Shown here: in pieces, positions 1 through 64,000 of the stretch
Layout of the letters: each line of letters begins with the position of its first letter
Numbering within the stretch: the stretch's first letter is position 1
Made by a program: the position numbers and the translations under genes
Assembly (NCBI GenBank): GCA_014695195.1
Contig: JACJNW010000028.1
Span: forward strand, 806,001 to 870,000
Origin: Cyanobacteria bacterium FACHB-DQ100
GTDB taxonomy: Bacteria; Cyanobacteriota; Cyanobacteriia; Leptolyngbyales; Leptolyngbyaceae
Direction of reading: 5' to 3'
DNA length: 64,000 bases
The notes under the pieces: generated by a model
Told to the model about the DNA's origin: nothing
Seen by the model: only the letters and a program-made list of their open reading frames with translations
The model's database searches: none

Positions 1-580
1 ACGATCGCATAGTAGCACTGGCGTAGGGGTGAAGGAGCGATTGGGCTGATTTGAAGCTTGGATCGAGCCAGTGATCGTACTCGTCTTTGCTGAGGATCAC
101 GGGCATTCGATCGTGAACGGTTGCTGCAAGCTCATTCGCTTCAGTCGTGATAATTGTGCAAGTTTCAACAGTTTCACCGTCTGGAGAGTTCCAGCGCTCC
201 CAGAGTCCGGCAAAGGCAAAAGGTTGATGGTCTTCTAATTGGAAGTAGAACGGCTGCTTTTTACCCGCTTGCTTTTTCCATTCGTAGTAGCCATCCGCCA
301 CAACCAGACAGCGACGGCGCTTAAATGCATCGCGGAATGAAGGTTTCTCACTGACTGTTTCAGCGCGGGCGTTGATTAGTTTATTTCCGATCGCCGGATC
401 TTTCGCCCAAGCGGGAATCAATCCCCAGCGTAAGAGTTTGAAGTGATGCGGTTCGACGATCGCGCCGATGGGTTGAGTGGGGGCAATGTTGTAGCGCGGT
501 TGCCAGTTAGGAATTTCGTCGAGGTCGAAGGTTTGGGCAATCGCGTCTGCTGTATGAGTTTGGGTAAATCTTCCGCACAT
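1..580 (-). CDS. SRAP (SOS response-associated peptidase, YedK/HMCES family), 3' end outside window
   Basis: Family members form a covalent thiazolidine link with abasic sites in single-stranded DNA and shield them. Read on the minus strand from the ATG at 578-580, the protein begins MCGRFTQ, so the catalytic Cys is residue 2, exposed once Met is removed as the family requires. Other family signatures follow: YNIAPTQ, RWGLIPAWAK, INARAET (catalytic Asn), and YYEW (active-site Glu). About 193 residues are visible, and the C-terminus runs off the left edge shortly after the conserved HDRMPVIL block containing the active-site His. It is transcribed in the same direction as the rhodanese-like gene upstream, with an inverted repeat between them. 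Family identity is very secure; the exact C-terminus is unknown. Confidence 0.95.
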   Translation of the reverse strand, partial: MCGRFTQTHTADAIAQTFDLDEIPNWQPRYNIAPTQPIGAIVEPHHFKLLRWGLIPAWAKDPAIGNKLINARAETVSEKPSFRDAFKRRRCLVVADGYYEWKKQAGKKQPFYFQLEDHQPFAFAGLWERWNSPDGETVETCTIITTEANELAATVHDRMPVILSKDEYDHWLDPSFKSAQSLLHPYASATMRS

Positions 581-614
581 AAAAATCGTGATTTTGGAGG
601 CTTTCCTCAGTACA

Positions 615-652
615 CAAGAACTCCGACTTCGTTGAGAAAATCGGAGTTCTTG
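615..652. terminator. Hairpin between rhodanese-like gene and SRAP gene
   Basis: Perfect 12-bp inverted repeat, arms CAAGAACTCCGA (615-626) and its complement (641-652), with a 14-nt loop. It lies just downstream of the rhodanese-like gene (stop at 677, minus strand), so it probably ends or protects that transcript. There is no strong U tract, so intrinsic termination is inferred. Confidence 0.5.
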
Positions 653-676
653 TTAGTTTAGGAGAATCGCAAAACT

Positions 677-1168
677 CTATGGCTTTTCAAAATCGATCTC
701 TTGACGTTCAAAGTGGTTTTTCACATTGTCTACCACGTTGTAAGCATTCTTGCCCGGATCAGCGAGAGATTCGTCAACGCCCTCGGTCGAACCTGCAACC
801 GCTTTCCAAGCGTCCAGTCCACCTTTCAACTCTGAAACACTGTTAAACCCTGCTTGACGCAGCAGGTTTGCAGCTTCAGCCGTTTCTTGATCGCTTGCAC
901 CGTAAACGTAGATATCGCGATTCGATTCAAAGTTATTTTTTGCTAAATCGACCAGCTTGTCGATCGGAAACTCCATTGCTCCCATGATGTGACCTTGGTT
1001 ATAAACATCACGCGGACGCACATCTAGAATCGTCAGTCCGGGTTCGCCCCACTCTAAGCGAGACTTCAGATCATGAACTGAAGACTGTGCCTTCAATCCA
1101 GGCGGCGTAGGAGTGATATTCGGCAGCATTTCTTTAGCTTTTTCAATTGCATCTTCTACTTTAGACAT
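677..1168 (-). CDS. Rhodanese-like domain protein lacking the catalytic cysteine
   Basis: A 163-residue protein with one rhodanese domain (about residues 30-120): ILDVRPRDVYNQGHI, then the strand-loop that should hold the persulfide-forming Cys, and the C-terminal LKGGLDAW motif. At the active-site loop the protein reads YVYGASDQET, with Gly where sulfurtransferases have Cys, so sulfur transfer by the usual mechanism is unlikely. A binding, scaffold or regulatory role is inferred. The N-terminus (about 25 residues, EDAIEKAKEMLP) looks helical, and there is no signal peptide. Partner and pathway are unknown. Confidence 0.85.
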   Translation of the reverse strand: MSKVEDAIEKAKEMLPNITPTPPGLKAQSSVHDLKSRLEWGEPGLTILDVRPRDVYNQGHIMGAMEFPIDKLVDLAKNNFESNRDIYVYGASDQETAEAANLLRQAGFNSVSELKGGLDAWKAVAGSTEGVDESLADPGKNAYNVVDNVKNHFERQEIDFEKP

Positions 1169-1276
1169 AATAAAAATTTCCCGTAGAGGTCATGATCAAT
1201 CTAACGGGGAGGCGTGGGATCGCTTATCTGGCTAAAGTGAGAAGGTGCCGATCGTCGCAAGGTAGATTTGCGAAAC

Positions 1277-2185
1277 TTATTCAAATGGATTCGTGCGCCA
1301 AGGGGTTGGATCGACGGCGGCACCATGCAAGAATAAGCCCCAATGTAAGTGAGATCCGGTTGCGGCTCCGGTAGCTCCGATCGCACCGATGCGCTGTCCG
1401 GGTCTAACAACATCTCCTTCTTTGACATCGATCCGGCTCATGTGAATGTAGATGGTTTCAACTCCCTGACCGTGATCGAGTCCGACACAGTTTCCATGCA
1501 CTTTGAAGCCTTGGGATTCTCGCCCGATTAAGACTACGCGACCTGCTGCCGGAGCCACGATCGCTGATCCGTATCCACCTGCATAATCAATCCCACGATG
1601 ATAATAATCTTTGGCAAAGACTCCGTTGTAATAGCGGCGAATGCCGTAACCTGCGGTCACTCCACCCTGACTTGGCCGCGCAAATTTGCCTGACCAAAGT
1701 TTTTCTGGAGAAACGATCGCTTTAAACGCATCAATGCGATCAAATTCAGCATCGCTGCCGTTGTCATCTTTTCCGGGAGGTAGCCAAATGCTTTGAGTTG
1801 GAAACGATCGATTTCGCAAGGTAATTGGGATCGTCTGGGTATCCGTTCCCCCAGAAATTTGAATCGAGAGGCGACCAGGACGATCGAGCGGTGTTGTAGG
1901 TAGAAGCGATCGATAACGGTTATTGCCCAAATCAAACGATGGATAGGTCTTCCCGTTAAAGCGAATTGTCGGGGCGGTTTGAGATTGGGTGATCACGGAA
2001 ATCGTATCTCCAAGCGCGGGCGATCGCGGCGTAATCTGGGCTTGGAGAGCGCGGGACGGAGCGGTGAGGAAGACGATCGACAGTGCGACAACCAGCGAGA
2101 TGACCAGCGAGAACAAAGTGGAACGTTTTGTCAGGAACACGGCTTTAAGTTGATACAAAACTGCCAACAGTTTACAGTTTGGCAA
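1277..2185 (-). CDS. M23 family metallopeptidase (LytM-type peptidoglycan hydrolase), secreted
   Basis: A 302-residue protein with an N-terminal hydrophobic segment (about residues 20-45, LFSLVISLVVALSIVF) acting as signal peptide or anchor, a beta-rich domain (about 50-130), and a C-terminal M23 domain (about 185-295). Zinc ligands are visible: HRGIDYAG (H and D), and HLHWG near the C-terminus for the HxH motif. These enzymes cleave peptide cross-bridges in periplasmic peptidoglycan. The gene diverges from the methyltransferase starting at 2213, with only 27 bp between the two starts, so their promoters must overlap each other's coding or leader regions. Confidence 0.92.
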   Translation of the reverse strand: MPNCKLLAVLYQLKAVFLTKRSTLFSLVISLVVALSIVFLTAPSRALQAQITPRSPALGDTISVITQSQTAPTIRFNGKTYPSFDLGNNRYRSLLPTTPLDRPGRLSIQISGGTDTQTIPITLRNRSFPTQSIWLPPGKDDNGSDAEFDRIDAFKAIVSPEKLWSGKFARPSQGGVTAGYGIRRYYNGVFAKDYYHRGIDYAGGYGSAIVAPAAGRVVLIGRESQGFKVHGNCVGLDHGQGVETIYIHMSRIDVKEGDVVRPGQRIGAIGATGAATGSHLHWGLFLHGAAVDPTPWRTNPFE

Positions 2186-2212
2186 GACGGGAATTGTGTC
2201 GAGAGGCGAAAA

Positions 2213-2926
2213 ATGATCTGGAGAAGGCTAGGGGCAATTTTGGCGATTTGGCTTTGTTTGAGTTTGCCAGTGTGGGCGGATGTAGAGGTTTATCAAACTC
2301 GTACAAATCACGACCCGGATGGCATTGGCAAAATTTACATGGGGCGTGAAATTGCTCAGATCATGGGGCATCAGGGCGCAGGGTGGTTGGAGCGATCGAG
2401 CCGCGCATCCGAAGAACAGCCCCAAAAAGTGATTGCCGCACTGAATCTCAAACCAGATAGCGTAGTTGCGGATATTGGAGCAGGCACCGGGTATTTCAGC
2501 TTCCGAATTGCCTCTGGGGTGCCACAAGGCAAAGTGTATGCAGTAGAGGTTCAGCCGGAAATGCTGGAGATTTTGAACTCTCTGAAAGATGAGAAGAAAA
2601 TCCCGAATGTTGAGCCGATCTTAGGGAGTGAAACAAATCCGAATTTGCCGGAAAACAGCGTTGATTTAGCATTAATGGTCGATGCGTATCACGAGTTTGA
2701 ATATCCCCAAGAAATGATGGCGGGAATTGTACGATCGCTCAAACCTCACGGGCGAGCGGTTCTAGTCGAATACCGAGGCGAAAATCCGTTCGTGTTGATC
2801 AAACCGCTACACAAAATGACTCAGAAACAAGTGCGGCAAGAAATGACGGTTGCAGGACTTCGCTATGTTGAAACTCGCAACGGTTTACCGCAGCAGCACA
2901 TCTTCATCTTTGAAAAAGTAGTCTAG
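2213..2926 (+). CDS. Class I SAM-dependent methyltransferase with signal peptide
   Basis: A 237-residue protein. The ATG at 2213 is preferred over an in-frame start at 1979: it is preceded by GAGAGG and begins a convincing signal peptide (MIWRRLGAILAIWLCLSLPVWA), whereas the longer frame runs over the divergent M23 gene. The SAM-binding motif I, VVADIGAGTGYFSF, is clear, followed by motif II-like EVQPEMLE and LMVDAYHEF. Exported methyltransferases of this type are common in bacteria; their substrate is not known. Location in the periplasm or lumen is inferred from the signal peptide. Confidence 0.88.
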   Translation: MIWRRLGAILAIWLCLSLPVWADVEVYQTRTNHDPDGIGKIYMGREIAQIMGHQGAGWLERSSRASEEQPQKVIAALNLKPDSVVADIGAGTGYFSFRIASGVPQGKVYAVEVQPEMLEILNSLKDEKKIPNVEPILGSETNPNLPENSVDLALMVDAYHEFEYPQEMMAGIVRSLKPHGRAVLVEYRGENPFVLIKPLHKMTQKQVRQEMTVAGLRYVETRNGLPQQHIFIFEKVV

Positions 2927-3002
2927 GTATGGAAACATACCTTAACGGTCCATCTTCATTGCACCAGTGATATGGTGTGCAAGTTAGACATGAGCGTTTA
3001 AG

Positions 3003-3611
3003 ATGAGAGCCTTAATGTTGGGAGTTTTGCTGCTTGGATCGCCCACTTATGCAGCAGAACTCGACCTTGATCCGAAAGTAATTCAGAACAGTCCAGTCCT
3101 GCAACGCTGGCAAAAACAAGTCCCAAATGTGACCGAAGAAATTAAATCTGATCCGAGTTTTCGCACAAGATTACGGATTGGCTATTCTGCTTCAGAATTA
3201 AATCTTGGAATTGAAGATTTGCGAATCGATCGCACCCGTCTCACTACCAGCGCGAATTATCAATCCTCAAACTGGGGTGCAGATTTACATTACTATGCTC
3301 GTCCCCTCGGAAGTTACATCAATGTCGCGCCGCTGGTGGGATATCGGCAGTTAAACGTGCAAGGACAAACGATCGACGGCGCAAATCTAGGCATCAGAGC
3401 GCTGTTTGTTCTCTCTCGCGGTGGCGGTGCAGATATTAGCCTGACTCAAAGCTGGGTGGCTCCGTTTAGCGCAGAACAAACCGGATTGACGACATTATCG
3501 ATCGGCTACGCCCTCACACACAATCTCAGACTCTCCACCGAGTTTCAAAAACGCAATTCTCCAATTCAGAAAGAGAGCCGATTTGGCATCGGTTTAGAAT
3601 GGATGCCTTAA
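3003..3611 (+). CDS. Predicted exported outer-membrane-type beta-barrel protein, unknown function
   Basis: A 202-residue protein not recognised by name. It has a short signal peptide (MRALMLGVLLLGSPTYAAE) and then alternating polar/hydrophobic strands (RLRIGYSASELNLGIEDLRI, LHYYARPLGSY), ending in an aromatic-rich strand (GIGLEWMP). This pattern resembles small outer-membrane barrels or porin-like proteins. It lies 35 bp upstream of trpB on the same strand and could be cotranscribed, but no functional link is evident. Function is not assigned. Confidence 0.7.
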   Translation: MRALMLGVLLLGSPTYAAELDLDPKVIQNSPVLQRWQKQVPNVTEEIKSDPSFRTRLRIGYSASELNLGIEDLRIDRTRLTTSANYQSSNWGADLHYYARPLGSYINVAPLVGYRQLNVQGQTIDGANLGIRALFVLSRGGGADISLTQSWVAPFSAEQTGLTTLSIGYALTHNLRLSTEFQKRNSPIQKESRFGIGLEWMP

Positions 3612-3646
3612 GATTAAAGATGTTCTGAATTTTTGAAAGTGCGATC

Positions 3647-4888
3647 GTGACTATTACTCCGCTTCCTCCTAATCAGTCTGTATCAATTGAAAACCGCCCC
3701 GATACTTTGGGTCGATTCGGCAAATTCGGCGGTAAATACGTTCCTGAAACATTGATGCCAGCACTGGCAGAACTCGAAGCCGCTTACAAACAGTACAGTC
3801 AAGATTCCAGCTTTCAAGCAGAACTCCAGTCGCTTCTGCGCGATTATGTCGGTCGTCCGAGTCCGCTTTATTTTGCTGAGCGCTTAACCCAACATTACGC
3901 TAAGCCAGACGGAACCGGAGCACAGATTTATCTCAAGCGCGAAGATTTAAACCACACAGGCGCACACAAGATTAACAATGCGATCGCTCAAGCCCTCCTT
4001 GCTAAACGCATGGGCAAACAGCGTGTGATCGCCGAAACCGGAGCCGGACAGCATGGAGTGGCAACCGCAACCGCTTGCGCTCGATTTGGGCTGAAATGCG
4101 TTGTTTACATGGGCGTTCACGATATGGAACGTCAAGCGTTGAATGTGTTTAGAATGCGCCTGATGGGTGCAGAAGTTTGTCCAGTCGCAGCCGGAACCGG
4201 AACGCTCAAAGATGCCACCTCCGAAGCGATTCGGGATTGGGTGACGAATGTAGAGACGACGCATTACATTCTCGGCTCAGTTGCAGGGCCGCATCCCTAC
4301 CCGATGATTGTGCGCGATTTTCACGCAATTATCGGTCAAGAAACCCGCGCTCAATGTCAGGAAAAATGGGGCGGCTTGCCGGATATTTTGCTGGCTTGTG
4401 TTGGCGGCGGTTCGAATGCAATGGGATTGTTCCATGAATTTGTCGAAGACCCCAGCGTTCGCATGATCGGAGTTGAAGCCGCAGGGCATGGAGTCGAAAC
4501 CGATAAACACGCGGCAACTTTAACCAAAGGGCGGGTCGGAGTGCTGCATGGCGCAATGAGCTACTTGTTACAGGATGAAGACGGACAAGTGATCGAGCCG
4601 CATTCGGTGAGCGCGGGCTTAGATTATCCGGGCGTTGGGCCTGAACATAGCTATCTGATGGAAGTTAGACGGGCAGAATACTACGCTGTCACCGATGAGC
4701 AAGCCTTAGCTGCATTCCAGAAGCTTTCACAGCTAGAAGGAATCATTCCGGCATTGGAGACATCACACGCGATCGCTTATCTCGATACGCTTTGCCCGCA
4801 ACTGTCGGGAAGCCCTCGGATTGTGATTAACTGCTCTGGGCGCGGCGATAAAGATGTCTTGAGCGTCTCGAAAATTCTTAATCCTTAG
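3647..4888 (+). CDS. trpB: Tryptophan synthase beta chain
   Basis: A 413-residue PLP enzyme that condenses indole with L-serine to give tryptophan, the last step of the pathway, as an alpha2-beta2 complex with TrpA (not in this window). The GTG start at 3647 gives the usual cyanobacterial N-terminus. Diagnostic sequences are [13 protein letters not shown] near the start, HTGAHKINN with the Schiff-base lysine at about residue 108, ETGAGQHG, and the phosphate-binding loop GGGSNAMG at about residue 250. Full length and intact. A hairpin at 4896-4926 follows. Confidence 0.98.
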
Positions 4889-4895
4889 TGTTTTT

Positions 4896-4926
4896 GCCCG
4901 TTTGAGCTAAAATCCAGACGGGCTTT
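4896..4926 (+). terminator. Probable terminator after trpB
   Basis: GCCCGT (4896-4901) pairs with ACGGGC (4918-4923), followed by a short T-rich stretch. It lies 8 bp past the trpB stop, and also before the end of the convergent DUF5615 reading frame. The weak U tract keeps confidence moderate. Confidence 0.5.
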
Positions 4927-4933
4927 ATCGTCA

Positions 4934-5293
4934 CTAAAGCGGAATCCAGATCAGTTGATCAATCCACTCTTCCGCCTCAGTGGTTTCCCAAATCAGCACC
5001 AGTTCTTCTGCTCACTCGCGAATGGTCGAGCTAGGACGCAGCCAAAATAGTCCCCATATGTATCCTCCGCTTTGCCAGTGCATTTCTAAATGTTCCGGCA
5101 TACTTTTGCGATTGTCAGTCACTAAAATTCTTTGTGACAGTTCTAAATATTGCAAAACTTCAGGATGTTGAGTTCCAGAAAGTGGGGCACCTGGATCACC
5201 AACGCGCAAAATATCAATTCTTGGATTGAGGCGGAGAACAGCAATTTTCAACTTAGGCGATAAATTCTCATCAAGCAGAAATCGAGCTTTCAT
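4934..5293 (-). pseudogene. DUF5615 PIN-like toxin, interrupted by an in-frame TGA
   Basis: From the ATG at 5291-5293 the frame reads 93 codons (MKARFLLDENLSP, with the PIN-type acidic residues DEN and LVTDNRK) and then hits TGA at 5012-5014. Translation of the same frame past this stop gives 25 more residues (AEELVLIWETTEAEEW and on) that match the usual C-terminal helix of the family, then TAG at 4934-4936. The gene therefore looks like a full-length toxin of about 119 residues broken by a single nonsense change, or by a sequencing error. It overlaps the DUF433 antitoxin by 4 bp (ATGA), the usual coupled arrangement. The 93-residue product keeps the acidic residues, so residual activity cannot be excluded. 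Confidence 0.85.
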
Positions 5294-5622
5294 GAGTGGG
5301 TTAAGCTGCTTTTGCGCTCTCGTTTCAATGCTCTCAATCGTTGTATAACCGGAGAAAGCTCAGACTCTGCCCACGCTTGATAGCGTTGTTCTCGCCAGTT
5401 TGCCAAACGCAGCAAATACGCTTCGATCGTGGATCGATCGTGTAAATAATAAATAATTGCGGCATGAACCTTTTCGAGATTCAAGGACGGTAATTCCTCC
5501 AGAATTTGCTCCGGTGAATAGCCTGCGAGGTAATACTTCAACACATCTTCCAGTCCAATTCGATGTCCTTTGAATCGGATTTCGTCTGGACTTGCAAACT
5601 CAAAATAATCTTCCAGTTGCAT
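5290..5622 (-). CDS. DUF433 family antitoxin
   Basis: A 110-residue protein. DUF433 proteins have a winged-helix-like DNA-binding fold and are the usual first gene of two-gene modules with DUF5615 PIN-like toxins. Visible family features are the IRFKGHRIGLEDVLKYYLAGYSPEQI block and the PSLNLEKVHAAIIYYL block. The stop overlaps the start of the downstream toxin frame (ATGA), implying translational coupling. As the toxin is truncated here, this antitoxin may be free to decay or may act alone as a DNA-binding autoregulator (inference). Confidence 0.85.
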   Translation of the reverse strand: MQLEDYFEFASPDEIRFKGHRIGLEDVLKYYLAGYSPEQILEELPSLNLEKVHAAIIYYLHDRSTIEAYLLRLANWREQRYQAWAESELSPVIQRLRALKRERKSSLTHS

Positions 5623-5729
5623 GACAAGACCTTGTAACTGAATATCGATATTCTAGACTGGAGTGTCTCACAGATCCGTTGATCCCCCCTTCCCCGTAAG
5701 ATATGGGTGAAGTGTCAAACAAATAACCC

Positions 5730-6902
5730 GTGAAAGCAATCACCCTTCTTGGTTCAACTGGATCGATCGGGACACAAACGCTGGATATTGTGTCCGAGCA
5801 TCCGGATCAGTTTCGCATTGTTGGGATGGCAGCCGGACGCAATGTGGAATTATTCGCGCAGCAGATCCGCACGTTCCGCCCAGAAATCGTCGCCATTTGT
5901 GACGAGAGTAAGTTAGCCGAATTAAAGGACGCGATCGCCGATCTTGACCCACAGCCGATTATTCTCTCTGGTGAAGCAGGAGTCGTCGAAGTCGCACGTT
6001 ACGGCGATGCAGAGTCGGTTGTGAGTGGAATTGTAGGCTGTGCCGGATTGCTTCCGACATTAGCAGCGATCGAGGCAGGAAAGAATATTGCTTTAGCAAA
6101 CAAAGAAACACTGATTGCGGGTGCGCCTGTGGTGCTACCTCTGATTCAAAAACATGGCGTAAAAATGCTCCCTGCCGATTCGGAACATTCTGCAATTTTC
6201 CAGTGTTTGCAAGGTGTTCCAGAAGGCGGATTGAAGAAAATTATTTTAACGGCATCGGGTGGCTCGTTCCGCGATCTGCCCGTTGAAAAATTGGCATCGG
6301 TGACGGTTGCAGATGCACTGAAACATCCGAATTGGACAATGGGGCGCAAGATTACGATCGACTCCGCCACCCTGATGAACAAAGGCTTGGAAGTAATCGA
6401 AGCGCATTATTTATTTGGCGTTGATTATGACGATATTGAAATTGTGATTCATCCGCAGAGCATTATTCACTCGCTGATTGAACTGCAAGATACTTCGGTG
6501 CTGGCACAGTTGGGCTGGGCGGATATGCGATTGCCGTTGTTGTATTCGCTGTCGTATCCCGATCGTGTTCCGACGAGTTGGGAACGGCTGGATCTGGTGA
6601 AGTTGGGAACGCTGACCTTCCGAGAGCCGGATCACGCGAAGTATCCTTGCATGGCGTTGGCGTATGCGGCAGGTCGAGCAGGGGGCTGTATGCCTGCGGT
6701 GCTGAATGCGGCGAATGAACAAGCGGTGGCGCTATTTTTAGAAGAAAAAATTCAGTTCTTGGATATTCCGCGATTAATTGAGGAAACGTGCGATCGCTAC
6801 ACAACTCAAAATCGTTCCACACCAACGCTCGAAGAAATTCTGGCGGCGGATGAATGGGCGCGACAAACGGTAGTGTCTGCGAGTCAGTTGGTTGAGGTGT
6901 AG
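5730..6902 (+). CDS. dxr: 1-deoxy-D-xylulose 5-phosphate reductoisomerase
   Basis: A 390-residue enzyme of the MEP isoprenoid pathway: it rearranges and reduces DXP to 2-C-methyl-D-erythritol 4-phosphate using NADPH and a divalent metal. Evidence: the NADPH loop [10 protein letters not shown] at residues 8-17; NKETLIAGA; the metal-binding acidic segment [21 protein letters not shown]; and [23 protein letters not shown], here seen in parts. The GTG start at 5730 places the Rossmann strand at the N-terminus as in homologues. Length matches the family. It supplies precursors for chlorophyll and phylloquinone side chains; the latter is used by MenA encoded near 39 kb. Confidence 0.98.
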
Positions 6903-7012
6903 GAAAGGTGCGATCGTCGTGTTGGGCGATCGCGCTTCTAAATTGTCCGTTTGTGGTCTAAAACATCTTTTTGCAGGTTAAATAAGTTTTAGAAACTGAA
7001 CGCACTTTAGCC

Positions 7013-7321
7013 GTGGTTATTTTTGTTGATGTTGATGATACTCTCATTCGCTCATTTGGGACAAAACGCATTCCGATGCCGAGCGTTATCCAAGCAATTC
7101 GAGAGTTAAAAGCTAAAGGCGCAATCTTGTACTGCTGGAGTAGTGGAGGTAGTGAATATGCTCGTACTTCAGCATTAGAGGTAGGCTTAGATGATTGTTT
7201 TGTGGCTTATCTTCCCAAACCAGCTGCCGTGATTGATGATCAACCTTTTCAGTCTTGGCGTAACTTGCGTCATGTGTACCCAGCGCAGGTGAATCAATTA
7301 TTGAATGAGATAGATTTTTAA
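7013..7321 (+). CDS. Small HAD-superfamily protein
   Basis: A 102-residue protein starting at GTG 7013. Motif I is FVDVDDTLIRS (DxDxT), motif II is the YCWSSGG Ser, and a motif III/IV-like block is LPKPAAVIDDQP (Lys and two Asp). There is no room for a cap domain, so it would be a minimal HAD phosphatase or phosphatase-like protein. Substrate unknown. The HicB-like gene follows 20 bp downstream on the same strand, so they may be cotranscribed. Confidence 0.75.
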   Translation: MVIFVDVDDTLIRSFGTKRIPMPSVIQAIRELKAKGAILYCWSSGGSEYARTSALEVGLDDCFVAYLPKPAAVIDDQPFQSWRNLRHVYPAQVNQLLNEIDF

Positions 7322-7341
7322 CGTTTAATCTCTTAAAAGAA

Positions 7342-7539
7342 ATGTCTTATCGATACAGTTTGGTGATCGCGTGGTCAGAAGAAGATCAGCTTTACCTCGT
7401 CACGATTCCTGAGTTTGCCGAACTGGTGATGCAACCTTGTACAGCCGGAAAAAGCTATGCAAAAGCAGTGGAGAAGGCGCAAGAAGCGATCGCGAGTTAC
7501 TTAGACTATTGCAACACAGAACGCATTACACCACCCTAA
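7342..7539 (+). CDS. HicB-like protein without an adjacent HicA
   Basis: A 65-residue protein with the HicB partial RNase-H-like fold: YSLVIAWSEEDQLYLVTIPEFAEL followed by a helix AVEKAQEAIASYLDYC. In classical HicAB modules HicB neutralises the HicA mRNA interferase; no HicA-like gene lies on either side (the upstream gene is HAD-like, the downstream gene is convergent dtd). Orphan HicB-like proteins are common in cyanobacteria and their role is unknown. It lacks the C-terminal DNA-binding domain of longer HicB proteins. Confidence 0.75.
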   Translation: MSYRYSLVIAWSEEDQLYLVTIPEFAELVMQPCTAGKSYAKAVEKAQEAIASYLDYCNTERITPP

Positions 7540-7554
7540 AATCTCATCAGTTGC

Positions 7555-7989
7555 TTAACGCTCTAGGATTAGCGTGACAGGTCCGTCATTCTCGATCGAC
7601 ACCCGCATCATCGCCCCAAATTTTCCGGTTTCAACTTTCAAGCCGCTCGATCTGAGTTTTTCGACAAACTGGTTGTAAAGCTGTTCGGCTCGATCGGGTG
7701 CTGCCGCTTGATCAAACGAAGGTCGTCGCCCTTTGCGACAATCCCCATACAGCGTGAATTGACTTACTACGAGAATTTCCCCGTTAATGTCCTGAATGGA
7801 CTGATCAAACCTGCCGTTTTCTGAAAACACTCTTAGCTCTAAACATTTTCGTGCCATCCAGTCGAGTTCGGCTTCGGTATCAGTGGCAGCGATTCCGACT
7901 AAGAGATTTAGACCCCGATCGATTTTCCCGATCACTGCTCCATCTACTACGACTTGGGAAGAAAGAACTCGCTGAAGAACAACGCGCAT
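7555..7989 (-). CDS. dtd: D-aminoacyl-tRNA deacylase
   Basis: A 144-residue enzyme that removes D-amino acids (and glycine from mischarged tRNA-Ala) in translation proofreading. Family hallmarks: [13 protein letters not shown] at the N-terminus, the [20 protein letters not shown] active-site block (seen as SQFTLYGD), and the C-terminal cross-subunit GPVTLILE motif containing Gly-cisPro. Length and both active-site motifs are complete. Convergent with the HicB-like gene, separated by 15 bp. Confidence 0.96.
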
Positions 7990-8129
7990 AAGTTACAGAA
8001 TTGGATTAGTCAGAATGACGATCGCGATCGCAGCATTTTGCATGAGTGTTTTTAAATCATTAGGTTCATTTGCTTGATTCGATCGTGCATTTGTCGTTTC
8101 GATGAGTTCGATTGCTGCTTTGAAGGATG

Positions 8130-8229
8130 CGTTTTCAATTTCGTGAAGCTCATTTGCTATTTTTGCAGGTTCGTTTTCGATTTTTGTAAGTTTATTTGCT
8201 ATTTTTGCAGGTTCGTTTTCAATTTCTCC
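8130..8229. repeat. 42-bp tandem repeat in a 495-bp gene-poor stretch
   Basis: Units at 8130-8171 and 8172-8213 plus 16 bp of a third (8214-8229). Each starts CGTTTTC and ends TTTGCTATTTTTGCAGGTT. The period is a multiple of three. Read on the minus strand it encodes a 14-residue motif close to IENEPAKIANKLTK in an open frame running down to about 7991, but with no ATG before the repeats, so this may be the remnant of a coiled-coil gene. The rest of 7990-8484 shows no convincing gene or RNA. Confidence 0.7.
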
Positions 8230-8484
8230 TACGTATGTGAGGGCAAACCTAAATGGGCAACACGAAAACTTTAAAACTTAGACCGAATAGATAAATAGAA
8301 ATACGAATCTCATTGGGAAGTTAGCGGAATTAGCTCAGAGAAAACTTAACCCCGCATTGGTTCAGTAATGGATACAGATGCTGAACGAAGAAGCGCAGGA
8401 TTAGAAATTCAAAGCGTTTACGATTCGCATTAAGTCAGGCGGTCGATCGCGAGATATCGATCGACGATAATAAAAGCAGCAAAA

Positions 8485-8775
8485 TCAGGTTGAATAACGC
8501 GGATGAATTCGGGGATGAAGCAATCGATCGACGACTTGATCATTCTGCAAATGAGACTCAGCGATCGCACTGACATCGCTTGGTTTCACCCGACAATACC
8601 AAATTTCATCGGGTAAAACTCTCACGGTTGCACCAAGATTGCATTGGCCTTGGCATTCACTCGGAACGATCGACACCTCAGAATCCGCACAGTCTAAAAA
8701 AGCTGCCAGCACCTCGGCTGATCCTTGAGCCAGACAGCTTTGGTACTGGCAAACGAGAATTTGTTTAGAAGACAT
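8485..8775 (-). CDS. Thioredoxin-like [2Fe-2S] ferredoxin
   Basis: A 96-residue protein of the thioredoxin-fold ferredoxin family. The four cluster ligands are visible as CQYQSC near residues 9-14 and CQGQC at about residues 42-46. The fold (ILVCQYQSCLAQGSAEVLAAF, then SIVPSECQGQCNLGATVRVLPDEIWYCRVKPSD) matches (2Fe-2S) ferredoxin domain proteins that accompany cobalamin, NuoE-like or metallochaperone functions. It starts 33 bp after the CobW-type gene on the same strand, so the two are probably one operon. Electron partner unknown. Confidence 0.85.
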   Translation of the reverse strand: MSSKQILVCQYQSCLAQGSAEVLAAFLDCADSEVSIVPSECQGQCNLGATVRVLPDEIWYCRVKPSDVSAIAESHLQNDQVVDRLLHPRIHPRYST

Positions 8776-8808
8776 TAGACAATCAAAGAACTTTATCTTA
8801 GATTGCCC

Positions 8809-9936
8809 TTATCGCCCGAAACCTTTGCCTTTGTTTTGTGAAGACGGACAGACACAGGCTTCGATTTGCGATCGTAATTCCTCATGATCCAAATTTTGTC
8901 CGATGAGCACCAGTTGATTCTTCGGAGTGCCTTTCCATTCGTCGTCATCGAGCGAGAACCGCTTACCGCTCAAGTGGAAAATGTGACGCTTCGGACTTTC
9001 ATCAAACCAGAGAATGCCTTTGGCGCGAAACACATTGGTCGGAAGCTGATTATCAAGGAAATGCTGGAACTTCCGAATGCTGAGCGGTCGATCGCTCTCG
9101 AATGAAACCGAGGTGAAACCATCATTCTCTAAGTGATTCGAGTGGTGATGGTGATGATCGTGATCGTGATCGTGAGTGCAATGTCCATGATCATGATCGC
9201 AGGCAGAATGATCGTGATGGTCATGAGCGTGATCATGTTCGTGGTCATGATGATCCGATTCAGCGTCCGGGTCAAAGTATTTATCGGACTCAAATAGACC
9301 CACACTCAACAAGGCAGCTAACGGAACTTGCCCCTTAACGGTACGGAGAATTCTTGCACCGTCTTTGATATCTCGAATCCGAACTTCGAGCGCATCGACG
9401 TTGGCTTCATCGACTAGATCCGTTTTGTTCAGCAAAATGATATCGCCGTAAGCAATCTGGCTGTAAGCCGCTTCACTATTGAACAGATCTAGGCTGAAGT
9501 TTTCAGAATCGACCACGGTAACGATCGAATCAAGCCGAGTCAGATCCCGCAGTTCCGTTCCTAAGAACGTCAGTGCAACCGGAAGCGGATCGGCAAGTCC
9601 AGTCGTTTCAACGACGAGATAATCGATCTGGTCTTGGCGTTCTAGAACCTTGTAGACCGCATCAACCAGATCGTTATTGATGGTGCAACAGATACAGCCG
9701 TTGCTGAGTTCCACCATATTCTTATCTTCATCGGTCTGGATAATCAGTTCGTTATCGATACCGATTTCACCGAACTCGTTGACCAACACGGCAGTTTTTA
9801 AGCCCTGTTGATTCGTCAAAATGTGGTTCAGCAGCGTGGTTTTACCGCTACCCAAGAAGCCTGTGATAATCGTAACCGGAAGCCCAGTTTTGGGCACATC
9901 CATTGTGGATTCAGACTGAGTGCTGACTGATTGCAT
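8809..9936 (-). CDS. CobW/COG0523 GTPase with histidine-rich metal-binding loop
   Basis: A 375-residue G3E GTPase, a metallochaperone family that loads Zn, Co or Fe onto client enzymes. Walker A is GFLGSGKTTLLNH (about residues 22-34), the metal site is NGCICCT (CxCC), followed by ETTGLADP and the guanine-specificity motif LLNKTDLV. A loop at about residues 222-268 is almost entirely His and Asp (DHHDHEHDHAHDHHDH and on), which suggests metal storage or sensing, most often zinc. The C-terminal CobW domain is present. The downstream gene is a [2Fe-2S] ferredoxin. I could not find a clear Zur box upstream, so the metal is not settled. Confidence 0.92.
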   Translation of the reverse strand: MQSVSTQSESTMDVPKTGLPVTIITGFLGSGKTTLLNHILTNQQGLKTAVLVNEFGEIGIDNELIIQTDEDKNMVELSNGCICCTINNDLVDAVYKVLERQDQIDYLVVETTGLADPLPVALTFLGTELRDLTRLDSIVTVVDSENFSLDLFNSEAAYSQIAYGDIILLNKTDLVDEANVDALEVRIRDIKDGARILRTVKGQVPLAALLSVGLFESDKYFDPDAESDHHDHEHDHAHDHHDHSACDHDHGHCTHDHDHDHHHHHSNHLENDGFTSVSFESDRPLSIRKFQHFLDNQLPTNVFRAKGILWFDESPKRHIFHLSGKRFSLDDDEWKGTPKNQLVLIGQNLDHEELRSQIEACVCPSSQNKGKGFGR

Positions 9937-10027
9937 AGCACGATCGCATCAAATATCTTTTCCCCCATTATTGCTGATCAGAATCGATTAAGATGGGCTA
10001 TCAGTCTTTATTGTGTTTAAGAATTTC

Positions 10028-11449
10028 ATGGCTTTAGTCGTTTACAACACCCTAACTCGCCGGAAGGAGCCGTTTGAGCCGATCTTATCCGATCAGGTGA
10101 AGATGTATTGCTGCGGAGTTACGGTGTATGACGATTGCCATTTGGGTCATGCGCGATCGTATATTGTCTGGGATACGGTACGACGGTATTTGATCTGGCG
10201 CGGTTACAACGTGCGCTATGTGCAGAATTTTACCGATATCGATGACAAAATCCTCAGACGGGCACGCGAAGAAGGTTCGACGATGGAAGCCGTGGCAGAA
10301 CGCAATATTCAAACATATTTCGAGGATATGCGGCGGTTGAATATTCTCGATGCAGATGCTTATCCTCGCGCGACCGAAACGCTGGACGGGATTAAACGCC
10401 TGATTCGCGAATTAGAGGAAAAAGAATTTGCGTATGCGGCGGATGGCGATGTGTACTACGCCGTTCAGCAAGATAAAGAGTACGGCAAGCTTTCGGGGCG
10501 CAAGTTAGAGGATATGCAGGCGGGTGCGAGTGGACGCGTCGATGACGAAGAACCGAAAAAGCGCTATCCGTTTGATTTCGCACTGTGGAAAGGAGCGAAA
10601 CCCGATGAGCCTGCGTGGGAGTCGCCTTGGGGTAAAGGTCGTCCGGGCTGGCATATTGAATGCTCGGCAATGGTGCGGGAATTTTTGGGAGAGTCGATCG
10701 ATATTCATGTCGGCGGCGCGGATCTGATTTTTCCGCATCACGAAAACGAGATTGCTCAGTCGGAAGCGGTCACGGGTCGATCGCTTGCTAATTACTGGTT
10801 GCATAACGGCATGGTGAATGTCGGCGGCGAGAAAATGTCGAAGTCGCTGGGTAATTTCACCACGATTCGGGATTTGCTGGACAAAAAAGGCGCTGATCCG
10901 ATGGTGGTACGGCTGTTTGTATTGCAGGCGGGGTATCGAAAGCCGATCGATTTTACCGATGATGCCTTAACTGCGGCTGAAAACGGCTGGAATACCTTAA
11001 AAGATGGCTTGTTATTTGGGTTCAAGCTCAATTCCACTCCGGAGGGAGAACTCGATCGGGCTTCCTTAACCGTGCAAGAATTCCAAGCCGCAATGGATGA
11101 TGATTTCAATACATCCGGTGCATTGGCGGCTCTATTTCCCATCGCTAAAGAATTACAGCGCGAAGGCAACATTCTCGTACACGAAGGTAAAACCGAAGCG
11201 GAACCTGAAACTCTTCTTGCACAGTGGAAAACCCTGATCGAATTGGCGAAAGTTTTAGGACTCGAAGCGCAACCCGAAGAAACAACGGTGGGATTATCCG
11301 ATGCTGCGATCGTTGCGCTGGTTGAAGAACGCAAAGCCGCGAAAAAGGCGAAAAATTATGCCGAAGCCGATCGCATTCGCAACGAACTTCAAGCCCAAGG
11401 AATCACCCTGATCGATAAACCGGGCGGCGAAACGATTTGGCATCGCTAG
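10028..11449 (+). CDS. cysS: Cysteinyl-tRNA synthetase
   Basis: A 473-residue class I synthetase that charges tRNA-Cys. Zinc-binding cysteine in [10 protein letters not shown], the HIGH-type motif [17 protein letters not shown] with a further Zn ligand, [11 protein letters not shown], and the KMSKS loop EKMSKSLGN are all present, followed by the helical DALR-type anticodon region and the C-terminal [20 protein letters not shown] segment. ATG at 10028 is chosen; a GTG 15 bp upstream would add five residues. Full length. Confidence 0.97.
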
Positions 11450-11538
11450 ACTAGAGATACCGGATTATAATGACTAGCCTCTGGTGGCGATTTTTTACTA
11501 GAGATTGATATCCGATATTCTCCCTTATCCCAGGCCCC

Positions 11539-12978
11539 ATGATTTCTGAACTTTCCCATTTTCTCAATGTGATCGATGTCCCCGCCGATTGGGTGGGGCT
11601 ACGGGCAACCAAGGAAGCAGCAACCACGCGATCGGTACGCGATGGCATTCCCGAAACAAACGGCTCATCGCTAACTCAGGGCGTGATGGTCGAAGTGTTG
11701 GTCAAGGGTCAGATTGGGTATGCCGCAACCAATCTGATCACGCTCGAAGGAATTCAAGCCGCCGCACAAAAGGCATATCGTCAAGCGATCGCGGCTTCAG
11801 AATGGAACATTCATTCGACCCCAATTTCGGCGCGTCCAAAAGTGGTCGGGCAGTATGTTTCTCCGTTGATGAAGCCGTTCGATGCGCTTAGCCCTGGTGA
11901 AATTAATGACATCCTGATTAAGATCACCCGCGAACTCAAAGTCTCTGATCAGATCGTGCAGACCAGCGCCACTGCCCTCACGACTGAGACAGAAACTTGG
12001 TTTGTCAGCACAAATGGTTCAGAAGTGTATCAGCATTTCTTTCGCATCGGCACTGACTATTCCGCGACGGCTCAAGAGGGCGCGATCGTTCAGCGTCGAT
12101 CAAACAACGGCTGGCTGGCAAGCTGTTATCAGGGCGGCTTGGAATACTTCATTACTCCGGATCTGTGGGCGCGAGTGCAGCAAGTTGGAACACAAGCGAT
12201 CGAACTGCTCACGGCTGAAGACTGTCCGAATGAAACGACCACGCTGGTTCTTGCTCCGGATCAAATGCTGCTGCAAATTCATGAGAGTGTTGGGCATCCG
12301 TTGGAACTCGATCGCATTTTGGGCGATGAGCGCAACTATGCCGGTGGCAGCTTTGTCAAACTCCAAGACTTCGGAAATTTGGTGTATGGCTCCCCGTTGA
12401 TGAACATTACCTTTGATCCGACGGTTTCTGGAGAGTTTGCTAGCTATAGTTTTGATGACACTGGCGCACCTGCAAGTCGTGAATATTTGATCAAAGAAGG
12501 CGTTTTACAGCGCGGAGTCGGTAGCCTCGAAAGCCAAGCCAGAACTGGGGTAAAAGGGGTTGCTTGTGCGCGGGCATCGTCTTGGAATCGTCCGCCGATC
12601 GACCGCATGGCAAATCTCAACCTTGAACCCGGCGATCAAAGCTTTGAAGAAATCATTGCCGGCATCGATCGCGGCATTTACATGGAATCGAATCGCTCTT
12701 GGTCGATCGACGATCAGCGCCACAAATTCCAGTTCAGTTGCGAATACGCCAAACGCATCGAAAACGGCAAGCTGACGAAGACTCTACGCAATCCGAACTA
12801 TCGCAGCATCACGCCGCAGTTTTGGAGCGGACTAATTGCTGTGGGCGATCGCTCCACCTGGCAAATGTACGGCACACCGATGTGCGGTAAAGGCGAACCG
12901 AATCAAGCAATTACGGTCGGACATGGTTCACCGATCGCCGTGTTTGCAAATATCGAAGTTTTTGGCGGGGGCGCATAA
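11539..12978 (+). CDS. tldD: TldD family metalloprotease subunit
   Basis: A 479-residue protein. With TldE/PmbA it forms a heterodimeric metalloprotease that, in enterobacteria, matures microcin B17 and degrades CcdA. The zinc site HESVGHPLELD (HExxxH) is at about residues 251-261, which marks the catalytic TldD subunit. The C-terminal block with CGKGEP and VGHGSP is also typical. The partner gene begins 2 bp after this stop, so the two are translationally coupled. The native substrate in cyanobacteria is not known. Confidence 0.94.
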   Translation: MISELSHFLNVIDVPADWVGLRATKEAATTRSVRDGIPETNGSSLTQGVMVEVLVKGQIGYAATNLITLEGIQAAAQKAYRQAIAASEWNIHSTPISARPKVVGQYVSPLMKPFDALSPGEINDILIKITRELKVSDQIVQTSATALTTETETWFVSTNGSEVYQHFFRIGTDYSATAQEGAIVQRRSNNGWLASCYQGGLEYFITPDLWARVQQVGTQAIELLTAEDCPNETTTLVLAPDQMLLQIHESVGHPLELDRILGDERNYAGGSFVKLQDFGNLVYGSPLMNITFDPTVSGEFASYSFDDTGAPASREYLIKEGVLQRGVGSLESQARTGVKGVACARASSWNRPPIDRMANLNLEPGDQSFEEIIAGIDRGIYMESNRSWSIDDQRHKFQFSCEYAKRIENGKLTKTLRNPNYRSITPQFWSGLIAVGDRSTWQMYGTPMCGKGEPNQAITVGHGSPIAVFANIEVFGGGA

Positions 12979-12980
12979 CA

Positions 12981-14306
12981 ATGCTGGAAAATAGCTTTAA
13001 TCAACTGGTTGAGGAAATCCGCAATCAGTTAAAACCCGATGAACAATTCACGCTGACGCTGGATAGTGAACAAAGCCAATTCACGCGCTTTAATCATGCC
13101 AAAGTTCGCCAAACCGGAAGCGTCAACGATGGCAATCTGCAATTGGTATTGATGCACAATCAGCGCAGCAGTTATCGAGAGTTTCCGTTTACGGGCGATT
13201 TTGAAAACGATCGACGAACGGCAATCCAGGCGATCGCATCGCTGCGTGAAGAAGTGGCACAGCTGCCAGAAAATCCTTATCTAGTGCTCCCGGCTGGCAA
13301 TAATACCAGTCGCGAAGTTCATACCGGTCAACTGCTCAATCCAGAAGCAGTCGTTTCAGCTTTGCTGCCTGTCGTAACCGATCTTGATTTCACAGGCATT
13401 TATGCAGCCGGATCGGTGATTCGTGCCTATGCCGATTCGGTGGGTCAAAAACACTGGTTTGCAACGGACTCGTATTCGCTCGATTACTCGCTGTTTACAC
13501 CAGATGGGCAAGCCGTAAAAGGAACGCTTGCGGGATCAGATTGGGATAGTGAGGCGTATCAAGCGAGGATTGAAGAATCTCGATCGCAGTTAAGCCGCAT
13601 GGCACAACCGCCGAAATCGATTCAACGGGGACAATATCGCACCTATCTTGCCCCTGCTGCGCTTGCAGAACTCGCCTCGATGCTGTCTTGGGGCGGCATT
13701 AGTGAGTCCTCCCATCAACAAGGCGGAAGCTGTTTTAGTGCGATGCGGCGCGGCGAGAAAAAGCTATCTCCCAAGTTCACGCTGAAAGAAAACTTCAAAT
13801 CTGGCTTAGTGCCACGATTTAATGAACTGGGTGAAATTGCACCCTTGGAACTCTCGCTGATTGAATCGGGTGAGCTGATTAATATGCTCACTTCATCCAG
13901 AACCGCGAAAGAGTACGGACTAGAAGCGAATGGTGCATCTGAGGGCGAAGGACTACGATCGCCCGAAATTCTCCCTGGGGACTTAGACCACGATCGCATT
14001 CTTCAAGCTTTAGACACAGGGCTATACCTCTCCAATCTGCATTATCTTAACTGGAGCGATCGTCCCACGGGTCGAATTACCGGAATGACCCGATATGCCT
14101 GCTTTTGGGTGGAAAATGGCGAGATTGTTGCGCCGATCGAAAATCTCAGATTCGATGATAGTCTGTATCAGTTCTGGGGCGAGAACTTGATTGCGTTAAC
14201 CAATTTCCAGGAGTTCGTTCCTGAAGTTGGAACCTATGGACATCGGAATTTAGGCGGGGTTCACGTTCCTGGTATGCTCGTGGAGAACTTCACTTATACG
14301 CTTTAA
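12981..14306 (+). CDS. TldE/PmbA family protein, partner of TldD
   Basis: A 441-residue protein that aligns by pattern to the TldE (PmbA) subunit: same domain architecture as TldD but without the HExxxH zinc motif, so it is the non-catalytic half that shapes the substrate channel. Visible features include FTRFNHAKVRQTG near the N-terminus and the C-terminal GRITGMTRYACFWVENGEI and NLRFDDSLY blocks. The gap from tldD is 2 bp, and 2 bp from the next gene, a tight three-gene operon. Confidence 0.9.
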   Translation: MLENSFNQLVEEIRNQLKPDEQFTLTLDSEQSQFTRFNHAKVRQTGSVNDGNLQLVLMHNQRSSYREFPFTGDFENDRRTAIQAIASLREEVAQLPENPYLVLPAGNNTSREVHTGQLLNPEAVVSALLPVVTDLDFTGIYAAGSVIRAYADSVGQKHWFATDSYSLDYSLFTPDGQAVKGTLAGSDWDSEAYQARIEESRSQLSRMAQPPKSIQRGQYRTYLAPAALAELASMLSWGGISESSHQQGGSCFSAMRRGEKKLSPKFTLKENFKSGLVPRFNELGEIAPLELSLIESGELINMLTSSRTAKEYGLEANGASEGEGLRSPEILPGDLDHDRILQALDTGLYLSNLHYLNWSDRPTGRITGMTRYACFWVENGEIVAPIENLRFDDSLYQFWGENLIALTNFQEFVPEVGTYGHRNLGGVHVPGMLVENFTYTL

Positions 14307-14308
14307 TA

Positions 14309-16039
14309 ATGCTCACCAGGGCACATCAATTTCTGATGACTTCGATCGAGCCGGAGAACAATCCTACGAAGAACTTTCGTGCGGCTGCCCTCTGGCTCAG
14401 TCTGAGTCTCGTTTTTGCTCTTTATTACGGCATTCTCGCGCTACAGAAAGCGTTTCGAGCCGATTTTGTGGTGCAAGATGATGCAAGAGAATATGTGTTC
14501 TGGATGCAGCGATTTATTGATCCCACACTTCTACCCAATGATCTGATCGCTCAGTATTTCAAGTCAATTACCCCGCCTGGATATGCTGCTATTTATCAGG
14601 TGATGGCGATGTTTGGAGTGCAGCCGCTTTGGTTGAGTAAAGTGCTTCCGATCGCACTTGGATTAATCGCAACTCTGTACAGCTTTGCTCTCTGCTTACG
14701 ATTGTTTCCATTTGCTGTTACCGGGTTTATCGCCACACTAATCCTGAATCAAAGTCTATGGTTTCGAGATGACTTAAATTCTGCGACTCCTAGATCATTT
14801 GTCACACCGTTATTCTTAGCGTTTTTATATTATCTCATTCGTAATCAGAGACTTGGTATTCTAATCACATTAGTTTTACAAGCATTAATTTATCCACCTT
14901 TGGTGTTGATTACGATCGCGCTTTTATGTCTAAGGCTATGGAATTGGGAATCTAGAAAACTTCGTCTTGACCAACTTAAATTCGTTGGAGTTTGTATTGG
15001 ATTTAGCGCGATCGCACTTGTACCCTATGCCATTTCTTCTGCGGAATTTGCGCCTGTGATCACGCGATCGCAAGCCCTAACGATGCCAGAACTATATCCA
15101 GGGGGAAGACATCCCTTCTTCAATCTGAATCCTTGGGTCTTCTGGCTATTTGGCGAACATAGCGGAATCATTCCGCCTCTAATGCCTCCGTTAATCTGGT
15201 TTGGATTATTGCTGCCGATTTTGATGCGATATCCGTCAAGATTTCCACTGGTACAGCAAATCAATCGCAAAATCGCAGTTTTACCGCAGATCATTTGGGT
15301 CTCATTAGGGCTGTATGGCGCGGCTCACCTCTTGTTGCTCAAGCTATTTTTTCCCACCAGATATACAGCACACAGTTTCCGAATTGTATTGGCGATCGCA
15401 GCAGGAATCACGCTTACTGTTCTAGCCGATACCACCCTTCGAGCCTGTGAGAGCTTAGCTATTCGGCAACGATGGATCGCACTGGGTGCAAGACTCAGTT
15501 TGATCAGTGCGATCGGCATTGTGCTAGTGTTCTATCCTCAGTTCTCGCGAGGCTTTCCCAGCACAAACTTCCGGGTCGGAAATGCTCCACTCTACCAATT
15601 TCTACAAACTCAGCCCAAAGATACCTTAATCGCAACGCTTTCCGACGAAGCGAACAATATTTCAACCTTTGCTCAACGCTCTGTTTTATTTAGCAGAGAG
15701 CATTCGCTTCCGTTTCATCTGGGTTATTACCGTCAGATTCGCCAGCGTATTATTGATGTGTTGCAGGCGCAATATAGTTCGGATTTAACATTGGCAAAAC
15801 AAGCGATCGAGCGGTACAACATCAAATTCTGGTTAATCGAGCAATCCGCGTTTACAGCAGAGTATCTAACCCGTGCAGACTGGCTTGAAAGCTTTCAACC
15901 GACATATTCGATCGCGCTTACCAATTTACAGCAGGGAAAAACGCCCGCACTCAGTCAACTCACACGCTGCTCAGTCTTCACCACACCGGAATTCACGCTT
16001 TTAGATACAGCCTGTATCACTCATTTTTCACGCCCCTGA
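14309..16039 (+). CDS. Polytopic membrane protein, possibly GT-C glycosyltransferase-like
   Basis: A 576-residue protein with about ten hydrophobic segments between residues 25 and 400 and a more polar C-terminal domain of about 150 residues. The first extracytoplasmic loop carries QDDAREYVFW, an acidic pair in the position typical of GT-C lipid-linked-sugar glycosyltransferases; that assignment is inference from topology. It starts 2 bp after tldE and so is probably cotranscribed, although no functional link is obvious. An internal ATG at 14336 is an alternative start. Substrate and role unknown. Confidence 0.7.
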   Translation: MLTRAHQFLMTSIEPENNPTKNFRAAALWLSLSLVFALYYGILALQKAFRADFVVQDDAREYVFWMQRFIDPTLLPNDLIAQYFKSITPPGYAAIYQVMAMFGVQPLWLSKVLPIALGLIATLYSFALCLRLFPFAVTGFIATLILNQSLWFRDDLNSATPRSFVTPLFLAFLYYLIRNQRLGILITLVLQALIYPPLVLITIALLCLRLWNWESRKLRLDQLKFVGVCIGFSAIALVPYAISSAEFAPVITRSQALTMPELYPGGRHPFFNLNPWVFWLFGEHSGIIPPLMPPLIWFGLLLPILMRYPSRFPLVQQINRKIAVLPQIIWVSLGLYGAAHLLLLKLFFPTRYTAHSFRIVLAIAAGITLTVLADTTLRACESLAIRQRWIALGARLSLISAIGIVLVFYPQFSRGFPSTNFRVGNAPLYQFLQTQPKDTLIATLSDEANNISTFAQRSVLFSREHSLPFHLGYYRQIRQRIIDVLQAQYSSDLTLAKQAIERYNIKFWLIEQSAFTAEYLTRADWLESFQPTYSIALTNLQQGKTPALSQLTRCSVFTTPEFTLLDTACITHFSRP

Positions 16040-16101
16040 TACAGCCCTTTCCGGTTGCATTGGCTAAACTGCTAGAATTACGCCAGAATCACCGATTCAC
16101 A

Positions 16102-17013
16102 ATGCTGAAACGCCTGTCCGGTTTAGCTCTGATTACCCGCTTTTTTCGATTCCTCAAGTACCTCAACTTCAAAACGGTGGCAGTTATCATTCGGCGGGCT
16201 GCCCAACATCGCTTACCCGGACTCTCGGCTGAAATTGCCTACAATGCAATTTTTGCACTGTTTCCAGCAGCACTCGCTGTCTTGAGCGCGATCGGGCTGT
16301 TCGAGATTTCCGAAGCCAATTTCCGCACCCTAACCAACCAACTGAATCAAGTCATCCCCGAACAAGCAGTCACCCTTATTCGGGGATCACTGAAATATCT
16401 ACAAGCAAGAAGCAACCAGGGATTATTTTCGCTCAGTTTCTTAGCAGCAATCTGGGTGTCTTCGAGCGTGACAGGCTCAACAATGGCAGCTTTAGATCAA
16501 ATCTATCGGATTCCGCGTAAACGAGTTCGACCGTTTTGGCAGGCGAAATTGGTCGCGCTCGCTTTAGCACTGGGAACGGTTTTGCTGCTGGTGGCTGCGC
16601 TGCTAATTGTCGTGATCAGCGATGTTGCGGTTCAGATTGTCGCCTTTAACAGTGGAGGGTTTGCCCAGAGTGTGTTTCACCTCTGGCATCATCTGAGTCT
16701 ACCGATCGCACTGATGATTCTGGCGTTAGCGCTGAGCTTTATTTATCGGTTTGGTACGAGTCAGTGGCGGCATGGAACACCCATTCTGCCAGGAGCAATT
16801 CTAGCCGCGTTACTCTGGGCAATGCTATCTGGATTACTGCGGTTTTATGTGGCTCAAGTTGGGAATTTCAGCCAGGTGTATGGCGCGATCGGGGCTGTGA
16901 TTGTTTTGCTGTTGTGGCTTTACCTCAGCGCGTTTGTGATGTTGTTAGGTGGTTTAGTCAATGCTGTAGTTGGAGAAGCCATGCAGAAAAAATCAGAGTA
17001 CGATCGCCGATGA
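16102..17013 (+). CDS. YihY/virulence factor BrkB family inner-membrane protein
   Basis: A 303-residue protein with six hydrophobic segments and the family signatures GLSAEIAYNAIFALFPAALAVL, here seen in parts, SFLAAIWVSSSVTGSTMAALDQIY and GAILAALLWAMLSGLLRFYV. BrkB/YihY proteins were once annotated as RNase BN, which is not supported; their true role is unknown. ATG 16102 is preferred; an upstream TTG at 16060 would add 14 residues without a Shine-Dalgarno sequence. Confidence 0.88.
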   Translation: MLKRLSGLALITRFFRFLKYLNFKTVAVIIRRAAQHRLPGLSAEIAYNAIFALFPAALAVLSAIGLFEISEANFRTLTNQLNQVIPEQAVTLIRGSLKYLQARSNQGLFSLSFLAAIWVSSSVTGSTMAALDQIYRIPRKRVRPFWQAKLVALALALGTVLLLVAALLIVVISDVAVQIVAFNSGGFAQSVFHLWHHLSLPIALMILALALSFIYRFGTSQWRHGTPILPGAILAALLWAMLSGLLRFYVAQVGNFSQVYGAIGAVIVLLLWLYLSAFVMLLGGLVNAVVGEAMQKKSEYDRR

Positions 17014-17085
17014 CAAACCTTGGGCAAGGCTAAGATTTCCTCTGTTAATTGCCCGATCGAACGCATTAGCTTCTCCAACTATGGA

Positions 17086-19797
17086 TTAGTCATTTGCCTT
17101 AACGCGCTTGCTTGTGCCTGTCGATTTTTTCGCCGCTGCTGCTTTCGTCGTCGATCGCCTTGCCGCGGTTTTCGTCGAACTCTTAGCCGTCGTTTTTTTC
17201 GCAGTGGTTTTCGCGGTCGTGGTCTTCTTCGACTTGGTAGTTTTCTTCGTTCCAGCTTTTGCCGCTAACGCTTGAACCGCTACATCCATCGTGATCTCCT
17301 CAACCGTCTGACCTTCAGGTAGTGAAGCGTTCACCTTGCCGTGTTTGAGATAAGCGCCATACGGGCCGTTATAGATGTTGACGGGTTCTCCATCGTCGGG
17401 GTGCGCGCCTAACTCTCGAATTGGCGTAGCAGTACCACGTTTGCCGCGAACGGCTTTTGGTTCTGCAAACAGTTGTAAAGCTCGATCGAGCGTAATCGTC
17501 GTCACATCATCGCCGGCTTTGAGCGAGCGATAATCTTTTTTCGGTTTACCTTCTTCGTCTTTGCCCAAATCATGCACGATGTAGGGACCAAAACGACCGA
17601 TCGCGGCTTGAATTTTCCGTTCCGTTTCTGGGTGAACCCCCAGCGTTCTCGGCAAAGACAGCAATCCGACTGCCATCTCTAGCGTTACGTCTTCGGGCTT
17701 CACTTTTGGCGGAATCGAAACGTTCTTAGGTTTCGGATTCTCGTCGGTTTTGTCGCCAAGCTGAATGTAATGACCATAAGGCCCAAGCTTGACGTAAATT
17801 GGCTCTCCAGATTCGGGATGATACCCTAGCACTTTCGGGCCTTTTAGCAAGACCTCGACCTGTTCGGGGTTGAGATCCGCAGGTGGCATATCTTTCGGCA
17901 AATTGATGTTGCCGTTCTCGGATTCGATGTAGGCTCCGGTGCGGCTAATCCGAATTTTTGTTTCTAGATCGTCAAGATGAATCGTTCGTGCTTCTTTGGG
18001 ATCAATGTTACTGTCGCGCTCTTTGACCTGAGTTTCAAGCCCTTGATCCCCAAGATAAAACTGCTTCAAGTACGGCAGCCAATCGACTTCACCTGTAGCA
18101 ATGTCATCTAAGGTTTGCTCCATCTTGGACGTAAACCGCAGGTCTACAATGTCCGGGAAATGCTTTTCGAGCAAATCTACGACCGCAAACGCTGTAAAGG
18201 TTGGAACGAGAGTATTTCCGACCAGTTGAGCATAGCCTTTACGTTCATCGGTGATCGTACCGATGATGCTGGCGTAGGTCGAAGGTCGTCCGATGCCTTC
18301 ACTTTCTAGCGTTTTGACTAAAGAAGCTTCGGTAAAACGGGCAGGCGGTTGGGTTTCATGCCCGATCGCTTCTAACTGATTGCACTTGGGATGATCGCCC
18401 GCCCGCATCGGCGGCAGGATGATTTCTTGGTTCTCGATCGCAGCATTCGGATCGTCTGATCCCTCCACATACGCCCGGAAGAATCCTGGAAAATCAATCC
18501 GCTTACCGCTCGCTCTAAATCCGGCATCTTCAACCTGAATCTGTGCCGTTACTTGAGTTTGACGTGCTTCTGCCATCTGAGTCGCAACGGTTCGCTTCCA
18601 AATCAAGTCGTACAGTTTTAATTCGCGATCCCTTAGCCCACTTTCTCTCGGAGTGCGGAAGGTACTTCCCGCAGGACGAATCGCTTCGTGTGCCTCCTGT
18701 GCGCCTTTGCTCTTAGTGGTGTATTGGCGCGGTTGGGGACTGAGGTAATCGGTTCCGTACATTGCTTCAACACAACTGCGGGCGGCTGCGATCGCTTGCT
18801 GCGATAAATGCACCGAGTCCGTCCGCATATAAGTAATGTAGCCTTGCTCGTACAGGCTCTGCGCCGTCCGCATCGTATCCCGCGCCGATAAGCCTAATTT
18901 ACGGTTCGCTTCTTGTTGCAGCGTCGAAGTCGTAAACGGAGGCGAAGGTTTCCGCGTGACGGGACGTTCTTCTAAATCCGAAACCGTCCACACTTTGCCG
19001 TCTAATCGGGCTTGTAAGGCTCTTGCTTCTTCTTCGCTCAACAATACGACGTTTCGACCTGCGACAATTTGTCCGGTCGATTCATCGAAATCCGCACCCG
19101 TCGCAATTTTGCGTCCCGCTAAGGTAACGAGCTTCGCTTCAAATTCTTGTTTCGGAGCGGCATCCACTGCCAGCAGCGCTTTTAAATCCCAATACGTCCC
19201 TTTGCGGAAGGCGCGACGTTGACGCTCCCGATTCACTAGCAACCGCACCGCGACCGACTGCACCCGACCGGCTGACAGACCATAGGCAATCTTCTTCCAG
19301 AGCAGCGGCGACAGCGTGTAGCCGACCAAGCGATCGAGAATCCGGCGCGTTTCCTGAGCGCGGACTAATCTCACATCAATATCGCGGCAGTTATCGATCG
19401 CGCTCTTGATTGCGTCTTCGGTGATTTCGTGAAAGACCATGCGCTTGACGGGCACTTTCGGCTTGAGAAGCTGAAGCAAATGCCAGCTAATACTTTCACC
19501 CTCGCGATCTTCGTCAGTCGCCAGCACTAATTCATCCGCCTCTTTCAGCGCATCTTTTAAGGTCTTGACGACTTTCGATTTATCCTTTGGAATAAGATAA
19601 ATTGGCTCAAAGCCTGCCTCAATATTGACACCGAGTTCCCGCACCCGTTTATCGGTAATCGAATCGGGGACATCGCTCGTGGATTGAGGGAGATCGCGCA
19701 CATGTCCCATCGATGCCTCAACGCGGTAGCCGCGAGGCAAGTAGTTGCGAATGGTGCGGGCTTTCGTCGGAGATTCGACAATGACAAGAGTTGGCAT
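17086..19797 (-). CDS. topA: DNA topoisomerase I
   Basis: A 903-residue type IA topoisomerase that relaxes negative supercoils. TOPRIM domain at the N-terminus ([12 protein letters not shown], then [19 protein letters not shown], seen in parts), and the active-site tyrosine in YITYMRTDS at about residues 327-335. There are no zinc-ribbon CxxC modules; the C-terminal part is instead built from repeats of the type [25 protein letters not shown] (about 650-860), as in cyanobacteria. It ends in a Lys/Thr/Ala-rich basic tail (about 850-900; [18 protein letters not shown]), which probably binds DNA non-specifically. Confidence 0.97.
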
Positions 19798-20307
19798 GAG
19801 TCTGTCTAACTAGAAATCGCTGTTCAACAAGAATCAGGGCGTATTGATACCAATATCACTCACTTTGATCGATGTGGGGTACGGAAAACCACGCTTGAGG
19901 CGTATAGCAGCCGTGATGCCACTCGCTTCTAACTTATAACCATACTAACCATACCCAACTGCTCAATTTGATTCACCCGAAAATGATCCAAATCCAGAAG
20001 AAGAAATAGACCAGTCGACATAACTGTCACAAACATCTAAGTCTATGACTGTAGACGATCGACGATCAATCGTCTATCTTTTGGCAGAAATTCATTCTGA
20101 GGGCAGTTGCTTGATCAATATAGATCACACTTGATAGGTGCATCATAACGATCCCAATTACAAGATGCACCAGAGAAGCGAGATTCAACGAGAACGAGGC
20201 AGCCGTTGCACGATAGAATCCCTAGAAGGCGAAGTATTCGCTTGACTCAAATGAAAGTGCGCCTAGCATAAATTTTTGTTAATTCCTGCTCCTACGGACT
20301 TCGTGCT
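19798..20307. other. 510-bp divergent intergenic region between topA and ndhB
   Basis: Must hold the divergent promoters of topA and ndhB. Two inverted repeats are visible: TAGACGAT (20052-20059) with its complement at 20069-20076, and GGTGCATC (20137-20144) with its complement at 20164-20171. The second would form a stem in the ndhB leader. No gene, known riboswitch or clear RNA was recognised. Confidence 0.5.
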
Positions 20308-21894
20308 ATGGATTTTGCTTCTCTCGTGGCTCAGCTCAACGCTGGGACGATCCTTCCAGAAGTGATCGTGATCACTACCATCATGGTCGTCATTGTGGGC
20401 GACTTAATTGTAGGGCGACAAAATTCCTCAAAATGGACACCCTATTTTGCGATCGGCGGGCTGCTGACGGCGGTAGGGTCATTGTTCACGCTTTGGGATA
20501 GCCCCACCCCGATCGGGTTTCTGGGTGAATTTAATAGCGATGACTTGAGCATCGTGCTTCGGGGGATCGTTGCGCTCTCGGCAGCCGTCACGATTCTGAT
20601 GTCAGTGCGCTATGTCGAGCAGTCGGGAACTGCACTGGCTGAATTCCTCACGATTCTGCTTACGGCTACGCTAGGCGGAATGTTCCTCTGTGGTTCGGAT
20701 GAATTGGTTTCGGTGTATGTCTCGCTAGAAACGCTCAGTATCTCGTCTTATTTATTGACGGGCTACACCAAACGCGATCCGCGATCGAACGAAGCCGCGC
20801 TGAAATATCTCTTGATCGGCGCATCGAGTTCGGCGATTTTTCTCTACGGGGCATCCCTGCTGTACGGGCTGTCGGGTGGTGAAACTCAACTCTCGGCGAT
20901 CGCCCAAAAAATCTCAGTCGCAGGACTAGACCAGTCGATCGGGCTGGTGATTGCGCTGGTGTTTGCGATCGCGGGCATTGCCTTTAAGATTGCAGCCGTT
21001 CCATTCCACCAGTGGACACCGGATGTATATGAGGGTTCGCCAACTCCGGTGGTTGCGTTCCTGTCAGTCGGGTCAAAAGCGGCTGGATTCGGTTTGGCGA
21101 TTCGCTTGCTGGTGACGGCGTTCCCCCAAGTCACGGATCAGTGGCATTTGGTGATGACGACGCTAGCGATTTTGAGCATGGTGCTTGGAAACGTGGTCGC
21201 TCTGGCGCAAACCAGCATGAAGCGACTGCTGGCGTATTCGTCGATCGGTCAAGCAGGCTTTGTGATGATCGGGTTAGTCATCGGCTCAGATGCTGGTTAT
21301 GCCAGTATGCTGTTCTATCTGATGATTTATCTGTTCATGAACTTGGGTGCGTTCACCTGCATCATCTTGTTCTCGCTACGGACTGGAACCGACCAAATCA
21401 GCGAATATTCGGGCTTGTATCAGAAAGACCCGCTGCTGACTTTGGCGTTGAGCGTGTGTCTGCTTTCGCTCGGTGGCATTCCTCCCTTGGCAGGCTTCTT
21501 CGGAAAGCTGTATTTATTCTGGGCAGGTTGGCAAGCAGGCGCTTATTTGCTGGTGATTCTCGGCTTGGTGACGAGCGTGATCTCGATTTACTACTACATC
21601 CGAGTGGTGAAGATGATGGTCGTGAAAGAGCCGCAGGAAATGTCGGAAGTGGTCAAAAACTATCCGCCGATCGTCTGGAATCTGCCTGGGCTGCGTCCGC
21701 TGCAAATCGGTTTGATTCTGACCCTGATTGCGACTTCGATCGCTGGGATTCTCTCGAATCCTCTGTTTACGCTGGCAAATGATTCGGTAGTAAAATCACC
21801 GCTCTTGCAGCAAGCAGAAGTGAAGAGCCAACCGATCGCGGCACAGCCCCGTCAAGAGACGGCTGAACTACCTCAAGCTAAAATTCGCGGCTAG
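20308..21894 (+). CDS. ndhB: NAD(P)H-quinone oxidoreductase subunit 2 (NDH-1 subunit N)
   Basis: A 528-residue membrane subunit of the cyanobacterial NDH-1 complex, used in respiration, cyclic electron flow and CO2 uptake. About 14 hydrophobic segments. The antiporter-like core is plain: [35 protein letters not shown] seen in parts, [25 protein letters not shown], and [17 protein letters not shown] with the conserved proton-channel Lys and Glu residues. Full length with a 40-residue polar tail. A strong terminator follows. Confidence 0.97.
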
Positions 21895-21911
21895 GCTTAG
21901 GCGAAATTTAG

Positions 21912-21944
21912 AAAGCCGGCTGATTGAAGTCAGTCGGCTTTTTT
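21912..21944 (+). terminator. Intrinsic terminator of ndhB
   Basis: AAGCCGGCTGA (21913-21923) pairs with TCAGTCGGCTT (21930-21940) across a 6-nt loop, with one G-T type mismatch, then six T residues. It lies 18 bp after the ndhB stop and separates it from the convergent histidine kinase gene. Confidence 0.85.
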
Positions 21945-21998
21945 GCTGCAAAGTAGATTTTATGCCAAATCTCTCGATCCTTGAGACGCACCCCAGAT

Positions 21999-23807
21999 TC
22001 AGGCTTGCTGATTCAGTGGGAATTGCAGGATGAATTTCGTAAGACGATCGCCGCTCTCAACCCAGATGATTCCACCCAGTCGAGCGACTAATTTCTTGAC
22101 TAAGGATAGACCCAATCCTGTGCCGCCATGCTTCCACGGATCATGTTTGGGAATCCGATAGAACTTATCGAAGATGCGATCGTGCTCTATTACAGGAATT
22201 TCGACCCCTGAATTGCTCACTTCAATCAGGAAAGCAGTATTGAGATTGTCTGTTTCTAAGCGGGCTGCGATCGTAATGGTCTCGCTGGGGGGCGTATATT
22301 TGAAGGCATTGTGCAGTAACTCGGTCAGGATTCGTTCTAGACACACCAGATCTGTTGTGAAGAGGGGCAGATCATCGGGAATTGAGAGCTTTAGGTGTTG
22401 CTCTTGATCGGCGGTGCGTTGAAGAAAGGGGACAGCAACCTGATTAATCCAAGATTTGAACTGAATCGACGTGAGGTTCAAGGGTTCTGCGCCAGAATCA
22501 ATTCGAGTCAAATCTAGTAGGTCATTGATCAGACTAATCTCTCGTTCACATTCCGTCTGTAGAATTTGAAAGTAGCGGCTAATCGAATTCGTTTGTGAGT
22601 TCAGCAAGCCCAACGGGCGCAAACGGATATCGAGCATTTGAATCGCCATCTTCATGCTAGAAATTGGTGTTCGCAGTTCATGAGAGACCGTACTGAGAAA
22701 GTCATCCTTCAGGCGGTTCAGCCGAGCGAGTTCTTCTACCTGTACCTGAACCGCCCGATAGAGACGTGACTGGCGTAGCGCGATCGCGCACTGATTGGCA
22801 ACTTGTTGAACTAATCGGACTTCTTGCTCGTTAAACTCTGCTTCACAAGGCTTAAACAGCCAAAGATCACCTAATACTCCTTGGTCATCCATCAAGGGAC
22901 AGGCAAGCACAACCAGGAACCGCTGATCGGGTCGCACTGAATCAGACGTAATATCGCAAAACTGGCTCACTTGTCCCTGTAGCAGACGTTGGAAAACTCC
23001 AGCATGAGGACTGTTTGAGAGTGACATGGTTGGTTCTTGAGCGGGTGCAAGGACGTGACTGACCTCGTAAACAATGGTTGAGGTCGTCTGATCTGCGCTG
23101 TAAATGCCCGTGTCACAGCAAAGCGTTCCTAACCCTTGTGCTAGTTCTCGCACTGCCGATCGTAGAATCTCTTGTTCATCTAAACTATCCCGCACTTTAT
23201 CGGTAATGCGTTTTAGAAGCGCTTCAAACTCTAAGGCTTGCTGAAGTTGAGCCGTTCGTTGCTGAACCAACTCCTCAAGCTTTGCATTGAGTTCCGATAA
23301 TTCGGTTTGTTTTCGCTCCAATTCGATTTGAGATTGCTGCAACAAAGCATTTGTCTGCTTTTGAGCACAGATTGCTACTTCTGCATCTTTTTTTGCCTGG
23401 AGCAGTTCATCCTCGTATCGATTTCGCTGGTGCATCAGGACGCAGACACAATCATTTACAGTCACATCCGCATGTTCCCGACGCACTGCATTGAGCAAGA
23501 TAGGAAGCGCATCTCCCTGTTTAGACTTCATGGAGATGTAGACTTCCTCTACCTTGCCGTGCAGCTTGAGCAGCGGGAAGAAATGGGTTTGATAGAAAAT
23601 GCGACTAGCGATCGGCAAAATGACTTCTATCTGCTGTCCTCGTAGTTCGTCTAGCTCATAGCCGAGTAAGTGCAGCAGCGTCGCATTAACTACCACAATT
23701 CTACTATCTTCGGTGAACGTGAGAAAGCCACAGGGTGCAGTATTCAGCGCTCCATCCAAGGGGTAACTGGCTCCTAATGTCACACAATCAGATTGCATAG
23801 ATCGCAT
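21999..23807 (-). CDS. PAS-GAF sensor histidine kinase
   Basis: A 602-residue soluble kinase (no membrane segments). Order: PAS (about 15-125, GFLTFTEDSRIVVVNATLLHLLGY), coiled coil (about 135-200, LQQSQIELERKQTELSELNAKL), GAF (about 200-350), HisKA with the phosphorylated His in STVSHELRTPISSM (about 375), and HATPase_c with N-box LLHNAFKYTPPS and G-box GGTGLGLSLVKKL. No receiver domain and no adjacent response regulator. It starts 14 bp after the stop of the RsbQ-like hydrolase, so the two form an operon; in Bacillus, RsbQ acts through the PAS domain of RsbP, which suggests this PAS domain is the sensor for a product or ligand handled by the hydrolase. Confidence 0.93.
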   Translation of the reverse strand: MRSMQSDCVTLGASYPLDGALNTAPCGFLTFTEDSRIVVVNATLLHLLGYELDELRGQQIEVILPIASRIFYQTHFFPLLKLHGKVEEVYISMKSKQGDALPILLNAVRREHADVTVNDCVCVLMHQRNRYEDELLQAKKDAEVAICAQKQTNALLQQSQIELERKQTELSELNAKLEELVQQRTAQLQQALEFEALLKRITDKVRDSLDEQEILRSAVRELAQGLGTLCCDTGIYSADQTTSTIVYEVSHVLAPAQEPTMSLSNSPHAGVFQRLLQGQVSQFCDITSDSVRPDQRFLVVLACPLMDDQGVLGDLWLFKPCEAEFNEQEVRLVQQVANQCAIALRQSRLYRAVQVQVEELARLNRLKDDFLSTVSHELRTPISSMKMAIQMLDIRLRPLGLLNSQTNSISRYFQILQTECEREISLINDLLDLTRIDSGAEPLNLTSIQFKSWINQVAVPFLQRTADQEQHLKLSIPDDLPLFTTDLVCLERILTELLHNAFKYTPPSETITIAARLETDNLNTAFLIEVSNSGVEIPVIEHDRIFDKFYRIPKHDPWKHGGTGLGLSLVKKLVARLGGIIWVESGDRLTKFILQFPLNQQA

Positions 23808-23821
23808 AGTTAGATAGTTGG

Positions 23822-24637
23822 TTAGATTACATAGGTTGTTGCTAGATAGTCTTTAATCAGATCAAGGCTTTCCTGCGGGTGGCTCATATGCGGGCAATGC
23901 CCTGTCGCTTGCATGATTCGGAGTTCACTTCTAGGCAAATAGCGGTGCACATACTGACCAACCTCAATCGGCGCGATCGCGTCTTCTGAACACTGTAGGA
24001 TGAGGGATGGAATGCTCACTTTCAGCAAATCGCGGCGATTATCAGAAAAGAAGGTGACTTCAGCAAAACGGTGAGCAATCACGGGATCGGTTGAACAAAA
24101 ACTGGTTTCAAGCTCATTAATAAGCTCAGGGCGCTCCTTATTTTGCATGATCATTGGAGCCAGAAAATTAGCCCAGCCGATGTAATTTTTCTCCATTAGG
24201 TCTAGGAGTCCCTCGATATCTGATCGAGCAAATCCTCCCAAGTAATCGGGCAAGTCATTGATGTAGCAAGGAGAGGGGCAAACAAGAATCAGACGGCTGA
24301 AGTATTGAGGCGCTTGAATCGATGCCAATATACCAATGATGCTGCTCACCGAATGCCCGACGAAAATCACATCAGTTAGATTTAGTGCCTCACAGATTTC
24401 AAGCACATCTTCAACATAGCCATTGAGGTTGCTGTAGCGCTCAATGTTGTAAGCATTCAAATCAGATTTTCCAGAGCCGACATAATCGAATAAGACTAGC
24501 TTATGAGCGTTCTCAAGGTCTGGTGTTACAAATCGCCACATATTCTGATCACACCCAAACCCATGAGCAAACAGCATTGGCTGGTCACCCTGCCCATGTA
24601 TCGTTACATGATTGCGCGTAAGAATTGTTGAAGCCAC
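23822..24637 (-). CDS. RsbQ/KAI2-D14-type alpha/beta hydrolase
   Basis: A 271-residue alpha/beta hydrolase close in pattern to Bacillus RsbQ, the family that also includes plant karrikin and strigolactone receptors. Starts with a short strand then HGFGCDQNMWRFV. Catalytic triad: Ser in FVGHSVSSIIG (about residue 95), Asp in QCSEDAIAP (about 218), His in ATGHCPHMSHP (about 246). RsbQ is needed for energy-stress signalling through the PAS phosphatase RsbP. Here the downstream partner is a PAS histidine kinase instead. First gene of the operon; the substrate or ligand is unknown. Confidence 0.9.
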   Translation of the reverse strand: MASTILTRNHVTIHGQGDQPMLFAHGFGCDQNMWRFVTPDLENAHKLVLFDYVGSGKSDLNAYNIERYSNLNGYVEDVLEICEALNLTDVIFVGHSVSSIIGILASIQAPQYFSRLILVCPSPCYINDLPDYLGGFARSDIEGLLDLMEKNYIGWANFLAPMIMQNKERPELINELETSFCSTDPVIAHRFAEVTFFSDNRRDLLKVSIPSLILQCSEDAIAPIEVGQYVHRYLPRSELRIMQATGHCPHMSHPQESLDLIKDYLATTYVI

Positions 24638-25005
24638 ATGAATCGTCCTAACACTTTGTCACCTTATCGTACTCATCTCAGGCTTTGTGTATAAAAAACG
24701 ATTTAAAGCTTAACTAAACGGAAAATATTGACCATATCATCGCCGCTCTAACGGAGGGTATTGAGTAAGAAACGACACCAGTTAGACAGGAATTGAAAAT
24801 CCATAGCAATTATTTTCTATTGAGCATTTGAGGTGAGCATTTGAATAGTTAGCCTTGAATGGTTAACACAGGGAGCGGTTTGAATTCGCGAAGTCTATCT
24901 ACCGCAAGACACGCCAAATCATTTCTTTAATCTATTCTTAATATACACTTTACCCTGTGGACTCAAATTTTAGGTTCGCAGCTTGCAAGCGAGAGGGCAG
25001 ACTCC
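24638..25005. other. 368-bp divergent intergenic region, nothing recognised
   Basis: AT-rich spacer between the RsbQ-like gene (minus) and the DUF6328 gene (plus). It must contain both promoters, but no operator, RNA or repeat stood out. Confidence 0.4.
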
Positions 25006-25503
25006 GTGACACAACAGACTACACCGCTTATTGCCCAAGATTCATTAACTCCAATGAATCCTGGTGAGCATGACGAGCAAAGCTTGAACGAGATGTTGCA
25101 GGAATTGCGAGTCTTGCAACAGGGAAGTCAGATATTGACTGGATTCCTCATCTTACTTCCGTTTAGTGAGGGATTTTCTAAGATTGCATCGTTTGAGAAG
25201 TGGGTCTATATTGTTGCGTTTATTGGCGCGATCGCGAGTCTAGTTTGCTTCAGCGCACCAGCCGCGCAGCATCGAATTCGACGACCTCTGAGGCATCGGG
25301 GGCGATTTAAGCGACTGTCGAGTCGGATCATTGTCGTAGGGACGATCGCGCTCTCGATCTCGCTGATTTCAACGACGCAATTGGTGATGAATGAAGTGGT
25401 TGGACAACCTTGGTCAACTGTTGCCACTGCCACCATCGGATTTTTAATTGGCATAATTTGGTGGCTGATGCCTCTCACTCATAAAGTGAAGAAGTCTCAT
25501 TAG
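25006..25503 (+). CDS. DUF6328 family membrane protein
   Basis: A 165-residue protein with a 40-residue polar N-terminus, then LNEMLQELRVLQQGSQILTG leading into four hydrophobic segments (about 45-60, 66-85, 112-128, 138-158). The ELRVLQxGxQILxxFLxxLPF signature matches DUF6328. GTG start at 25006. Role unknown. It heads a small plus-strand group with the hydrolase at 25638 and the NTF2-like gene, but the gap of 134 bp makes operon membership uncertain. Confidence 0.75.
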   Translation: MTQQTTPLIAQDSLTPMNPGEHDEQSLNEMLQELRVLQQGSQILTGFLILLPFSEGFSKIASFEKWVYIVAFIGAIASLVCFSAPAAQHRIRRPLRHRGRFKRLSSRIIVVGTIALSISLISTTQLVMNEVVGQPWSTVATATIGFLIGIIWWLMPLTHKVKKSH

Positions 25504-25637
25504 TCAAAAACATAGGAGCTTTTATATCGCACGAAAATTCAAGCAAATTACAACTAATTTAACCCTGAGACTGATTCTGTACTAAGACAGGAATTGCATC
25601 ATTGAGCTTGCACCAAATCAAGTCGGGGTTCATTTTT

Positions 25638-26867
25638 ATGTTTATACCACCTGGATTTGGAACACGATCGCTGAATACTTCGCTTGGTCAGATCGTGTAC
25701 TACACTGCCGAAGAAAAGCTTTGGAGCCAAAACTCTGCTTCAGAACCATTGGTATTTCTCCATGCACTAGGCGGAGGTTCTTCGGCTTATGAATGGTCAA
25801 AGGTCTATCCAGCGTTTGCTGCTGACTATCGAGTTTTAGCACCGGACTTGATCGGATGGGGACGATCGGCGCATCCTGCCCGAAACTATCGCATCGATGA
25901 TTATGTACAAACGATCGCCGAATTTATCAAGCAAACGTGCGATGCTCCAACTACAGTGATTGCGTCAGGACTGACCGCAGCTTTCACGGTTCGAGCCGCG
26001 GTGGAACATCCCGAATTGTTTAAGTCGCTGATTCTCGTCACTGCGGCGGGGTTAAATGATTTTGGACGGAATTACAGCGAGAATCTGTTTGCTCAAATCA
26101 TCAAAATTCCGATTCTCGATCGGTTCTTCTACAGCGCTGGAGTGGCAACTGAAGCAGGAATTCGAGGATTTTTAGAGCAACGGCAATTTGCGAACCGCGA
26201 TCGCGTCTATCCCGAAATTGCTCAAGCTTATTTGCAATCTGCACAACAGCCAAACGCAGAATATGCAGCCCTTGCCTTTGTGCGCGGCGACTTAAGCTTT
26301 GATTTGGCGCAGTACATTCCTAAGCTCACCACACCAACTGCTTTGCTTTGGGGACAAAAGACCGAATATACCAACCCAGAGTTGGGAGAGCGCTTTGCTC
26401 AGCTCAATCCCACTGCAATTCTTAGTTCTGAGACGGTTGAAGAGGGTCGGCTCACGCCGCATCTTGAACTGCCGGCGGTTGCGATCGGACTAATTCGGAA
26501 GTACCTCACACTGCTCAATTCATCAGGAGAACAGCAAATGACTCATCACATCGAAACCACTGATTTAGATTCAACCCTTCATCTGCTCCAACAAGATCTC
26601 AGTGCGGCTGATCCTGCGGTTGCCATTGCGTTGATTGAGCGCTGGGAAATGCAGCTGCAAGATACTCCCATATTTGGAAAGCTGAGTGAACTGAAGCAAG
26701 CCATTCTAGAATCACGTACAACCACGATCGCGGCACTGCTGGAAGAATTAGGTCAAGCGACTTGTGCAACTGCTGCTCAGGATCAAGAAGCCGCAAAAGT
26801 TGATCAGTTGGGACAGATGCTCACCCAAGCAGGTCGATCGCTGCACAATGAGCTGCCAACACCCTAA
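25638..26867 (+). CDS. Alpha/beta hydrolase-like protein fused to a C-terminal helical segment
   Basis: A 409-residue protein from ATG 25638 (a TTG at 25602 would add 12 residues). Residues 1-300 form an alpha/beta hydrolase: VFLHALGGGSSAYEWS (oxyanion region), APDLIGWGRSAHP, and LLWGQKTEYT near the acid position. At the nucleophile elbow it reads ASGLTAAF, so the usual Ser may be replaced by Gly. From 26538 the frame continues into a helical 109-residue part (MTHHIETTDLDS onward) whose Met is preceded by AGGAGA at ribosome-binding distance, as if it had once been, or still can be, a separate gene. Function unknown. Confidence 0.75.
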   Translation: MFIPPGFGTRSLNTSLGQIVYYTAEEKLWSQNSASEPLVFLHALGGGSSAYEWSKVYPAFAADYRVLAPDLIGWGRSAHPARNYRIDDYVQTIAEFIKQTCDAPTTVIASGLTAAFTVRAAVEHPELFKSLILVTAAGLNDFGRNYSENLFAQIIKIPILDRFFYSAGVATEAGIRGFLEQRQFANRDRVYPEIAQAYLQSAQQPNAEYAALAFVRGDLSFDLAQYIPKLTTPTALLWGQKTEYTNPELGERFAQLNPTAILSSETVEEGRLTPHLELPAVAIGLIRKYLTLLNSSGEQQMTHHIETTDLDSTLHLLQQDLSAADPAVAIALIERWEMQLQDTPIFGKLSELKQAILESRTTTIAALLEELGQATCATAAQDQEAAKVDQLGQMLTQAGRSLHNELPTP

Positions 26868-26898
26868 CCTACAAAGAGCTTGAAGGAGAACTTTAATC

Positions 26899-27408
26899 AT
26901 GCAATCGAGTGAACGAATCTATCGCGACCAAGCCCAACAGGATGATTTCTTTGATGCGGATCTTACGGATGCTCGCTTAAAAGTCAATCCTCAAGCTGCT
27001 CATGCTCCATCCCACGCCAAAAGCAGCGAGAGTCTAGCAACTCGCTTTATGCAAAGCTTACAGCAGGCAGAAGCGACGAAAACAGTCGATTCCTTAGTAG
27101 AATTGTTTGCCGAGAATGCAGACTTAAGCAATCTGGCAATGCACGAACCGATTCGGGGAAAAGAAGCAATTCGGCAGTTTTGGCAGAACTATCTATCCGT
27201 GTTCGAGCAAATCCGCTCTCACTTTACGCATACCAGCGAAGGCAGTGGGACGATCGCGCTAGAGTGGACTTCTGAAGGCACACTGTCTTCTGGTGAACCG
27301 ATTCGATATCGAGGTGTGAGCATCCTTGAAACTCAAGCCGGACAAGTGCAGCATTTTCGGACGTACTATGATTCTGCTGCTTTTCTGCCACAGGGTGCAA
27401 AAGCATAA
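26899..27408 (+). CDS. NTF2/SnoaL-like domain protein
   Basis: A 169-residue protein; AAGGAG sits 8 bp before the ATG. Residues 1-50 are polar and probably disordered; residues 50-165 form an NTF2-like fold of the SnoaL type: LVELFAENADLSNLAM, PIRGKEAIRQFWQNYLSVF, and a final strand VQHFRTYYDSAAF. Such domains serve as small-molecule isomerases, hydrolases or binding modules; residues here do not define one. It starts 31 bp after the hydrolase fusion gene, likely the same transcript. Confidence 0.82.
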   Translation: MQSSERIYRDQAQQDDFFDADLTDARLKVNPQAAHAPSHAKSSESLATRFMQSLQQAEATKTVDSLVELFAENADLSNLAMHEPIRGKEAIRQFWQNYLSVFEQIRSHFTHTSEGSGTIALEWTSEGTLSSGEPIRYRGVSILETQAGQVQHFRTYYDSAAFLPQGAKA

Positions 27409-27432
27409 GACTGAATTTGGATTGTTAGTGTT

Positions 27433-27470
27433 CAACGCATAGCGTCGTCTGATGCGATCGCTATGCGTTG
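27433..27470. terminator. Bidirectional hairpin between convergent genes
   Basis: A perfect 12-bp inverted repeat, CAACGCATAGCG (27433-27444) and its complement (27459-27470), lies between the convergent NTF2-like gene and the exported hydrolase gene. U tracts are weak, so it is a probable bidirectional terminator. Confidence 0.6.
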
Positions 27471-27485
27471 ATTGCTTCATTACAT

Positions 27486-28475
27486 CTATTTGGCACTGGT
27501 TACACTAACATTACTATCGTAAGTATTTCCCTGTTTGTAGACGCGATTGAAAGCAACTGGATCATTCAGCAAGTGTGCGCGTAAAAACCAAGCACTCCAT
27601 CGAGCGATCGTGGTATTCGCTTGGGCTTGAGTTAGAGTGGGTCGGCTTGGATCACGGGGATTATCTTGATTGGTAATGCCATAGTGATTCGCTCCCTTAA
27701 CTACAATCAGGGCTTTCGGCGGAGTTTGAATTTGCCGGTAAGTTTTTTGGGTTTCGTCTAGGGTAGACACACCATCTAGACTGCCAGCAATTAAAGCTGT
27801 CGGAATGTTCTGGTTCGCGATCGTTGGAAAGGTGCCTGTGATCGGGGGCGTTCGGAAATTGGTGCCGTAAAAGATTCCTGCTTTTAGCGCTGGTGGTCGA
27901 GTAAAGCTACCCGTGCAAACGCCTGGAAAGCACCGATTTTGGATTGCGCCTAGTCCAACATACCCCCCAAACGAATGTCCTAATAGTCCTAGCCTAGTGA
28001 TGTCTACTCGGTTAGCAAGGCGGGATTTAGGATTGGCATTTTCGGCAATCATTTGTTTCAGCACATCGTTAACTTGCTGTTGTTCAGATGCTAGTCCGCT
28101 TATCGTTTGTCCATTTGGAGCCGTCAGCGATCGCGTATGATTGGGAACCACAACAATGAATCCATAGCGGGCAACTTCAGTGGCGAAGGTTGAGTACGCT
28201 GATTTATCAACTAATGCGCCTTGCAGGAGTAACACGGTTGGAAATTTCTTAGGGGTTGCAGGGGTACTAGGAACGTAAATATCTGCTGGATCTGGGGTTT
28301 GTTTAGAAGCTTGGAGAGCGATCGTGATAGTGCTGCGCTCTACTTGTTGAAACAGAGGAACCGGATCAGGCGCAACAGCTTTGGGAAAGGGTACAGCAGA
28401 GGCTTGCTTTGGATTAAACGGCATATTTGTGAGCAGACAGGCACAAGTCAAAGCAGCGCAAATAGACTCTCTCAT
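27486..28475 (-). CDS. Exported alpha/beta hydrolase (PAF-acetylhydrolase/dienelactone-hydrolase-like)
   Basis: A 329-residue protein with a signal peptide-like N-terminus (ICAALTCACLLTNMPF; possible lipobox cysteines). Nucleophile elbow GLLGHSFGGYVGL (about residue 165-175), acid in IAGSLDGVSTLDE, and His in VKGANHYGITNQD. This arrangement is seen in chlorophyllase-like, PAF-acetylhydrolase-like and dienelactone-hydrolase-like secreted enzymes. The substrate cannot be told from sequence. It is a monocistronic minus-strand gene. Confidence 0.85.
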   Translation of the reverse strand: MRESICAALTCACLLTNMPFNPKQASAVPFPKAVAPDPVPLFQQVERSTITIALQASKQTPDPADIYVPSTPATPKKFPTVLLLQGALVDKSAYSTFATEVARYGFIVVVPNHTRSLTAPNGQTISGLASEQQQVNDVLKQMIAENANPKSRLANRVDITRLGLLGHSFGGYVGLGAIQNRCFPGVCTGSFTRPPALKAGIFYGTNFRTPPITGTFPTIANQNIPTALIAGSLDGVSTLDETQKTYRQIQTPPKALIVVKGANHYGITNQDNPRDPSRPTLTQAQANTTIARWSAWFLRAHLLNDPVAFNRVYKQGNTYDSNVSVTSAK

Positions 28476-28631
28476 AACTTTTGCTCCTAAGTAAGACCAG
28501 GTGTTTCTCTAGTTTGATAAAATTCCTCAATAAATTCCACTGATGCTCATCTAAGCAGCATCTGGCATAGATACAACCTCTCGGAAGTGTTAGCTTAACC
28601 GATCGTGACTGAAGAAGGTCACTCCCACTGT

Positions 28632-30887
28632 TTACCCCTGGTTAACCTCTTCGAGCATCTGTTGTAGTTGTTGCTCAGTTAGCAGACCCATAACTACCAG
28701 CTTGGCAATTGGCATATCTTCGTAGAAGCGCCTCATTGAATCAGCGGCTGCTGCATCCTTCGACATCTTTGCCCGGACGAACAATCGATCGTGAATCGGT
28801 TGCAGCATCTGTCTTGTCGCCGGAGTGCTCATCCATTCCCCAAGGGAAGTGAGACGGTCATATTGGTGGGGTCGCGATCGAGTGGATGTGAGAGCCACGG
28901 TTATCTGGAGGCGGATGTCACGCGAGGATGCGCCAATCAGGATGTCGAATTCTCCACTATCTGTCACCCACGCTTTAACGTCAGGATCGTAGTAAGCAAA
29001 GGCACGCGGACTTAACTGCAACTCAACTTTCTTTTCTTCTCCCGGTTGAAGTAACACCTTCTCAAATGCTTTGAGTTCCTTGTACGGACGACATAAGCGC
29101 GGCTGTTTCGGATGCACATAGAGTTGCAAAACCTCCTGACCTGCCCGCAAACCTGTGTTCTTTACCTTGAGAGATACGGTAAGCGTATCGGTATCTTTAA
29201 ACGTCGGCTGGTTTACCTCCAGCTCCGAGTAGCTGAATGTGGTGTACGACAAACCGTGACCGAAGGGAAACAACGGCTCGATATCGCGAGCATCGTACCA
29301 TCGATAACCAATGAACAGTCCTTCCGTATAGATAGCTTGCCGTCCCTGACCCGGAAAACTGAGATACGAGGGAGTATCAGCAAGCTTGATCGGAAATGTT
29401 TCCGATAGCTTACCTGAAGGGTTAACCTGTCCTAACAAAACATCCGCCACGGCTGCGCCACCCGCCTGACCGCCCAACCACCCTTCGATAATTGCAGATA
29501 CCCGCGACACCCACGGCATGGTGACTGTTGCACCGTTCGTCAGCACGATCGCAACATTCGGTTGAACATCGCACACTGCCTCAATTAACTCATTGTGTGC
29601 TTGGGGTAAATCAATGTGTTCGCGATCGTATCCTTCACTCTCGAAGGACGGTGGTAGTCCGACGAAGACAACAGCAACTTTCGCTGCTTTAGCAACAGCT
29701 TGTGCTTCCCTCAATAGCACAGAGTCGGATTGCTGATCTTCAGTGTAGCCATCAGCGTAAGCGATCGCCTCTCGGCTTCCTATCAGACGAATTAACTCGT
29801 CGTGGGCGTTCTCTACTTTAGTGGGTACGACTTGCGAACTGCCTGATCCCTGATATCGGGGCGACTTTGCAAAGCGTCCGATTAGCGCAACTGAAGACAG
29901 TACCTCACCTGCAAGCGGCAATAAATTACGATCGTTCTTGAGCAGCACAATACTCTCTCCAGCGGCTCGGCGGGCAAGCGCATGGTGTTCCTCAGAATCA
30001 AAAGTCATGGCGGACTTACGAGCAGTATTCACCTTAAGGATAGCTTCTAGTAGCTCGCTCACAATCTCGTTGAGCTGTTCTTCAGGCAGCTGACCTGCCT
30101 TCACTGCCGCAACGATCGCGCCCACGCTTGAACCTCCACCGGGCATCTGGAGATGAAGCCCCGCTTTGATACTCGCAACCCGGTCGTTGACTGCACACCA
30201 ATCCGATATCACGATTCCTTTGTAGCCCCACTCCTTCCTGAGAATGTCCTGCAAGAGGTACGAGTTCTCGGGGGCGTAGGTACCGTTGACCTGATTGTAG
30301 GCTGCCATCACCGACCAAGGATTCGCATGAGTAATTGCGATCTCAAATGGGGTGAGATAAACCTCGCGTAACGTCCGTTCATCAATCAGACTGTTGGAGT
30401 ACATACGCCCCGTTTCTTGCTCGTTTGCTACAAAGTGCTTGAGCGAAGTGCCGATTCCTTGCTCTTGTACTCCATTGATTGTTGCTGCTGCCATCAAACC
30501 ACTGAGAACGGGATCTTCGGAAAAATACTCGAAGTTGCGTCCGCCCAATGGAGAGCGCTTGAGGTTGGCACCCGGCCCCAGTAACACTTGAACATCGTGC
30601 GTTTGGGCTTCGATCGCAATCGCCTTGCCAACCTCATAAGCTAGGGCAGGATTCCATGAGGATGCGATCGCGGACTCAGTAGGAAAGGCTGTTGCTGGTA
30701 AGCTACTACCGATTCCCACTTCTGTTGAACTAGGCGATTTACGTAGTCCGGTCGGGCCATCAGAAAGCCAGATCGGAGAAATATTGAGGCGCTCAATGGG
30801 TACCGTTGTCCACAAGTCCTGTCCGACAGTCAACGCCGCCTTTTCTTCCAAAGTCATGCTCTCTAGCAAGGTTTCAAGTTGGGACAT
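28632..30887 (-). CDS. Glycoside hydrolase family 3 beta-glucosidase
   Basis: A 751-residue cytoplasmic enzyme (no signal peptide) with GH3 N-terminal barrel, GH3 C-terminal domain and a fibronectin type III-like domain (about 590-660). The catalytic Asp is in VISDWCAVNDR, with KHFVANEQETGR upstream as the conserved substrate-binding KH block; the acid/base Glu is likely in SFESEGYDREHIDLP. The ATG at 30887 is preferred because AGAAGA lies 9 nt upstream; in-frame ATGs at 30896 and 30914 exist. Removes terminal beta-glucosyl units. It ends in an extra helical tail (LVVMGLLTEQQLQQMLEEV). Isolated from other sugar genes; acquisition by transfer is possible. Confidence 0.93.
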   Translation of the reverse strand: MSQLETLLESMTLEEKAALTVGQDLWTTVPIERLNISPIWLSDGPTGLRKSPSSTEVGIGSSLPATAFPTESAIASSWNPALAYEVGKAIAIEAQTHDVQVLLGPGANLKRSPLGGRNFEYFSEDPVLSGLMAAATINGVQEQGIGTSLKHFVANEQETGRMYSNSLIDERTLREVYLTPFEIAITHANPWSVMAAYNQVNGTYAPENSYLLQDILRKEWGYKGIVISDWCAVNDRVASIKAGLHLQMPGGGSSVGAIVAAVKAGQLPEEQLNEIVSELLEAILKVNTARKSAMTFDSEEHHALARRAAGESIVLLKNDRNLLPLAGEVLSSVALIGRFAKSPRYQGSGSSQVVPTKVENAHDELIRLIGSREAIAYADGYTEDQQSDSVLLREAQAVAKAAKVAVVFVGLPPSFESEGYDREHIDLPQAHNELIEAVCDVQPNVAIVLTNGATVTMPWVSRVSAIIEGWLGGQAGGAAVADVLLGQVNPSGKLSETFPIKLADTPSYLSFPGQGRQAIYTEGLFIGYRWYDARDIEPLFPFGHGLSYTTFSYSELEVNQPTFKDTDTLTVSLKVKNTGLRAGQEVLQLYVHPKQPRLCRPYKELKAFEKVLLQPGEEKKVELQLSPRAFAYYDPDVKAWVTDSGEFDILIGASSRDIRLQITVALTSTRSRPHQYDRLTSLGEWMSTPATRQMLQPIHDRLFVRAKMSKDAAAADSMRRFYEDMPIAKLVVMGLLTEQQLQQMLEEVNQG

Positions 30888-31146
30888 GATACACATTCTT
30901 CTAAAAGTAAACAAAACAGAACATTGCCAAAGCTTCTTGAAGACATTTTCTGTTCATATTGAAATTTTAAAGCGACTAACCCAAAAGCTCCATAGAACAT
31001 TCATAACAGATGTTAGGGATGAGCGAAGAAGATTGTAAACCTGACGATATCCTTATTCCAGGGGCAAGGTTAGCAGGGAATCAGTTATTGTTTGAAATTA
31101 ATGCGATCGCAACAGTTCCCAACACCCTGATACTTAGGAGTAAACC

Positions 31147-31608
31147 ATGTCGCTTCCTCTAATTTTGCAACCTGGTGAAGGACGATCGGTACAAATTCGC
31201 ACGAGCACTTGTACATTCAAAGCAACAGGCAAAGAGACACACGGGCATTTTGGCTTATTTGAGTTTGTGATGGAACCCGGAGCGAATGGTGCTAGCCCTC
31301 ACATTCACAAAGAATTGACTGAGCTGTTTTATGTTGTAGAAGGTGAGGTAGAACTGGTTTTAGGTGAGCGCCGAGTGGTTGCTGAGCCGAAAACCTTCAT
31401 TCTTGTCCCGGAAAACACTCCTCACGGATTTTCTAATGCTGGGCAGACTCAAGCAACATTGCTGATTATGTTTTGTCCTGCTGATTCACGTGAGCAGTAT
31501 TTTGAGGGATTAGCTGATTTGACAAAAGACGGAAGGCAACCTAGCCAAGCGGAACTACTCGACTTAATGCAACGGTTTGATCAATACCCAGTTCCTGAGA
31601 ATACATAA
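31147..31608 (+). CDS. Cupin domain protein
   Basis: A 153-residue single cupin. Motif 1 is GANGASPHIHKELTELFYVVEGE (two His and Glu as metal ligands), motif 2 is PENTPHGFSNAG with the third His. Metal binding is therefore likely intact; no substrate can be assigned. Stands alone in front of an ABC exporter, from which it is separated by 283 bp, so cotranscription is not evident. Confidence 0.85.
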   Translation: MSLPLILQPGEGRSVQIRTSTCTFKATGKETHGHFGLFEFVMEPGANGASPHIHKELTELFYVVEGEVELVLGERRVVAEPKTFILVPENTPHGFSNAGQTQATLLIMFCPADSREQYFEGLADLTKDGRQPSQAELLDLMQRFDQYPVPENT

Positions 31609-31694
31609 GCTTCAAATCGAGAGAAAATTTAAGTCTGAAAGGCTGTTCAAAATAAAGTAGAAGACCCGTCGAACTGACGTTACTTTCCGTTTAA

Positions 31695-31731
31695 CTGCAA
31701 TACATTTAGCTGCAATACATTTAGCTGCAAT
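31695..31731. repeat. 15-bp short tandem repeat upstream of ABC exporter
   Basis: Two exact copies of CTGCAATACATTTAG (31695-31709, 31710-31724) followed by a 7-bp partial copy. It lies about 160 bp upstream of the exporter start and could sit in its promoter region. Confidence 0.7.
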
Positions 31732-31891
31732 GTTCAGTCTATGTACAATTGAAACGCTTTTCAACAGTTGTTTGTGTTGAATTAAACAATAATGCGGCGT
31801 GTTTAACCAAAATATGCCTGCCCTAAAGCAGATGTTAGACTCGCTTTAGTTCCATAAGATCGCACAGTTCAACTGTTAAGGGTGGTGTCGC

Positions 31892-33658
31892 TTGACTCAA
31901 CTCCGTGAAGACGAACCTTCATCAATGGCTCCACTCAGACGAGTGTTGCAAGGTTTAAAGGCGCATCGATTTGTGGCGATTGGTGCTATTTTAAGTCTGC
32001 TGCTGTTAACGGCTGCAACTGCTATCACTCCCCAAATTTTTCGTTGGGGCATTGACCAAGGCATTGCAGCAAAGAACTTCACCGTGGTGTGGGAAAGCGC
32101 AGTCTTGATGGTGATTGCCGCGATCGCACGGGGATTGTTCAACTTTGGGCAAACCTTCTGGTCGGAAGCAACCTCGCAAGGTGTAGCGTATGATTTACGC
32201 AATCAATTGTTTACCAAGATTGAGACGCTGAGTTTTAGCTACCACGATCGCAGTCAAACTTCGCAGTTAATCACTCGTGCAACTAGCGACATTGAGCAGA
32301 TCCGAGTGTTGATCGGAACAAGCTTAATTCAAGTGATTGGAGCCGTGATTACGCTGGTCACGATCGCCACAATTCTGCTGGTGATGAACTGGCAGTTAGC
32401 ACTGATTACACTAATCGTTGTGCCGATCGCAGCTTGGCTATTAACGCGATTCTTCAGTCGCAATGGCAGTGTATTTCAGCGAGTACAACAGCAACTCGGT
32501 GATCTAAATGCGGTTTTGCAAGAGAATCTCCTCGGTGTTCGCGTGGTGAAAGCGTTTGTCCGAGAATCGCAGGAGAAAGCACGTTATACTGCACTAAACA
32601 ATGAATTGATTGCTATCAGCATGAAGACGCTGTACGCAATTCGGAATACGTTTCCGTTGATTTTCCTGTTGAGCAATTTGATTACCGTTGCGGTTGTTGG
32701 ATATGGTGGCGCACAGGTGATCAATCGACAATTTTCCATTGGTGAACTGGTTGCGTTTAATTCATATTTGCTGTTCATTCTTCAACCAATTTTGCTGATT
32801 GGATTTGCTGCACCTGCGATCGCTCAAGCAGCAGCTTCGGCACAACGAGTGTATGAAGTTCTCGATGCTGAAATTGAAATTCGCGATCGACCCAATGCGA
32901 TTCCGTTTGTGAAATGTGGCGGCAGAATTACGTTTGAAAATGTCTCATTTCGCTATCCCGGCGCAACGACTGAAGCCCTGAGAGGCGTTTCCTTTGAAAC
33001 GAAGCCGAATGAACTAATTGCAATTCTTGGCATGACCGGATCAGGCAAAAGTACGATCGTCAATCTACTGCCGCGATTTTATGACCCGACTAGAGGTGCC
33101 GTCAGAATCGATGGACATGATGTGCGAGAGTTCAGCTTGACGAGTTTACGATCGCGCATTGGCATTGTGTTTCAAGAAACAACCTTGTTCGCTGGTACGC
33201 TGCGAGAAAACATTGCTTATGCCAAATCGGATGCGTCTTTAGCAGAGATCGTCGAGGCTGCAAAAACCGCGCAGATTCATGATTTTATTGCAGGACTACC
33301 GGATGGATACGACACGATCGTTGGAGAGCGGGGTGTCGGACTATCCGGCGGCCAGCGCCAACGGATTGCGATCGCTCGAACATTGTTAACCGACTATCGC
33401 ATTTTGATCCTCGATGATAGTACCTCAGCCGTTGATGCTAAAACCGCTGCAGAAATTCAAACGGCACTCGATCTATTGATGGAGCAAAAAACTTGTACTG
33501 CATTTGTGATTGCCCAACGGATTACCACGGTGCGGAATGCCGATCGAATTTTGCTGATGGATCAAGGTGTGTTAGTCGCACAGGGAACGCACGAAGAACT
33601 AATGCGGACTAGCCCGCTCTACAGCGCAATTTTGGAATCTCAGGTAAAACGGTCATGA
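31892..33658 (+). CDS. ABC exporter half-transporter, degenerate ATPase-site subunit
   Basis: A 588-residue protein: six-helix ABC type 1 membrane domain (about 25-310) and an ATPase domain (about 340-585). Walker A is GMTGSGKST, signature LSGGQRQR, Walker B ILDDSTSAVD with Asp where the catalytic Glu normally is, and IAQRITTV in place of the H-loop His. These substitutions mark the degenerate site of a heterodimeric exporter such as BmrC/BmrD or TM287/288. The stop overlaps the next ORF's start by 4 bp. The TTG start at 31892 is preceded by AAGGGTGGT; ATG 31925 is an alternative. Exports an unknown, probably hydrophobic substrate. Confidence 0.92.
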   Translation: MTQLREDEPSSMAPLRRVLQGLKAHRFVAIGAILSLLLLTAATAITPQIFRWGIDQGIAAKNFTVVWESAVLMVIAAIARGLFNFGQTFWSEATSQGVAYDLRNQLFTKIETLSFSYHDRSQTSQLITRATSDIEQIRVLIGTSLIQVIGAVITLVTIATILLVMNWQLALITLIVVPIAAWLLTRFFSRNGSVFQRVQQQLGDLNAVLQENLLGVRVVKAFVRESQEKARYTALNNELIAISMKTLYAIRNTFPLIFLLSNLITVAVVGYGGAQVINRQFSIGELVAFNSYLLFILQPILLIGFAAPAIAQAAASAQRVYEVLDAEIEIRDRPNAIPFVKCGGRITFENVSFRYPGATTEALRGVSFETKPNELIAILGMTGSGKSTIVNLLPRFYDPTRGAVRIDGHDVREFSLTSLRSRIGIVFQETTLFAGTLRENIAYAKSDASLAEIVEAAKTAQIHDFIAGLPDGYDTIVGERGVGLSGGQRQRIAIARTLLTDYRILILDDSTSAVDAKTAAEIQTALDLLMEQKTCTAFVIAQRITTVRNADRILLMDQGVLVAQGTHEELMRTSPLYSAILESQVKRS

Positions 33659-35442
33659 ACAGTCCTTTAGCAACCACCGAAAAGCCAACCCGCCAGGTGT
33701 CAACATTAAGGCGGTTTTTGAACTATGTTCAGCCGTATCGTAAACAAGTTCCGATCGCATTGCTGTGTGTGTTAATCGGAGCCGCATCACAGGCAGTTGG
33801 GCCGTTTTTTATTGGATGGTCGATCGATCACTTGATCACACAAGGGAATCTTCAGGGCTTATTACTCGCTCTACTGGTGCTGACACTGATTTACTTTATT
33901 GGTGTTCAAGCAATTCGTGAGCAGATTGTCCGAGTCGGTTGGATTGTGCAGCACGTCCTCGCGCAACTCCGAGAAGACATTTTCGTGAAGGTGCAAAGTC
34001 TACCATTGAGCTACTTCGATCGTAGCGAAGCTGGAGATTTGATGAGTCGATTGTTGAATGATGTTAGCACTGTGAATCAAGCTTTCGGTCAAACCGTAGC
34101 GCAAATGCTCGGTAACTTATTTAGCTTGGTTGGCATCATCATTGCAATGTTATTGATCAATCTGCAATTGGGGCTAGTCAGTAACTTTGTTGTGCCGTTG
34201 ATGATTCTAACTACAGCAGTCTTTTCACGTTGGGCACGATCGCGCTTTCGAGTCACCCGAAAAACGATCGGAGAACTATCTACTAAACTCGAAGAAGACA
34301 TTAGCAGTGTGCGCGAAGCTCAAGCGTTTAATCGTGTGCAACTAAACATTGATGAATTCGTCCATCTCAATGCTGCAAATCGCGATGCGAACATTCAAGC
34401 GGTCGCAATTACCGCAGCCTTTTTACCGTCGATCGACTTTCTCAATACCTTAGCAACCGCAGGTGTACTGGCATACGGTGGCTATTTAGCGGTGAGCGGA
34501 CAAGCAACAGTGGGGGTTGTGACTGCGTTCTTGATTTATGTTCAACAATTCTTCAGACCGATTCAGATTCTGAGTCAGTTTTACACCCAGGCTCAATCCG
34601 CGATCGCTGGACTCGAACGAATTTTTAGCTTACTCGATGAGCCCTCACAGCTTAATGATGCTCCTGATGCGATCGAGCTGCCGCCCATTCAGGGTGAAGT
34701 GCGATTTGAGAATGTTTCTTTTGGCTATACCGCAAACCAGCGCGTTTTAAATCAAGTCAATTTGCTGGCTAAACCGGGACAAACGATCGCCCTTGTCGGT
34801 GCAACTGGAGCAGGAAAAAGCACGATTATTAACTTAATTCTTCGCTTTTACGATGTGACTGGTGGAGCAGTAATGATTGATGGCATTGATGTCAGAACTG
34901 TGACTCAAGCTAGTCTGCGTCGCCAAATTGGGATTGTTTTACAAGACACGATTTTGTTTAGCGGAACTGTTGCCGAAAATATTGCGTTTGGTCGTCCCAC
35001 AGCAACTCAAGCCGAGATTGAAGCCGCCGCGCAAGTTGCAAATGTGCATGAATTGATTACCACTCTGCCACAAGGGTATTCAACTTATCTGGGAGAACGT
35101 GGAGCCATGTTGAGTCAAGGGCAACGTCAGTTGATTAGTATTGCGCGGGCAGTGTTGATTCAGCCGCGAATTTTGATCCTGGATGAAGCAACGAGCAGCA
35201 TTGATACGCGCACCGAAGCACTGGTGCAGGACGCGATCGCACGACTCCTTCAAAATCGCACAAGTTTTGTGATTGCTCATCGCCTTAGTACGGTGACTCA
35301 AGCGGATCAGGTGCTAGTCGTTCAGGGTGGACAGATTGTGGAAAACGGAACGCACTCGGAACTGCTGGCACAACAAGGAATTTACGCTAATCTTTATGCA
35401 CTGCAACTTGGCTCAACCACTCCCACGCCGACTGCTCCATAA
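33655..35442 (+). CDS. ABC exporter half-transporter, catalytic-site subunit
   Basis: A 595-residue protein with the same layout as its partner: membrane domain (about 25-315), ATPase domain (about 345-590). Walker A GATGAGKST, Walker B ILDEATSSID with the catalytic Glu, and H-loop IAHRLSTV are all intact, while the signature is LSQGQRQL, as is common in the partner of a degenerate half. Coupled to the upstream gene by an ATGA overlap, so the two make an obligate heterodimer. It is the last gene before the miniature CAST-like element, whose left end lies 30 bp past this stop. Confidence 0.93.
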   Translation: MNSPLATTEKPTRQVSTLRRFLNYVQPYRKQVPIALLCVLIGAASQAVGPFFIGWSIDHLITQGNLQGLLLALLVLTLIYFIGVQAIREQIVRVGWIVQHVLAQLREDIFVKVQSLPLSYFDRSEAGDLMSRLLNDVSTVNQAFGQTVAQMLGNLFSLVGIIIAMLLINLQLGLVSNFVVPLMILTTAVFSRWARSRFRVTRKTIGELSTKLEEDISSVREAQAFNRVQLNIDEFVHLNAANRDANIQAVAITAAFLPSIDFLNTLATAGVLAYGGYLAVSGQATVGVVTAFLIYVQQFFRPIQILSQFYTQAQSAIAGLERIFSLLDEPSQLNDAPDAIELPPIQGEVRFENVSFGYTANQRVLNQVNLLAKPGQTIALVGATGAGKSTIINLILRFYDVTGGAVMIDGIDVRTVTQASLRRQIGIVLQDTILFSGTVAENIAFGRPTATQAEIEAAAQVANVHELITTLPQGYSTYLGERGAMLSQGQRQLISIARAVLIQPRILILDEATSSIDTRTEALVQDAIARLLQNRTSFVIAHRLSTVTQADQVLVVQGGQIVENGTHSELLAQQGIYANLYALQLGSTTPTPTAP

Positions 35443-35471
35443 TAGTGAACGAATGTCCAACTTATGGTTAA

Positions 35472-35517
35472 TGTACATTCACTAATTAATTGACGCTTTA
35501 ACACATTTATGTCATCG
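35472..35517 (+). repeat. Distal (left) terminal inverted repeat with about two transposase-site-like motifs
   Basis: Begins TGTACATTCACTAATT, then AATTGACGCTTTAAC and ATTTATGTCATC about 20 bp further. The TGACG.. and TGTCATC words resemble those at the other end of the element. Fewer sites than at the tRNA-proximal end, as in asymmetric Tn7-like ends. Confidence 0.75.
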
Positions 35518-35598
35518 GCCTCTAAACTGCTAGAAGTTTTATCTCATAACCCTTCTAGCTTGAAAGGCTCCCAGGCACTAAGGCGATCGGTTCTCTAA
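35515..35598 (+). other. CRISPR leader region, possible tracrRNA remnant
   Basis: Between the left end and the first repeat. Contains a perfect 7-bp hairpin (CTAGAAG at 35530-35536, CTTCTAG at 35552-35558) and the words GGCCTCT and GGCTCCCAG..TAAGG, which from memory resemble parts of V-K tracrRNAs. No long anti-repeat is visible, so a working tracrRNA is not shown. It would in any case act as the array leader. Confidence 0.3.
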
Positions 35599-35908
35599 GT
35601 TGCAATCGCCTTGCGAGGCAGGGGCGGGTTGAAAGCGAACTCCAGCCACATCAGAACATAGGGAAGTCTTAGGTTGCAATCGCCTTGCGAGGCAGGGGCG
35701 GGTTGAAAGAAGAGTTGATGAAGCGGTTGGTGGACTTGCTTTAGTTGCAATCGCCTTGCGAGGCAGGGGCGGGTTGAAAGACTTGTCACGAAAGCTTGAT
35801 ATTCCAAAGACTACGAGTTGCAATCGCCTTGCGAGGCAGGGGCGGGTTGAAAGTACGGGACTGAACGGATTACCTCAATCACCCCTTGGGTTACAATTGC
35901 CTTTGAGT
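35599..35908 (+). CRISPR. CRISPR array, four identical 37-nt repeats, four spacers, degenerate terminal repeat, no cas genes
   Basis: Repeats at 35599-35635, 35673-35709, 35744-35780 and 35817-35853 are identical: they start GTTGCAATCGCC, contain a GCCT-TGCG-AGGC mini-hairpin, and end GGGGCGGGTTGAAAG. Spacers are 37, 34, 36 and 36 nt (35636-35672, 35710-35743, 35781-35816, 35854-35889). A decayed repeat start, GTTACAATTGCC, follows at 35890, which puts the leader on the left and transcription rightwards. The 3' GGGTTGAAAG handle is the type used by V-K and related cyanobacterial arrays. There is no cas gene in the window, so the array depends on proteins encoded elsewhere. Spacer targets are unknown. 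Confidence 0.95.
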
Positions 35909-36046
35909 CCAAAATAGCTGTAGATCTACCCTTTAAGTTAGGTGTCAATCCTGAAGGTTAGAAGTTTGATCGACATCAAACTCTGCTAGACAATTCTCCC
36001 AACTTGAAATCTAGCCTCTGCTCGATTAGGCTTGAAGTATTAATTA

Positions 36047-36076
36047 GGTGGGTTGAAAGAAGGTTCAAGTCCTTTC
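36047..36076 (+). ncRNA. Delocalised homing crRNA: atypical repeat end plus 17-nt tRNA-Leu spacer
   Basis: GGTGGGTTGAAAG (36047-36059), a variant of the array repeat's 3' end, is followed directly by AAGGTTCAAGTCCTTTC (36060-36076). Those 17 nt equal the T-arm of tRNA-Leu on the minus strand (36270 down to 36254), where the preceding bases 36273-36271 read GTG, fitting the GTN PAM of Cas12k. The next base no longer matches. Short spacers after an atypical repeat, aimed at a tRNA gene next to the element, are the homing crRNAs of V-K CASTs. Expression is not shown. Confidence 0.8.
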
Positions 36077-36114
36077 TAAATTAGTTCCGGCGACAGTAGT
36101 ATGTTAACAATCTT

Positions 36115-36212
36115 AATTGCCATCTCAGACGACGCGAATCTGTAAAGATGACGCTAATTCGTTAAGAGCGACAAGAATTTGTTAACGATGACAAACAATT
36201 AGTGAATGTACA
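36115..36212 (-). repeat. tRNA-proximal (right) terminal inverted repeat with about four transposase-site-like motifs
   Basis: Read inward from 36212 on the minus strand it begins TGTACATTCACTAATT, then repeats of the form AATT-n-TGTCATC-n-TTAAC about every 21 bp (TGTCATC, TGTCGC, CGTCATC, CGTCGTC). This regular array of similar words is what multiple TnsB sites look like. It has more sites than the opposite end, and it faces the target tRNA. Confidence 0.75.
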
Positions 36213-36246
36213 ACAATCACATACTAGTAGGTAGAGAGTTCAGAAA

Positions 36247-36328
36247 TGCGGATGAAAGGACTTGAACCTTCACTTCTTGCGAAACCAGAACCTAAATCTG
36301 GCGCGTCTACCAATTCCGCCACATCCGC
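36247..36328 (-). tRNA. tRNA-Leu (anticodon UAG)
   Basis: An 82-nt class II tRNA on the minus strand. Acceptor GCGGATG pairs with CATCCGC, discriminator A; D-arm contains TTGGTAGACGC; anticodon stem CCAGA/TCTGG closes loop TTTAGGT, giving UAG; T-arm GAAGG-TTCAAGT-CCTTT. CCA is not encoded. Its 3' end lies 34 bp from the end of the CAST-like element, and its T-arm is the match of that element's homing spacer. Confidence 0.96.
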
Positions 36329-36390
36329 TTGCGATATTTATCATAACAGGAGAAAGGAGAATTGACTTATCCTTTCTCCCGATATTCGAG

Positions 36391-36723
36391 TTAAGGCATA
36401 CTGCCGAGGCTGAGCGGAATAAGATTGCCCTCGATCGTAAGCCCAAGCAGAATTGGATCTCCAGAATGTATCGGTTTGCCAGTCAGGGCGCAACGATCGT
36501 CGGTTTGGGCGGTGGCGGAGAGGGTGGCGCGAATATCGGCGGGAGAGAGTTCCGGGGTGTAGCTGCCCGATCGCTGTTGGACGTAATTCCACAAAATTTC
36601 GCGAATGAGCGCTTGATAGCCTTGGTTGCCAGAAAGTGCTTTAAGCTGCTCCTTCAACTCACGTTCTAAACGGATGCTCGTGACTTCCATTTCCGTTGTG
36701 CTGGTGCGAGTTAAGGTGTGCAT
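36391..36723 (-). CDS. Ribbon-helix-helix-like protein with unknown C-terminal domain
   Basis: A 110-residue protein; the ATG is preceded by AAGGAG at good spacing. Residues 12-50 (MEVTSIRLERELKEQLKAL, then YQALIREILWNYVQQ) look like a ribbon-helix-helix DNA-binding motif of the Arc/CopG kind. Residues 60-110 contain CALTGKPIHSGDPILLG and end LIPLSLGSMP; I do not recognise this part. Some V-K CASTs carry small regulators, but this gene lies on the other side of the tRNA, outside the element, so linkage to it is only positional. Confidence 0.7.
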   Translation of the reverse strand: MHTLTRTSTTEMEVTSIRLERELKEQLKALSGNQGYQALIREILWNYVQQRSGSYTPELSPADIRATLSATAQTDDRCALTGKPIHSGDPILLGLTIEGNLIPLSLGSMP

Positions 36724-36803
36724 GATGGTCTCCTTACATAAGTGTGGACAGGTTTATAATACAAGTGTAGTATGTGGTTTCGTCAACGGTAAAATCTTTC
36801 GGA

Positions 36804-38108
36804 TCATTTGAGAATTGCTTCGATGCGATCGGGCTGGATTTTTCCCTGAGCCGTTCGCGGAATTTGAGCAACTTTGATCCAGCGCTTCGGCTGTTTGAAG
36901 GCGGTGAGGCGCGATCGTAGAGCGGCTTTGAGTTGGTCGATCGTAACGGTTTCATCACTTGGAACGAAAATTGCCGTCACGCTTTGCCCCCAAATCGGGT
37001 CAGATGTGCCTATGACATGGATATCCTGAACGAGGTTTGTAGATCGAACTGCCGCTTCAACTTCAATCGGGAAAATATTTTCGCCGCCACTGATGATTTT
37101 GTTGCTGTTTCGTCCGAGCAGGTGCAAAAAGCCGCGATCGTCAAAATACCCCAAGTCATCGGGAGCGAATTTCGGCTCGGTGAGCAAATTCGGGTAATAA
37201 CCGAGCATTAAGGACTTGGCTTGAATGCTGAGCTTTTGATCGACGATCGTGATTTCAGCATGAGGCAGAACGCATCCACAGCCTTGAATCCCATTGAGAA
37301 AATCGGCAGGTTTGAGTGTGGCAATTTGCGAAGCCGTTTCGGTCATGCCGTAGGTAGGCGCGATCGGTAAGTTTTGCGACCGGGCTTGTTGCAGTAAATC
37401 TGACCACGCAGGCGCACCCCCTAACAAAATCGTTTTGAATCTCGCTAACCAATTCCCTTGAGGCATTAATTGCTGAAGCTGAGTCGGAACGAGCGAGATA
37501 AAAAAGTCTTGCGGGTCGAATTGAGTCTCTAGCGTTTTCCAAGATTGAATAATGAATGTGCCGTCTGTGAGGAACGATCGCATAAATTGCATCAATCCGC
37601 TCACATGATAAAGCGGCAAGACACAGAGAGAATTAATTGATTCGACCTCAAAATATTGACAAAATCCTTGCACTGATGCAGTGAGAGTATCCCAAGTGTG
37701 CATTGCAAATCGAATTTTCCCTGAAGTTCCACCTGTTGGAATCATGACGAGTGTTTTCGTCTCCGAAAGTTGGCGATTGAAATTAAAGTCCCCCACTCGT
37801 GGGGGATTTAGGGGGCTTCCCAAGGTCTCTGAAGCTCCCGACTCTCCCCAAATCAGGGTTGGCTTAACCAACTCTAAAACCTGCTGCCACTCCGTCTCAC
37901 CCCAATCTGGATTGCACAGAAACACTTGACATGGAACCGAGCAAGCCGCAACAAACCCCGCAAGAAACTGCACCGGATCGCGATCGCACATTAAAATCAC
38001 TGGCTTCTCAATCTCCAGCAATTCCCGATACCGCAGTCGAGCCAATTCCACCAATCTCTCAACATCCGCAAAACGGAATGATTCTAATCGACTGAGAGGC
38101 TGTTCCAT
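36804..38108 (-). CDS. menE: o-succinylbenzoate-CoA ligase
   Basis: A 434-residue ANL-superfamily enzyme that adenylates o-succinylbenzoate and forms its CoA thioester in phylloquinone synthesis. ATP loop MIPTGGTSGKIRFAMHT, A5-like YGMTETASQIA, A7/A8 YFDDRGFLHLLGRNSNKIISGG seen in parts, and the C-terminal catalytic Lys in RTAQGKIQPDR. It overlaps menC by 25 bp and is the last gene of menA-menC-menE. At 37785-37819 a 35-bp dispersed repeat is inserted in frame, coding for SPLNPPRVGDF at about residues 98-108, ahead of the ATP loop, in a place where the family is variable. Confidence 0.94.
   Translation of the reverse strand: MEQPLSRLESFRFADVERLVELARLRYRELLEIEKPVILMCDRDPVQFLAGFVAACSVPCQVFLCNPDWGETEWQQVLELVKPTLIWGESGASETLGSPLNPPRVGDFNFNRQLSETKTLVMIPTGGTSGKIRFAMHTWDTLTASVQGFCQYFEVESINSLCVLPLYHVSGLMQFMRSFLTDGTFIIQSWKTLETQFDPQDFFISLVPTQLQQLMPQGNWLARFKTILLGGAPAWSDLLQQARSQNLPIAPTYGMTETASQIATLKPADFLNGIQGCGCVLPHAEITIVDQKLSIQAKSLMLGYYPNLLTEPKFAPDDLGYFDDRGFLHLLGRNSNKIISGGENIFPIEVEAAVRSTNLVQDIHVIGTSDPIWGQSVTAIFVPSDETVTIDQLKAALRSRLTAFKQPKRWIKVAQIPRTAQGKIQPDRIEAILK
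37785..37819. repeat. Dispersed palindromic repeat, copy 1, in frame inside menE
   Basis: AAAGTCCCCCACTCGTGGGG.. (35 bp), identical to the copy inside menC at 38720-38754. Core CCCCCAC TCGTG GGGG is palindromic. Encodes SPLNPPRVGDF on the minus strand without breaking the gene. Confidence 0.9.
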
Positions 38109-39040
38109 AGCTCCTCAAAGTTCTCACTGTTCAATTCATCAAACCAATGTGCCGTACCGTATCCCACGGCTCGATTGCTCAGTTCTGCTGCAAGCTGCAA
38201 TCCCATCTGTCGCCCGATCGCCGTCTCAAAAACAGTCGAAAACACAGTATCAATTTGGTGCTTCTGACAAAATTGACGAAGCTGTGACGGAAATCCAGCG
38301 ATCGCAGGCTTAATCACAAAGATTCCATGCCAGCCGCGATCGTAGCAATCTCGAAGCTGTCCAAGCGTTGCAACCGATTCATCTAATGCAATTTGAGTTC
38401 GATATTGCTGACTTAATTTCAACATAATCTCAAAATCATTTTCTCGCATTGGCTGCTCTATAAATTCGATACTGCTATAGTCATCACAAAACTCTAGCCA
38501 TTGGCGTAATTCAGATTCATTCAATCCCATGTTGGCATCGAGTCTCAACGCTGTATCTTTTGGTAATTGACTGAGTAATGATGCGATCGTTGTAATTTCT
38601 GTTTCAATCGGCGCGATCGCAATCTTCAATTTAAACGTTCGATACGCCTGGTTCCAAAGTGTTTTCCAGTCTTCCACCTGAGAAAGTAATCCACTGTGTT
38701 GAAGCACTTTCCCACCTTCAAAGTCCCCCACTCGTGGGGGATTTAGGGGGCTTCTCAACGCCATCAACGCAGCCGATTCAAACCCAAATTGACAAGCAGG
38801 AAGAGGAATCTCTCGAATCCAATTCAAATCGATCGCGCTTGGTGCATTCCGACAAAGCGCGACCGCATCCTCGATCAACTCCGAGCCAAACCACTCCAAG
38901 GGCGCAATCTCCCCAAACCCAACTTGCTCCGCTGCATCTTCCAATCGAATCAGAATTCCCTCTCGTACCGTCCAAACTCCATGATGTGTTTTCAACGGCT
39001 GACGGAATCGCCGACGATACGGGCGAAACTCAAACTTCAT
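38084..39040 (-). CDS. menC: o-succinylbenzoate synthase
   Basis: A 318-residue enolase-superfamily enzyme that dehydrates SHCHC to o-succinylbenzoate. ATG 39040 overlaps the menA stop (ATGA) and gives the normal N-terminus MKFEFRPYRRRF. Catalytic residues: TFKLKIA (Lys of KxK), RLDANMGLN (metal Asp), IEFIEQPM (metal Glu), ALDESVA (metal Asp), FVIKPAIAG (second Lys). A start at 39082 would add 14 unlikely residues. A 35-bp dispersed repeat lies in frame at 38720-38754, giving SPLNPPRVGDF at about residues 96-106, before the catalytic barrel. Confidence 0.95.
   Translation of the reverse strand: MKFEFRPYRRRFRQPLKTHHGVWTVREGILIRLEDAAEQVGFGEIAPLEWFGSELIEDAVALCRNAPSAIDLNWIREIPLPACQFGFESAALMALRSPLNPPRVGDFEGGKVLQHSGLLSQVEDWKTLWNQAYRTFKLKIAIAPIETEITTIASLLSQLPKDTALRLDANMGLNESELRQWLEFCDDYSSIEFIEQPMRENDFEIMLKLSQQYRTQIALDESVATLGQLRDCYDRGWHGIFVIKPAIAGFPSQLRQFCQKHQIDTVFSTVFETAIGRQMGLQLAAELSNRAVGYGTAHWFDELNSENFEELWNSLSVD
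38720..38754. repeat. Dispersed palindromic repeat, copy 2, in frame inside menC
   Basis: 35 bp identical to copy 1 in menE and in the same orientation, 935 bp away. The flanking bases differ, so this is insertion of a mobile or copied repeat, not gene homology. Confidence 0.9.
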
Positions 39041-39939
39041 CACGGAAGCAGAAATCCTAATCCAAACAGCAAGCCGTACCAAAAATGCAATTCAACCGCA
39101 ATCAATCGACAACGCAACAGTTTATGCGGGTGATCATAGTGAGCTTTAATCACTTGACATAAGCGTTTTGCAACCGGAAAGCTCAGTAACGACAACAGCG
39201 TCCAGAACGGAAACACTTTCAAAATTACAAACAAAATCGTCAATGCGTAAAAACTGCCACAAATCCAAGGCAAAAGTTCCGCCGATCGCTTTGCACCCAA
39301 GCGCACAACCGGAGATTTTTTACCGATCGCGGCATCATCTTTCACCTGATTAAAATGCGAACAAAACAGCACCAAACTCGTCGCGATTCCCACGCCGATC
39401 GATGCCGCAAAATTCACAGTTGACCAAGCTTTCGTTTGACTGTAATAAGCTGCCGCAAATGCCAAAGGGCCAAACGCCACGAAGCACAACGGTTCACCCA
39501 AACCTTTGTAGCTCAATCGAAAGGGTGGGCCTTGATAGACATAGCCGATCGCACAACACAGCAGAATCAATCCAATCACTGTAAAATCTTGCTGCAACAG
39601 CGCGATCGACAAAATCCCCGAAAGCCCAGCCACCAAGCAAGCGTTGGCAATCCAAAAGACGAGCGGCTTATTTCCGGTCAAGTTAACGACCGAATTCGCT
39701 TTATTCACATCGACCCCAGTTTCCGAGTCGAACACATCATTACTCAGATTTTCCCAAGCCAGGATCAAGATCGCAGACACCAAAAATACGAAGAAAATTG
39801 CTGGATTGAGCGATCGAGTTTCAGCAAACGCTACCGCAGACCCAACCCAAATCGGCATAACTGCCACACTATACATGGGCGGCTTAATCGCGGCATACCA
39901 TAATTTCTTTTTAGCAGGCTCCACCGATCGCAGGGTCAT
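39040..39939 (-). CDS. menA: 1,4-dihydroxy-2-naphthoate phytyl/polyprenyltransferase
   Basis: A 299-residue UbiA-family membrane prenyltransferase that attaches the phytyl chain to the naphthoate ring in phylloquinone synthesis. About eight hydrophobic helices; the first prenyl-diphosphate motif is ENLSNDVFDSETGVDVNKA (NDxxDxxxD), and the second is FNQVKDDAAIGKK (Dxxx). AGGAG lies 7 nt before ATG 39939; an upstream TTG at 39963 is less likely. The first gene of the menA-menC-menE operon, diverging from pcyA. It acts in the thylakoid or plasma membrane and serves photosystem I. Confidence 0.95.
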   Translation of the reverse strand: MTLRSVEPAKKKLWYAAIKPPMYSVAVMPIWVGSAVAFAETRSLNPAIFFVFLVSAILILAWENLSNDVFDSETGVDVNKANSVVNLTGNKPLVFWIANACLVAGLSGILSIALLQQDFTVIGLILLCCAIGYVYQGPPFRLSYKGLGEPLCFVAFGPLAFAAAYYSQTKAWSTVNFAASIGVGIATSLVLFCSHFNQVKDDAAIGKKSPVVRLGAKRSAELLPWICGSFYALTILFVILKVFPFWTLLSLLSFPVAKRLCQVIKAHYDHPHKLLRCRLIAVELHFWYGLLFGLGFLLP

Positions 39940-40192
39940 CCACTTGCTCCTAACTACAGCCAATGCTTGTAATAACGCACTTTTTTCAGTGTCTCACTCG
40001 GGTTTGATCAACGCGGCGATCGATTATAGAAACGTTACAGATTGTGCAAACAATTATCAAACGCTCAACCCGGAGGAGGCAGAGAAACCTTATCCCCTAC
40101 CCCCGCATCTAAAAATTCCCAGTTGCAAACTGATATCCTTGGTAAAAGAGAAGAGTGAGTAACACCTTATCCTCATTCTTCATTGATTTAAT

Positions 40193-40927
40193 ATGACTTC
40201 GATTTCGCCTTCTCTGCGCCAACAGCAACACCCTTTAATTCGCAATTTAGCCAACATGATCGAGCGCGTGTGGCAGCAACACTTAGATCTGTCACCCTAC
40301 GACCTGCCCGAAGATTTAGGCTACGTAGAAGGACGAATGGAAGGTGAAAAACTGGTGATTGAAAATCGCTGCTATCAATCGCCGCAGTTCCGCAAACTTC
40401 ATCTCGAACTGGCAAAGCTTGGAAACTCGCTGGATATCTTGCACTGTGTCATGTTTCCGCGTCCAGAGTATGCGTTACCGATGTTCGGAGCCGATCTAGT
40501 CGGCGGACGCGGCGGACAAATTAGCTTAGCGATCGCCGATCTCTCTCCAATTAGTGCCGATCGCCAACTTCCCGAAGACTATCAAACCGCACTCAACGCC
40601 GTTCCTGAAACTGAGTTTGTGCAGCGACGAGCGGTTCCAGAATGGGGTGATATCTTTTCTGATTTCTGTTTGCTGGTCCGTCCGAGCAGTCCAGAAGAAG
40701 AAGCAGCATTTTTAGAGCAAGTACGATCGTATTTAGAAATTCACTGTCAAACGGCGATCGCTACTGATCCGACTCCAGAGCAAAGTGCCGAAATTCTGGC
40801 GGGACAGCGATACTACTGCACTCAGCAGCAGCAAAACGACAAAACCCGCCGAGTGCTGGAAAAAGCCTTCGGCACAGCGTGGGCAGATCGCTACATCACC
40901 ACCGTTTTGTTTGACATGCCTGAGTAA
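40193..40927 (+). CDS. pcyA: Phycocyanobilin:ferredoxin oxidoreductase
   Basis: A 244-residue ferredoxin-dependent bilin reductase that reduces biliverdin IXalpha by four electrons to phycocyanobilin, the chromophore of phycobilisomes and many phytochromes. The catalytic pair lies in [12 protein letters not shown] and FGADLVGG: His and Asp are 17 residues apart, the same spacing as His88 and Asp105 of the Synechocystis enzyme. The C-terminal [20 protein letters not shown] block is also typical. Diverges from menA with a 250-bp spacer that holds both promoters. Confidence 0.97.
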
Positions 40928-40979
40928 TGCTTCGAGGGCGCGGGGAATCTTAAACAAAGATTTCTGCGGTGCTACCACG

Positions 40980-41462
40980 ATGTTAAAAGCTAAATCGGCT
41001 CTTTCCTGGGAATGTTCGACTCAATCGGCTTTCGTGCCGCTCTCATATGAGGGTGAGATTGTTGGATTTTGCCATCCGAAAAATGCAGCAGCGATCGCCA
41101 AATCGCTCAATGAAGCAGAACTGTTTCGCAAAGCCTTGTATCTTGCGTGTTATGACCTAATCGCCCGCATGGGTGGATCATCCGATCGTGTTGGCGACCT
41201 TGTGCAGCAATATTTAGCAAAGGTTGGAAGACCCCTACAAGGAAGCGCGCTGATCGCAGTCATGCTGCGGGAACGGCAAACCGATCTAGACCTGACCGAA
41301 GAAGAGTTTGCAAAATTCTGTGATTCTTACCGCCTATCCCGCGTAGAACTCCGGGGAATCTATCAAGGTGCAGAAGTAGAAAGTCATCAACTGATTCCAC
41401 TATCTCGAATTCTCGGAAAGACCGTCGATGAAGTGATCGAAGCGTGGAAAGGAGAAGCGTAA
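40980..41462 (+). CDS. Conserved-looking cytoplasmic protein, unknown function
   Basis: A 160-residue protein (from ATG 40980, in frame with a longer ORF that would overlap pcyA and is rejected). No signal peptide or membrane helix. A mixed N-terminal half (SYEGEIVGFCHPKNAAAIAK) and a helical C-terminal half (LTEEEFAKFCDSYRLSRVEL, ILGKTVDEVIEAWKG). Not recognised. Begins 52 bp after pcyA on the same strand and could be cotranscribed. Confidence 0.65.
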   Translation: MLKAKSALSWECSTQSAFVPLSYEGEIVGFCHPKNAAAIAKSLNEAELFRKALYLACYDLIARMGGSSDRVGDLVQQYLAKVGRPLQGSALIAVMLRERQTDLDLTEEEFAKFCDSYRLSRVELRGIYQGAEVESHQLIPLSRILGKTVDEVIEAWKGEA

Positions 41463-41568
41463 CTTATATCCGCTTAAACTATCCGCTCAAACTTGTCGTT
41501 AACAGTGTTACGCGAAAGTGGTAGTGTGAGTTTAGATATTTGTCGAGACTAACTTAACAAGGTGGGCT

Positions 41569-41763
41569 ATGGCACAGCGGACTCGATTGGGAGACATCCT
41601 CAAACCTTTGAATTCAGAATACGGTAAAGTCGTTCCCGGATGGGGCACAACGCCTTTGATGGGCATTTTTATGGCGTTGTTTTTGGTCTTCCTGCTGATT
41701 ATTCTGCAAATTTATAACCAAGAACTCATTCTCAACGGTTTTGATGTGGATTGGGGCGGTTAG
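41569..41763 (+). CDS. psbH: Photosystem II protein H
   Basis: A 64-residue single-span subunit of photosystem II with the typical N-terminus [20 protein letters not shown] and one membrane helix ([20 protein letters not shown]), followed by [11 protein letters not shown]. It stabilises bicarbonate and quinone-side functions of PSII in the thylakoid. Spaced 106 bp from the upstream gene, with its own promoter presumably there. psbN, which often lies divergently next to psbH in cyanobacteria, is not visible here. A strong terminator follows. Confidence 0.97.
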
Positions 41764-41792
41764 AACGATCGCCGCATGGTTAGCATATGCGC

Positions 41793-41818
41793 TCCCGGAT
41801 TCGTCCGGGATTTTTTTT
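41793..41818 (+). terminator. Intrinsic terminator of psbH
   Basis: TCCCGGA (41793-41799) and TCCGGGA (41804-41810) pair across a TTCG tetraloop, followed by eight T. A textbook terminator. It also argues against the longer tatA reading frame that would begin at 41787. Confidence 0.92.
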
Positions 41819-41897
41819 ACGAAGCGCATTAGAGACGATCATGAACTCGACAGAACAACCTTCTAGAATAGAAGCTACCCCTTACTCGGAGATTGCT

Positions 41898-42194
41898 ATG
41901 AACTTTTTCGGCATTGGCTTACCGGAAATGGTCTTGATTTTGGTGGTTGCATTACTGGTGTTTGGTCCGAAAAAGCTCCCCGAAATCGGACGCAGCATGG
42001 GTAAAGCAATTCGCAGCTTCCAGGATGCCTCAAAAGAATTTGAAAACGAATTTAAGCGCGAGGCTGAGCAAATCACTACCGCTACGCCCCAATCGATGCA
42101 AGCGACCTTAGAAGAGAAACCAACGCTTGCCCCAGCGGAAACCGATCATGACAAAACCGACGAGCCAATTACCGCGACCGTCGAGAAAGATTAG
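41898..42194 (+). CDS. tatA: Sec-independent translocase TatA-type subunit
   Basis: A 98-residue protein: a short periplasmic N-terminus, one membrane helix (GLPEMVLILVVALLVFG), the hinge FGPKKLPEIGRSMG, an amphipathic helix, and a variable acidic tail. Length and the FGPKKLPE motif are TatA-type; TatA/TatB distinction is not certain by sequence alone. ATG 41898 is preceded by GGAG and excludes the in-frame start at 41787, which lies in the psbH terminator. Forms the pore for twin-arginine substrates. Confidence 0.93.
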   Translation: MNFFGIGLPEMVLILVVALLVFGPKKLPEIGRSMGKAIRSFQDASKEFENEFKREAEQITTATPQSMQATLEEKPTLAPAETDHDKTDEPITATVEKD

Positions 42195-42200
42195 AGTGTT

Positions 42201-42818
42201 ATGCCCGAAGTGCCTCAGTTGGCTCAATTGCCTCAAATAATTGTCGGCTTGGGAAATCCCGGCAGCAAATACGAAAATACCCGCCACAATGTCGGATTTC
42301 TCGCGCTCGATCGCCTCGCCGATCGCTGGCAAATTCGCCTCTCTGAAACGAAGAAGTTTCAGGGCTTTTTTGGAGAAGGCATGAGTCCTGCGGGCAAAAT
42401 TCGCTTGCTCAAACCGACCACCTACATGAACCTGTCTGGACAATCGATCCGGGCTGTAGTGGATTGGTACAAGCTCCCTCCCGAATCGGTGATGGTGATT
42501 TACGACGATATGGATTTACCCGTCGGTCGGTTAAGAATTCGTTTGTCGGGGTCAGCCGGGGGGCAAAATGGCATGAAATCGGCGATCTCACATCTGGGAA
42601 CGCAGCAGTTTCCTCGGTTGCGAATTGGTATCGGCAGTGCCAAGTCGAGCGAGAAAGATGCGGTATCTCATGTATTAGGCACTTTTGCGCCAAACGAGAA
42701 AAGCGCGATCGATGAAGTTTTGGACTTGACCGTGAGCGCGATCGAACTCAGCCTCAAGCAAGGGGTTGAAAAAGCGATGAGCCTTTATAACAATCAGATC
42801 GTAGAGCCGAAATCGTAA
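42201..42818 (+). CDS. pth: Peptidyl-tRNA hydrolase
   Basis: A 205-residue enzyme that releases peptides from prematurely dropped peptidyl-tRNAs. Diagnostic motifs: VGLGNPGSKYENTRHNVGF with the catalytic His and the tRNA-binding Asn, KPTTYMNLSGQSI, YDDMDLPVGRLRIR, GGQNGMKSAI. Full length. The start is 6 bp after tatA; the next gene (DUF3146) begins 11 bp after its stop, so tatA-pth-DUF3146 is likely one transcript. Confidence 0.97.
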   Translation: MPEVPQLAQLPQIIVGLGNPGSKYENTRHNVGFLALDRLADRWQIRLSETKKFQGFFGEGMSPAGKIRLLKPTTYMNLSGQSIRAVVDWYKLPPESVMVIYDDMDLPVGRLRIRLSGSAGGQNGMKSAISHLGTQQFPRLRIGIGSAKSSEKDAVSHVLGTFAPNEKSAIDEVLDLTVSAIELSLKQGVEKAMSLYNNQIVEPKS

Positions 42819-42829
42819 ATCATCCAATT

Positions 42830-43090
42830 GTGAGCAAACGTTTACCAGAAACCACTGCCCATGTCCGCATTCTCCGTCAGTCCTGGCAGCAGGGCAGCAT
42901 CGAGGGTGAAGTGCGAGCAAATGAGTATGAGTGGCAGTTTCACTGGCATTTTCGGCGCGGCTTGTTGAGTATTCAACCTTCGTTGGGGCGTGCTTTGATT
43001 AAAGAGCCGCTGGGACGATTTCTCGAAGCTAAAGACTATCAGCTTGAACCTGGTGGAGATTATTCGTTCACGATTCGAGCAGAGTTGTAG
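42830..43090 (+). CDS. DUF3146 family protein
   Basis: An 86-residue protein from GTG 42830, restricted to cyanobacteria in my knowledge of the family. Pattern TTAHVRILRQSWQQGSIEGEV, then EYEWQFHWHFRRGLLSIQPS and a C-terminal strand GDYSFTIRAEL. No known function; beta-rich, cytoplasmic. Confidence 0.75.
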   Translation: MSKRLPETTAHVRILRQSWQQGSIEGEVRANEYEWQFHWHFRRGLLSIQPSLGRALIKEPLGRFLEAKDYQLEPGGDYSFTIRAEL

Positions 43091-43183
43091 ATTTATCAAA
43101 TTTAAGATTCTTACGCGGGTCACGCGGGGTACTTCGTCGATCGTGCGTGTTAGAACAAAGCTATCCCTTTAAGAAACACGATT

Positions 43184-44014
43184 ATGGGAAGCTTTGTTAC
43201 AGTCTTTTTTACAGCGCTGGTGATTCTGGCGCTGAACGGGCTGAAGGTCGATCGAGAATATCAGCGCGGCGTGATTTTCCGGTTGGGACGTGCTAAAGGC
43301 ACAATGGGGCCTGGAATGTACTGGATTATTCCCTGGGTTGATCAGAAAGTTCAGGTAGATATTCGTACCAAAACCGTCAATATTGAACCGCAAGAAACGA
43401 TTACCGCAGATAGCGTCACTGTTCGCGTCAATGCTGTTCTGTACTATCGAATTCTTGATCCGACTAAAGCGATCAACCGTGTCGAGAATTATGAAGTGGC
43501 AGTGTATCAGGTCGCTTTAACCAGCTTAAGAAACGTGGTCGGTCAGAATATGCTGGATGAAGTGCTACAGCATCGCGACAAGATCAATTCGCGGGTTCAA
43601 GAAATTGTGGATGAGATTACTGAGCCTTGGGGAATTGTGCTAGAGCGAGTTGAGATCAAAGATGTCGAGATTCCAGCCAGTATGCAACGGGCGATGGCAA
43701 AAGAAGCGGAAGCGACACGGGAAAAGCGATCGCGCTTGATCAAAGCTTCGGCAGAACAAGAGGCATCGCTGAAACTGGCAGAAGCTTCACAGAATATGAG
43801 CCAAAATCCGGCGGCACTGGAGCTTCGACGCTTGCAAATGTTGACGGAAATTGGGGCGGAGAATAATACGACGACGATCATAATGATGCCGTCTGATTTT
43901 ATTAATGCCGCACGTCGCTTAGCAGAGCCTTCAACTTCCTCAACGAACGGGCAGGAGGCACAGCCTTTTCACCCCGAAGTTCTCTTCGGTGTGAAGAGAA
44001 CGGAGCGAGAATAG
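43184..44014 (+). CDS. SPFH/Band 7 family protein (slipin/stomatin-like)
   Basis: A 276-residue membrane-anchored protein: an N-terminal hydrophobic hairpin (SFVTVFFTALVILAL), SPFH domain (about 25-185) opening DREYQRGVIFRLGR, then a charged coiled-coil segment (AMAKEAEATREKRSRLIKAS) and a variable tail. Such proteins oligomerise as membrane scaffolds and often regulate proteases; no adjacent NfeD or FtsH-type partner is present here. Followed by a strong hairpin terminator. Confidence 0.9.
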   Translation: MGSFVTVFFTALVILALNGLKVDREYQRGVIFRLGRAKGTMGPGMYWIIPWVDQKVQVDIRTKTVNIEPQETITADSVTVRVNAVLYYRILDPTKAINRVENYEVAVYQVALTSLRNVVGQNMLDEVLQHRDKINSRVQEIVDEITEPWGIVLERVEIKDVEIPASMQRAMAKEAEATREKRSRLIKASAEQEASLKLAEASQNMSQNPAALELRRLQMLTEIGAENNTTTIIMMPSDFINAARRLAEPSTSSTNGQEAQPFHPEVLFGVKRTERE

Positions 44015-44073
44015 AGAAAGTTTTGAATTTGTGCAGCACTGCGCTCGGAGTTTGAGTAATTGATTATTCGTTG

Positions 44074-44103
44074 AACCGGTAGAGAGATTTCTACCGGTTT
44101 TTT
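44074..44103 (+). terminator. Intrinsic terminator of slipin gene
   Basis: AACCGGTAGA (44074-44083) pairs with its complement at 44090-44099, then T-run to 44103. It separates the slipin gene from the convergent peroxiredoxin-glutaredoxin gene. Confidence 0.88.
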
Positions 44104-44111
44104 GTCAACGA

Positions 44112-44840
44112 TTACGTCAGATATGCCTCTAAATCTTCAGATCCACCAACCAGTACGCCATCGACAAATACCTGCGGCACTGTAGTTGCACCCGTTACCG
44201 CTCGTAAGGTGCGAGGGCTGGCATCTCGACCCAAAATGATCTCTTCATAGTCGAGGTCATGCTCTTTCAGCATTCGTTTTGCTTTAGCGCAGAACGGACA
44301 TCCAATTTTTGTGAACAGTGAGATCGCTTTTGGTTTCTCTGCGGTTTCATTAATGTACTTCAGCATCGTGTCAGCATCTGACACTTTGAATGGGTCTCCG
44401 GGTTCGTCGGGTTCGATGAACATTTTCTCGATCGTCCCATCTTTTACGAGCATCGAATAGCGCCATGATCGTTTTCCGAATCCAAGATCGCTTTTATCGA
44501 CCAGCATCCCCATGCCGTCGGTAAATTCTCCATTCCCGTCAGGAATCATGCGGACGTTTTCGGCGTTTTGAGATTTGCACCATTCAGTCATCACAAACGC
44601 ATCATTCACAGAGATGCAAATAATATCATCGACACCATTCGCTTTGAATACCTTTGACAGTTCGTTGTAGCCAGGAACGTGCGTTGATGAACAGGTTGGT
44701 GTGAATGCTCCTGGTAGTGAGAACACAATCACTGTCTTACCTGCAAATAATTCATGGGTTGTGATGGTGACCCATTCATTGTTTTCGCGGCTGCGGAAAG
44801 TGACATTCGGAACTTTTTGCCCGGAGCGATCGATGAACAT
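44112..44840 (-). CDS. Peroxiredoxin-glutaredoxin fusion (Prx5/Grx hybrid)
   Basis: A 242-residue two-domain peroxidase. Residues 1-160 are a Prx5-type domain with the peroxidatic Cys in [16 protein letters not shown]; residues 170-242 are a glutaredoxin with the redox motif GCPFCAKAK and TVPQVFVDG. The fused glutaredoxin lets the enzyme reduce peroxides with glutathione. Known in cyanobacteria and some pathogens. Single gene, cytoplasmic, with a role in oxidative-stress defence. Confidence 0.95.
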
Positions 44841-44948
44841 AAGCGCTTCTCTCTTTTTAAGTTGCTTTATTTCTTTAGAAAGCGTACTCGGAATGAGTAC
44901 GACTTGTCAAGCGTAGAACGATCGTTTTTGCCAGAACAAATGATTTCA

Positions 44949-44986
44949 CAAAAAAAGAACGATCGCCATCAAGTGCACGATCGTTC
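44949..44986 (-). terminator. Intrinsic terminator of epoxide-hydrolase-like gene
   Basis: On the minus strand GAACGATCG (44986-44978) pairs with CGATCGTTC (44965-44957), then a run of seven T. It is 23 bp past the stop at 45010. Confidence 0.85.
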
Positions 44987-45009
44987 GCGAATGACAACTT
45001 GCGGCAATA

Positions 45010-45897
45010 TTACGCCCAAGCAGGACTTCTGAGAAATTCGAGCAGTTCTCGATTCACGGTTTGCGGGACTTCCTGCTGAATCCAATGCCCACAGTGCGGA
45101 ATCAATTTGAACTTAAACGGAGCCGAAATCCACTGCTCGATCCCGTCCATCAACTTCGGACTGAGAATCGAATCTTCGTCGCCCCAAAGCACCAAGGTCG
45201 GAACCGAAATCGGATCGGGCGATCGCATCCAATCCCGCATCCAGTGCCCGGATAAAAATAGCTGACGATAGTAACTCATGGCAGCCGCGATCGCTCCCGG
45301 TTTTTGCAGCGCCGTTTGATACTTCTGAACCAGATCTTGAGTAAACACTCCCTTGCGGACGGCTTGCTCTTGCAGCATATTCTGTACAAACGCTCTCATG
45401 TTCGACTGAATCAGCCACTCCGGTAAGTTAGGAACCTGAAACGCCAGCACATACCAACTCCGACGCAGTTGATCCAAGTTGCTGAGTAAATCTTTGGCGA
45501 ATCGCTGCGGGTGTGGAGCGCTGAGGAGCGCCAAGCGATCGAGCGAACTCGGAAATTTCTGCGCCAATCGCCACGCGATCGCACCACCCCAGTCGTGCCC
45601 TACCACATGAGCGCGATCGTAGCCTAAGCGATCGATCAAGCTACGAATATCTGCGCTTAAGGTATCGAGGTCGTACCCGCTCGCGGGCTTTTCTGAATCG
45701 TTATAACCTCTGAGATCGGGAACAACTACCTTAAAATGCCGTGCTAGTGCTGGAATCTGATAGCGCCATGAATACCAAAACTCAGGAAATCCGTGCAGCA
45801 GAAGAACTAAGTCTCCCTCTCCTTGTGTCACATAATGCAATCGGATGTGGTTGGCTTCAATGAATTGATGCTGCCAATTAGAGTCAGGAACGGTCAT
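45010..45897 (-). CDS. Alpha/beta hydrolase, epoxide hydrolase-like
   Basis: A 295-residue enzyme with HGFPEFWYSW (HGxP oxyanion motif), VPDLRGYNDS, nucleophile elbow VGHDWGGAIAW with Asp as nucleophile, acid in LWGDEDSIL, and His in PHCGHWIQQE. An Asp nucleophile with Trp after it is typical of epoxide hydrolases and haloalkane dehalogenases; HGxP favours epoxide hydrolase. No signal peptide. Natural substrate unknown. Confidence 0.9.
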   Translation of the reverse strand: MTVPDSNWQHQFIEANHIRLHYVTQGEGDLVLLLHGFPEFWYSWRYQIPALARHFKVVVPDLRGYNDSEKPASGYDLDTLSADIRSLIDRLGYDRAHVVGHDWGGAIAWRLAQKFPSSLDRLALLSAPHPQRFAKDLLSNLDQLRRSWYVLAFQVPNLPEWLIQSNMRAFVQNMLQEQAVRKGVFTQDLVQKYQTALQKPGAIAAAMSYYRQLFLSGHWMRDWMRSPDPISVPTLVLWGDEDSILSPKLMDGIEQWISAPFKFKLIPHCGHWIQQEVPQTVNRELLEFLRSPAWA

Positions 45898-46051
45898 AAG
45901 TTATCTTCATACCAGCCCCAGGATGCGATGGCACTTTGGCCTGAGGCGCAACGGGCTGCGTTAACGAATGCACCTCGCTTTCTGCCAAATTATCTCATTG
46001 AAAGCGCACCCGCAGAAACGAGGGGATCACTGACCGTTAAACGATTTTGGC

Positions 46052-46402
46052 TTATCGTAAGCTTTCGACAGGTGCGATCGGGCGGTAGTCGGATGGCTGA
46101 ATCTGATACTTCACCAAGTTTGCTAACTCTTGAAGCTGGCTGATCGCTTCCGCGCCCTCAAGCTTCATTAATTCTCGATCGTCACGCATTTCCGTCCAGG
46201 TGATGCCATAGTCGGATACCAAGAACCGAATCAGATGGTTATTGCCCAGACTCACCATAAACGAAGCGCTATTCATTTGACCGCCACAGGTGTAACAAGA
46301 TGCCAAGTAACCCCGGTTCTCCAGCACGGTTGCTAGTGCTTGGAGATTCATTACCAGATCTTGAACAAATTGACGGTGTTGCTCTGCTAGTCGTAAGAAC
46401 AC
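46052..46402 (-). CDS. DUF1815 family protein
   Basis: A 116-residue cyanobacterial protein: MFLRLAEQHRQFVQDLVMNL opens a helix, then YLASCYTCGGQMNSASFMVS with a CxxCGG element and RFLVSDYGITWTEMRDDREL. Strongly conserved in cyanobacteria as I know the family; function unknown. The CYTCGG pair could bind metal or be redox-active, which is inference. Confidence 0.88.
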   Translation of the reverse strand: MFLRLAEQHRQFVQDLVMNLQALATVLENRGYLASCYTCGGQMNSASFMVSLGNNHLIRFLVSDYGITWTEMRDDRELMKLEGAEAISQLQELANLVKYQIQPSDYRPIAPVESLR

Positions 46403-46839
46403 AATTGTCCTCCAATCACCACGATTAATTCTAAACCTTATCTTAAGAATTCAACGTTTATTTCCCTGATAATATAGCGCGATCGCGCAAATACCGAAGA
46501 AAATAGGTGTTAAATAAAATACCTTAACGAGAGTCATATTACCCGACTGAACCACTAGCCAAAGTAGCGAACGCAACAAGCCCAAGAAAGCATAGGGTTC
46601 TTAATATTTCGTACTATTGTTTAGGTAACGTTTGAAGCTTGTTACGCTTGCTAACTTCGAGAAGTAATCAAGCCCCCTGACTGAAGCTGTCCTCATTGTA
46701 GATAGGGGATCACGCAATTGGGGGGAATTGATCCGTAGAGTTCATCGAATCAATACGAAGTTCTTATTAAAGCAATAAAGGGGATCAATTGATCCCCTTT
46801 ATCAACCAATAAATCGCCTTTTTCCTGTTAGAAATAAAT
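46403..46839. other. 437-bp intergenic region with a perfect 24-bp palindrome
   Basis: No gene recognised. At 46777-46800 lies AAAGGGGATCAA directly joined to its complement TTGATCCCCTTT. It is 40 bp past the end of the DUF2839 gene (minus strand) and could end that transcript, though the following T-rich stretch is weak. The remainder is AT-rich and featureless. Confidence 0.6.
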
Positions 46840-47052
46840 CTAATTGGCTTGCCACCAACCCGCCGCAGGGCCAACAAATCGAACGACAATCCAAGCAACT
46901 ACAAGTAGGGCAATGCCAGTCCAAGCTCCGGTGGATGTCCACTTCATAAACTGCTGCGTTTGGGTTTTGGTTAGGGGCAACCAGGGCGCAATTCTGGATT
47001 CTTTACCGTAATTGTCACCCAATGATTCTTTCCGACGTTTTGCTTCTCCCAT
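46840..47052 (-). CDS. DUF2839 family small membrane protein
   Basis: A 70-residue protein of a cyanobacterial family: MGEAKRRKESLGDNYGKE at the N-terminus, a basic loop, and a single C-terminal membrane helix (WTGIALLVVAWIVVRFVGP). Function unknown. Starts 32 bp after the DinG-like gene on the same strand, so both may be on one mRNA. Confidence 0.85.
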   Translation of the reverse strand: MGEAKRRKESLGDNYGKESRIAPWLPLTKTQTQQFMKWTSTGAWTGIALLVVAWIVVRFVGPAAGWWQAN

Positions 47053-47084
47053 AGATTTTTATGCGTTGAGGTGTATTACTGCGA

Positions 47085-48608
47085 TCATATCGCGTTTGAT
47101 TCGTCGCCTACATCGCTGAAGAGCGTGTCATCCAGGTAGTTAATGCGGGCGAAGGGACTGAGTGCAGTTAAGACTTGGCTGCCGTAGCTGCGGTGAAGAA
47201 CGCGAGTATCGAGCAATGCGACGACTCCCTGACTTTCGCGCACCGGGGAGACAGCGCGTTGAAGTTCGCTCAGGGCTTGCGGTAAGAGGTAGAGCCGAAA
47301 CCAGTCTTGACGATGCTGTTTATAGTGAGCAACGCGACCTGCAACTAGAGGATGCTCTAGTGAGGGAATCGGTAACGTGGCGATCGCTAGCATTTGGGGC
47401 GCAGGTAAAACGCCTTGATGCTCCCGCCAAAATTCCCAGCCGGTGACTAAAATTCCGTTGTCTTCAAGACAGGTACGCTCGACTTGGACTCTAGAGCCAA
47501 ATTCCGCTGCCAAAATTGACCCAACTTGAGATTTTAACGGTGTATCGCCGACAAGAATGACGGAAAAGGCTTGAGAAGAAATTGCGAGGAGCGATCGCAG
47601 TTCTCGCAGCAATGCTCCCTGAAATTGGGGTGTATTCGGTAAAGGAATACCTTCAGGCTGATAAAGCTGAACCAGGTCTTCTTGGCGATCGAGCGCAAAT
47701 TTCAAGCAGGTTAAATCGGCTTCGAGACCGATCGAGGCTCGATACATCGTGGCATCCGAGTCTAGGTCTAATGCTCCACCGATGAGTACAGTCGGTTGCT
47801 GTGACCAAATTGGGGCAAGCGATGAAGCGACTTCGACCGGAGCACAATGCAGGGAAAACTGCCCGGATTGGCGCGCGATCATTACCCAGGTCAAGCGATC
47901 GGCTCTGTTGAACTGCTCAAAAAATCGTGCCCAGTTCGGCGGCAAAGATTCGGTTAATTGCTGATGGAGATCGGTGAGAATGTCGCGTTCGGATTGCTCG
48001 AACAAATAACATTCGTAAGGGTTTGCAGGGTGCTGAAAAACAGCGCGAATCAACTGAATGCGCGCATCTCGAATCAAATCGACCTGAGCAGGACAGGCAA
48101 GCATCAGCGCTTCCCAATCAGCAGATTCGATATTAAAGGTCAGTTGCTCTCGCGTCCAGGCTTCTAGATCGTCCACGCCGTCGATGATTGTGGGAATTCC
48201 GGGGGGAAATCTGCCCTCATTGTTGAGTCGATCGCTCAGCCACGCTTGTGGAGTGGTGATTAAAATCCCTTTGTAATCGGGAGAAGGAGCGCGATCGCCA
48301 ACCTGAATCGGTTTTGGGTGAGTGATCCACTGATGCAGCCGGGGAACTTCAACTCTTAAAATCCGCTGCTGGATCATTTCAGGCACAACCAGAACCACAG
48401 GTTCGTGCCACATCAAAATCGGCACAAGATAGCTTAAACGGTAGCGTCCCTGAAGATCTGAGGGTGCGCCCGTTTGAATCAGGGCACTCCGACCGATACG
48501 AAGCGCCCGTGCGACCAATCGCGCCATTGTCAGATGGTGCGACCAGTACGATTCGCCTTGCTCTCTGAGAAAGGCTCGCAGTTGTTGATGGACTTCTACC
48601 TCAATCAC
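47085..48608 (-). CDS. DinG/Rad3-like helicase relative with lost ATPase motifs
   Basis: A 507-residue protein. Overall layout and the C-terminal block (LYLLPQALSELQRAVSPVRESQGV, seen in parts, then LLDTRVLHRSYGSQVL) match the end of DinG-type superfamily 2 helicases. The ATPase motifs are missing: where Walker A should be there is LIQTGAPSDLQGRYRLSYL with no GKS/T, where DEAH should be there is IIDGVDDLEAW, and the QxxGRxxR of motif VI reads ELQRAVSPVRE. There are also no FeS-cluster cysteines in the expected region. It is probably a non-hydrolysing DNA-binding or regulatory paralogue. Confidence 0.7.
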   Translation of the reverse strand: MIEVEVHQQLRAFLREQGESYWSHHLTMARLVARALRIGRSALIQTGAPSDLQGRYRLSYLVPILMWHEPVVLVVPEMIQQRILRVEVPRLHQWITHPKPIQVGDRAPSPDYKGILITTPQAWLSDRLNNEGRFPPGIPTIIDGVDDLEAWTREQLTFNIESADWEALMLACPAQVDLIRDARIQLIRAVFQHPANPYECYLFEQSERDILTDLHQQLTESLPPNWARFFEQFNRADRLTWVMIARQSGQFSLHCAPVEVASSLAPIWSQQPTVLIGGALDLDSDATMYRASIGLEADLTCLKFALDRQEDLVQLYQPEGIPLPNTPQFQGALLRELRSLLAISSQAFSVILVGDTPLKSQVGSILAAEFGSRVQVERTCLEDNGILVTGWEFWREHQGVLPAPQMLAIATLPIPSLEHPLVAGRVAHYKQHRQDWFRLYLLPQALSELQRAVSPVRESQGVVALLDTRVLHRSYGSQVLTALSPFARINYLDDTLFSDVGDESNAI

Positions 48609-48655
48609 ACGCTTCGCTCACTGCGGAACTAAACCATCATTTTGACACACTGATA

Positions 48656-48693
48656 AAAAACCCTGTGGCAAGTTATCTCGCCCCAGGGTTTTT
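48656..48693. terminator. Terminator hairpin downstream of the lipoprotein gene
   Basis: AAACCCTG.TGGC and GCC.CAGGGTTT form a long stem over a 10-nt loop, with T-rich flanks on both strands. It lies 20 bp past the stop at 48713 (minus strand). Confidence 0.8.
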
Positions 48694-48712
48694 CAATTTC
48701 TAATCGTTACGA

Positions 48713-49603
48713 TTAACGGCGGCGACCGCTACCAAACGAAGAACGCGATCGTGTTCCGCTACCAAATCCACCCGGACGGTTAATTCGGCTGGGTGTAGAG
48801 CGATTCGATCGGCGTAAGGTGCTGGTTCCATAGCCCGATCCGGTGGGTCGATCGTTGCTAATCCGGGGACGCGCAACACGCGGATTATTAAATCCAGGCG
48901 ATCCAATGCGTCCGGTGGAGCGGAAGACCTGACGGTTGCGTTCGACCGCAGGCGGTGCTTGATAGCGCTGCTGATAGCGATTGACGGCTTGACCGTAGGA
49001 AGAGCCATATCCGCCAAATCCGGTCATCGGCACTCCGGGCTGATAGAACGGGGGCACGTAATATTGGGGACGGAAGAGGAGGCTACCGATCGCTTGACCC
49101 GCGACTGCGCCCGCAAACGGTGCCCAGAAATTCGGTTCTTGTCGCACAACGACTGTCTCCGTTCGTCCAGTTTGAGGATTGGTGACGTTTTCCGTGACGT
49201 TGTGAACGTACTCGATTTTGAAGTCTTCGGGAATATGCAGTGAAACTTGTCCGTTTTCGGATTTGAGATAGCCTTTTTGACCCGCACTTACTTCTTCTGG
49301 AGTGAGTTGAGCCAAGGGTAAATTCTCCGTTCTAAACGACGAACTGACTCCCGCAGGCGTGTCTCTCAGCAGTACGGTATATTCACCAGTTCCATCATCG
49401 AAGGTCGCTTGCTGAACGGCGAACTTTCCATCCGGTAGTTTTTGAGTAGCGCGGCTGGTTGCGGCTGGGCGATTCGATTCAGTCCGGATCGGATCGCCAA
49501 TCGACGAGCTGCCACAACCGACCGTTGTCCAGCAGAGCGCAACTGACATGGAGAGAGCAAGAAATTTTCGCATCATCGATCGCGCGAGTTTAATAGAGAA
49601 CAT
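48713..49603 (-). CDS. Predicted lipoprotein with Gly/Arg/Ser-rich tail
   Basis: A 296-residue protein. AGAGG before the ATG supports the start. The signal peptide (FLALSMSVALCWTTVGC) ends in a lipobox-like VGC, so membrane attachment through a lipidated Cys is likely. Residues 50-140 look folded (FAVQQATFDDGTGEYTVLLR), followed by a short hydrophobic glycine-rich stretch (WAPFAGAVAGQAIGSLLF) and a long low-complexity tail rich in Gly, Arg, Ser, Tyr, Asn and Pro. Not recognised by name. Confidence 0.7.
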   Translation of the reverse strand: MFSIKLARSMMRKFLALSMSVALCWTTVGCGSSSIGDPIRTESNRPAATSRATQKLPDGKFAVQQATFDDGTGEYTVLLRDTPAGVSSSFRTENLPLAQLTPEEVSAGQKGYLKSENGQVSLHIPEDFKIEYVHNVTENVTNPQTGRTETVVVRQEPNFWAPFAGAVAGQAIGSLLFRPQYYVPPFYQPGVPMTGFGGYGSSYGQAVNRYQQRYQAPPAVERNRQVFRSTGRIGSPGFNNPRVARPRISNDRPTGSGYGTSTLRRSNRSTPSRINRPGGFGSGTRSRSSFGSGRRR

Positions 49604-49679
49604 TCGGCTTTACCTCTTTACCGTTCTAGAGTCTTTTTCTACACTATTCAGCATCCTAACGAGAGAAGGCTGTGTATTT

Positions 49680-50282
49680 CTAGAGGGGGATCAGTTCGGG
49701 GAAAAATTCCAGCAAATGATCGGAGTTGAGTTCGTCGCCGAGACGCGAAGGAGAAAAGTGAACTTGAATCGCTCGTAATCGCTCTTGGTAGTGCAGGTTA
49801 ATGATTGCCTTGAGTCCTGTCGCCATCGCTCTGAGATCAGCAAGGTCGGTTTCGAGTTCAGGAACTTCTCCTTCTGCTGCGATCGTAATCATTACGATCA
49901 AATTCTGCGTCACGGGTAACGTCAATGGATCGGTCGTAGTTCCCGTATCGGGTTCAAGTTCGGGGGCACTGAGATAACGCTGGGCTGAATCGGTGAACAG
50001 TTCATTCACATAATCTCCCGCTTCGCCTTCATCCGAAATCGCATCGCCTTCGTTTGCTGCCGATCGCCAATAGGTCTGATATTGCAGCAAACTCTGACAA
50101 ATTTCGACCAAGCCTTCGCCTAAGACTTGCAGATCGCCTTCGGACTGGAGCGCTTTTCGACCTGCTTGATTGAGGATACCGAGCAGTGGCGCAACTTCAT
50201 CTCCTGCTAGATGCAGGAAGATGCGGCAGACCACAAAGCGATTTCTACCTGTAAATCGATTAAACCGATCGCGCAAACTCAT
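49680..50282 (-). CDS. DUF1517 family protein
   Basis: A 200-residue protein from ATG 50282; the ORF is open 96 bp further up but begins there with unlikely sequence. Pattern: MSLRDRFNRFTG, LVEICQSLLQYQTYWRSAAN, YVNELFTDSAQRYLSAPE, NLIVMITIAAEGEVPELETD, and the final ERLRAIQVHFSPSRLGDELN. The order helix, YW, LIVxxTxA strand and xxAIxVxxSP end resembles DUF1517. Function unknown; no clear membrane helix. Confidence 0.7.
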   Translation of the reverse strand: MSLRDRFNRFTGRNRFVVCRIFLHLAGDEVAPLLGILNQAGRKALQSEGDLQVLGEGLVEICQSLLQYQTYWRSAANEGDAISDEGEAGDYVNELFTDSAQRYLSAPELEPDTGTTTDPLTLPVTQNLIVMITIAAEGEVPELETDLADLRAMATGLKAIINLHYQERLRAIQVHFSPSRLGDELNSDHLLEFFPELIPL

Positions 50283-50442
50283 AAAAACAACCTGAATTCT
50301 ATTTATAAACAAGGGACAACGTACTAAACTTTCGAAATGAGAACGTCTGTCATAGGTCAGGCGTTTCTTGCGCTTCACATTATCTTGTGCGGATGACTTT
50401 GAGGGGCCATACCAGATTGATTTATGGATGCGACAGATTCTC

Positions 50443-50475
50443 GCCCCCTAAATCCCCCAGAATGGGGGACTTTGA
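50443..50475. repeat. Dispersed palindromic repeat, copy 3, intergenic, inverted
   Basis: GCCCCCTAAATCCCCC..GGGGGACTTTGA, the reverse complement of the repeats in menE and menC apart from the central CAGAATG instead of CACGAGTG. It is the only clear feature in the 390 bp between the DUF1517 and TonB-receptor genes. Confidence 0.85.
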
Positions 50476-50672
50476 GTATGATCTGTCGCATTCTATGTTT
50501 AATTCAGTATCAGACCGTGTGATAGAGAGGCACTTAAGCGCAGCCGCTCATTTCTTTTTAGTTGTGACCGCCATTTTCACTCCATTAATTCTTCAATCAC
50601 AGCCGTCGAGCTGATTCTCAGCACTCGCGTCTTAGTAAGGCTAGAACATTATCAAACTTAAGCCTCAACACT

Positions 50673-52814
50673 CTAGAAATCTGAGACTAAACCAATTCGA
50701 TAGGTTAAACCCGGTTGATAGATGCGATTGACTTTTTCATAGCTGCGATCGGCAAGATTTTCGAGAAACACGGTGAGACCCAGTCCACGCGTCACCGGAA
50801 TCCGCAAGCCCAGATCAAAACTAATCCAAGATGGTGAAAACTCGCGGGGATTATCATTTGCTAGCGTGAATAAAGCACGTCGTGCGCCGCTAAAGTAGTT
50901 GGCATATAAATTCACTTCCCAACCGTTTGAAGCATAACCGATGCCAAATCGCGCGACCGAAAACGGAATTGTACTTAACTGCAATCCTCGTTCTGCACCA
51001 CTACCAATCTTGGCATCGGTGTAAGTATAGTTCACAAAGGTAGACCACTGTGGGGAAACTTGCCAGCGCAATGCTGCCTCAATGCCATTCGTATTGACCA
51101 AGCCAACATTTGTCCATTGTCCCGACTGAACGGCAATGCGATCGTTTAACCGACTACCAAAGTATGTGAACTGCGCGGCGAAGCTTTTCGCGAGTTGCAC
51201 ATCCAATCCAGCCGTCCAAGACGATCCGATTTCAGGCTTGAGGTCAGGATTCGGCAACCAGTTGTGAACCGTATCAAACGCATACAGTTGATCTAAGCCC
51301 GGATTGCGATGGACAGAGACCCAACTTCCCCGGAGTGCAAGACCGGATGAGAGTGCCCAACGCGCTCCGACACTGGGATTGAGATAACTCCCAAATTCGC
51401 TAGTAAAGTTCTGGCGCAATCCAAATTCTGCCTGGAAATTGTTGGTAATCTGCCAAGTATTCAAGGCAAATAAGGCAGCTTGAATGCGATCGCGATCGAA
51501 CTCTCCATTAAATCGAGCCAATTGCGGCAGTGTACTAAAAGCTTCTCCGTTGAGCAGCGAATTTTGCAGATCTACACCCCAACGCAGATTGTTCGTTTTG
51601 CTCGTTTGCCAATTGTGTTCGACTCTGGCATTCAAGCCGCGAGAGTTCAGAATGCCACGGCGAAAGAATGTGGTTTGTGTCGGTCCGTAAGTACTAAAGT
51701 AGTCTTGATTAAACGACAACGTGGTATTGAGCGTAGAGTCTTGCCCGTTTCCTAGCAGGGCTTTCCAGGTTAAGCCGACATTCACCGTGTCGTGATCTAA
51801 GCGATCGCGCTGTAATGGAAATCCAAAGTACAAGAGTCCGCGCCGACTTGTGACTGTTGAGACATCTAAGCTGACCGAGTTGCGATCGCCAAGGTCGAAA
51901 CTCAGATTGCCATAGTAATTATCTTGAGTCGAATCGCCGTTAAACAGTCGCCCATCCAAGCCCCGATTCGCAGCTCCCACCGGAACACGATAATCATTGT
52001 CCGCCTTGAATCGCTGATAGCTCAATAGATAGTTCACGTCTCTGAATGATCCAGAGTAGCTGCCGCGATAGTTCGAGGAGCTAAACGATCCTAACTGGGC
52101 AAAGCCATTGAACTGTGGAAGACCAGTCCCTTTCTTTGTGACGACATTCACCACACCGCCGATCGCTTCAGAGCCGTAGAGAGTCGCAGCCGTTCCGCTC
52201 GATAGTTCGACTTGCTCGATCGCGCCTGTAGGAATTGAGTTGAGATCAGTGCCACCGTGATAGATATTGACATTTGATCCGATCGGTCTACCGTTGAGCA
52301 GAAACACGGATTGATTGATCGAAGCCCCTCGGTAAAAGGTTCCAGTGTGAATATCCGCACCAAAGCCGACATCATTGACAGCAAATCCAGGCAATCCCCG
52401 CAAAATCTCGGCTAAACTATCCGAACTCTCACGCCGAATTTCATCAGAGTCGATCGTATAAACCGGAGTTGAGATTGGCTTTTGAAGCTTCTCGACTCCA
52501 ATAATTTCTTCCCCTTCTTCTTCCGCAGCGGAATCTGGAGCTTGACTATCTGGAGCTTGACTCTCTTGTGCAATTTCTACGGTGTTATCACTTGTTGATG
52601 AAAAATCGAATTGCAGTAAACGAGCATCAGTCAGTGGCTTTTGAAAGTCACGCAGATTAGCAAGTGTGGATGATGGTTGTGAAATCCTAACGTTCCTTAA
52701 AGAATGATCTGAAGCGGGGTTTGCTGATGCTTCTGAACTATAGCTCAATTCTATAATCGTGCAGAACCATGCCGCGCTAGATATAAACGCGATGCCAAGT
52801 GAATGAAATTTCAT
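50673..52814 (-). CDS. TonB-dependent outer-membrane receptor
   Basis: A 713-residue protein: signal peptide (LGIAFISSAAWFCTII), a linker with an acidic low-complexity patch (ESQAPDSQAPDSAAEEEGEE), a plug domain (about 110-230; YTIDSDEIRRE, YGSEAIGGVVNVVTKKG) and a 22-strand-type barrel ending in phenylalanine (TYRIGLVSDF). The plug resembles BtuB-like receptors. Imports a siderophore, cobalamin or other ligand; substrate not determinable. No TonB/ExbBD or ABC importer genes nearby. Confidence 0.93.
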   Translation of the reverse strand: MKFHSLGIAFISSAAWFCTIIELSYSSEASANPASDHSLRNVRISQPSSTLANLRDFQKPLTDARLLQFDFSSTSDNTVEIAQESQAPDSQAPDSAAEEEGEEIIGVEKLQKPISTPVYTIDSDEIRRESSDSLAEILRGLPGFAVNDVGFGADIHTGTFYRGASINQSVFLLNGRPIGSNVNIYHGGTDLNSIPTGAIEQVELSSGTAATLYGSEAIGGVVNVVTKKGTGLPQFNGFAQLGSFSSSNYRGSYSGSFRDVNYLLSYQRFKADNDYRVPVGAANRGLDGRLFNGDSTQDNYYGNLSFDLGDRNSVSLDVSTVTSRRGLLYFGFPLQRDRLDHDTVNVGLTWKALLGNGQDSTLNTTLSFNQDYFSTYGPTQTTFFRRGILNSRGLNARVEHNWQTSKTNNLRWGVDLQNSLLNGEAFSTLPQLARFNGEFDRDRIQAALFALNTWQITNNFQAEFGLRQNFTSEFGSYLNPSVGARWALSSGLALRGSWVSVHRNPGLDQLYAFDTVHNWLPNPDLKPEIGSSWTAGLDVQLAKSFAAQFTYFGSRLNDRIAVQSGQWTNVGLVNTNGIEAALRWQVSPQWSTFVNYTYTDAKIGSGAERGLQLSTIPFSVARFGIGYASNGWEVNLYANYFSGARRALFTLANDNPREFSPSWISFDLGLRIPVTRGLGLTVFLENLADRSYEKVNRIYQPGLTYRIGLVSDF

Positions 52815-53098
52815 CAGGATTGTGAGTGACTAGATGCTTAAGCTGCTATTTAAGCTTTGGGCTTAGTAATGCTATGTAGTCACTTGTATAGAAGGTTGTC
52901 AGGTGTGCTGTCAAACGACACCGCGTCGTAGTTCAATCGTCAGGGAGGGCAATTCTTTTACTTCTTTCTTGTCGCGTTCGTCTATCGACGTTGCGTAGCA
53001 ATCGCCATTTTCACCAGTATTGTCAACTTAATCCGAGTCGTGACAGCAGTGCGATATTACCTGTAATGGGTTGATGGAAGCATTTCGTCGGAGCGTCT

Positions 53099-53785
53099 CT
53101 AGCCGACCGGGACATTACGAAAAACGCGGACGTTTGGGATATCCAAATCGATGCGATCGAGATCCTTCGGCACTCGCACTGTCACCGAAGCATTGACTGT
53201 CGCGCCCGGACTTAAGTTTGCCATTGTGACGAACTGATTATTCGGGGTTTGGGCACTCACTGCCGTGTATTTCTCGTTGGTGCGGGTGTTCAGCGCGTAG
53301 GCGTTGGGTAAATCGATTTCTGTGAGTCCCTGTACGGGTTGATCGAGGCGACGAATCCGGAGTTGAATTGTAGCAAGATTGGGATTTCCAGATTGGGTGA
53401 CTCGGTTTGCCGATAGAATTTCAACTTCGCCCGATCGATCTAGGGTCGGTTGGCGATAGCGACCGGGTTCGACTTGTTGAAATCGATTTTGGGCGATCAT
53501 CGGCGCGATCGGACGACTAATACCTTGATTGGGCAAACCTGACTGCGCTGGATTGGGTGCAGGTTCGCTTTGTCGCCGCAGACTACTTGCTTGAATTGCG
53601 GCAAAGCAACTCAGAAAGAAAGCAATCACCGACAGCAAGAGGGCTAGACCCGAAGCGATGTCAGTCATCGGTGTGCCTTGATGTGAATTCACCCTAGGCG
53701 GAACCGGTAGGGGATCGGCGCGACGTGGAGAATCGAGATCTGGTTCTAAAGCTTTTCGGGGGGGAGTGTTCCGTTCTTGCACCAT
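53099..53785 (-). CDS. Single-span membrane protein with periplasmic-type beta domain
   Basis: A 228-residue protein from ATG 53785 (GGTGAG is 4 bp upstream). Residues 40-70 form a membrane helix (LALLLSVIAFFLSCFAAIQA); the N-terminus is Pro/Arg-rich and residues 100-228 are beta-rich (VEILSANRVTQ, LATIQLRIRRLDQP, TVNASVTVRVPKDL), like DUF4352 or lipoprotein-associated domains. The reading frame continues upstream through the tandem repeats to 54058, but those residues (7-residue copies) look like translated repeats, not protein. Unknown function. Confidence 0.65.
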   Translation of the reverse strand: MVQERNTPPRKALEPDLDSPRRADPLPVPPRVNSHQGTPMTDIASGLALLLSVIAFFLSCFAAIQASSLRRQSEPAPNPAQSGLPNQGISRPIAPMIAQNRFQQVEPGRYRQPTLDRSGEVEILSANRVTQSGNPNLATIQLRIRRLDQPVQGLTEIDLPNAYALNTRTNEKYTAVSAQTPNNQFVTMANLSPGATVNASVTVRVPKDLDRIDLDIPNVRVFRNVPVG

Positions 53786-53907
53786 TATGCTCACCATCAA
53801 GGGATTGTCGCTCAATTTTATGGGTGAAACCGCATGACTCGTCCTCCCCCGTAGAAGGATCTTTTTTGCTGCGATCGGGTTTGGTGAGTTGATTGATGAG
53901 ATGGCGA

Positions 53908-54096
53908 TCGCTGTTTTAGTGCTCCGGAGAGCTGTTTCAGTGATCTGGAGAGCTGTTTCAGTGATCTGGAGAGCTGTTTTAGTGCTCCGGAGAGCCATTT
54001 TAGTGGTCGCGATCGCTATTTCAGTGCTCCGGAGAGCTATTTCAGTGGTCGCGATCACTATTTCAGTGCTCCGGAGAGCTGTTTTAGTGCTCCGTT
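53908..54096. repeat. Nine tandem 21-bp repeats
   Basis: Nine units of 21 bp, consensus close to GAGCTGTTTTAGTGCTCCGGA, with variants ATCTGGA, GGTCGCGA and TCGCTATTTCAG. Two variant families alternate, and units 6-8 contain GCGATCGC/GCGATCAC words. They lie upstream of the gene starting at 53785; the 498-bp spacer 53786-54283 holds no other gene. Both strands stay open through the array because 21 is a multiple of three. Confidence 0.92.
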
Positions 54097-54176
54097 GGGC
54101 TTGTACTGCTCACGAATGATCGGGCGATGGAAAGTTGATCACGAACGATCAATAAAGAGATAAGAACGATCAGCAC

Positions 54177-54219
54177 AAAAAATCCGCAGACCTGCTCATT
54201 GTGAGCGATCGTGCGGATT
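54177..54219 (-). terminator. Intrinsic terminator of pnp
   Basis: On the minus strand AATCCGCA pairs with TGCGGATT, with an inner GCTC/GAGC pair, followed by a run of T. It lies about 65 bp past the pnp stop. Confidence 0.85.
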
Positions 54220-54283
54220 CCATGTTTCGATAATTCTACCTTGGGCTCAGGAATCGTTCTTGGAATAAACAATCCCCAAACTG

Positions 54284-56431
54284 TTATTTCGAGGCGGCTT
54301 CTCGCGCTGCACTGGCTTCGTCGGGATGAATGCCCAAACGAGTAAGATTGACTCGACCCCGGTTATCGATTTCGCGGACTTTCACGACCACTTCATCGCC
54401 CACCATCACCTCATCTTCAACCTTACCGACGCGATGATCAGCAAGCTGCGAAATGTGAACCATGCCTTCTTTGCCGGGGAGAAACTCGACAAATGCACCG
54501 ATCGGGATAATCCGCGTCACTTTACCCGCATAGATATCGCCTGCATTCAGCTTGCGCGTCATGCCCTGGATAATCGCTTTAGCACGTTTGGCTTTCTCGC
54601 CTTCGATCGCAGAAATTGTCACCGTACCGTCTTCCGCGATGTCAATCTTGGCTCCGGTTTCTTCGGTGATGCCTTTGATCGTCTTACCGCCAGGCCCGAT
54701 GATCATGCCGATTTGATCAGAATCGATCTTGATCGTCAACAAGCGAGGTGCATAGGGCGAAAGCTCTGGGCGAGGTTTGTCGATCGCTTCGAGCATTTTG
54801 TCGAGGATATGCAGACGGGCGGGTTTTGCTTTGTGAATTGCATCAGCAATCACGTTCATCGGCAACCCAGTAATTTTCATGTCGAGTTGCAGCGCTGTAA
54901 TTCCTGTGTCGGTTCCGGCGACTTTGAAGTCCATATCGCCTAAGAAATCTTCGATCCCCTGAATATCGGTGAGGATGCGGATTTCTTCACCTTCTTTGAT
55001 TAGCCCCATCGCCGCGCCACTCACGGGCTTGATGATTGGAACTCCGGCGTGCATCAGTGCCAGCGTTGATCCAGACACAGAACCCATTGAAGTGGAGCCG
55101 TTTGAAGACAAGACTTCAGACACGACTCGAATCACATAGGGAAACTGTTCTTTGGGGGGAAGAACGGGAATAAGGGCGCGTTCGGCTAATGCCCCGTGAC
55201 CGACTTCACGCCGACCGGGCGATCGCATCGGTCGCGTTTCTCCTACCGAGAAGGGCGGGAAGTTGTAGTGGTGCAGATAGCGTTTCTCGGTGTCGGGGTG
55301 CAAATCGTCCATTTCTTGTTCATCGCCCGGACTGCCGAGAGTCGCGATCGATAACACTTGGGTCAGCCCGCGATTGAATACACCGCTACCGTGAACTCGC
55401 TGCGGCAGAACGCCGATTCGACAAGAAATCGGGCGAATTTCGTCGAGCTGGCGACCATCGACGCGGACGTTATCTTCGACGACTTGACGACGCATCAGCG
55501 TTTTGGTCACGTCTTTGAAGGTGTTGCTGAGGGCTTTGGCATCGGTGGATGCTGCCGCTTTGACCGGATCATCTTCGGGCAGGGCTTCGATTTCAGCCAC
55601 CAGTGCGGCTTTGACTTCATCAAGTGCTGCATCGCGAACGGTTCTGTCTTTTTCTAACCGAGCAAGAATCTCTTTGACCGGAGCCGTGACGCGATCGCGG
55701 ATAAAATGCTCCAGCGTTTGATCAATCACCGGCGCTGCTTCTTGCACTAACTCGATGCCGAGCGCTTCAATAAACTCACGCTGCGCTTGAATCAGATCGC
55801 GCACCGCTTCGTAGCCGAAATCGATCGCTTCGATCATGTCCGCTTCGGGCAGTTGATTTGCGCCCGCTTCGACCATAATCACGCCGTTCGGAGAGCCAGC
55901 GACGACTAAATCTAAATCACCCGACTCGATCTCTTTGTAAGTGGGGTTGATCACAAAATCATCGCCGACTAAACCCACTCGCACCGCTGCCATCGGGCCA
56001 TTGAAGGGGATTTTAGCGAGCAGGACTGCGATCGATGCCCCCGTGACGGCAAGTACATCTGGCGGCACTCGTTCGTCCATTGACATCGTAGTGGCGACCA
56101 CTTGAATGTCATCCCGTAACCAGGCGGGGAATAGCGGACGCAGGGGACGATCGATTAAACGGCTGGTGAGAATTGCTTTTTCTGGGGGACGACCTTCGCG
56201 CTTAAGAAATCCACCGGGGATGCGCCCGGCTGCGTACAAGCGCTCTTCGTAATCCACGAGCAAGGGCAGAAAATCGATGCCCTCTCTTGCTTTTGCACGA
56301 GTCGCAGTCACCAGAACTGCTGTATCTCCTGACTCGATTAAAACTGCTCCTCCAGCTTGGGGGGCTAACAAGCCGACTTTGAGCCGAATATCCCTACCAT
56401 CAAAGGATATTGACTTCTCGAACTCTTGCAT
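54284..56431 (-). CDS. pnp: Polyribonucleotide nucleotidyltransferase (PNPase)
   Basis: A 715-residue 3'-5' phosphorolytic exoribonuclease and RNA-tailing enzyme, working as a trimer. Two RNase PH-like domains (about 1-230 and 320-540), with the catalytic segment [19 protein letters not shown] and SDGDLD-like metal positions replaced by the usual cyanobacterial form; KH domain ([15 protein letters not shown], about 565) and S1 domain ([20 protein letters not shown], about 635-700). In cyanobacteria PNPase also adds the heteropolymeric RNA tails. Full length. Confidence 0.97.
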
Positions 56432-56830
56432 GAATTATATTTTCCTTTCTTCTCTTTTCCTACTACCGCAATCCTAACATCGATATACTTTTGCTGACCT
56501 TTTTGTTTGCAATAGAGTGGAGGGATTTTAGTTGAAGAAGTGGGGGATGGAGAGTGGGAAGTGGGTCGAGTTCATGGGGGTTTGGAGACGAAATCATCGC
56601 TGAAACAATCGCGGTAGAATGAAGCGAGGGAATTGAATTTGAAGGCAGGATTACAACTTGTTAGATTGCTTAAAGAATAGAAAGCTTTCTTGATTTTGGA
56701 GCGTAAAGATTGCGATCGATGAGATTAAATTTTGCAGCAGATTCTTACTTAGGCGAGGCGATTTCTTAGAAGATTCAGAAGTGGCTTGCCGAAAGTTGAG
56801 CTAGTTCGCTTTTATTTTGAGTAGTTTGGC
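56432..56830. other. 399-bp divergent intergenic region between pnp and SNF2 gene
   Basis: Contains the pnp promoter and 5' leader and the SNF2 gene's promoter. A purine-rich patch (GAAGTGGGGGATGGAG around 56538) is present; no RNA gene or repeat was recognised. Confidence 0.4.
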
Positions 56831-59800
56831 ATGGCAGTTTTACATGGTGGATGGTTTGCTCAAGCGCCCGACTCTGAAGGGGGCTTGTTTCTGTGGGGGG
56901 AAACGTGGCGCAGGTTGGAGGCGATGCCAACTGATGCAGGTGTTCTAGCGCACCCCTATGCGATGAATCAAGCCGAACTGCTGGCGTTCTTAGAACCGTT
57001 GGGATTAAAGCTGCCGCAGATTGAACCTCCGAAACGCGGACGTAAAAGCGCAGCGAATCTGGAAAACTGGGCGGTGCGATCGCTCTCGTTACCAAAGGAC
57101 GGAGAAGCACCGCAGCTTTCTGCGTCTGAGATCGCGGAATGGGTGCTGTATCCCTGGAAGGTTGAGGGGCTGTGGTTGAATTCAGCTCAGGCGTTTGACT
57201 TTCTGAATTCTTTGCCGTTGGGTGCTTTGGGAGATGATTCGTTTTTGGGTGGGGATTTACGATTTTGGTCGCATACAGCGCGGTGGGCGTTGGATTTGCT
57301 GGCGCGATCGAAGTTTTTACCGGATTTGACTCACTGGGAAGCTTTGCTGGATAGCTCAACGGATCAAGCGAGGTTGCGTCACTTTGCGCGCCAGATGCCT
57401 TCAGTTTGTCGGTTGTACCAGAATTGCGAGGAGATCGCGATCGATTTGCCGATTGAACCTCAAGATTTACTCCGAGATTTTCTCAATCAATTGATTGATG
57501 CTCAAGTTCGCAAATCAGTTACGACACCCCGGAATCCATCAATTCTACAAGCCTGGATTCAAGGACTGGGTACAAAATCATCAACGCTAGACGAAACGGA
57601 ATCGAAAACGCTATCGACGGCATTATCGAATTGGAAAGCGCCATTACAGAAAACGCAAGCACAATTTCGCGCTTGCTTGAAGTTGATTCCACCTACGGAA
57701 AGCTATCAACGCTGGAAGATTGAATATCTGCTGCAGGCGATCGACGATGCAGAGTTCACCGTTAGCGCTCCGATTATCTGGCGCAATCCGGTCGAGCAAC
57801 TGAATCATGAGGGACGAATGATCGATCGACCCCAAGAAACTTTGCTGATGGGATTGGGATTAGCATCACGCTTATATCCACTGATCGAACCGAGCCTGCA
57901 AGAAGCTCGACCGCAAGCCTGTTTACTCGATCCAACTCAGGCTTATGATTTTTTGATGAATGTTGTATGGCGCTTGCAGGATAGCGGAATTGGTGTGGTT
58001 CTGCCACCCAGTTTGGCAAATCGCGGTGGACTGGCGAATCGATTAGGATTGCGAATCAAAGCGTCAACGCCGACGAAACAGAAGAAAGGCAAGCTGGGAT
58101 TACAAAGTTTATTGAATTTTGAATGGGAATTATCGATCGGCGGTCAAAGCCTGACGAAACGAGAGTTCGATCGATTAGTGGCGCAGAATTCGCCTCTGGT
58201 TGAAATTAACGGTGAATGGGTAGAGTTAAGAGCGCAAGATATTAAATCTGCACAGTCGTTCTTCGCGGCACGAAAAGATCAGACAACGCTATCGCTTGAA
58301 GATGCACTCCGAATTAGTACCGGGGATACCCAAACGATCGAGAAACTTCCGGTTGTGAGTTTTGAAGCATCGGGCGCATTGCAAGAGTTAGTCACAACGC
58401 TAACGGGAACCGGAACGCTAGAGGAAATAGAAGCGCCCAAGGAATTTAGAGGTGAATTAAGACCGTATCAAGCTCGTGGTGTAGCCTGGCTACAGTTTCT
58501 TGAAAGATGGGGCCTGGGTGCTTGTTTAGCGGACGATATGGGATTGGGAAAAACGATCCAGCTAATCGCCTTTATTCTGTTACTGAAGCAGAACAAACAA
58601 CTGGAGAACCCTATCTTATTAGTCTGTCCAACTTCGGTTCTCGGTAACTGGGAACGAGAAGTTAAGAAGTTTGCGCCGACGCTAAAAGCGATCGTGCATC
58701 ACGGAGATAAGCGATCGCAAGGACAAGCTTTCGCCAAGGCTGTGCAGTCCTGCAATTTAGTGATTACCAGTTACACGCTTGTACAGCGCGATTTGAAAAT
58801 ACTTCAGCTTGTTTCGTGGCAAGGAGTTGTACTCGATGAAGCTCAGAACATTAAAAATGCAGAAGCAAAACAGTCTCAAGCTGTGCGAGAACTAGAAGCA
58901 GAATTCCGCATTGCATTGACAGGAACGCCGGTCGAAAACCGGTTAACTGAACTGTGGTCAATTCTCGATTTTCTCAATCCGGGTTACTTAGGACAGAAAA
59001 ACTTCTTCCAGCGACGATTTGCGATTCCGATCGAGCGTTACGGCGATACCACTTCACTGCAAACGCTGCGATCGCTAACTCAGCCTTTCATTCTCAGGCG
59101 TTTGAAAACCGATCGCTCAATCATTCAAGACTTGCCGGAGAAACAGGAGATGCCTGTTTACTGTGGATTGTCTGCGGAACAAGCAGCGCTCTATCAAGCA
59201 ATGGTCGATCGCTCCCTTGCCGAAATCGAAGCAGCAGAAGGTATTCAGCGCAAAGGCATCATTCTTGCACTACTCACGAAGCTAAAGCAAATCTGCAATC
59301 ATCCTGCATTGTTCAATCGAGAAGAAAGCATTCCGTCGAACCGATCAGTGAAGTTGCAACGACTCGAAGAAATGCTCGAAGAAGCGGTTGCAGAAGGCGA
59401 TCGCGCTTTAATCTTCACTCAATTTGCAGAATGGGGAAAACTGCTGAAACCACATTTAGAACAGCAACTAGGACGTGAAACGCTGTTCCTCTACGGCAGC
59501 ACTTCAAAGAAACAGCGCGAAGAAATGATCGATCGCTTCCAAAATGATCCGCAAGCTCCTCGAATTTTCATTTTGTCGCTCAAAGCAGGCGGAGTCGGCT
59601 TGAATCTCACTCGTGCAAATCATGTGTTTCACTACGATCGCTGGTGGAATCCAGCAGTCGAAAATCAAGCCACCGATCGCGTCTTTCGCATCGGACAAAA
59701 GCGAAATGTGCAAGTGCATAAATTCGTTTGTACCGGAACGCTTGAAGAACGCATTCACGACATGATCGAAAGCAAAAAAGCCTTAGCCGAACAAGTCGTG

Positions 59801-59890
59801 GGTACAGGCGAGAACTGGCTGACTGAATTAAATACCGATCAGCTTCGAGATTTACTCTTGCTCGATCGTAGCGCTGTGATAGAGGAGTAA
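56831..59890 (+). CDS. SNF2-family DEAD/DEAH-box helicase
   Basis: A 1019-residue protein. The N-terminal 500 residues form the bacterial SNF2-associated region; the motor lies at about 540-990: Q-motif region LRPYQARGVAWLQFL, Walker A DDMGLGKTIQ, DEAQ in VVLDEAQNIKN, ALTGTPVENRLTELWSI, then the second lobe with FILSLKAGGVGLNLT and motif VI ATDRVFRIGQKRNV. Works as an ATP-driven DNA translocase. The SWIM-finger gene follows 4 bp after the stop, a pairing commonly seen in bacteria. Confidence 0.95.
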   Translation: MAVLHGGWFAQAPDSEGGLFLWGETWRRLEAMPTDAGVLAHPYAMNQAELLAFLEPLGLKLPQIEPPKRGRKSAANLENWAVRSLSLPKDGEAPQLSASEIAEWVLYPWKVEGLWLNSAQAFDFLNSLPLGALGDDSFLGGDLRFWSHTARWALDLLARSKFLPDLTHWEALLDSSTDQARLRHFARQMPSVCRLYQNCEEIAIDLPIEPQDLLRDFLNQLIDAQVRKSVTTPRNPSILQAWIQGLGTKSSTLDETESKTLSTALSNWKAPLQKTQAQFRACLKLIPPTESYQRWKIEYLLQAIDDAEFTVSAPIIWRNPVEQLNHEGRMIDRPQETLLMGLGLASRLYPLIEPSLQEARPQACLLDPTQAYDFLMNVVWRLQDSGIGVVLPPSLANRGGLANRLGLRIKASTPTKQKKGKLGLQSLLNFEWELSIGGQSLTKREFDRLVAQNSPLVEINGEWVELRAQDIKSAQSFFAARKDQTTLSLEDALRISTGDTQTIEKLPVVSFEASGALQELVTTLTGTGTLEEIEAPKEFRGELRPYQARGVAWLQFLERWGLGACLADDMGLGKTIQLIAFILLLKQNKQLENPILLVCPTSVLGNWEREVKKFAPTLKAIVHHGDKRSQGQAFAKAVQSCNLVITSYTLVQRDLKILQLVSWQGVVLDEAQNIKNAEAKQSQAVRELEAEFRIALTGTPVENRLTELWSILDFLNPGYLGQKNFFQRRFAIPIERYGDTTSLQTLRSLTQPFILRRLKTDRSIIQDLPEKQEMPVYCGLSAEQAALYQAMVDRSLAEIEAAEGIQRKGIILALLTKLKQICNHPALFNREESIPSNRSVKLQRLEEMLEEAVAEGDRALIFTQFAEWGKLLKPHLEQQLGRETLFLYGSTSKKQREEMIDRFQNDPQAPRIFILSLKAGGVGLNLTRANHVFHYDRWWNPAVENQATDRVFRIGQKRNVQVHKFVCTGTLEERIHDMIESKKALAEQVVGTGENWLTELNTDQLRDLLLLDRSAVIEE

Positions 59891-59894
59891 ACCG

Positions 59895-60701
59895 ATGAGT
59901 GATTCTTACGTACAACCTAACCGTGAATGGTGGGTACAACAGTGGATTGATTTGTTAGAACGCATTGGATTTACACAGCGATTAGCACGAGCGAGAAACT
60001 ACGCGCGTCAGGGAAACGTTCTCAGTCTCGAATTCAACGGTGCAAAAGTAATCGCAAAAGTGCAAGGAACGGCACCCGAACCGTATGAAGTGTCATTTTC
60101 GCTCGATCGCTTTACTGATGAAGAATGGGGCTATGTGATCGAATCGATGGCAGAACGGGCAATCTTTTCTGCCAAACTCCTAGCTGGAGAAATGCCGCAG
60201 AACATTCAAGATGTCTTTATCGCTAATGGATTGAGCCTATTTCCATACGACAAATCTGCGATTCATAGTCGCTGTTCCTGCCCTGATCCGGCAAATCCTT
60301 GCAAGCATATAGGAGCCGTTTACTATTTGCTGGGCGATCGCTTCGGAGAAGATCCGTTTGTGTTGTTCCAACTGCGCGGACGCAGCAAAGAAGAAATTAT
60401 TAATGCACTGCGTCAGATTCGCAGCTCCGGAGAAGAAAGCGCGATCGCATCAGAAAACGCGATCATTCGAGCGATCGCCCCCCTGAATCCTGATCAATTT
60501 TGGAACTACAGCGATCAGCTTGAGCCTTCCTTAATCGTCATCACTCCGCCGCCTAGCAGCGAAACGGTTTTAGATGTGTTAGGAACAATTCCGCTCAAAA
60601 TCGACCCGCCTGCGAATCAAGCCGCAATGGAAACCCTGAAACTGATTTATCAAACGGTCAGTATGGGAGCAGTGCAAATGGCAATGGCGCTGAATCTGTA
60701 A
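59895..60701 (+). CDS. SWIM zinc finger protein
   Basis: A 268-residue protein with a SWIM finger (CSCPDPANPCKHIGAVYY, CxCx(n)CxH) at about residues 128-145. The N-terminal part (WWVQQWIDLLERIGFTQRLA, YARQGNVLSLEF) is also conserved with SNF2-linked SWIM proteins. Probably a DNA or protein interaction partner of the SNF2 helicase just upstream. Gene spacing of 4 bp makes cotranslation very likely. Confidence 0.93.
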   Translation: MSDSYVQPNREWWVQQWIDLLERIGFTQRLARARNYARQGNVLSLEFNGAKVIAKVQGTAPEPYEVSFSLDRFTDEEWGYVIESMAERAIFSAKLLAGEMPQNIQDVFIANGLSLFPYDKSAIHSRCSCPDPANPCKHIGAVYYLLGDRFGEDPFVLFQLRGRSKEEIINALRQIRSSGEESAIASENAIIRAIAPLNPDQFWNYSDQLEPSLIVITPPPSSETVLDVLGTIPLKIDPPANQAAMETLKLIYQTVSMGAVQMAMALNL

Positions 60702-61082
60702 AGATTTCTATGCTGTAAGGAGATTCAAATTTCTTATTTAGACTTTCAATAATTTTAACAATTTCGATTAGAAGGAACTTAATTTCTGCAAGATCTAATA
60801 TATTCATCAATCAACATTGTTGATCCGGAATATTATCTTTTCTCCTATCGCTGAAACTTTTCAGTAGAATAGCTTAGACACTCAAATCCTCTCTATACCG
60901 CAAGCTCAGCGCCGAATTTCTAAAGATTCTTTGAGACAATGCGAGTTTTTAAAGCAAAGATAAAGCACCTGCTTTTCCTAAACGAGCTGTTTGAAAATTC
61001 AATGTAGGTTGTACGGGTTTCGATAAGAAAAGCTCACCGAAAATGGTAGTTAGAAAGAGTACAAGATTTTTGGCTCTAGAGA
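60702..61082. other. 381-bp AT-rich intergenic region, nothing recognised
   Basis: Lies between the SWIM gene and the lectin/FG-GAP gene on the same strand. It probably holds the promoter of the latter. No terminator hairpin or RNA was obvious. Confidence 0.35.
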
Positions 61083-63359
61083 ATGGCAGGACAAAATATC
61101 CTTACTGAATCTTTCAGAAATGCAGATGTTAGCCAATTCAATTGGCTCCCTGGTATCAGTCAAGCTGGAGCACTTCCCCCAATTTTGACCGCTCGGAGCA
61201 GCAGTTCTGCTTCTCCAGGTGGAATTGCTGGCGGTGGCGCAGATGCTCCCGGCAGTGGCGCACTCCGCCTCACCAACAATACCCAGGGTCAAGGCTCCTT
61301 TGTGATCTACAACAAACCCCTGAATGCCGCATCAGGGCTGTCAGTCGAGTTTGATTTATACGCTTATGGGGGAAGCAGTGCTGATGGTATCAGCTTCTTT
61401 TTAATCGATGGTACTCAGAGTCCCACCGCAGGCGGTGCAGTGGGGCGCAGCTTGGGCTACTCCTCAGACTCGTCTACTGGTGCCGCCGGAATTGTGGGCG
61501 GATATTTGGGAGTCGGCTTTGATGAGTTCGGTAACTTTTCGACCAGCGAAGCCGGAGCAGCGGGGATTGGCAACAGACCTCAATCGATCGCCGTTCGCGG
61601 TCGAGAAGGACTGAACTATCCACTCCTACAAAGCGTTGCTCTACCTGATGGAAGCCGCATTGATGTTCCCACAGCCACAAGTCGAGCGGGCAATGCTCGG
61701 CGAGCCAAGATTGATCTGACGACCGCTGGGCTGCTTTCTGTAGCACTCGATGTCAATGGCAATGCTGTTTTTGACAGCGGTGAGACCTTTATTTCCAATC
61801 TCAACGTTACCCAGAATCTCAGCTCAGGCGATAGCCCCCTGCCCACGACCTTCAAGTTTGGCTTTGCGGCTTCAACAGGAGGATCCACCAACTTCCACGA
61901 AATCAATAACCTTTCGATTAGCACCTTTTCTGGAACCTACACGCCGCTGGTCGAATTCCCTACAACGACCGGCGTGATTTCGTCGCGTAGCTCTACGATC
62001 ACAGCAAGTATTGATGTCGCGACCGACAAAGCAGTCACTATTCCGCTCCTTGTCGGTGGCACAGCCCAGAACAACATCGACTATCGGCTTTCGTCACAAA
62101 CGATCACGATCGCGCCTGGACAAACCACAGGCAGCATCACGCTCACCAGACTGAACTCGCCAACCGCTGCGGATAAAACGATTCAAATCAATCTTGACAC
62201 TCCGACCAATGCTGACAGAAGCCCACGGAACGCAGCAGTAAACCTCGTATTGGCACCTGGGGTGACATTCACGAATCCTACCGACTGCGAGATTCCCGAT
62301 TTTGATGGCAACGGCGGCGTTGATTTGCCCTGGCGCAATGTGGCAACGACTGAGAGTGCAATTTGGTTGATCGATGGGACGCAAGTAAGCGCGGCTGGCT
62401 TTACAACGACAACTGGGCCTAACTGGGAAATCGCTTCCACCCGCGATTTCAACGCTGATGGTAGAACCGACCTGCTCTGGCGCAATGGTGTTACAGGTGA
62501 GAATGCAATCTGGTTAATGAATGGCACGGCGATCGGGCAAGCCGTCTTTATCACACCACAAGCTGATCTCAACTGGGAGATTGTGGGTTCACGCGACTTT
62601 AACAATGATGGAAAAGCGGACATCTTCTGGCGGAACGGAGTGACGGGTGAAAATGCGATCTGGCTGGTGAACGATACGACGATCGCCAGTGCTGCGTTTC
62701 TCACAACGACTGCGACAAGCTGGCAGGTTGCTGACTTTGGTGACTTTAACAACGATGGCAAAGCGGATCTGGTTTGGCGTAATGCTGTCACAGGTGAAAA
62801 CGCAATTTGGTTAATCGACGGAACGACGGTCAGTGGCGCTCAATTTCTCGCAACGATCGAGGATTTGAATTGGCAAATCATTGCCGCAGGGGATACGAGC
62901 GGCGACGGGAAAGCAGATTTGATCTGGCGGAATCGATCGACGGGCGCGGATGCCGTCTGGTTAATCGATGGCACGACCGTAGCAAATGCACAATTTCTCT
63001 CGACGGTCAGCGATACCAACTGGCGGATTGCCGATGTCTGTGACACCAATGCGGATGGAAAAGCAGATTTAATCTGGCGCAACTCTGCAACGGGAGAAAA
63101 TGCAGTTTGGCTGTTGGATGGAACCACGGTTGCCAACGCTGGCTTTATTGGGACAGTTGCTGAACTGAACTGGGAGATTATCAGCGCACGCGATACGAGC
63201 AGAGATGGCAAAGCCGATCTGATTTGGCGGAATCGATCAACAGGTCAGAATGCGATCTGGCTGCTCGACGGTATCACCGTTACAAACGCGCAATTCGTGC
63301 AAACGGTTGAAGATCCAAACTGGCAGATTCAAATTCGTCCGGGTGCGCTAGCGCTCTAA
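61083..63359 (+). CDS. Lectin-like/Calx-beta/FG-GAP repeat surface protein
   Basis: A 758-residue protein without an N-terminal signal peptide. Residues 1-285: an L-type lectin-like domain (SVEFDLYAYGGSSADGISFF, GVGFDEFGNF). Residues 290-390: a Calx-beta-like domain (SSRSSTITASIDVATDKAV, IAPGQTTGSITL). Residues 400-750: seven repeats of about 48 residues of the form DFNNDGKADIFWRNGVTGENAIWL with a DxNxDGxxD calcium loop, as in FG-GAP/VCBS proteins. Lack of a Sec signal plus calcium repeats suggests type I secretion or another signal-less export route (inference). Possible adhesin. Confidence 0.88.
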   Translation: MAGQNILTESFRNADVSQFNWLPGISQAGALPPILTARSSSSASPGGIAGGGADAPGSGALRLTNNTQGQGSFVIYNKPLNAASGLSVEFDLYAYGGSSADGISFFLIDGTQSPTAGGAVGRSLGYSSDSSTGAAGIVGGYLGVGFDEFGNFSTSEAGAAGIGNRPQSIAVRGREGLNYPLLQSVALPDGSRIDVPTATSRAGNARRAKIDLTTAGLLSVALDVNGNAVFDSGETFISNLNVTQNLSSGDSPLPTTFKFGFAASTGGSTNFHEINNLSISTFSGTYTPLVEFPTTTGVISSRSSTITASIDVATDKAVTIPLLVGGTAQNNIDYRLSSQTITIAPGQTTGSITLTRLNSPTAADKTIQINLDTPTNADRSPRNAAVNLVLAPGVTFTNPTDCEIPDFDGNGGVDLPWRNVATTESAIWLIDGTQVSAAGFTTTTGPNWEIASTRDFNADGRTDLLWRNGVTGENAIWLMNGTAIGQAVFITPQADLNWEIVGSRDFNNDGKADIFWRNGVTGENAIWLVNDTTIASAAFLTTTATSWQVADFGDFNNDGKADLVWRNAVTGENAIWLIDGTTVSGAQFLATIEDLNWQIIAAGDTSGDGKADLIWRNRSTGADAVWLIDGTTVANAQFLSTVSDTNWRIADVCDTNADGKADLIWRNSATGENAVWLLDGTTVANAGFIGTVAELNWEIISARDTSRDGKADLIWRNRSTGQNAIWLLDGITVTNAQFVQTVEDPNWQIQIRPGALAL

Positions 63360-63368
63360 AGGCAGCGG

Positions 63369-63392
63369 AATCGGGAGCGATCACTCCCGATT
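63369..63392. terminator. Hairpin after the lectin/FG-GAP gene
   Basis: AATCGGGAG (63369-63377) and its complement CTCCCGATT (63384-63392), 10 bp after the stop; the following stretch is C-rich without a T-run, so termination is probable but not certain. Confidence 0.55.
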
Positions 63393-63456
63393 CCCCTCCA
63401 AAACTGTCCCCGCGAAGCCGTAGACTGGAAAATGCAATTTAATAAGCTGACAGACC

Positions 63457-64000
63457 GTGCGAAAAATTATCATTGCTGGCAATTGGAAAATGTTCAAAAC
63501 CCAGGCAGAAACGCTGGAGTTTTTGCAGGGATTCATGCCTCAGTTGGAGAACACACCTGACGATCGAGAAATAGTGCTGTGTGTGCCGTTTACTGATTTA
63601 GCAGTGTTGTCGAAGAATTTGCACGGAAGTCGGATACAGGTCGGGGCGCAGAACGTGCATTGGGCAGAGACGGGAGCCTTCACGGGCGAGATTTCAGCGT
63701 CGATGCTGACAGAATTAGCAGTTCGCTATGTGGTGATCGGGCACAGCGAACGGAGACAGTATTTTGGCGAAACGGATGAGACGGTGAATCTGCGGCTGAA
63801 AGCGGCTCAAAGTGCTGGATTGAAGCCAATTCTTTGTGTGGGTGAAAGTAAGCAGCAACGGGATACAGGTGAGACTGAAGCGGTGATTTTCGCTCAGCTT
63901 GAGAAGGATTTGGCGGGCGTAGATCAAGACAATTTAGTGATTGCTTATGAGCCGATTTGGGCGATCGGAACTGGAGATACTTGTGAGTCGATCGAAGCTA
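63457..64000 (+). CDS. tpiA: Triosephosphate isomerase, 3' end outside window
   Basis: The 5' 544 bp of tpiA, about 181 residues; the C-terminus lies beyond the right edge. The GTG at 63457 starts the normal N-terminus ([12 protein letters not shown] with substrate Asn and Lys). The catalytic His is in [18 protein letters not shown], and the catalytic Glu in [14 protein letters not shown] near the end of the window. Interconverts DHAP and GAP in the Calvin cycle and glycolysis. Confidence 0.96.

Follow-up and report, generated by a model that had tools for sequence, protein, structure and literature searches.

A gene-less 741-bp remnant of a type V-K CAST, probably left by internal deletion, that keeps both transposon ends and its guides beside a tRNA-Leu gene

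We analysed a 64-kb stretch of cyanobacterial DNA (the window), in which a 741-bp element (35472–36212, coordinates correct to the base) lies next to a tRNA-Leu gene. The element is very probably a CRISPR-guided type V-K insertion that lost its middle by internal deletion and survives as a non-autonomous, probably stranded remnant. Its origin from a V-K CAST, proposed in an earlier note made from the sequence alone, is confirmed by the occurrence of the same ends beside V-K tnsB and cas12k genes in relatives, by a homing crRNA and by the insertion geometry. The layout described in that note also stands: two inverted ends that share a terminus, regularly spaced TGTC/GACG words (here read as TnsB-like sites), a four-spacer array, a separate repeat-spacer unit, a tRNA-Leu beside one end (matched by the homing spacer), and none of the four proteins Cas12k, TnsB, TnsC and TniQ. 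The features are collected in Table 1.

Table 1. Features of the element and of its target, in window coordinates.
Feature	Position	Strand	Basis
tnsB-proximal transposon end, truncated (terminal 86 bp)	35472..35557	+	98% identity to G007 end
Two predicted TnsB-like sites in the tnsB-side end	35478, 35498	+	motif scan
Putative deletion junction (3' arm of hairpin 35529-35559)	35557..35558		G007 similarity stops; leader-like sequence after
CRISPR leader remnant (CTTGAAAGGC, 30 nt, then first repeat)	35558..35598	+	alignment with three same-genus V-K CASTs
V-K CRISPR array, four identical 37-nt repeats	35599..35853	+	sequence; 84% identity to G007 C19 repeats
Repeats 1-4	35599-35635, 35673-35709, 35744-35780, 35817-35853	+	direct reading
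Fourth spacer and degenerate start of fifth repeat (from ~35890)	35854..35907	+	direct reading
Truncated repeat (36047-36059) and 17-nt homing spacer (36060-36076)	36047..36076	+	direct reading and homing scan
tRNA-proximal transposon end	36092..36212	-	motif scan and G178 similarity
Five predicted TnsB-like sites in the tRNA-side end	36206, 36185, 36165, 36146, 36107	-	motif scan
tRNA-Leu (anticodon tag), attachment site	36247..36328	-	tRNA annotation, Rfam
Protospacer in tRNA-Leu (36254-36270) with GTG PAM (36271-36273)	36254..36273	-	homing scan

The terminus TGTACATTCACTAATT is exact at both borders of the element (35472–35487 on the plus strand and 36197–36212 on the minus strand). No third match with three or fewer mismatches occurs elsewhere in the window, at a threshold that is loose (at least two matches in 5 of 100 shuffles). 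When the region was block-shuffled 300 times, three of the shuffles contained an exact 16-bp inverted repeat (self-palindromes included). The motif search called for in the earlier note found seven TnsB-like sites, where 200 shuffles of the element averaged 0.21, a comparison that is partly circular since the motif was defined after the element's own sites had been seen; for that reason the recurrence of the motif in relatives is the better evidence. Both borders have the makeup of V-K-type transposon ends, with TnsB sites predicted from sequence motifs. Ziemann et al. (PMC9938897) use 'left end' for the tRNA-side end; in their naming the element's right border is thus the CAST left end. The tnsB-side end has two TnsB-like sites here versus five in each of the three relatives scanned. 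The ends of ShCAST probably resemble those of the element.

Both ends have counterparts next to V-K genes. In a genome of the same genus (G007), the orthologous tRNA-Leu, which has the same genes downstream, also carries a V-K CAST remnant. The tnsB-side end of this remnant shares 98% identity with that of the element over 86 bp and is followed by an open tnsB of 575 aa, whose product finds a V-K TnsB as its best solved match (E 5e-238), and a 133-aa tnsC stump runs into the tRNA flank. For the tRNA-side end, the counterpart is an end of a CAST with cas12k in G178 (88% identity over 57 bp). The exact terminus lies next to cas12k in G178, next to tnsB in G347, Nostoc sp. MG11 and Tolypothrix campylonemoides, and next to a partial cas12k in Cyanomargarita calcarea. 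V-K proteins were present on 4 of 12 GTDB contigs with the same terminus and on none of the other 8 (8 kb per contig), in a search that required the exact terminus and from which the own genome was possibly absent. Proteins were labelled as Cas12k by NF038191 and solved ShCas12k, and as TnsB, TnsC or TniQ by solved V-K chains; Pfam gave no match for two Cas12k proteins or for the ORF of locus L135 (see below). The earlier note had made its reading depend on similar ends being found next to a cas12k/tnsB locus in related cyanobacteria, and such ends do adjoin V-K tnsB or cas12k in relatives.

The repeats between the ends are also of V-K type. The array repeats are 84% identical over 37 nt to those adjoining cas12k in G007 (C19), and all four fit a repeat pattern written from these and related repeats. 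The spacers had no match at E 1 among phages and plasmids. From element base 87 on, the sequence can be aligned to the CRISPR leaders of three V-K CASTs from the same genus, and a TTTGAAAAGC-like box stands 28–30 nt from the first repeat (spacing counted by eye). We considered 35558–35600 as a tracrRNA remnant; the leader-like spacing and alignment, together with the lack of a match to the tracrRNA profile, ruled this out.

With one further base, the homing spacer (18 nt in all) is fully complementary to 36254–36271 within the tRNA-Leu. V-K CASTs, as Ziemann et al. (2023; PMC9938897) describe them, have a truncated repeat with a 17-nt anchor spacer, a GTN PAM and a tRNA-side end 46–82 nt from the PAM. 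The element shares these traits, together with V-K repeats and inverted ends bearing TnsB-like sites: its spacer matches the tRNA outside the end, and the end lies 58 bp from the GTG PAM, as in relatives. A homing match beyond the end was found in 26 of the 41 other loci scanned and was lacking in 15, and 25 of those 26 matches have a GTN PAM. The distance from PAM to end is 57–66 bp in 15 of 23 measurable loci and ranges from 46 to 112 bp in the rest, a spread to which a few wrongly picked ends contribute. Because the protospacer match, the GTG PAM and the 58-bp distance fit V-K geometry, the element's own homing crRNA explains the insertion.

No 5-bp target duplication surrounds the element (GTTAA versus ACAAT), although one may have been lost by decay of its left copy. 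The flanking sequence reads CAACTTATGGTTAA up to the left border and ACAATCACATACTAG from the right border on, and G007 has CAACTTATGGTTGCAATCACAT ahead of its element. Read together, the window and G007 flanks suggest a pre-insertion site composed of CAACTTATGGTT, A or G, and CAATCACATACTAG. In that site the window's element would lie to the left of CAATC and the G007 element to the right of CACAT, probably as two separate insertions about 10 bp apart in one attachment site, with the G007 insertion seemingly about 10 bp nearer the tRNA. A single insertion inherited by both genomes was rejected on the ~10-bp displacement of these two flanks, which a later flank change could also have affected. 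Among the genus members G001, G002, G004, G005, G006 and G007, the sequence upstream of the tRNA-Leu varies.

Other sequences near the attachment site are recorded here as observations. CAACTTATGGTT lies just outside both CAST remnants (window 35443–35471; G007 L010:10414-10652, there with AACCATAAGTTGTCC-like repeats) and also near the tRNA-Leu of G009 (L053, upstream of the gene); a pattern for the CAACTTATGGTT repeats matched one of nine genomes, G007. They may mark one end of a further Tn7-like element that shares this attachment site. The eight bases ACAATCAC follow the tRNA-side end both in the window (36213–36220) and in a CAST of G002 at a different site (L075:4191-4198, minus strand), which may be chance or a target preference. 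Rfam matched only the tRNA and a psbN element in the window, the latter a plastid psbN 5' UTR element at 41610–41670 (minus strand) in cyanobacterial DNA.

The four proteins of a complete autonomous V-K CAST (Cas12k, TnsB, TnsC and TniQ) were not found in the window. Only one ORF inside the element reaches 80 aa, a frame of 81 aa that runs antisense to the array, and a tblastn search of the window with seven V-K proteins gave nothing better than E 0.05. The tracrRNA was sought with a profile of the 330 bp that follow cas12k. This profile detects left-out relatives in 14 of 14 cases and members of a distant clade in 4 of 4, and it has no match in the element (best in the window, E 0.14 at 13673). 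Unlike a complete V-K CAST, the element has neither the proteins nor a tracrRNA, totals 741 bp and is truncated at one end. The loss of the tracrRNA and the drop from five TnsB-like sites to two go beyond what the earlier note had observed, and they make movement in trans less likely.

An internal deletion would account for all of these losses. In the history we propose, a complete type V-K CAST would have inserted 58 bp from the PAM in the tRNA-Leu, guided by its own 17-nt homing crRNA. A later internal deletion would have fused the CRISPR leader to the tnsB-side end at base 86 of the latter; tnsB, tnsC, tniQ, cas12k, the tracrRNA and three TnsB-like sites, all absent from the element, would have gone with it, presumably in a single step. 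What was left would be a non-autonomous, probably immobile shell. The putative junction falls in a hairpin (Table 1), and hairpins are a common place for deletions. None of the relatives' genomes examined held an intact parent that combines this leader with this tRNA-side end, so the deletion is pieced together from different genomes. With the protein genes and the helper RNA gone, the element is probably a stranded remnant rather than the member of a new family of tiny elements. Decay appears not yet to have set in at the repeats and the homing spacer, since the four repeats are identical and the spacer matches perfectly. This could reflect a recent deletion or retained use; any present role, as a reserve of guides or as an occupant of the site, is hypothetical.

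The same structure could in principle arise by misassembly, with two ends of different CAST copies joined. Several V-K cas12k genes are present in some relatives, so such joins are conceivable, but the element lies on a 1.2-Mb contig and is present once in its own genome (G000), with no other DNA match there at E 0.001, and we give an assembly artefact almost no credence.

The own genome does carry V-K machinery. A separate, apparently intact V-K CAST (G000:C25, L074:5304-13453) is located at a tRNA-Thr and comprises cas12k (646 aa), tnsB (627 aa), tnsC (282 aa), a tniQ-like stretch, a tracrRNA and a six-repeat array; its homing crRNA is directed at the tRNA-Thr, with the end 60 bp from a GTA PAM, and its tnsB-side end was not located. 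Its Cas12k (NF038191, E 4e-255) is the sole cas12k match in the genome and lies on a different contig from the element. The TnsB and Cas12k of this CAST, 41% and 45% identical to the G007 proteins, represent another V-K clade, and its terminus reads TGTACGTTCGCAAATT / TGTACGTTCGCAAATTAAATGTC versus TGTACATTCACTAATTGTTTGTC in the element. A TnsB-like site of the C25 CAST (TTCGCAAATTAATGTCGC) agrees by eye with the element's TTAACAAATTCTTGTCGC at 14 of 18 bases. A cognate TnsB for the element was not found in the own genome, where the only TnsB match is of the C25 clade. The search for cas12k and tnsB with matching ends that the earlier note had suggested therefore found the genes, but their termini differ.

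These results bear on whether the element could be a functional MITE-like CAST, a short element mobilised in trans by V-K machinery that homes to the tRNA-Leu with its own crRNA. Both termini, the five-site tRNA-side end, the four identical repeats and the perfect homing match are kept, as that reading would have it, and the C25 CAST offers an apparently intact machinery with a partly similar TnsB-like site. Against this, the searches made recovered a single copy, the own TnsB is only 41% identical to that of G007 and belongs to a CAST with different termini, one end has two sites rather than five, and the target duplication is absent; we consider such mobilisation unlikely. It is likewise improbable that the element is a self-addressing non-autonomous CAST, gene-less at 741 bp, with its own homing guide and spacers and with V-K machinery and tracrRNA supplied in trans. 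Were this true, it would be a MITE bringing its own address label.

The copy searches favour a stranded remnant. No second full-length or junction-spanning copy was present in 388 class-level genomes, 17 of which (own included) had partial matches; since only two candidate places were scored in each genome, a second copy that has diverged might have escaped this search. The 42 family genomes, which were also those of the order-level search, likewise held no second full-length copy (7 with matches, own included; up to 13 places per genome). The separate search that yielded the G007 end match scored up to 9 places per genome. On the 12 GTDB contigs, no compact opposite-end partner was found in 8 kb each, a search that a partner with a diverged terminus would escape; an apparent end pair in L175 proved to be the palindrome TGTACA read twice. 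The whole element had no match among plasmids, and the terminus pattern had none in IMG/VR.

Two marks of a MITE, several copies in the own or related genomes and an autonomous partner with matching ends in the same genome, were accordingly not found. The element resembles MITEs in being short and non-coding and in keeping both inverted ends, apparently by internal deletion; it differs in its single copy, in the lack of a compatible transposase in the genome searched, in the missing target duplication and in carrying guide RNAs. The searches returned a single copy and gave no sign of mobility, which the loss of the tracrRNA and of TnsB sites makes less likely. The class of MITE-like elements envisaged in the earlier note gained no support, with one copy in the own genome and no second among the 388 or the 42 genomes, and the further copies with the same ends that it proposed to look for in related genomes were found neither full-length nor compact. 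Its suggestion that the machinery 'acts, or once acted, in trans' fits in its second half; the first half gains no support, with the tracrRNA gone and two sites versus five.

The guides might also have been put to other use, the array and homing crRNA being kept as a domesticated cassette that supplies another V-K CAST, or the ends protecting the site from insertions. The identical repeats and the perfect homing spacer would agree with such retention, and other cas12k-less arrays exist at tRNA genes (L145, L146). The tracrRNA is absent, however, and there is no clear promoter (three promoter-like sites versus 1.4 expected). Nor does the repeat pair with the tracrRNA of the own genome at a better duplex energy than shuffles do (115 of 200 as good), a test that discriminates poorly because the own CAST's repeats themselves reach only 72 and 27 of 200. 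We regard a domesticated cassette as very unlikely.

Among 11 tRNA-side V-K ends in relatives, full-length cas12k accompanies five, fragments accompany one, and five have none; these ends were picked by DNA similarity to the element, with ~15 kb behind them (17 kb taken), and so cannot stand for V-K CASTs in general. The set excludes G017 (L164 and L014, no cas12k there), G024 and G103 (contig ends), two G347 loci (tnsB-side matches) and loci reached only via repeats, such as G012. The array is kept in two of the five cas12k-less loci (G171 and G374). A 3.1-kb reduced V-K CAST in G306 (L135:12219-15319) has both ends, a broken tnsB and a homing crRNA, and no cas12k or array; an IS-type transposase ORF in G306 has weak IS701/IS4 transposase matches. 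Since five of the 11 ends, that of G306 among them, lack cas12k and one has fragments, the reduction of V-K CASTs at tRNA genes recurs. In PMC9938897, 12 degenerated Cas12k proteins were excluded from the tree. The element appears to have undergone the same process as such decayed V-K CASTs with degenerate or missing cas12k, but a compact end pair around an array was seen in none of the 11 relatives' ends, the nearest being the 3.1-kb CAST of G306.

The element is the most extreme reduction among the loci examined, with both ends, all guides and no genes, and the whole looks like a continuum of decay rather than a proliferating family. We found no published description of a gene-less V-K shell of this kind in the open-licence PMC literature. 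The element shows how far the reduction of V-K CASTs can go, with guides and ends outlasting every gene; for this reason, orphan V-K arrays or ends beside tRNA genes may be footprints of past CASTs. With its 741 bp, both ends and a homing guide of its own, it is also a minimal donor provided by nature, suited to asking whether the guides of a defective element can direct machinery supplied in trans and what number of TnsB sites an end requires.

Two further loci have unusual arrangements of V-K ends. In G009 (C23; L012:351-1179), the first repeat of an orphan V-K array is interrupted by a second terminus of the tRNA-side type; the two termini, at 351 and 1179, point the same way, and the arrangement looks like the fusion of an end into the repeat. 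Beside a tRNA-Thr of an uncultured Xenococcaceae, two equally oriented V-K-type termini lie 100 bp apart (L173:5454 and 5554), which suggests stacked insertions.
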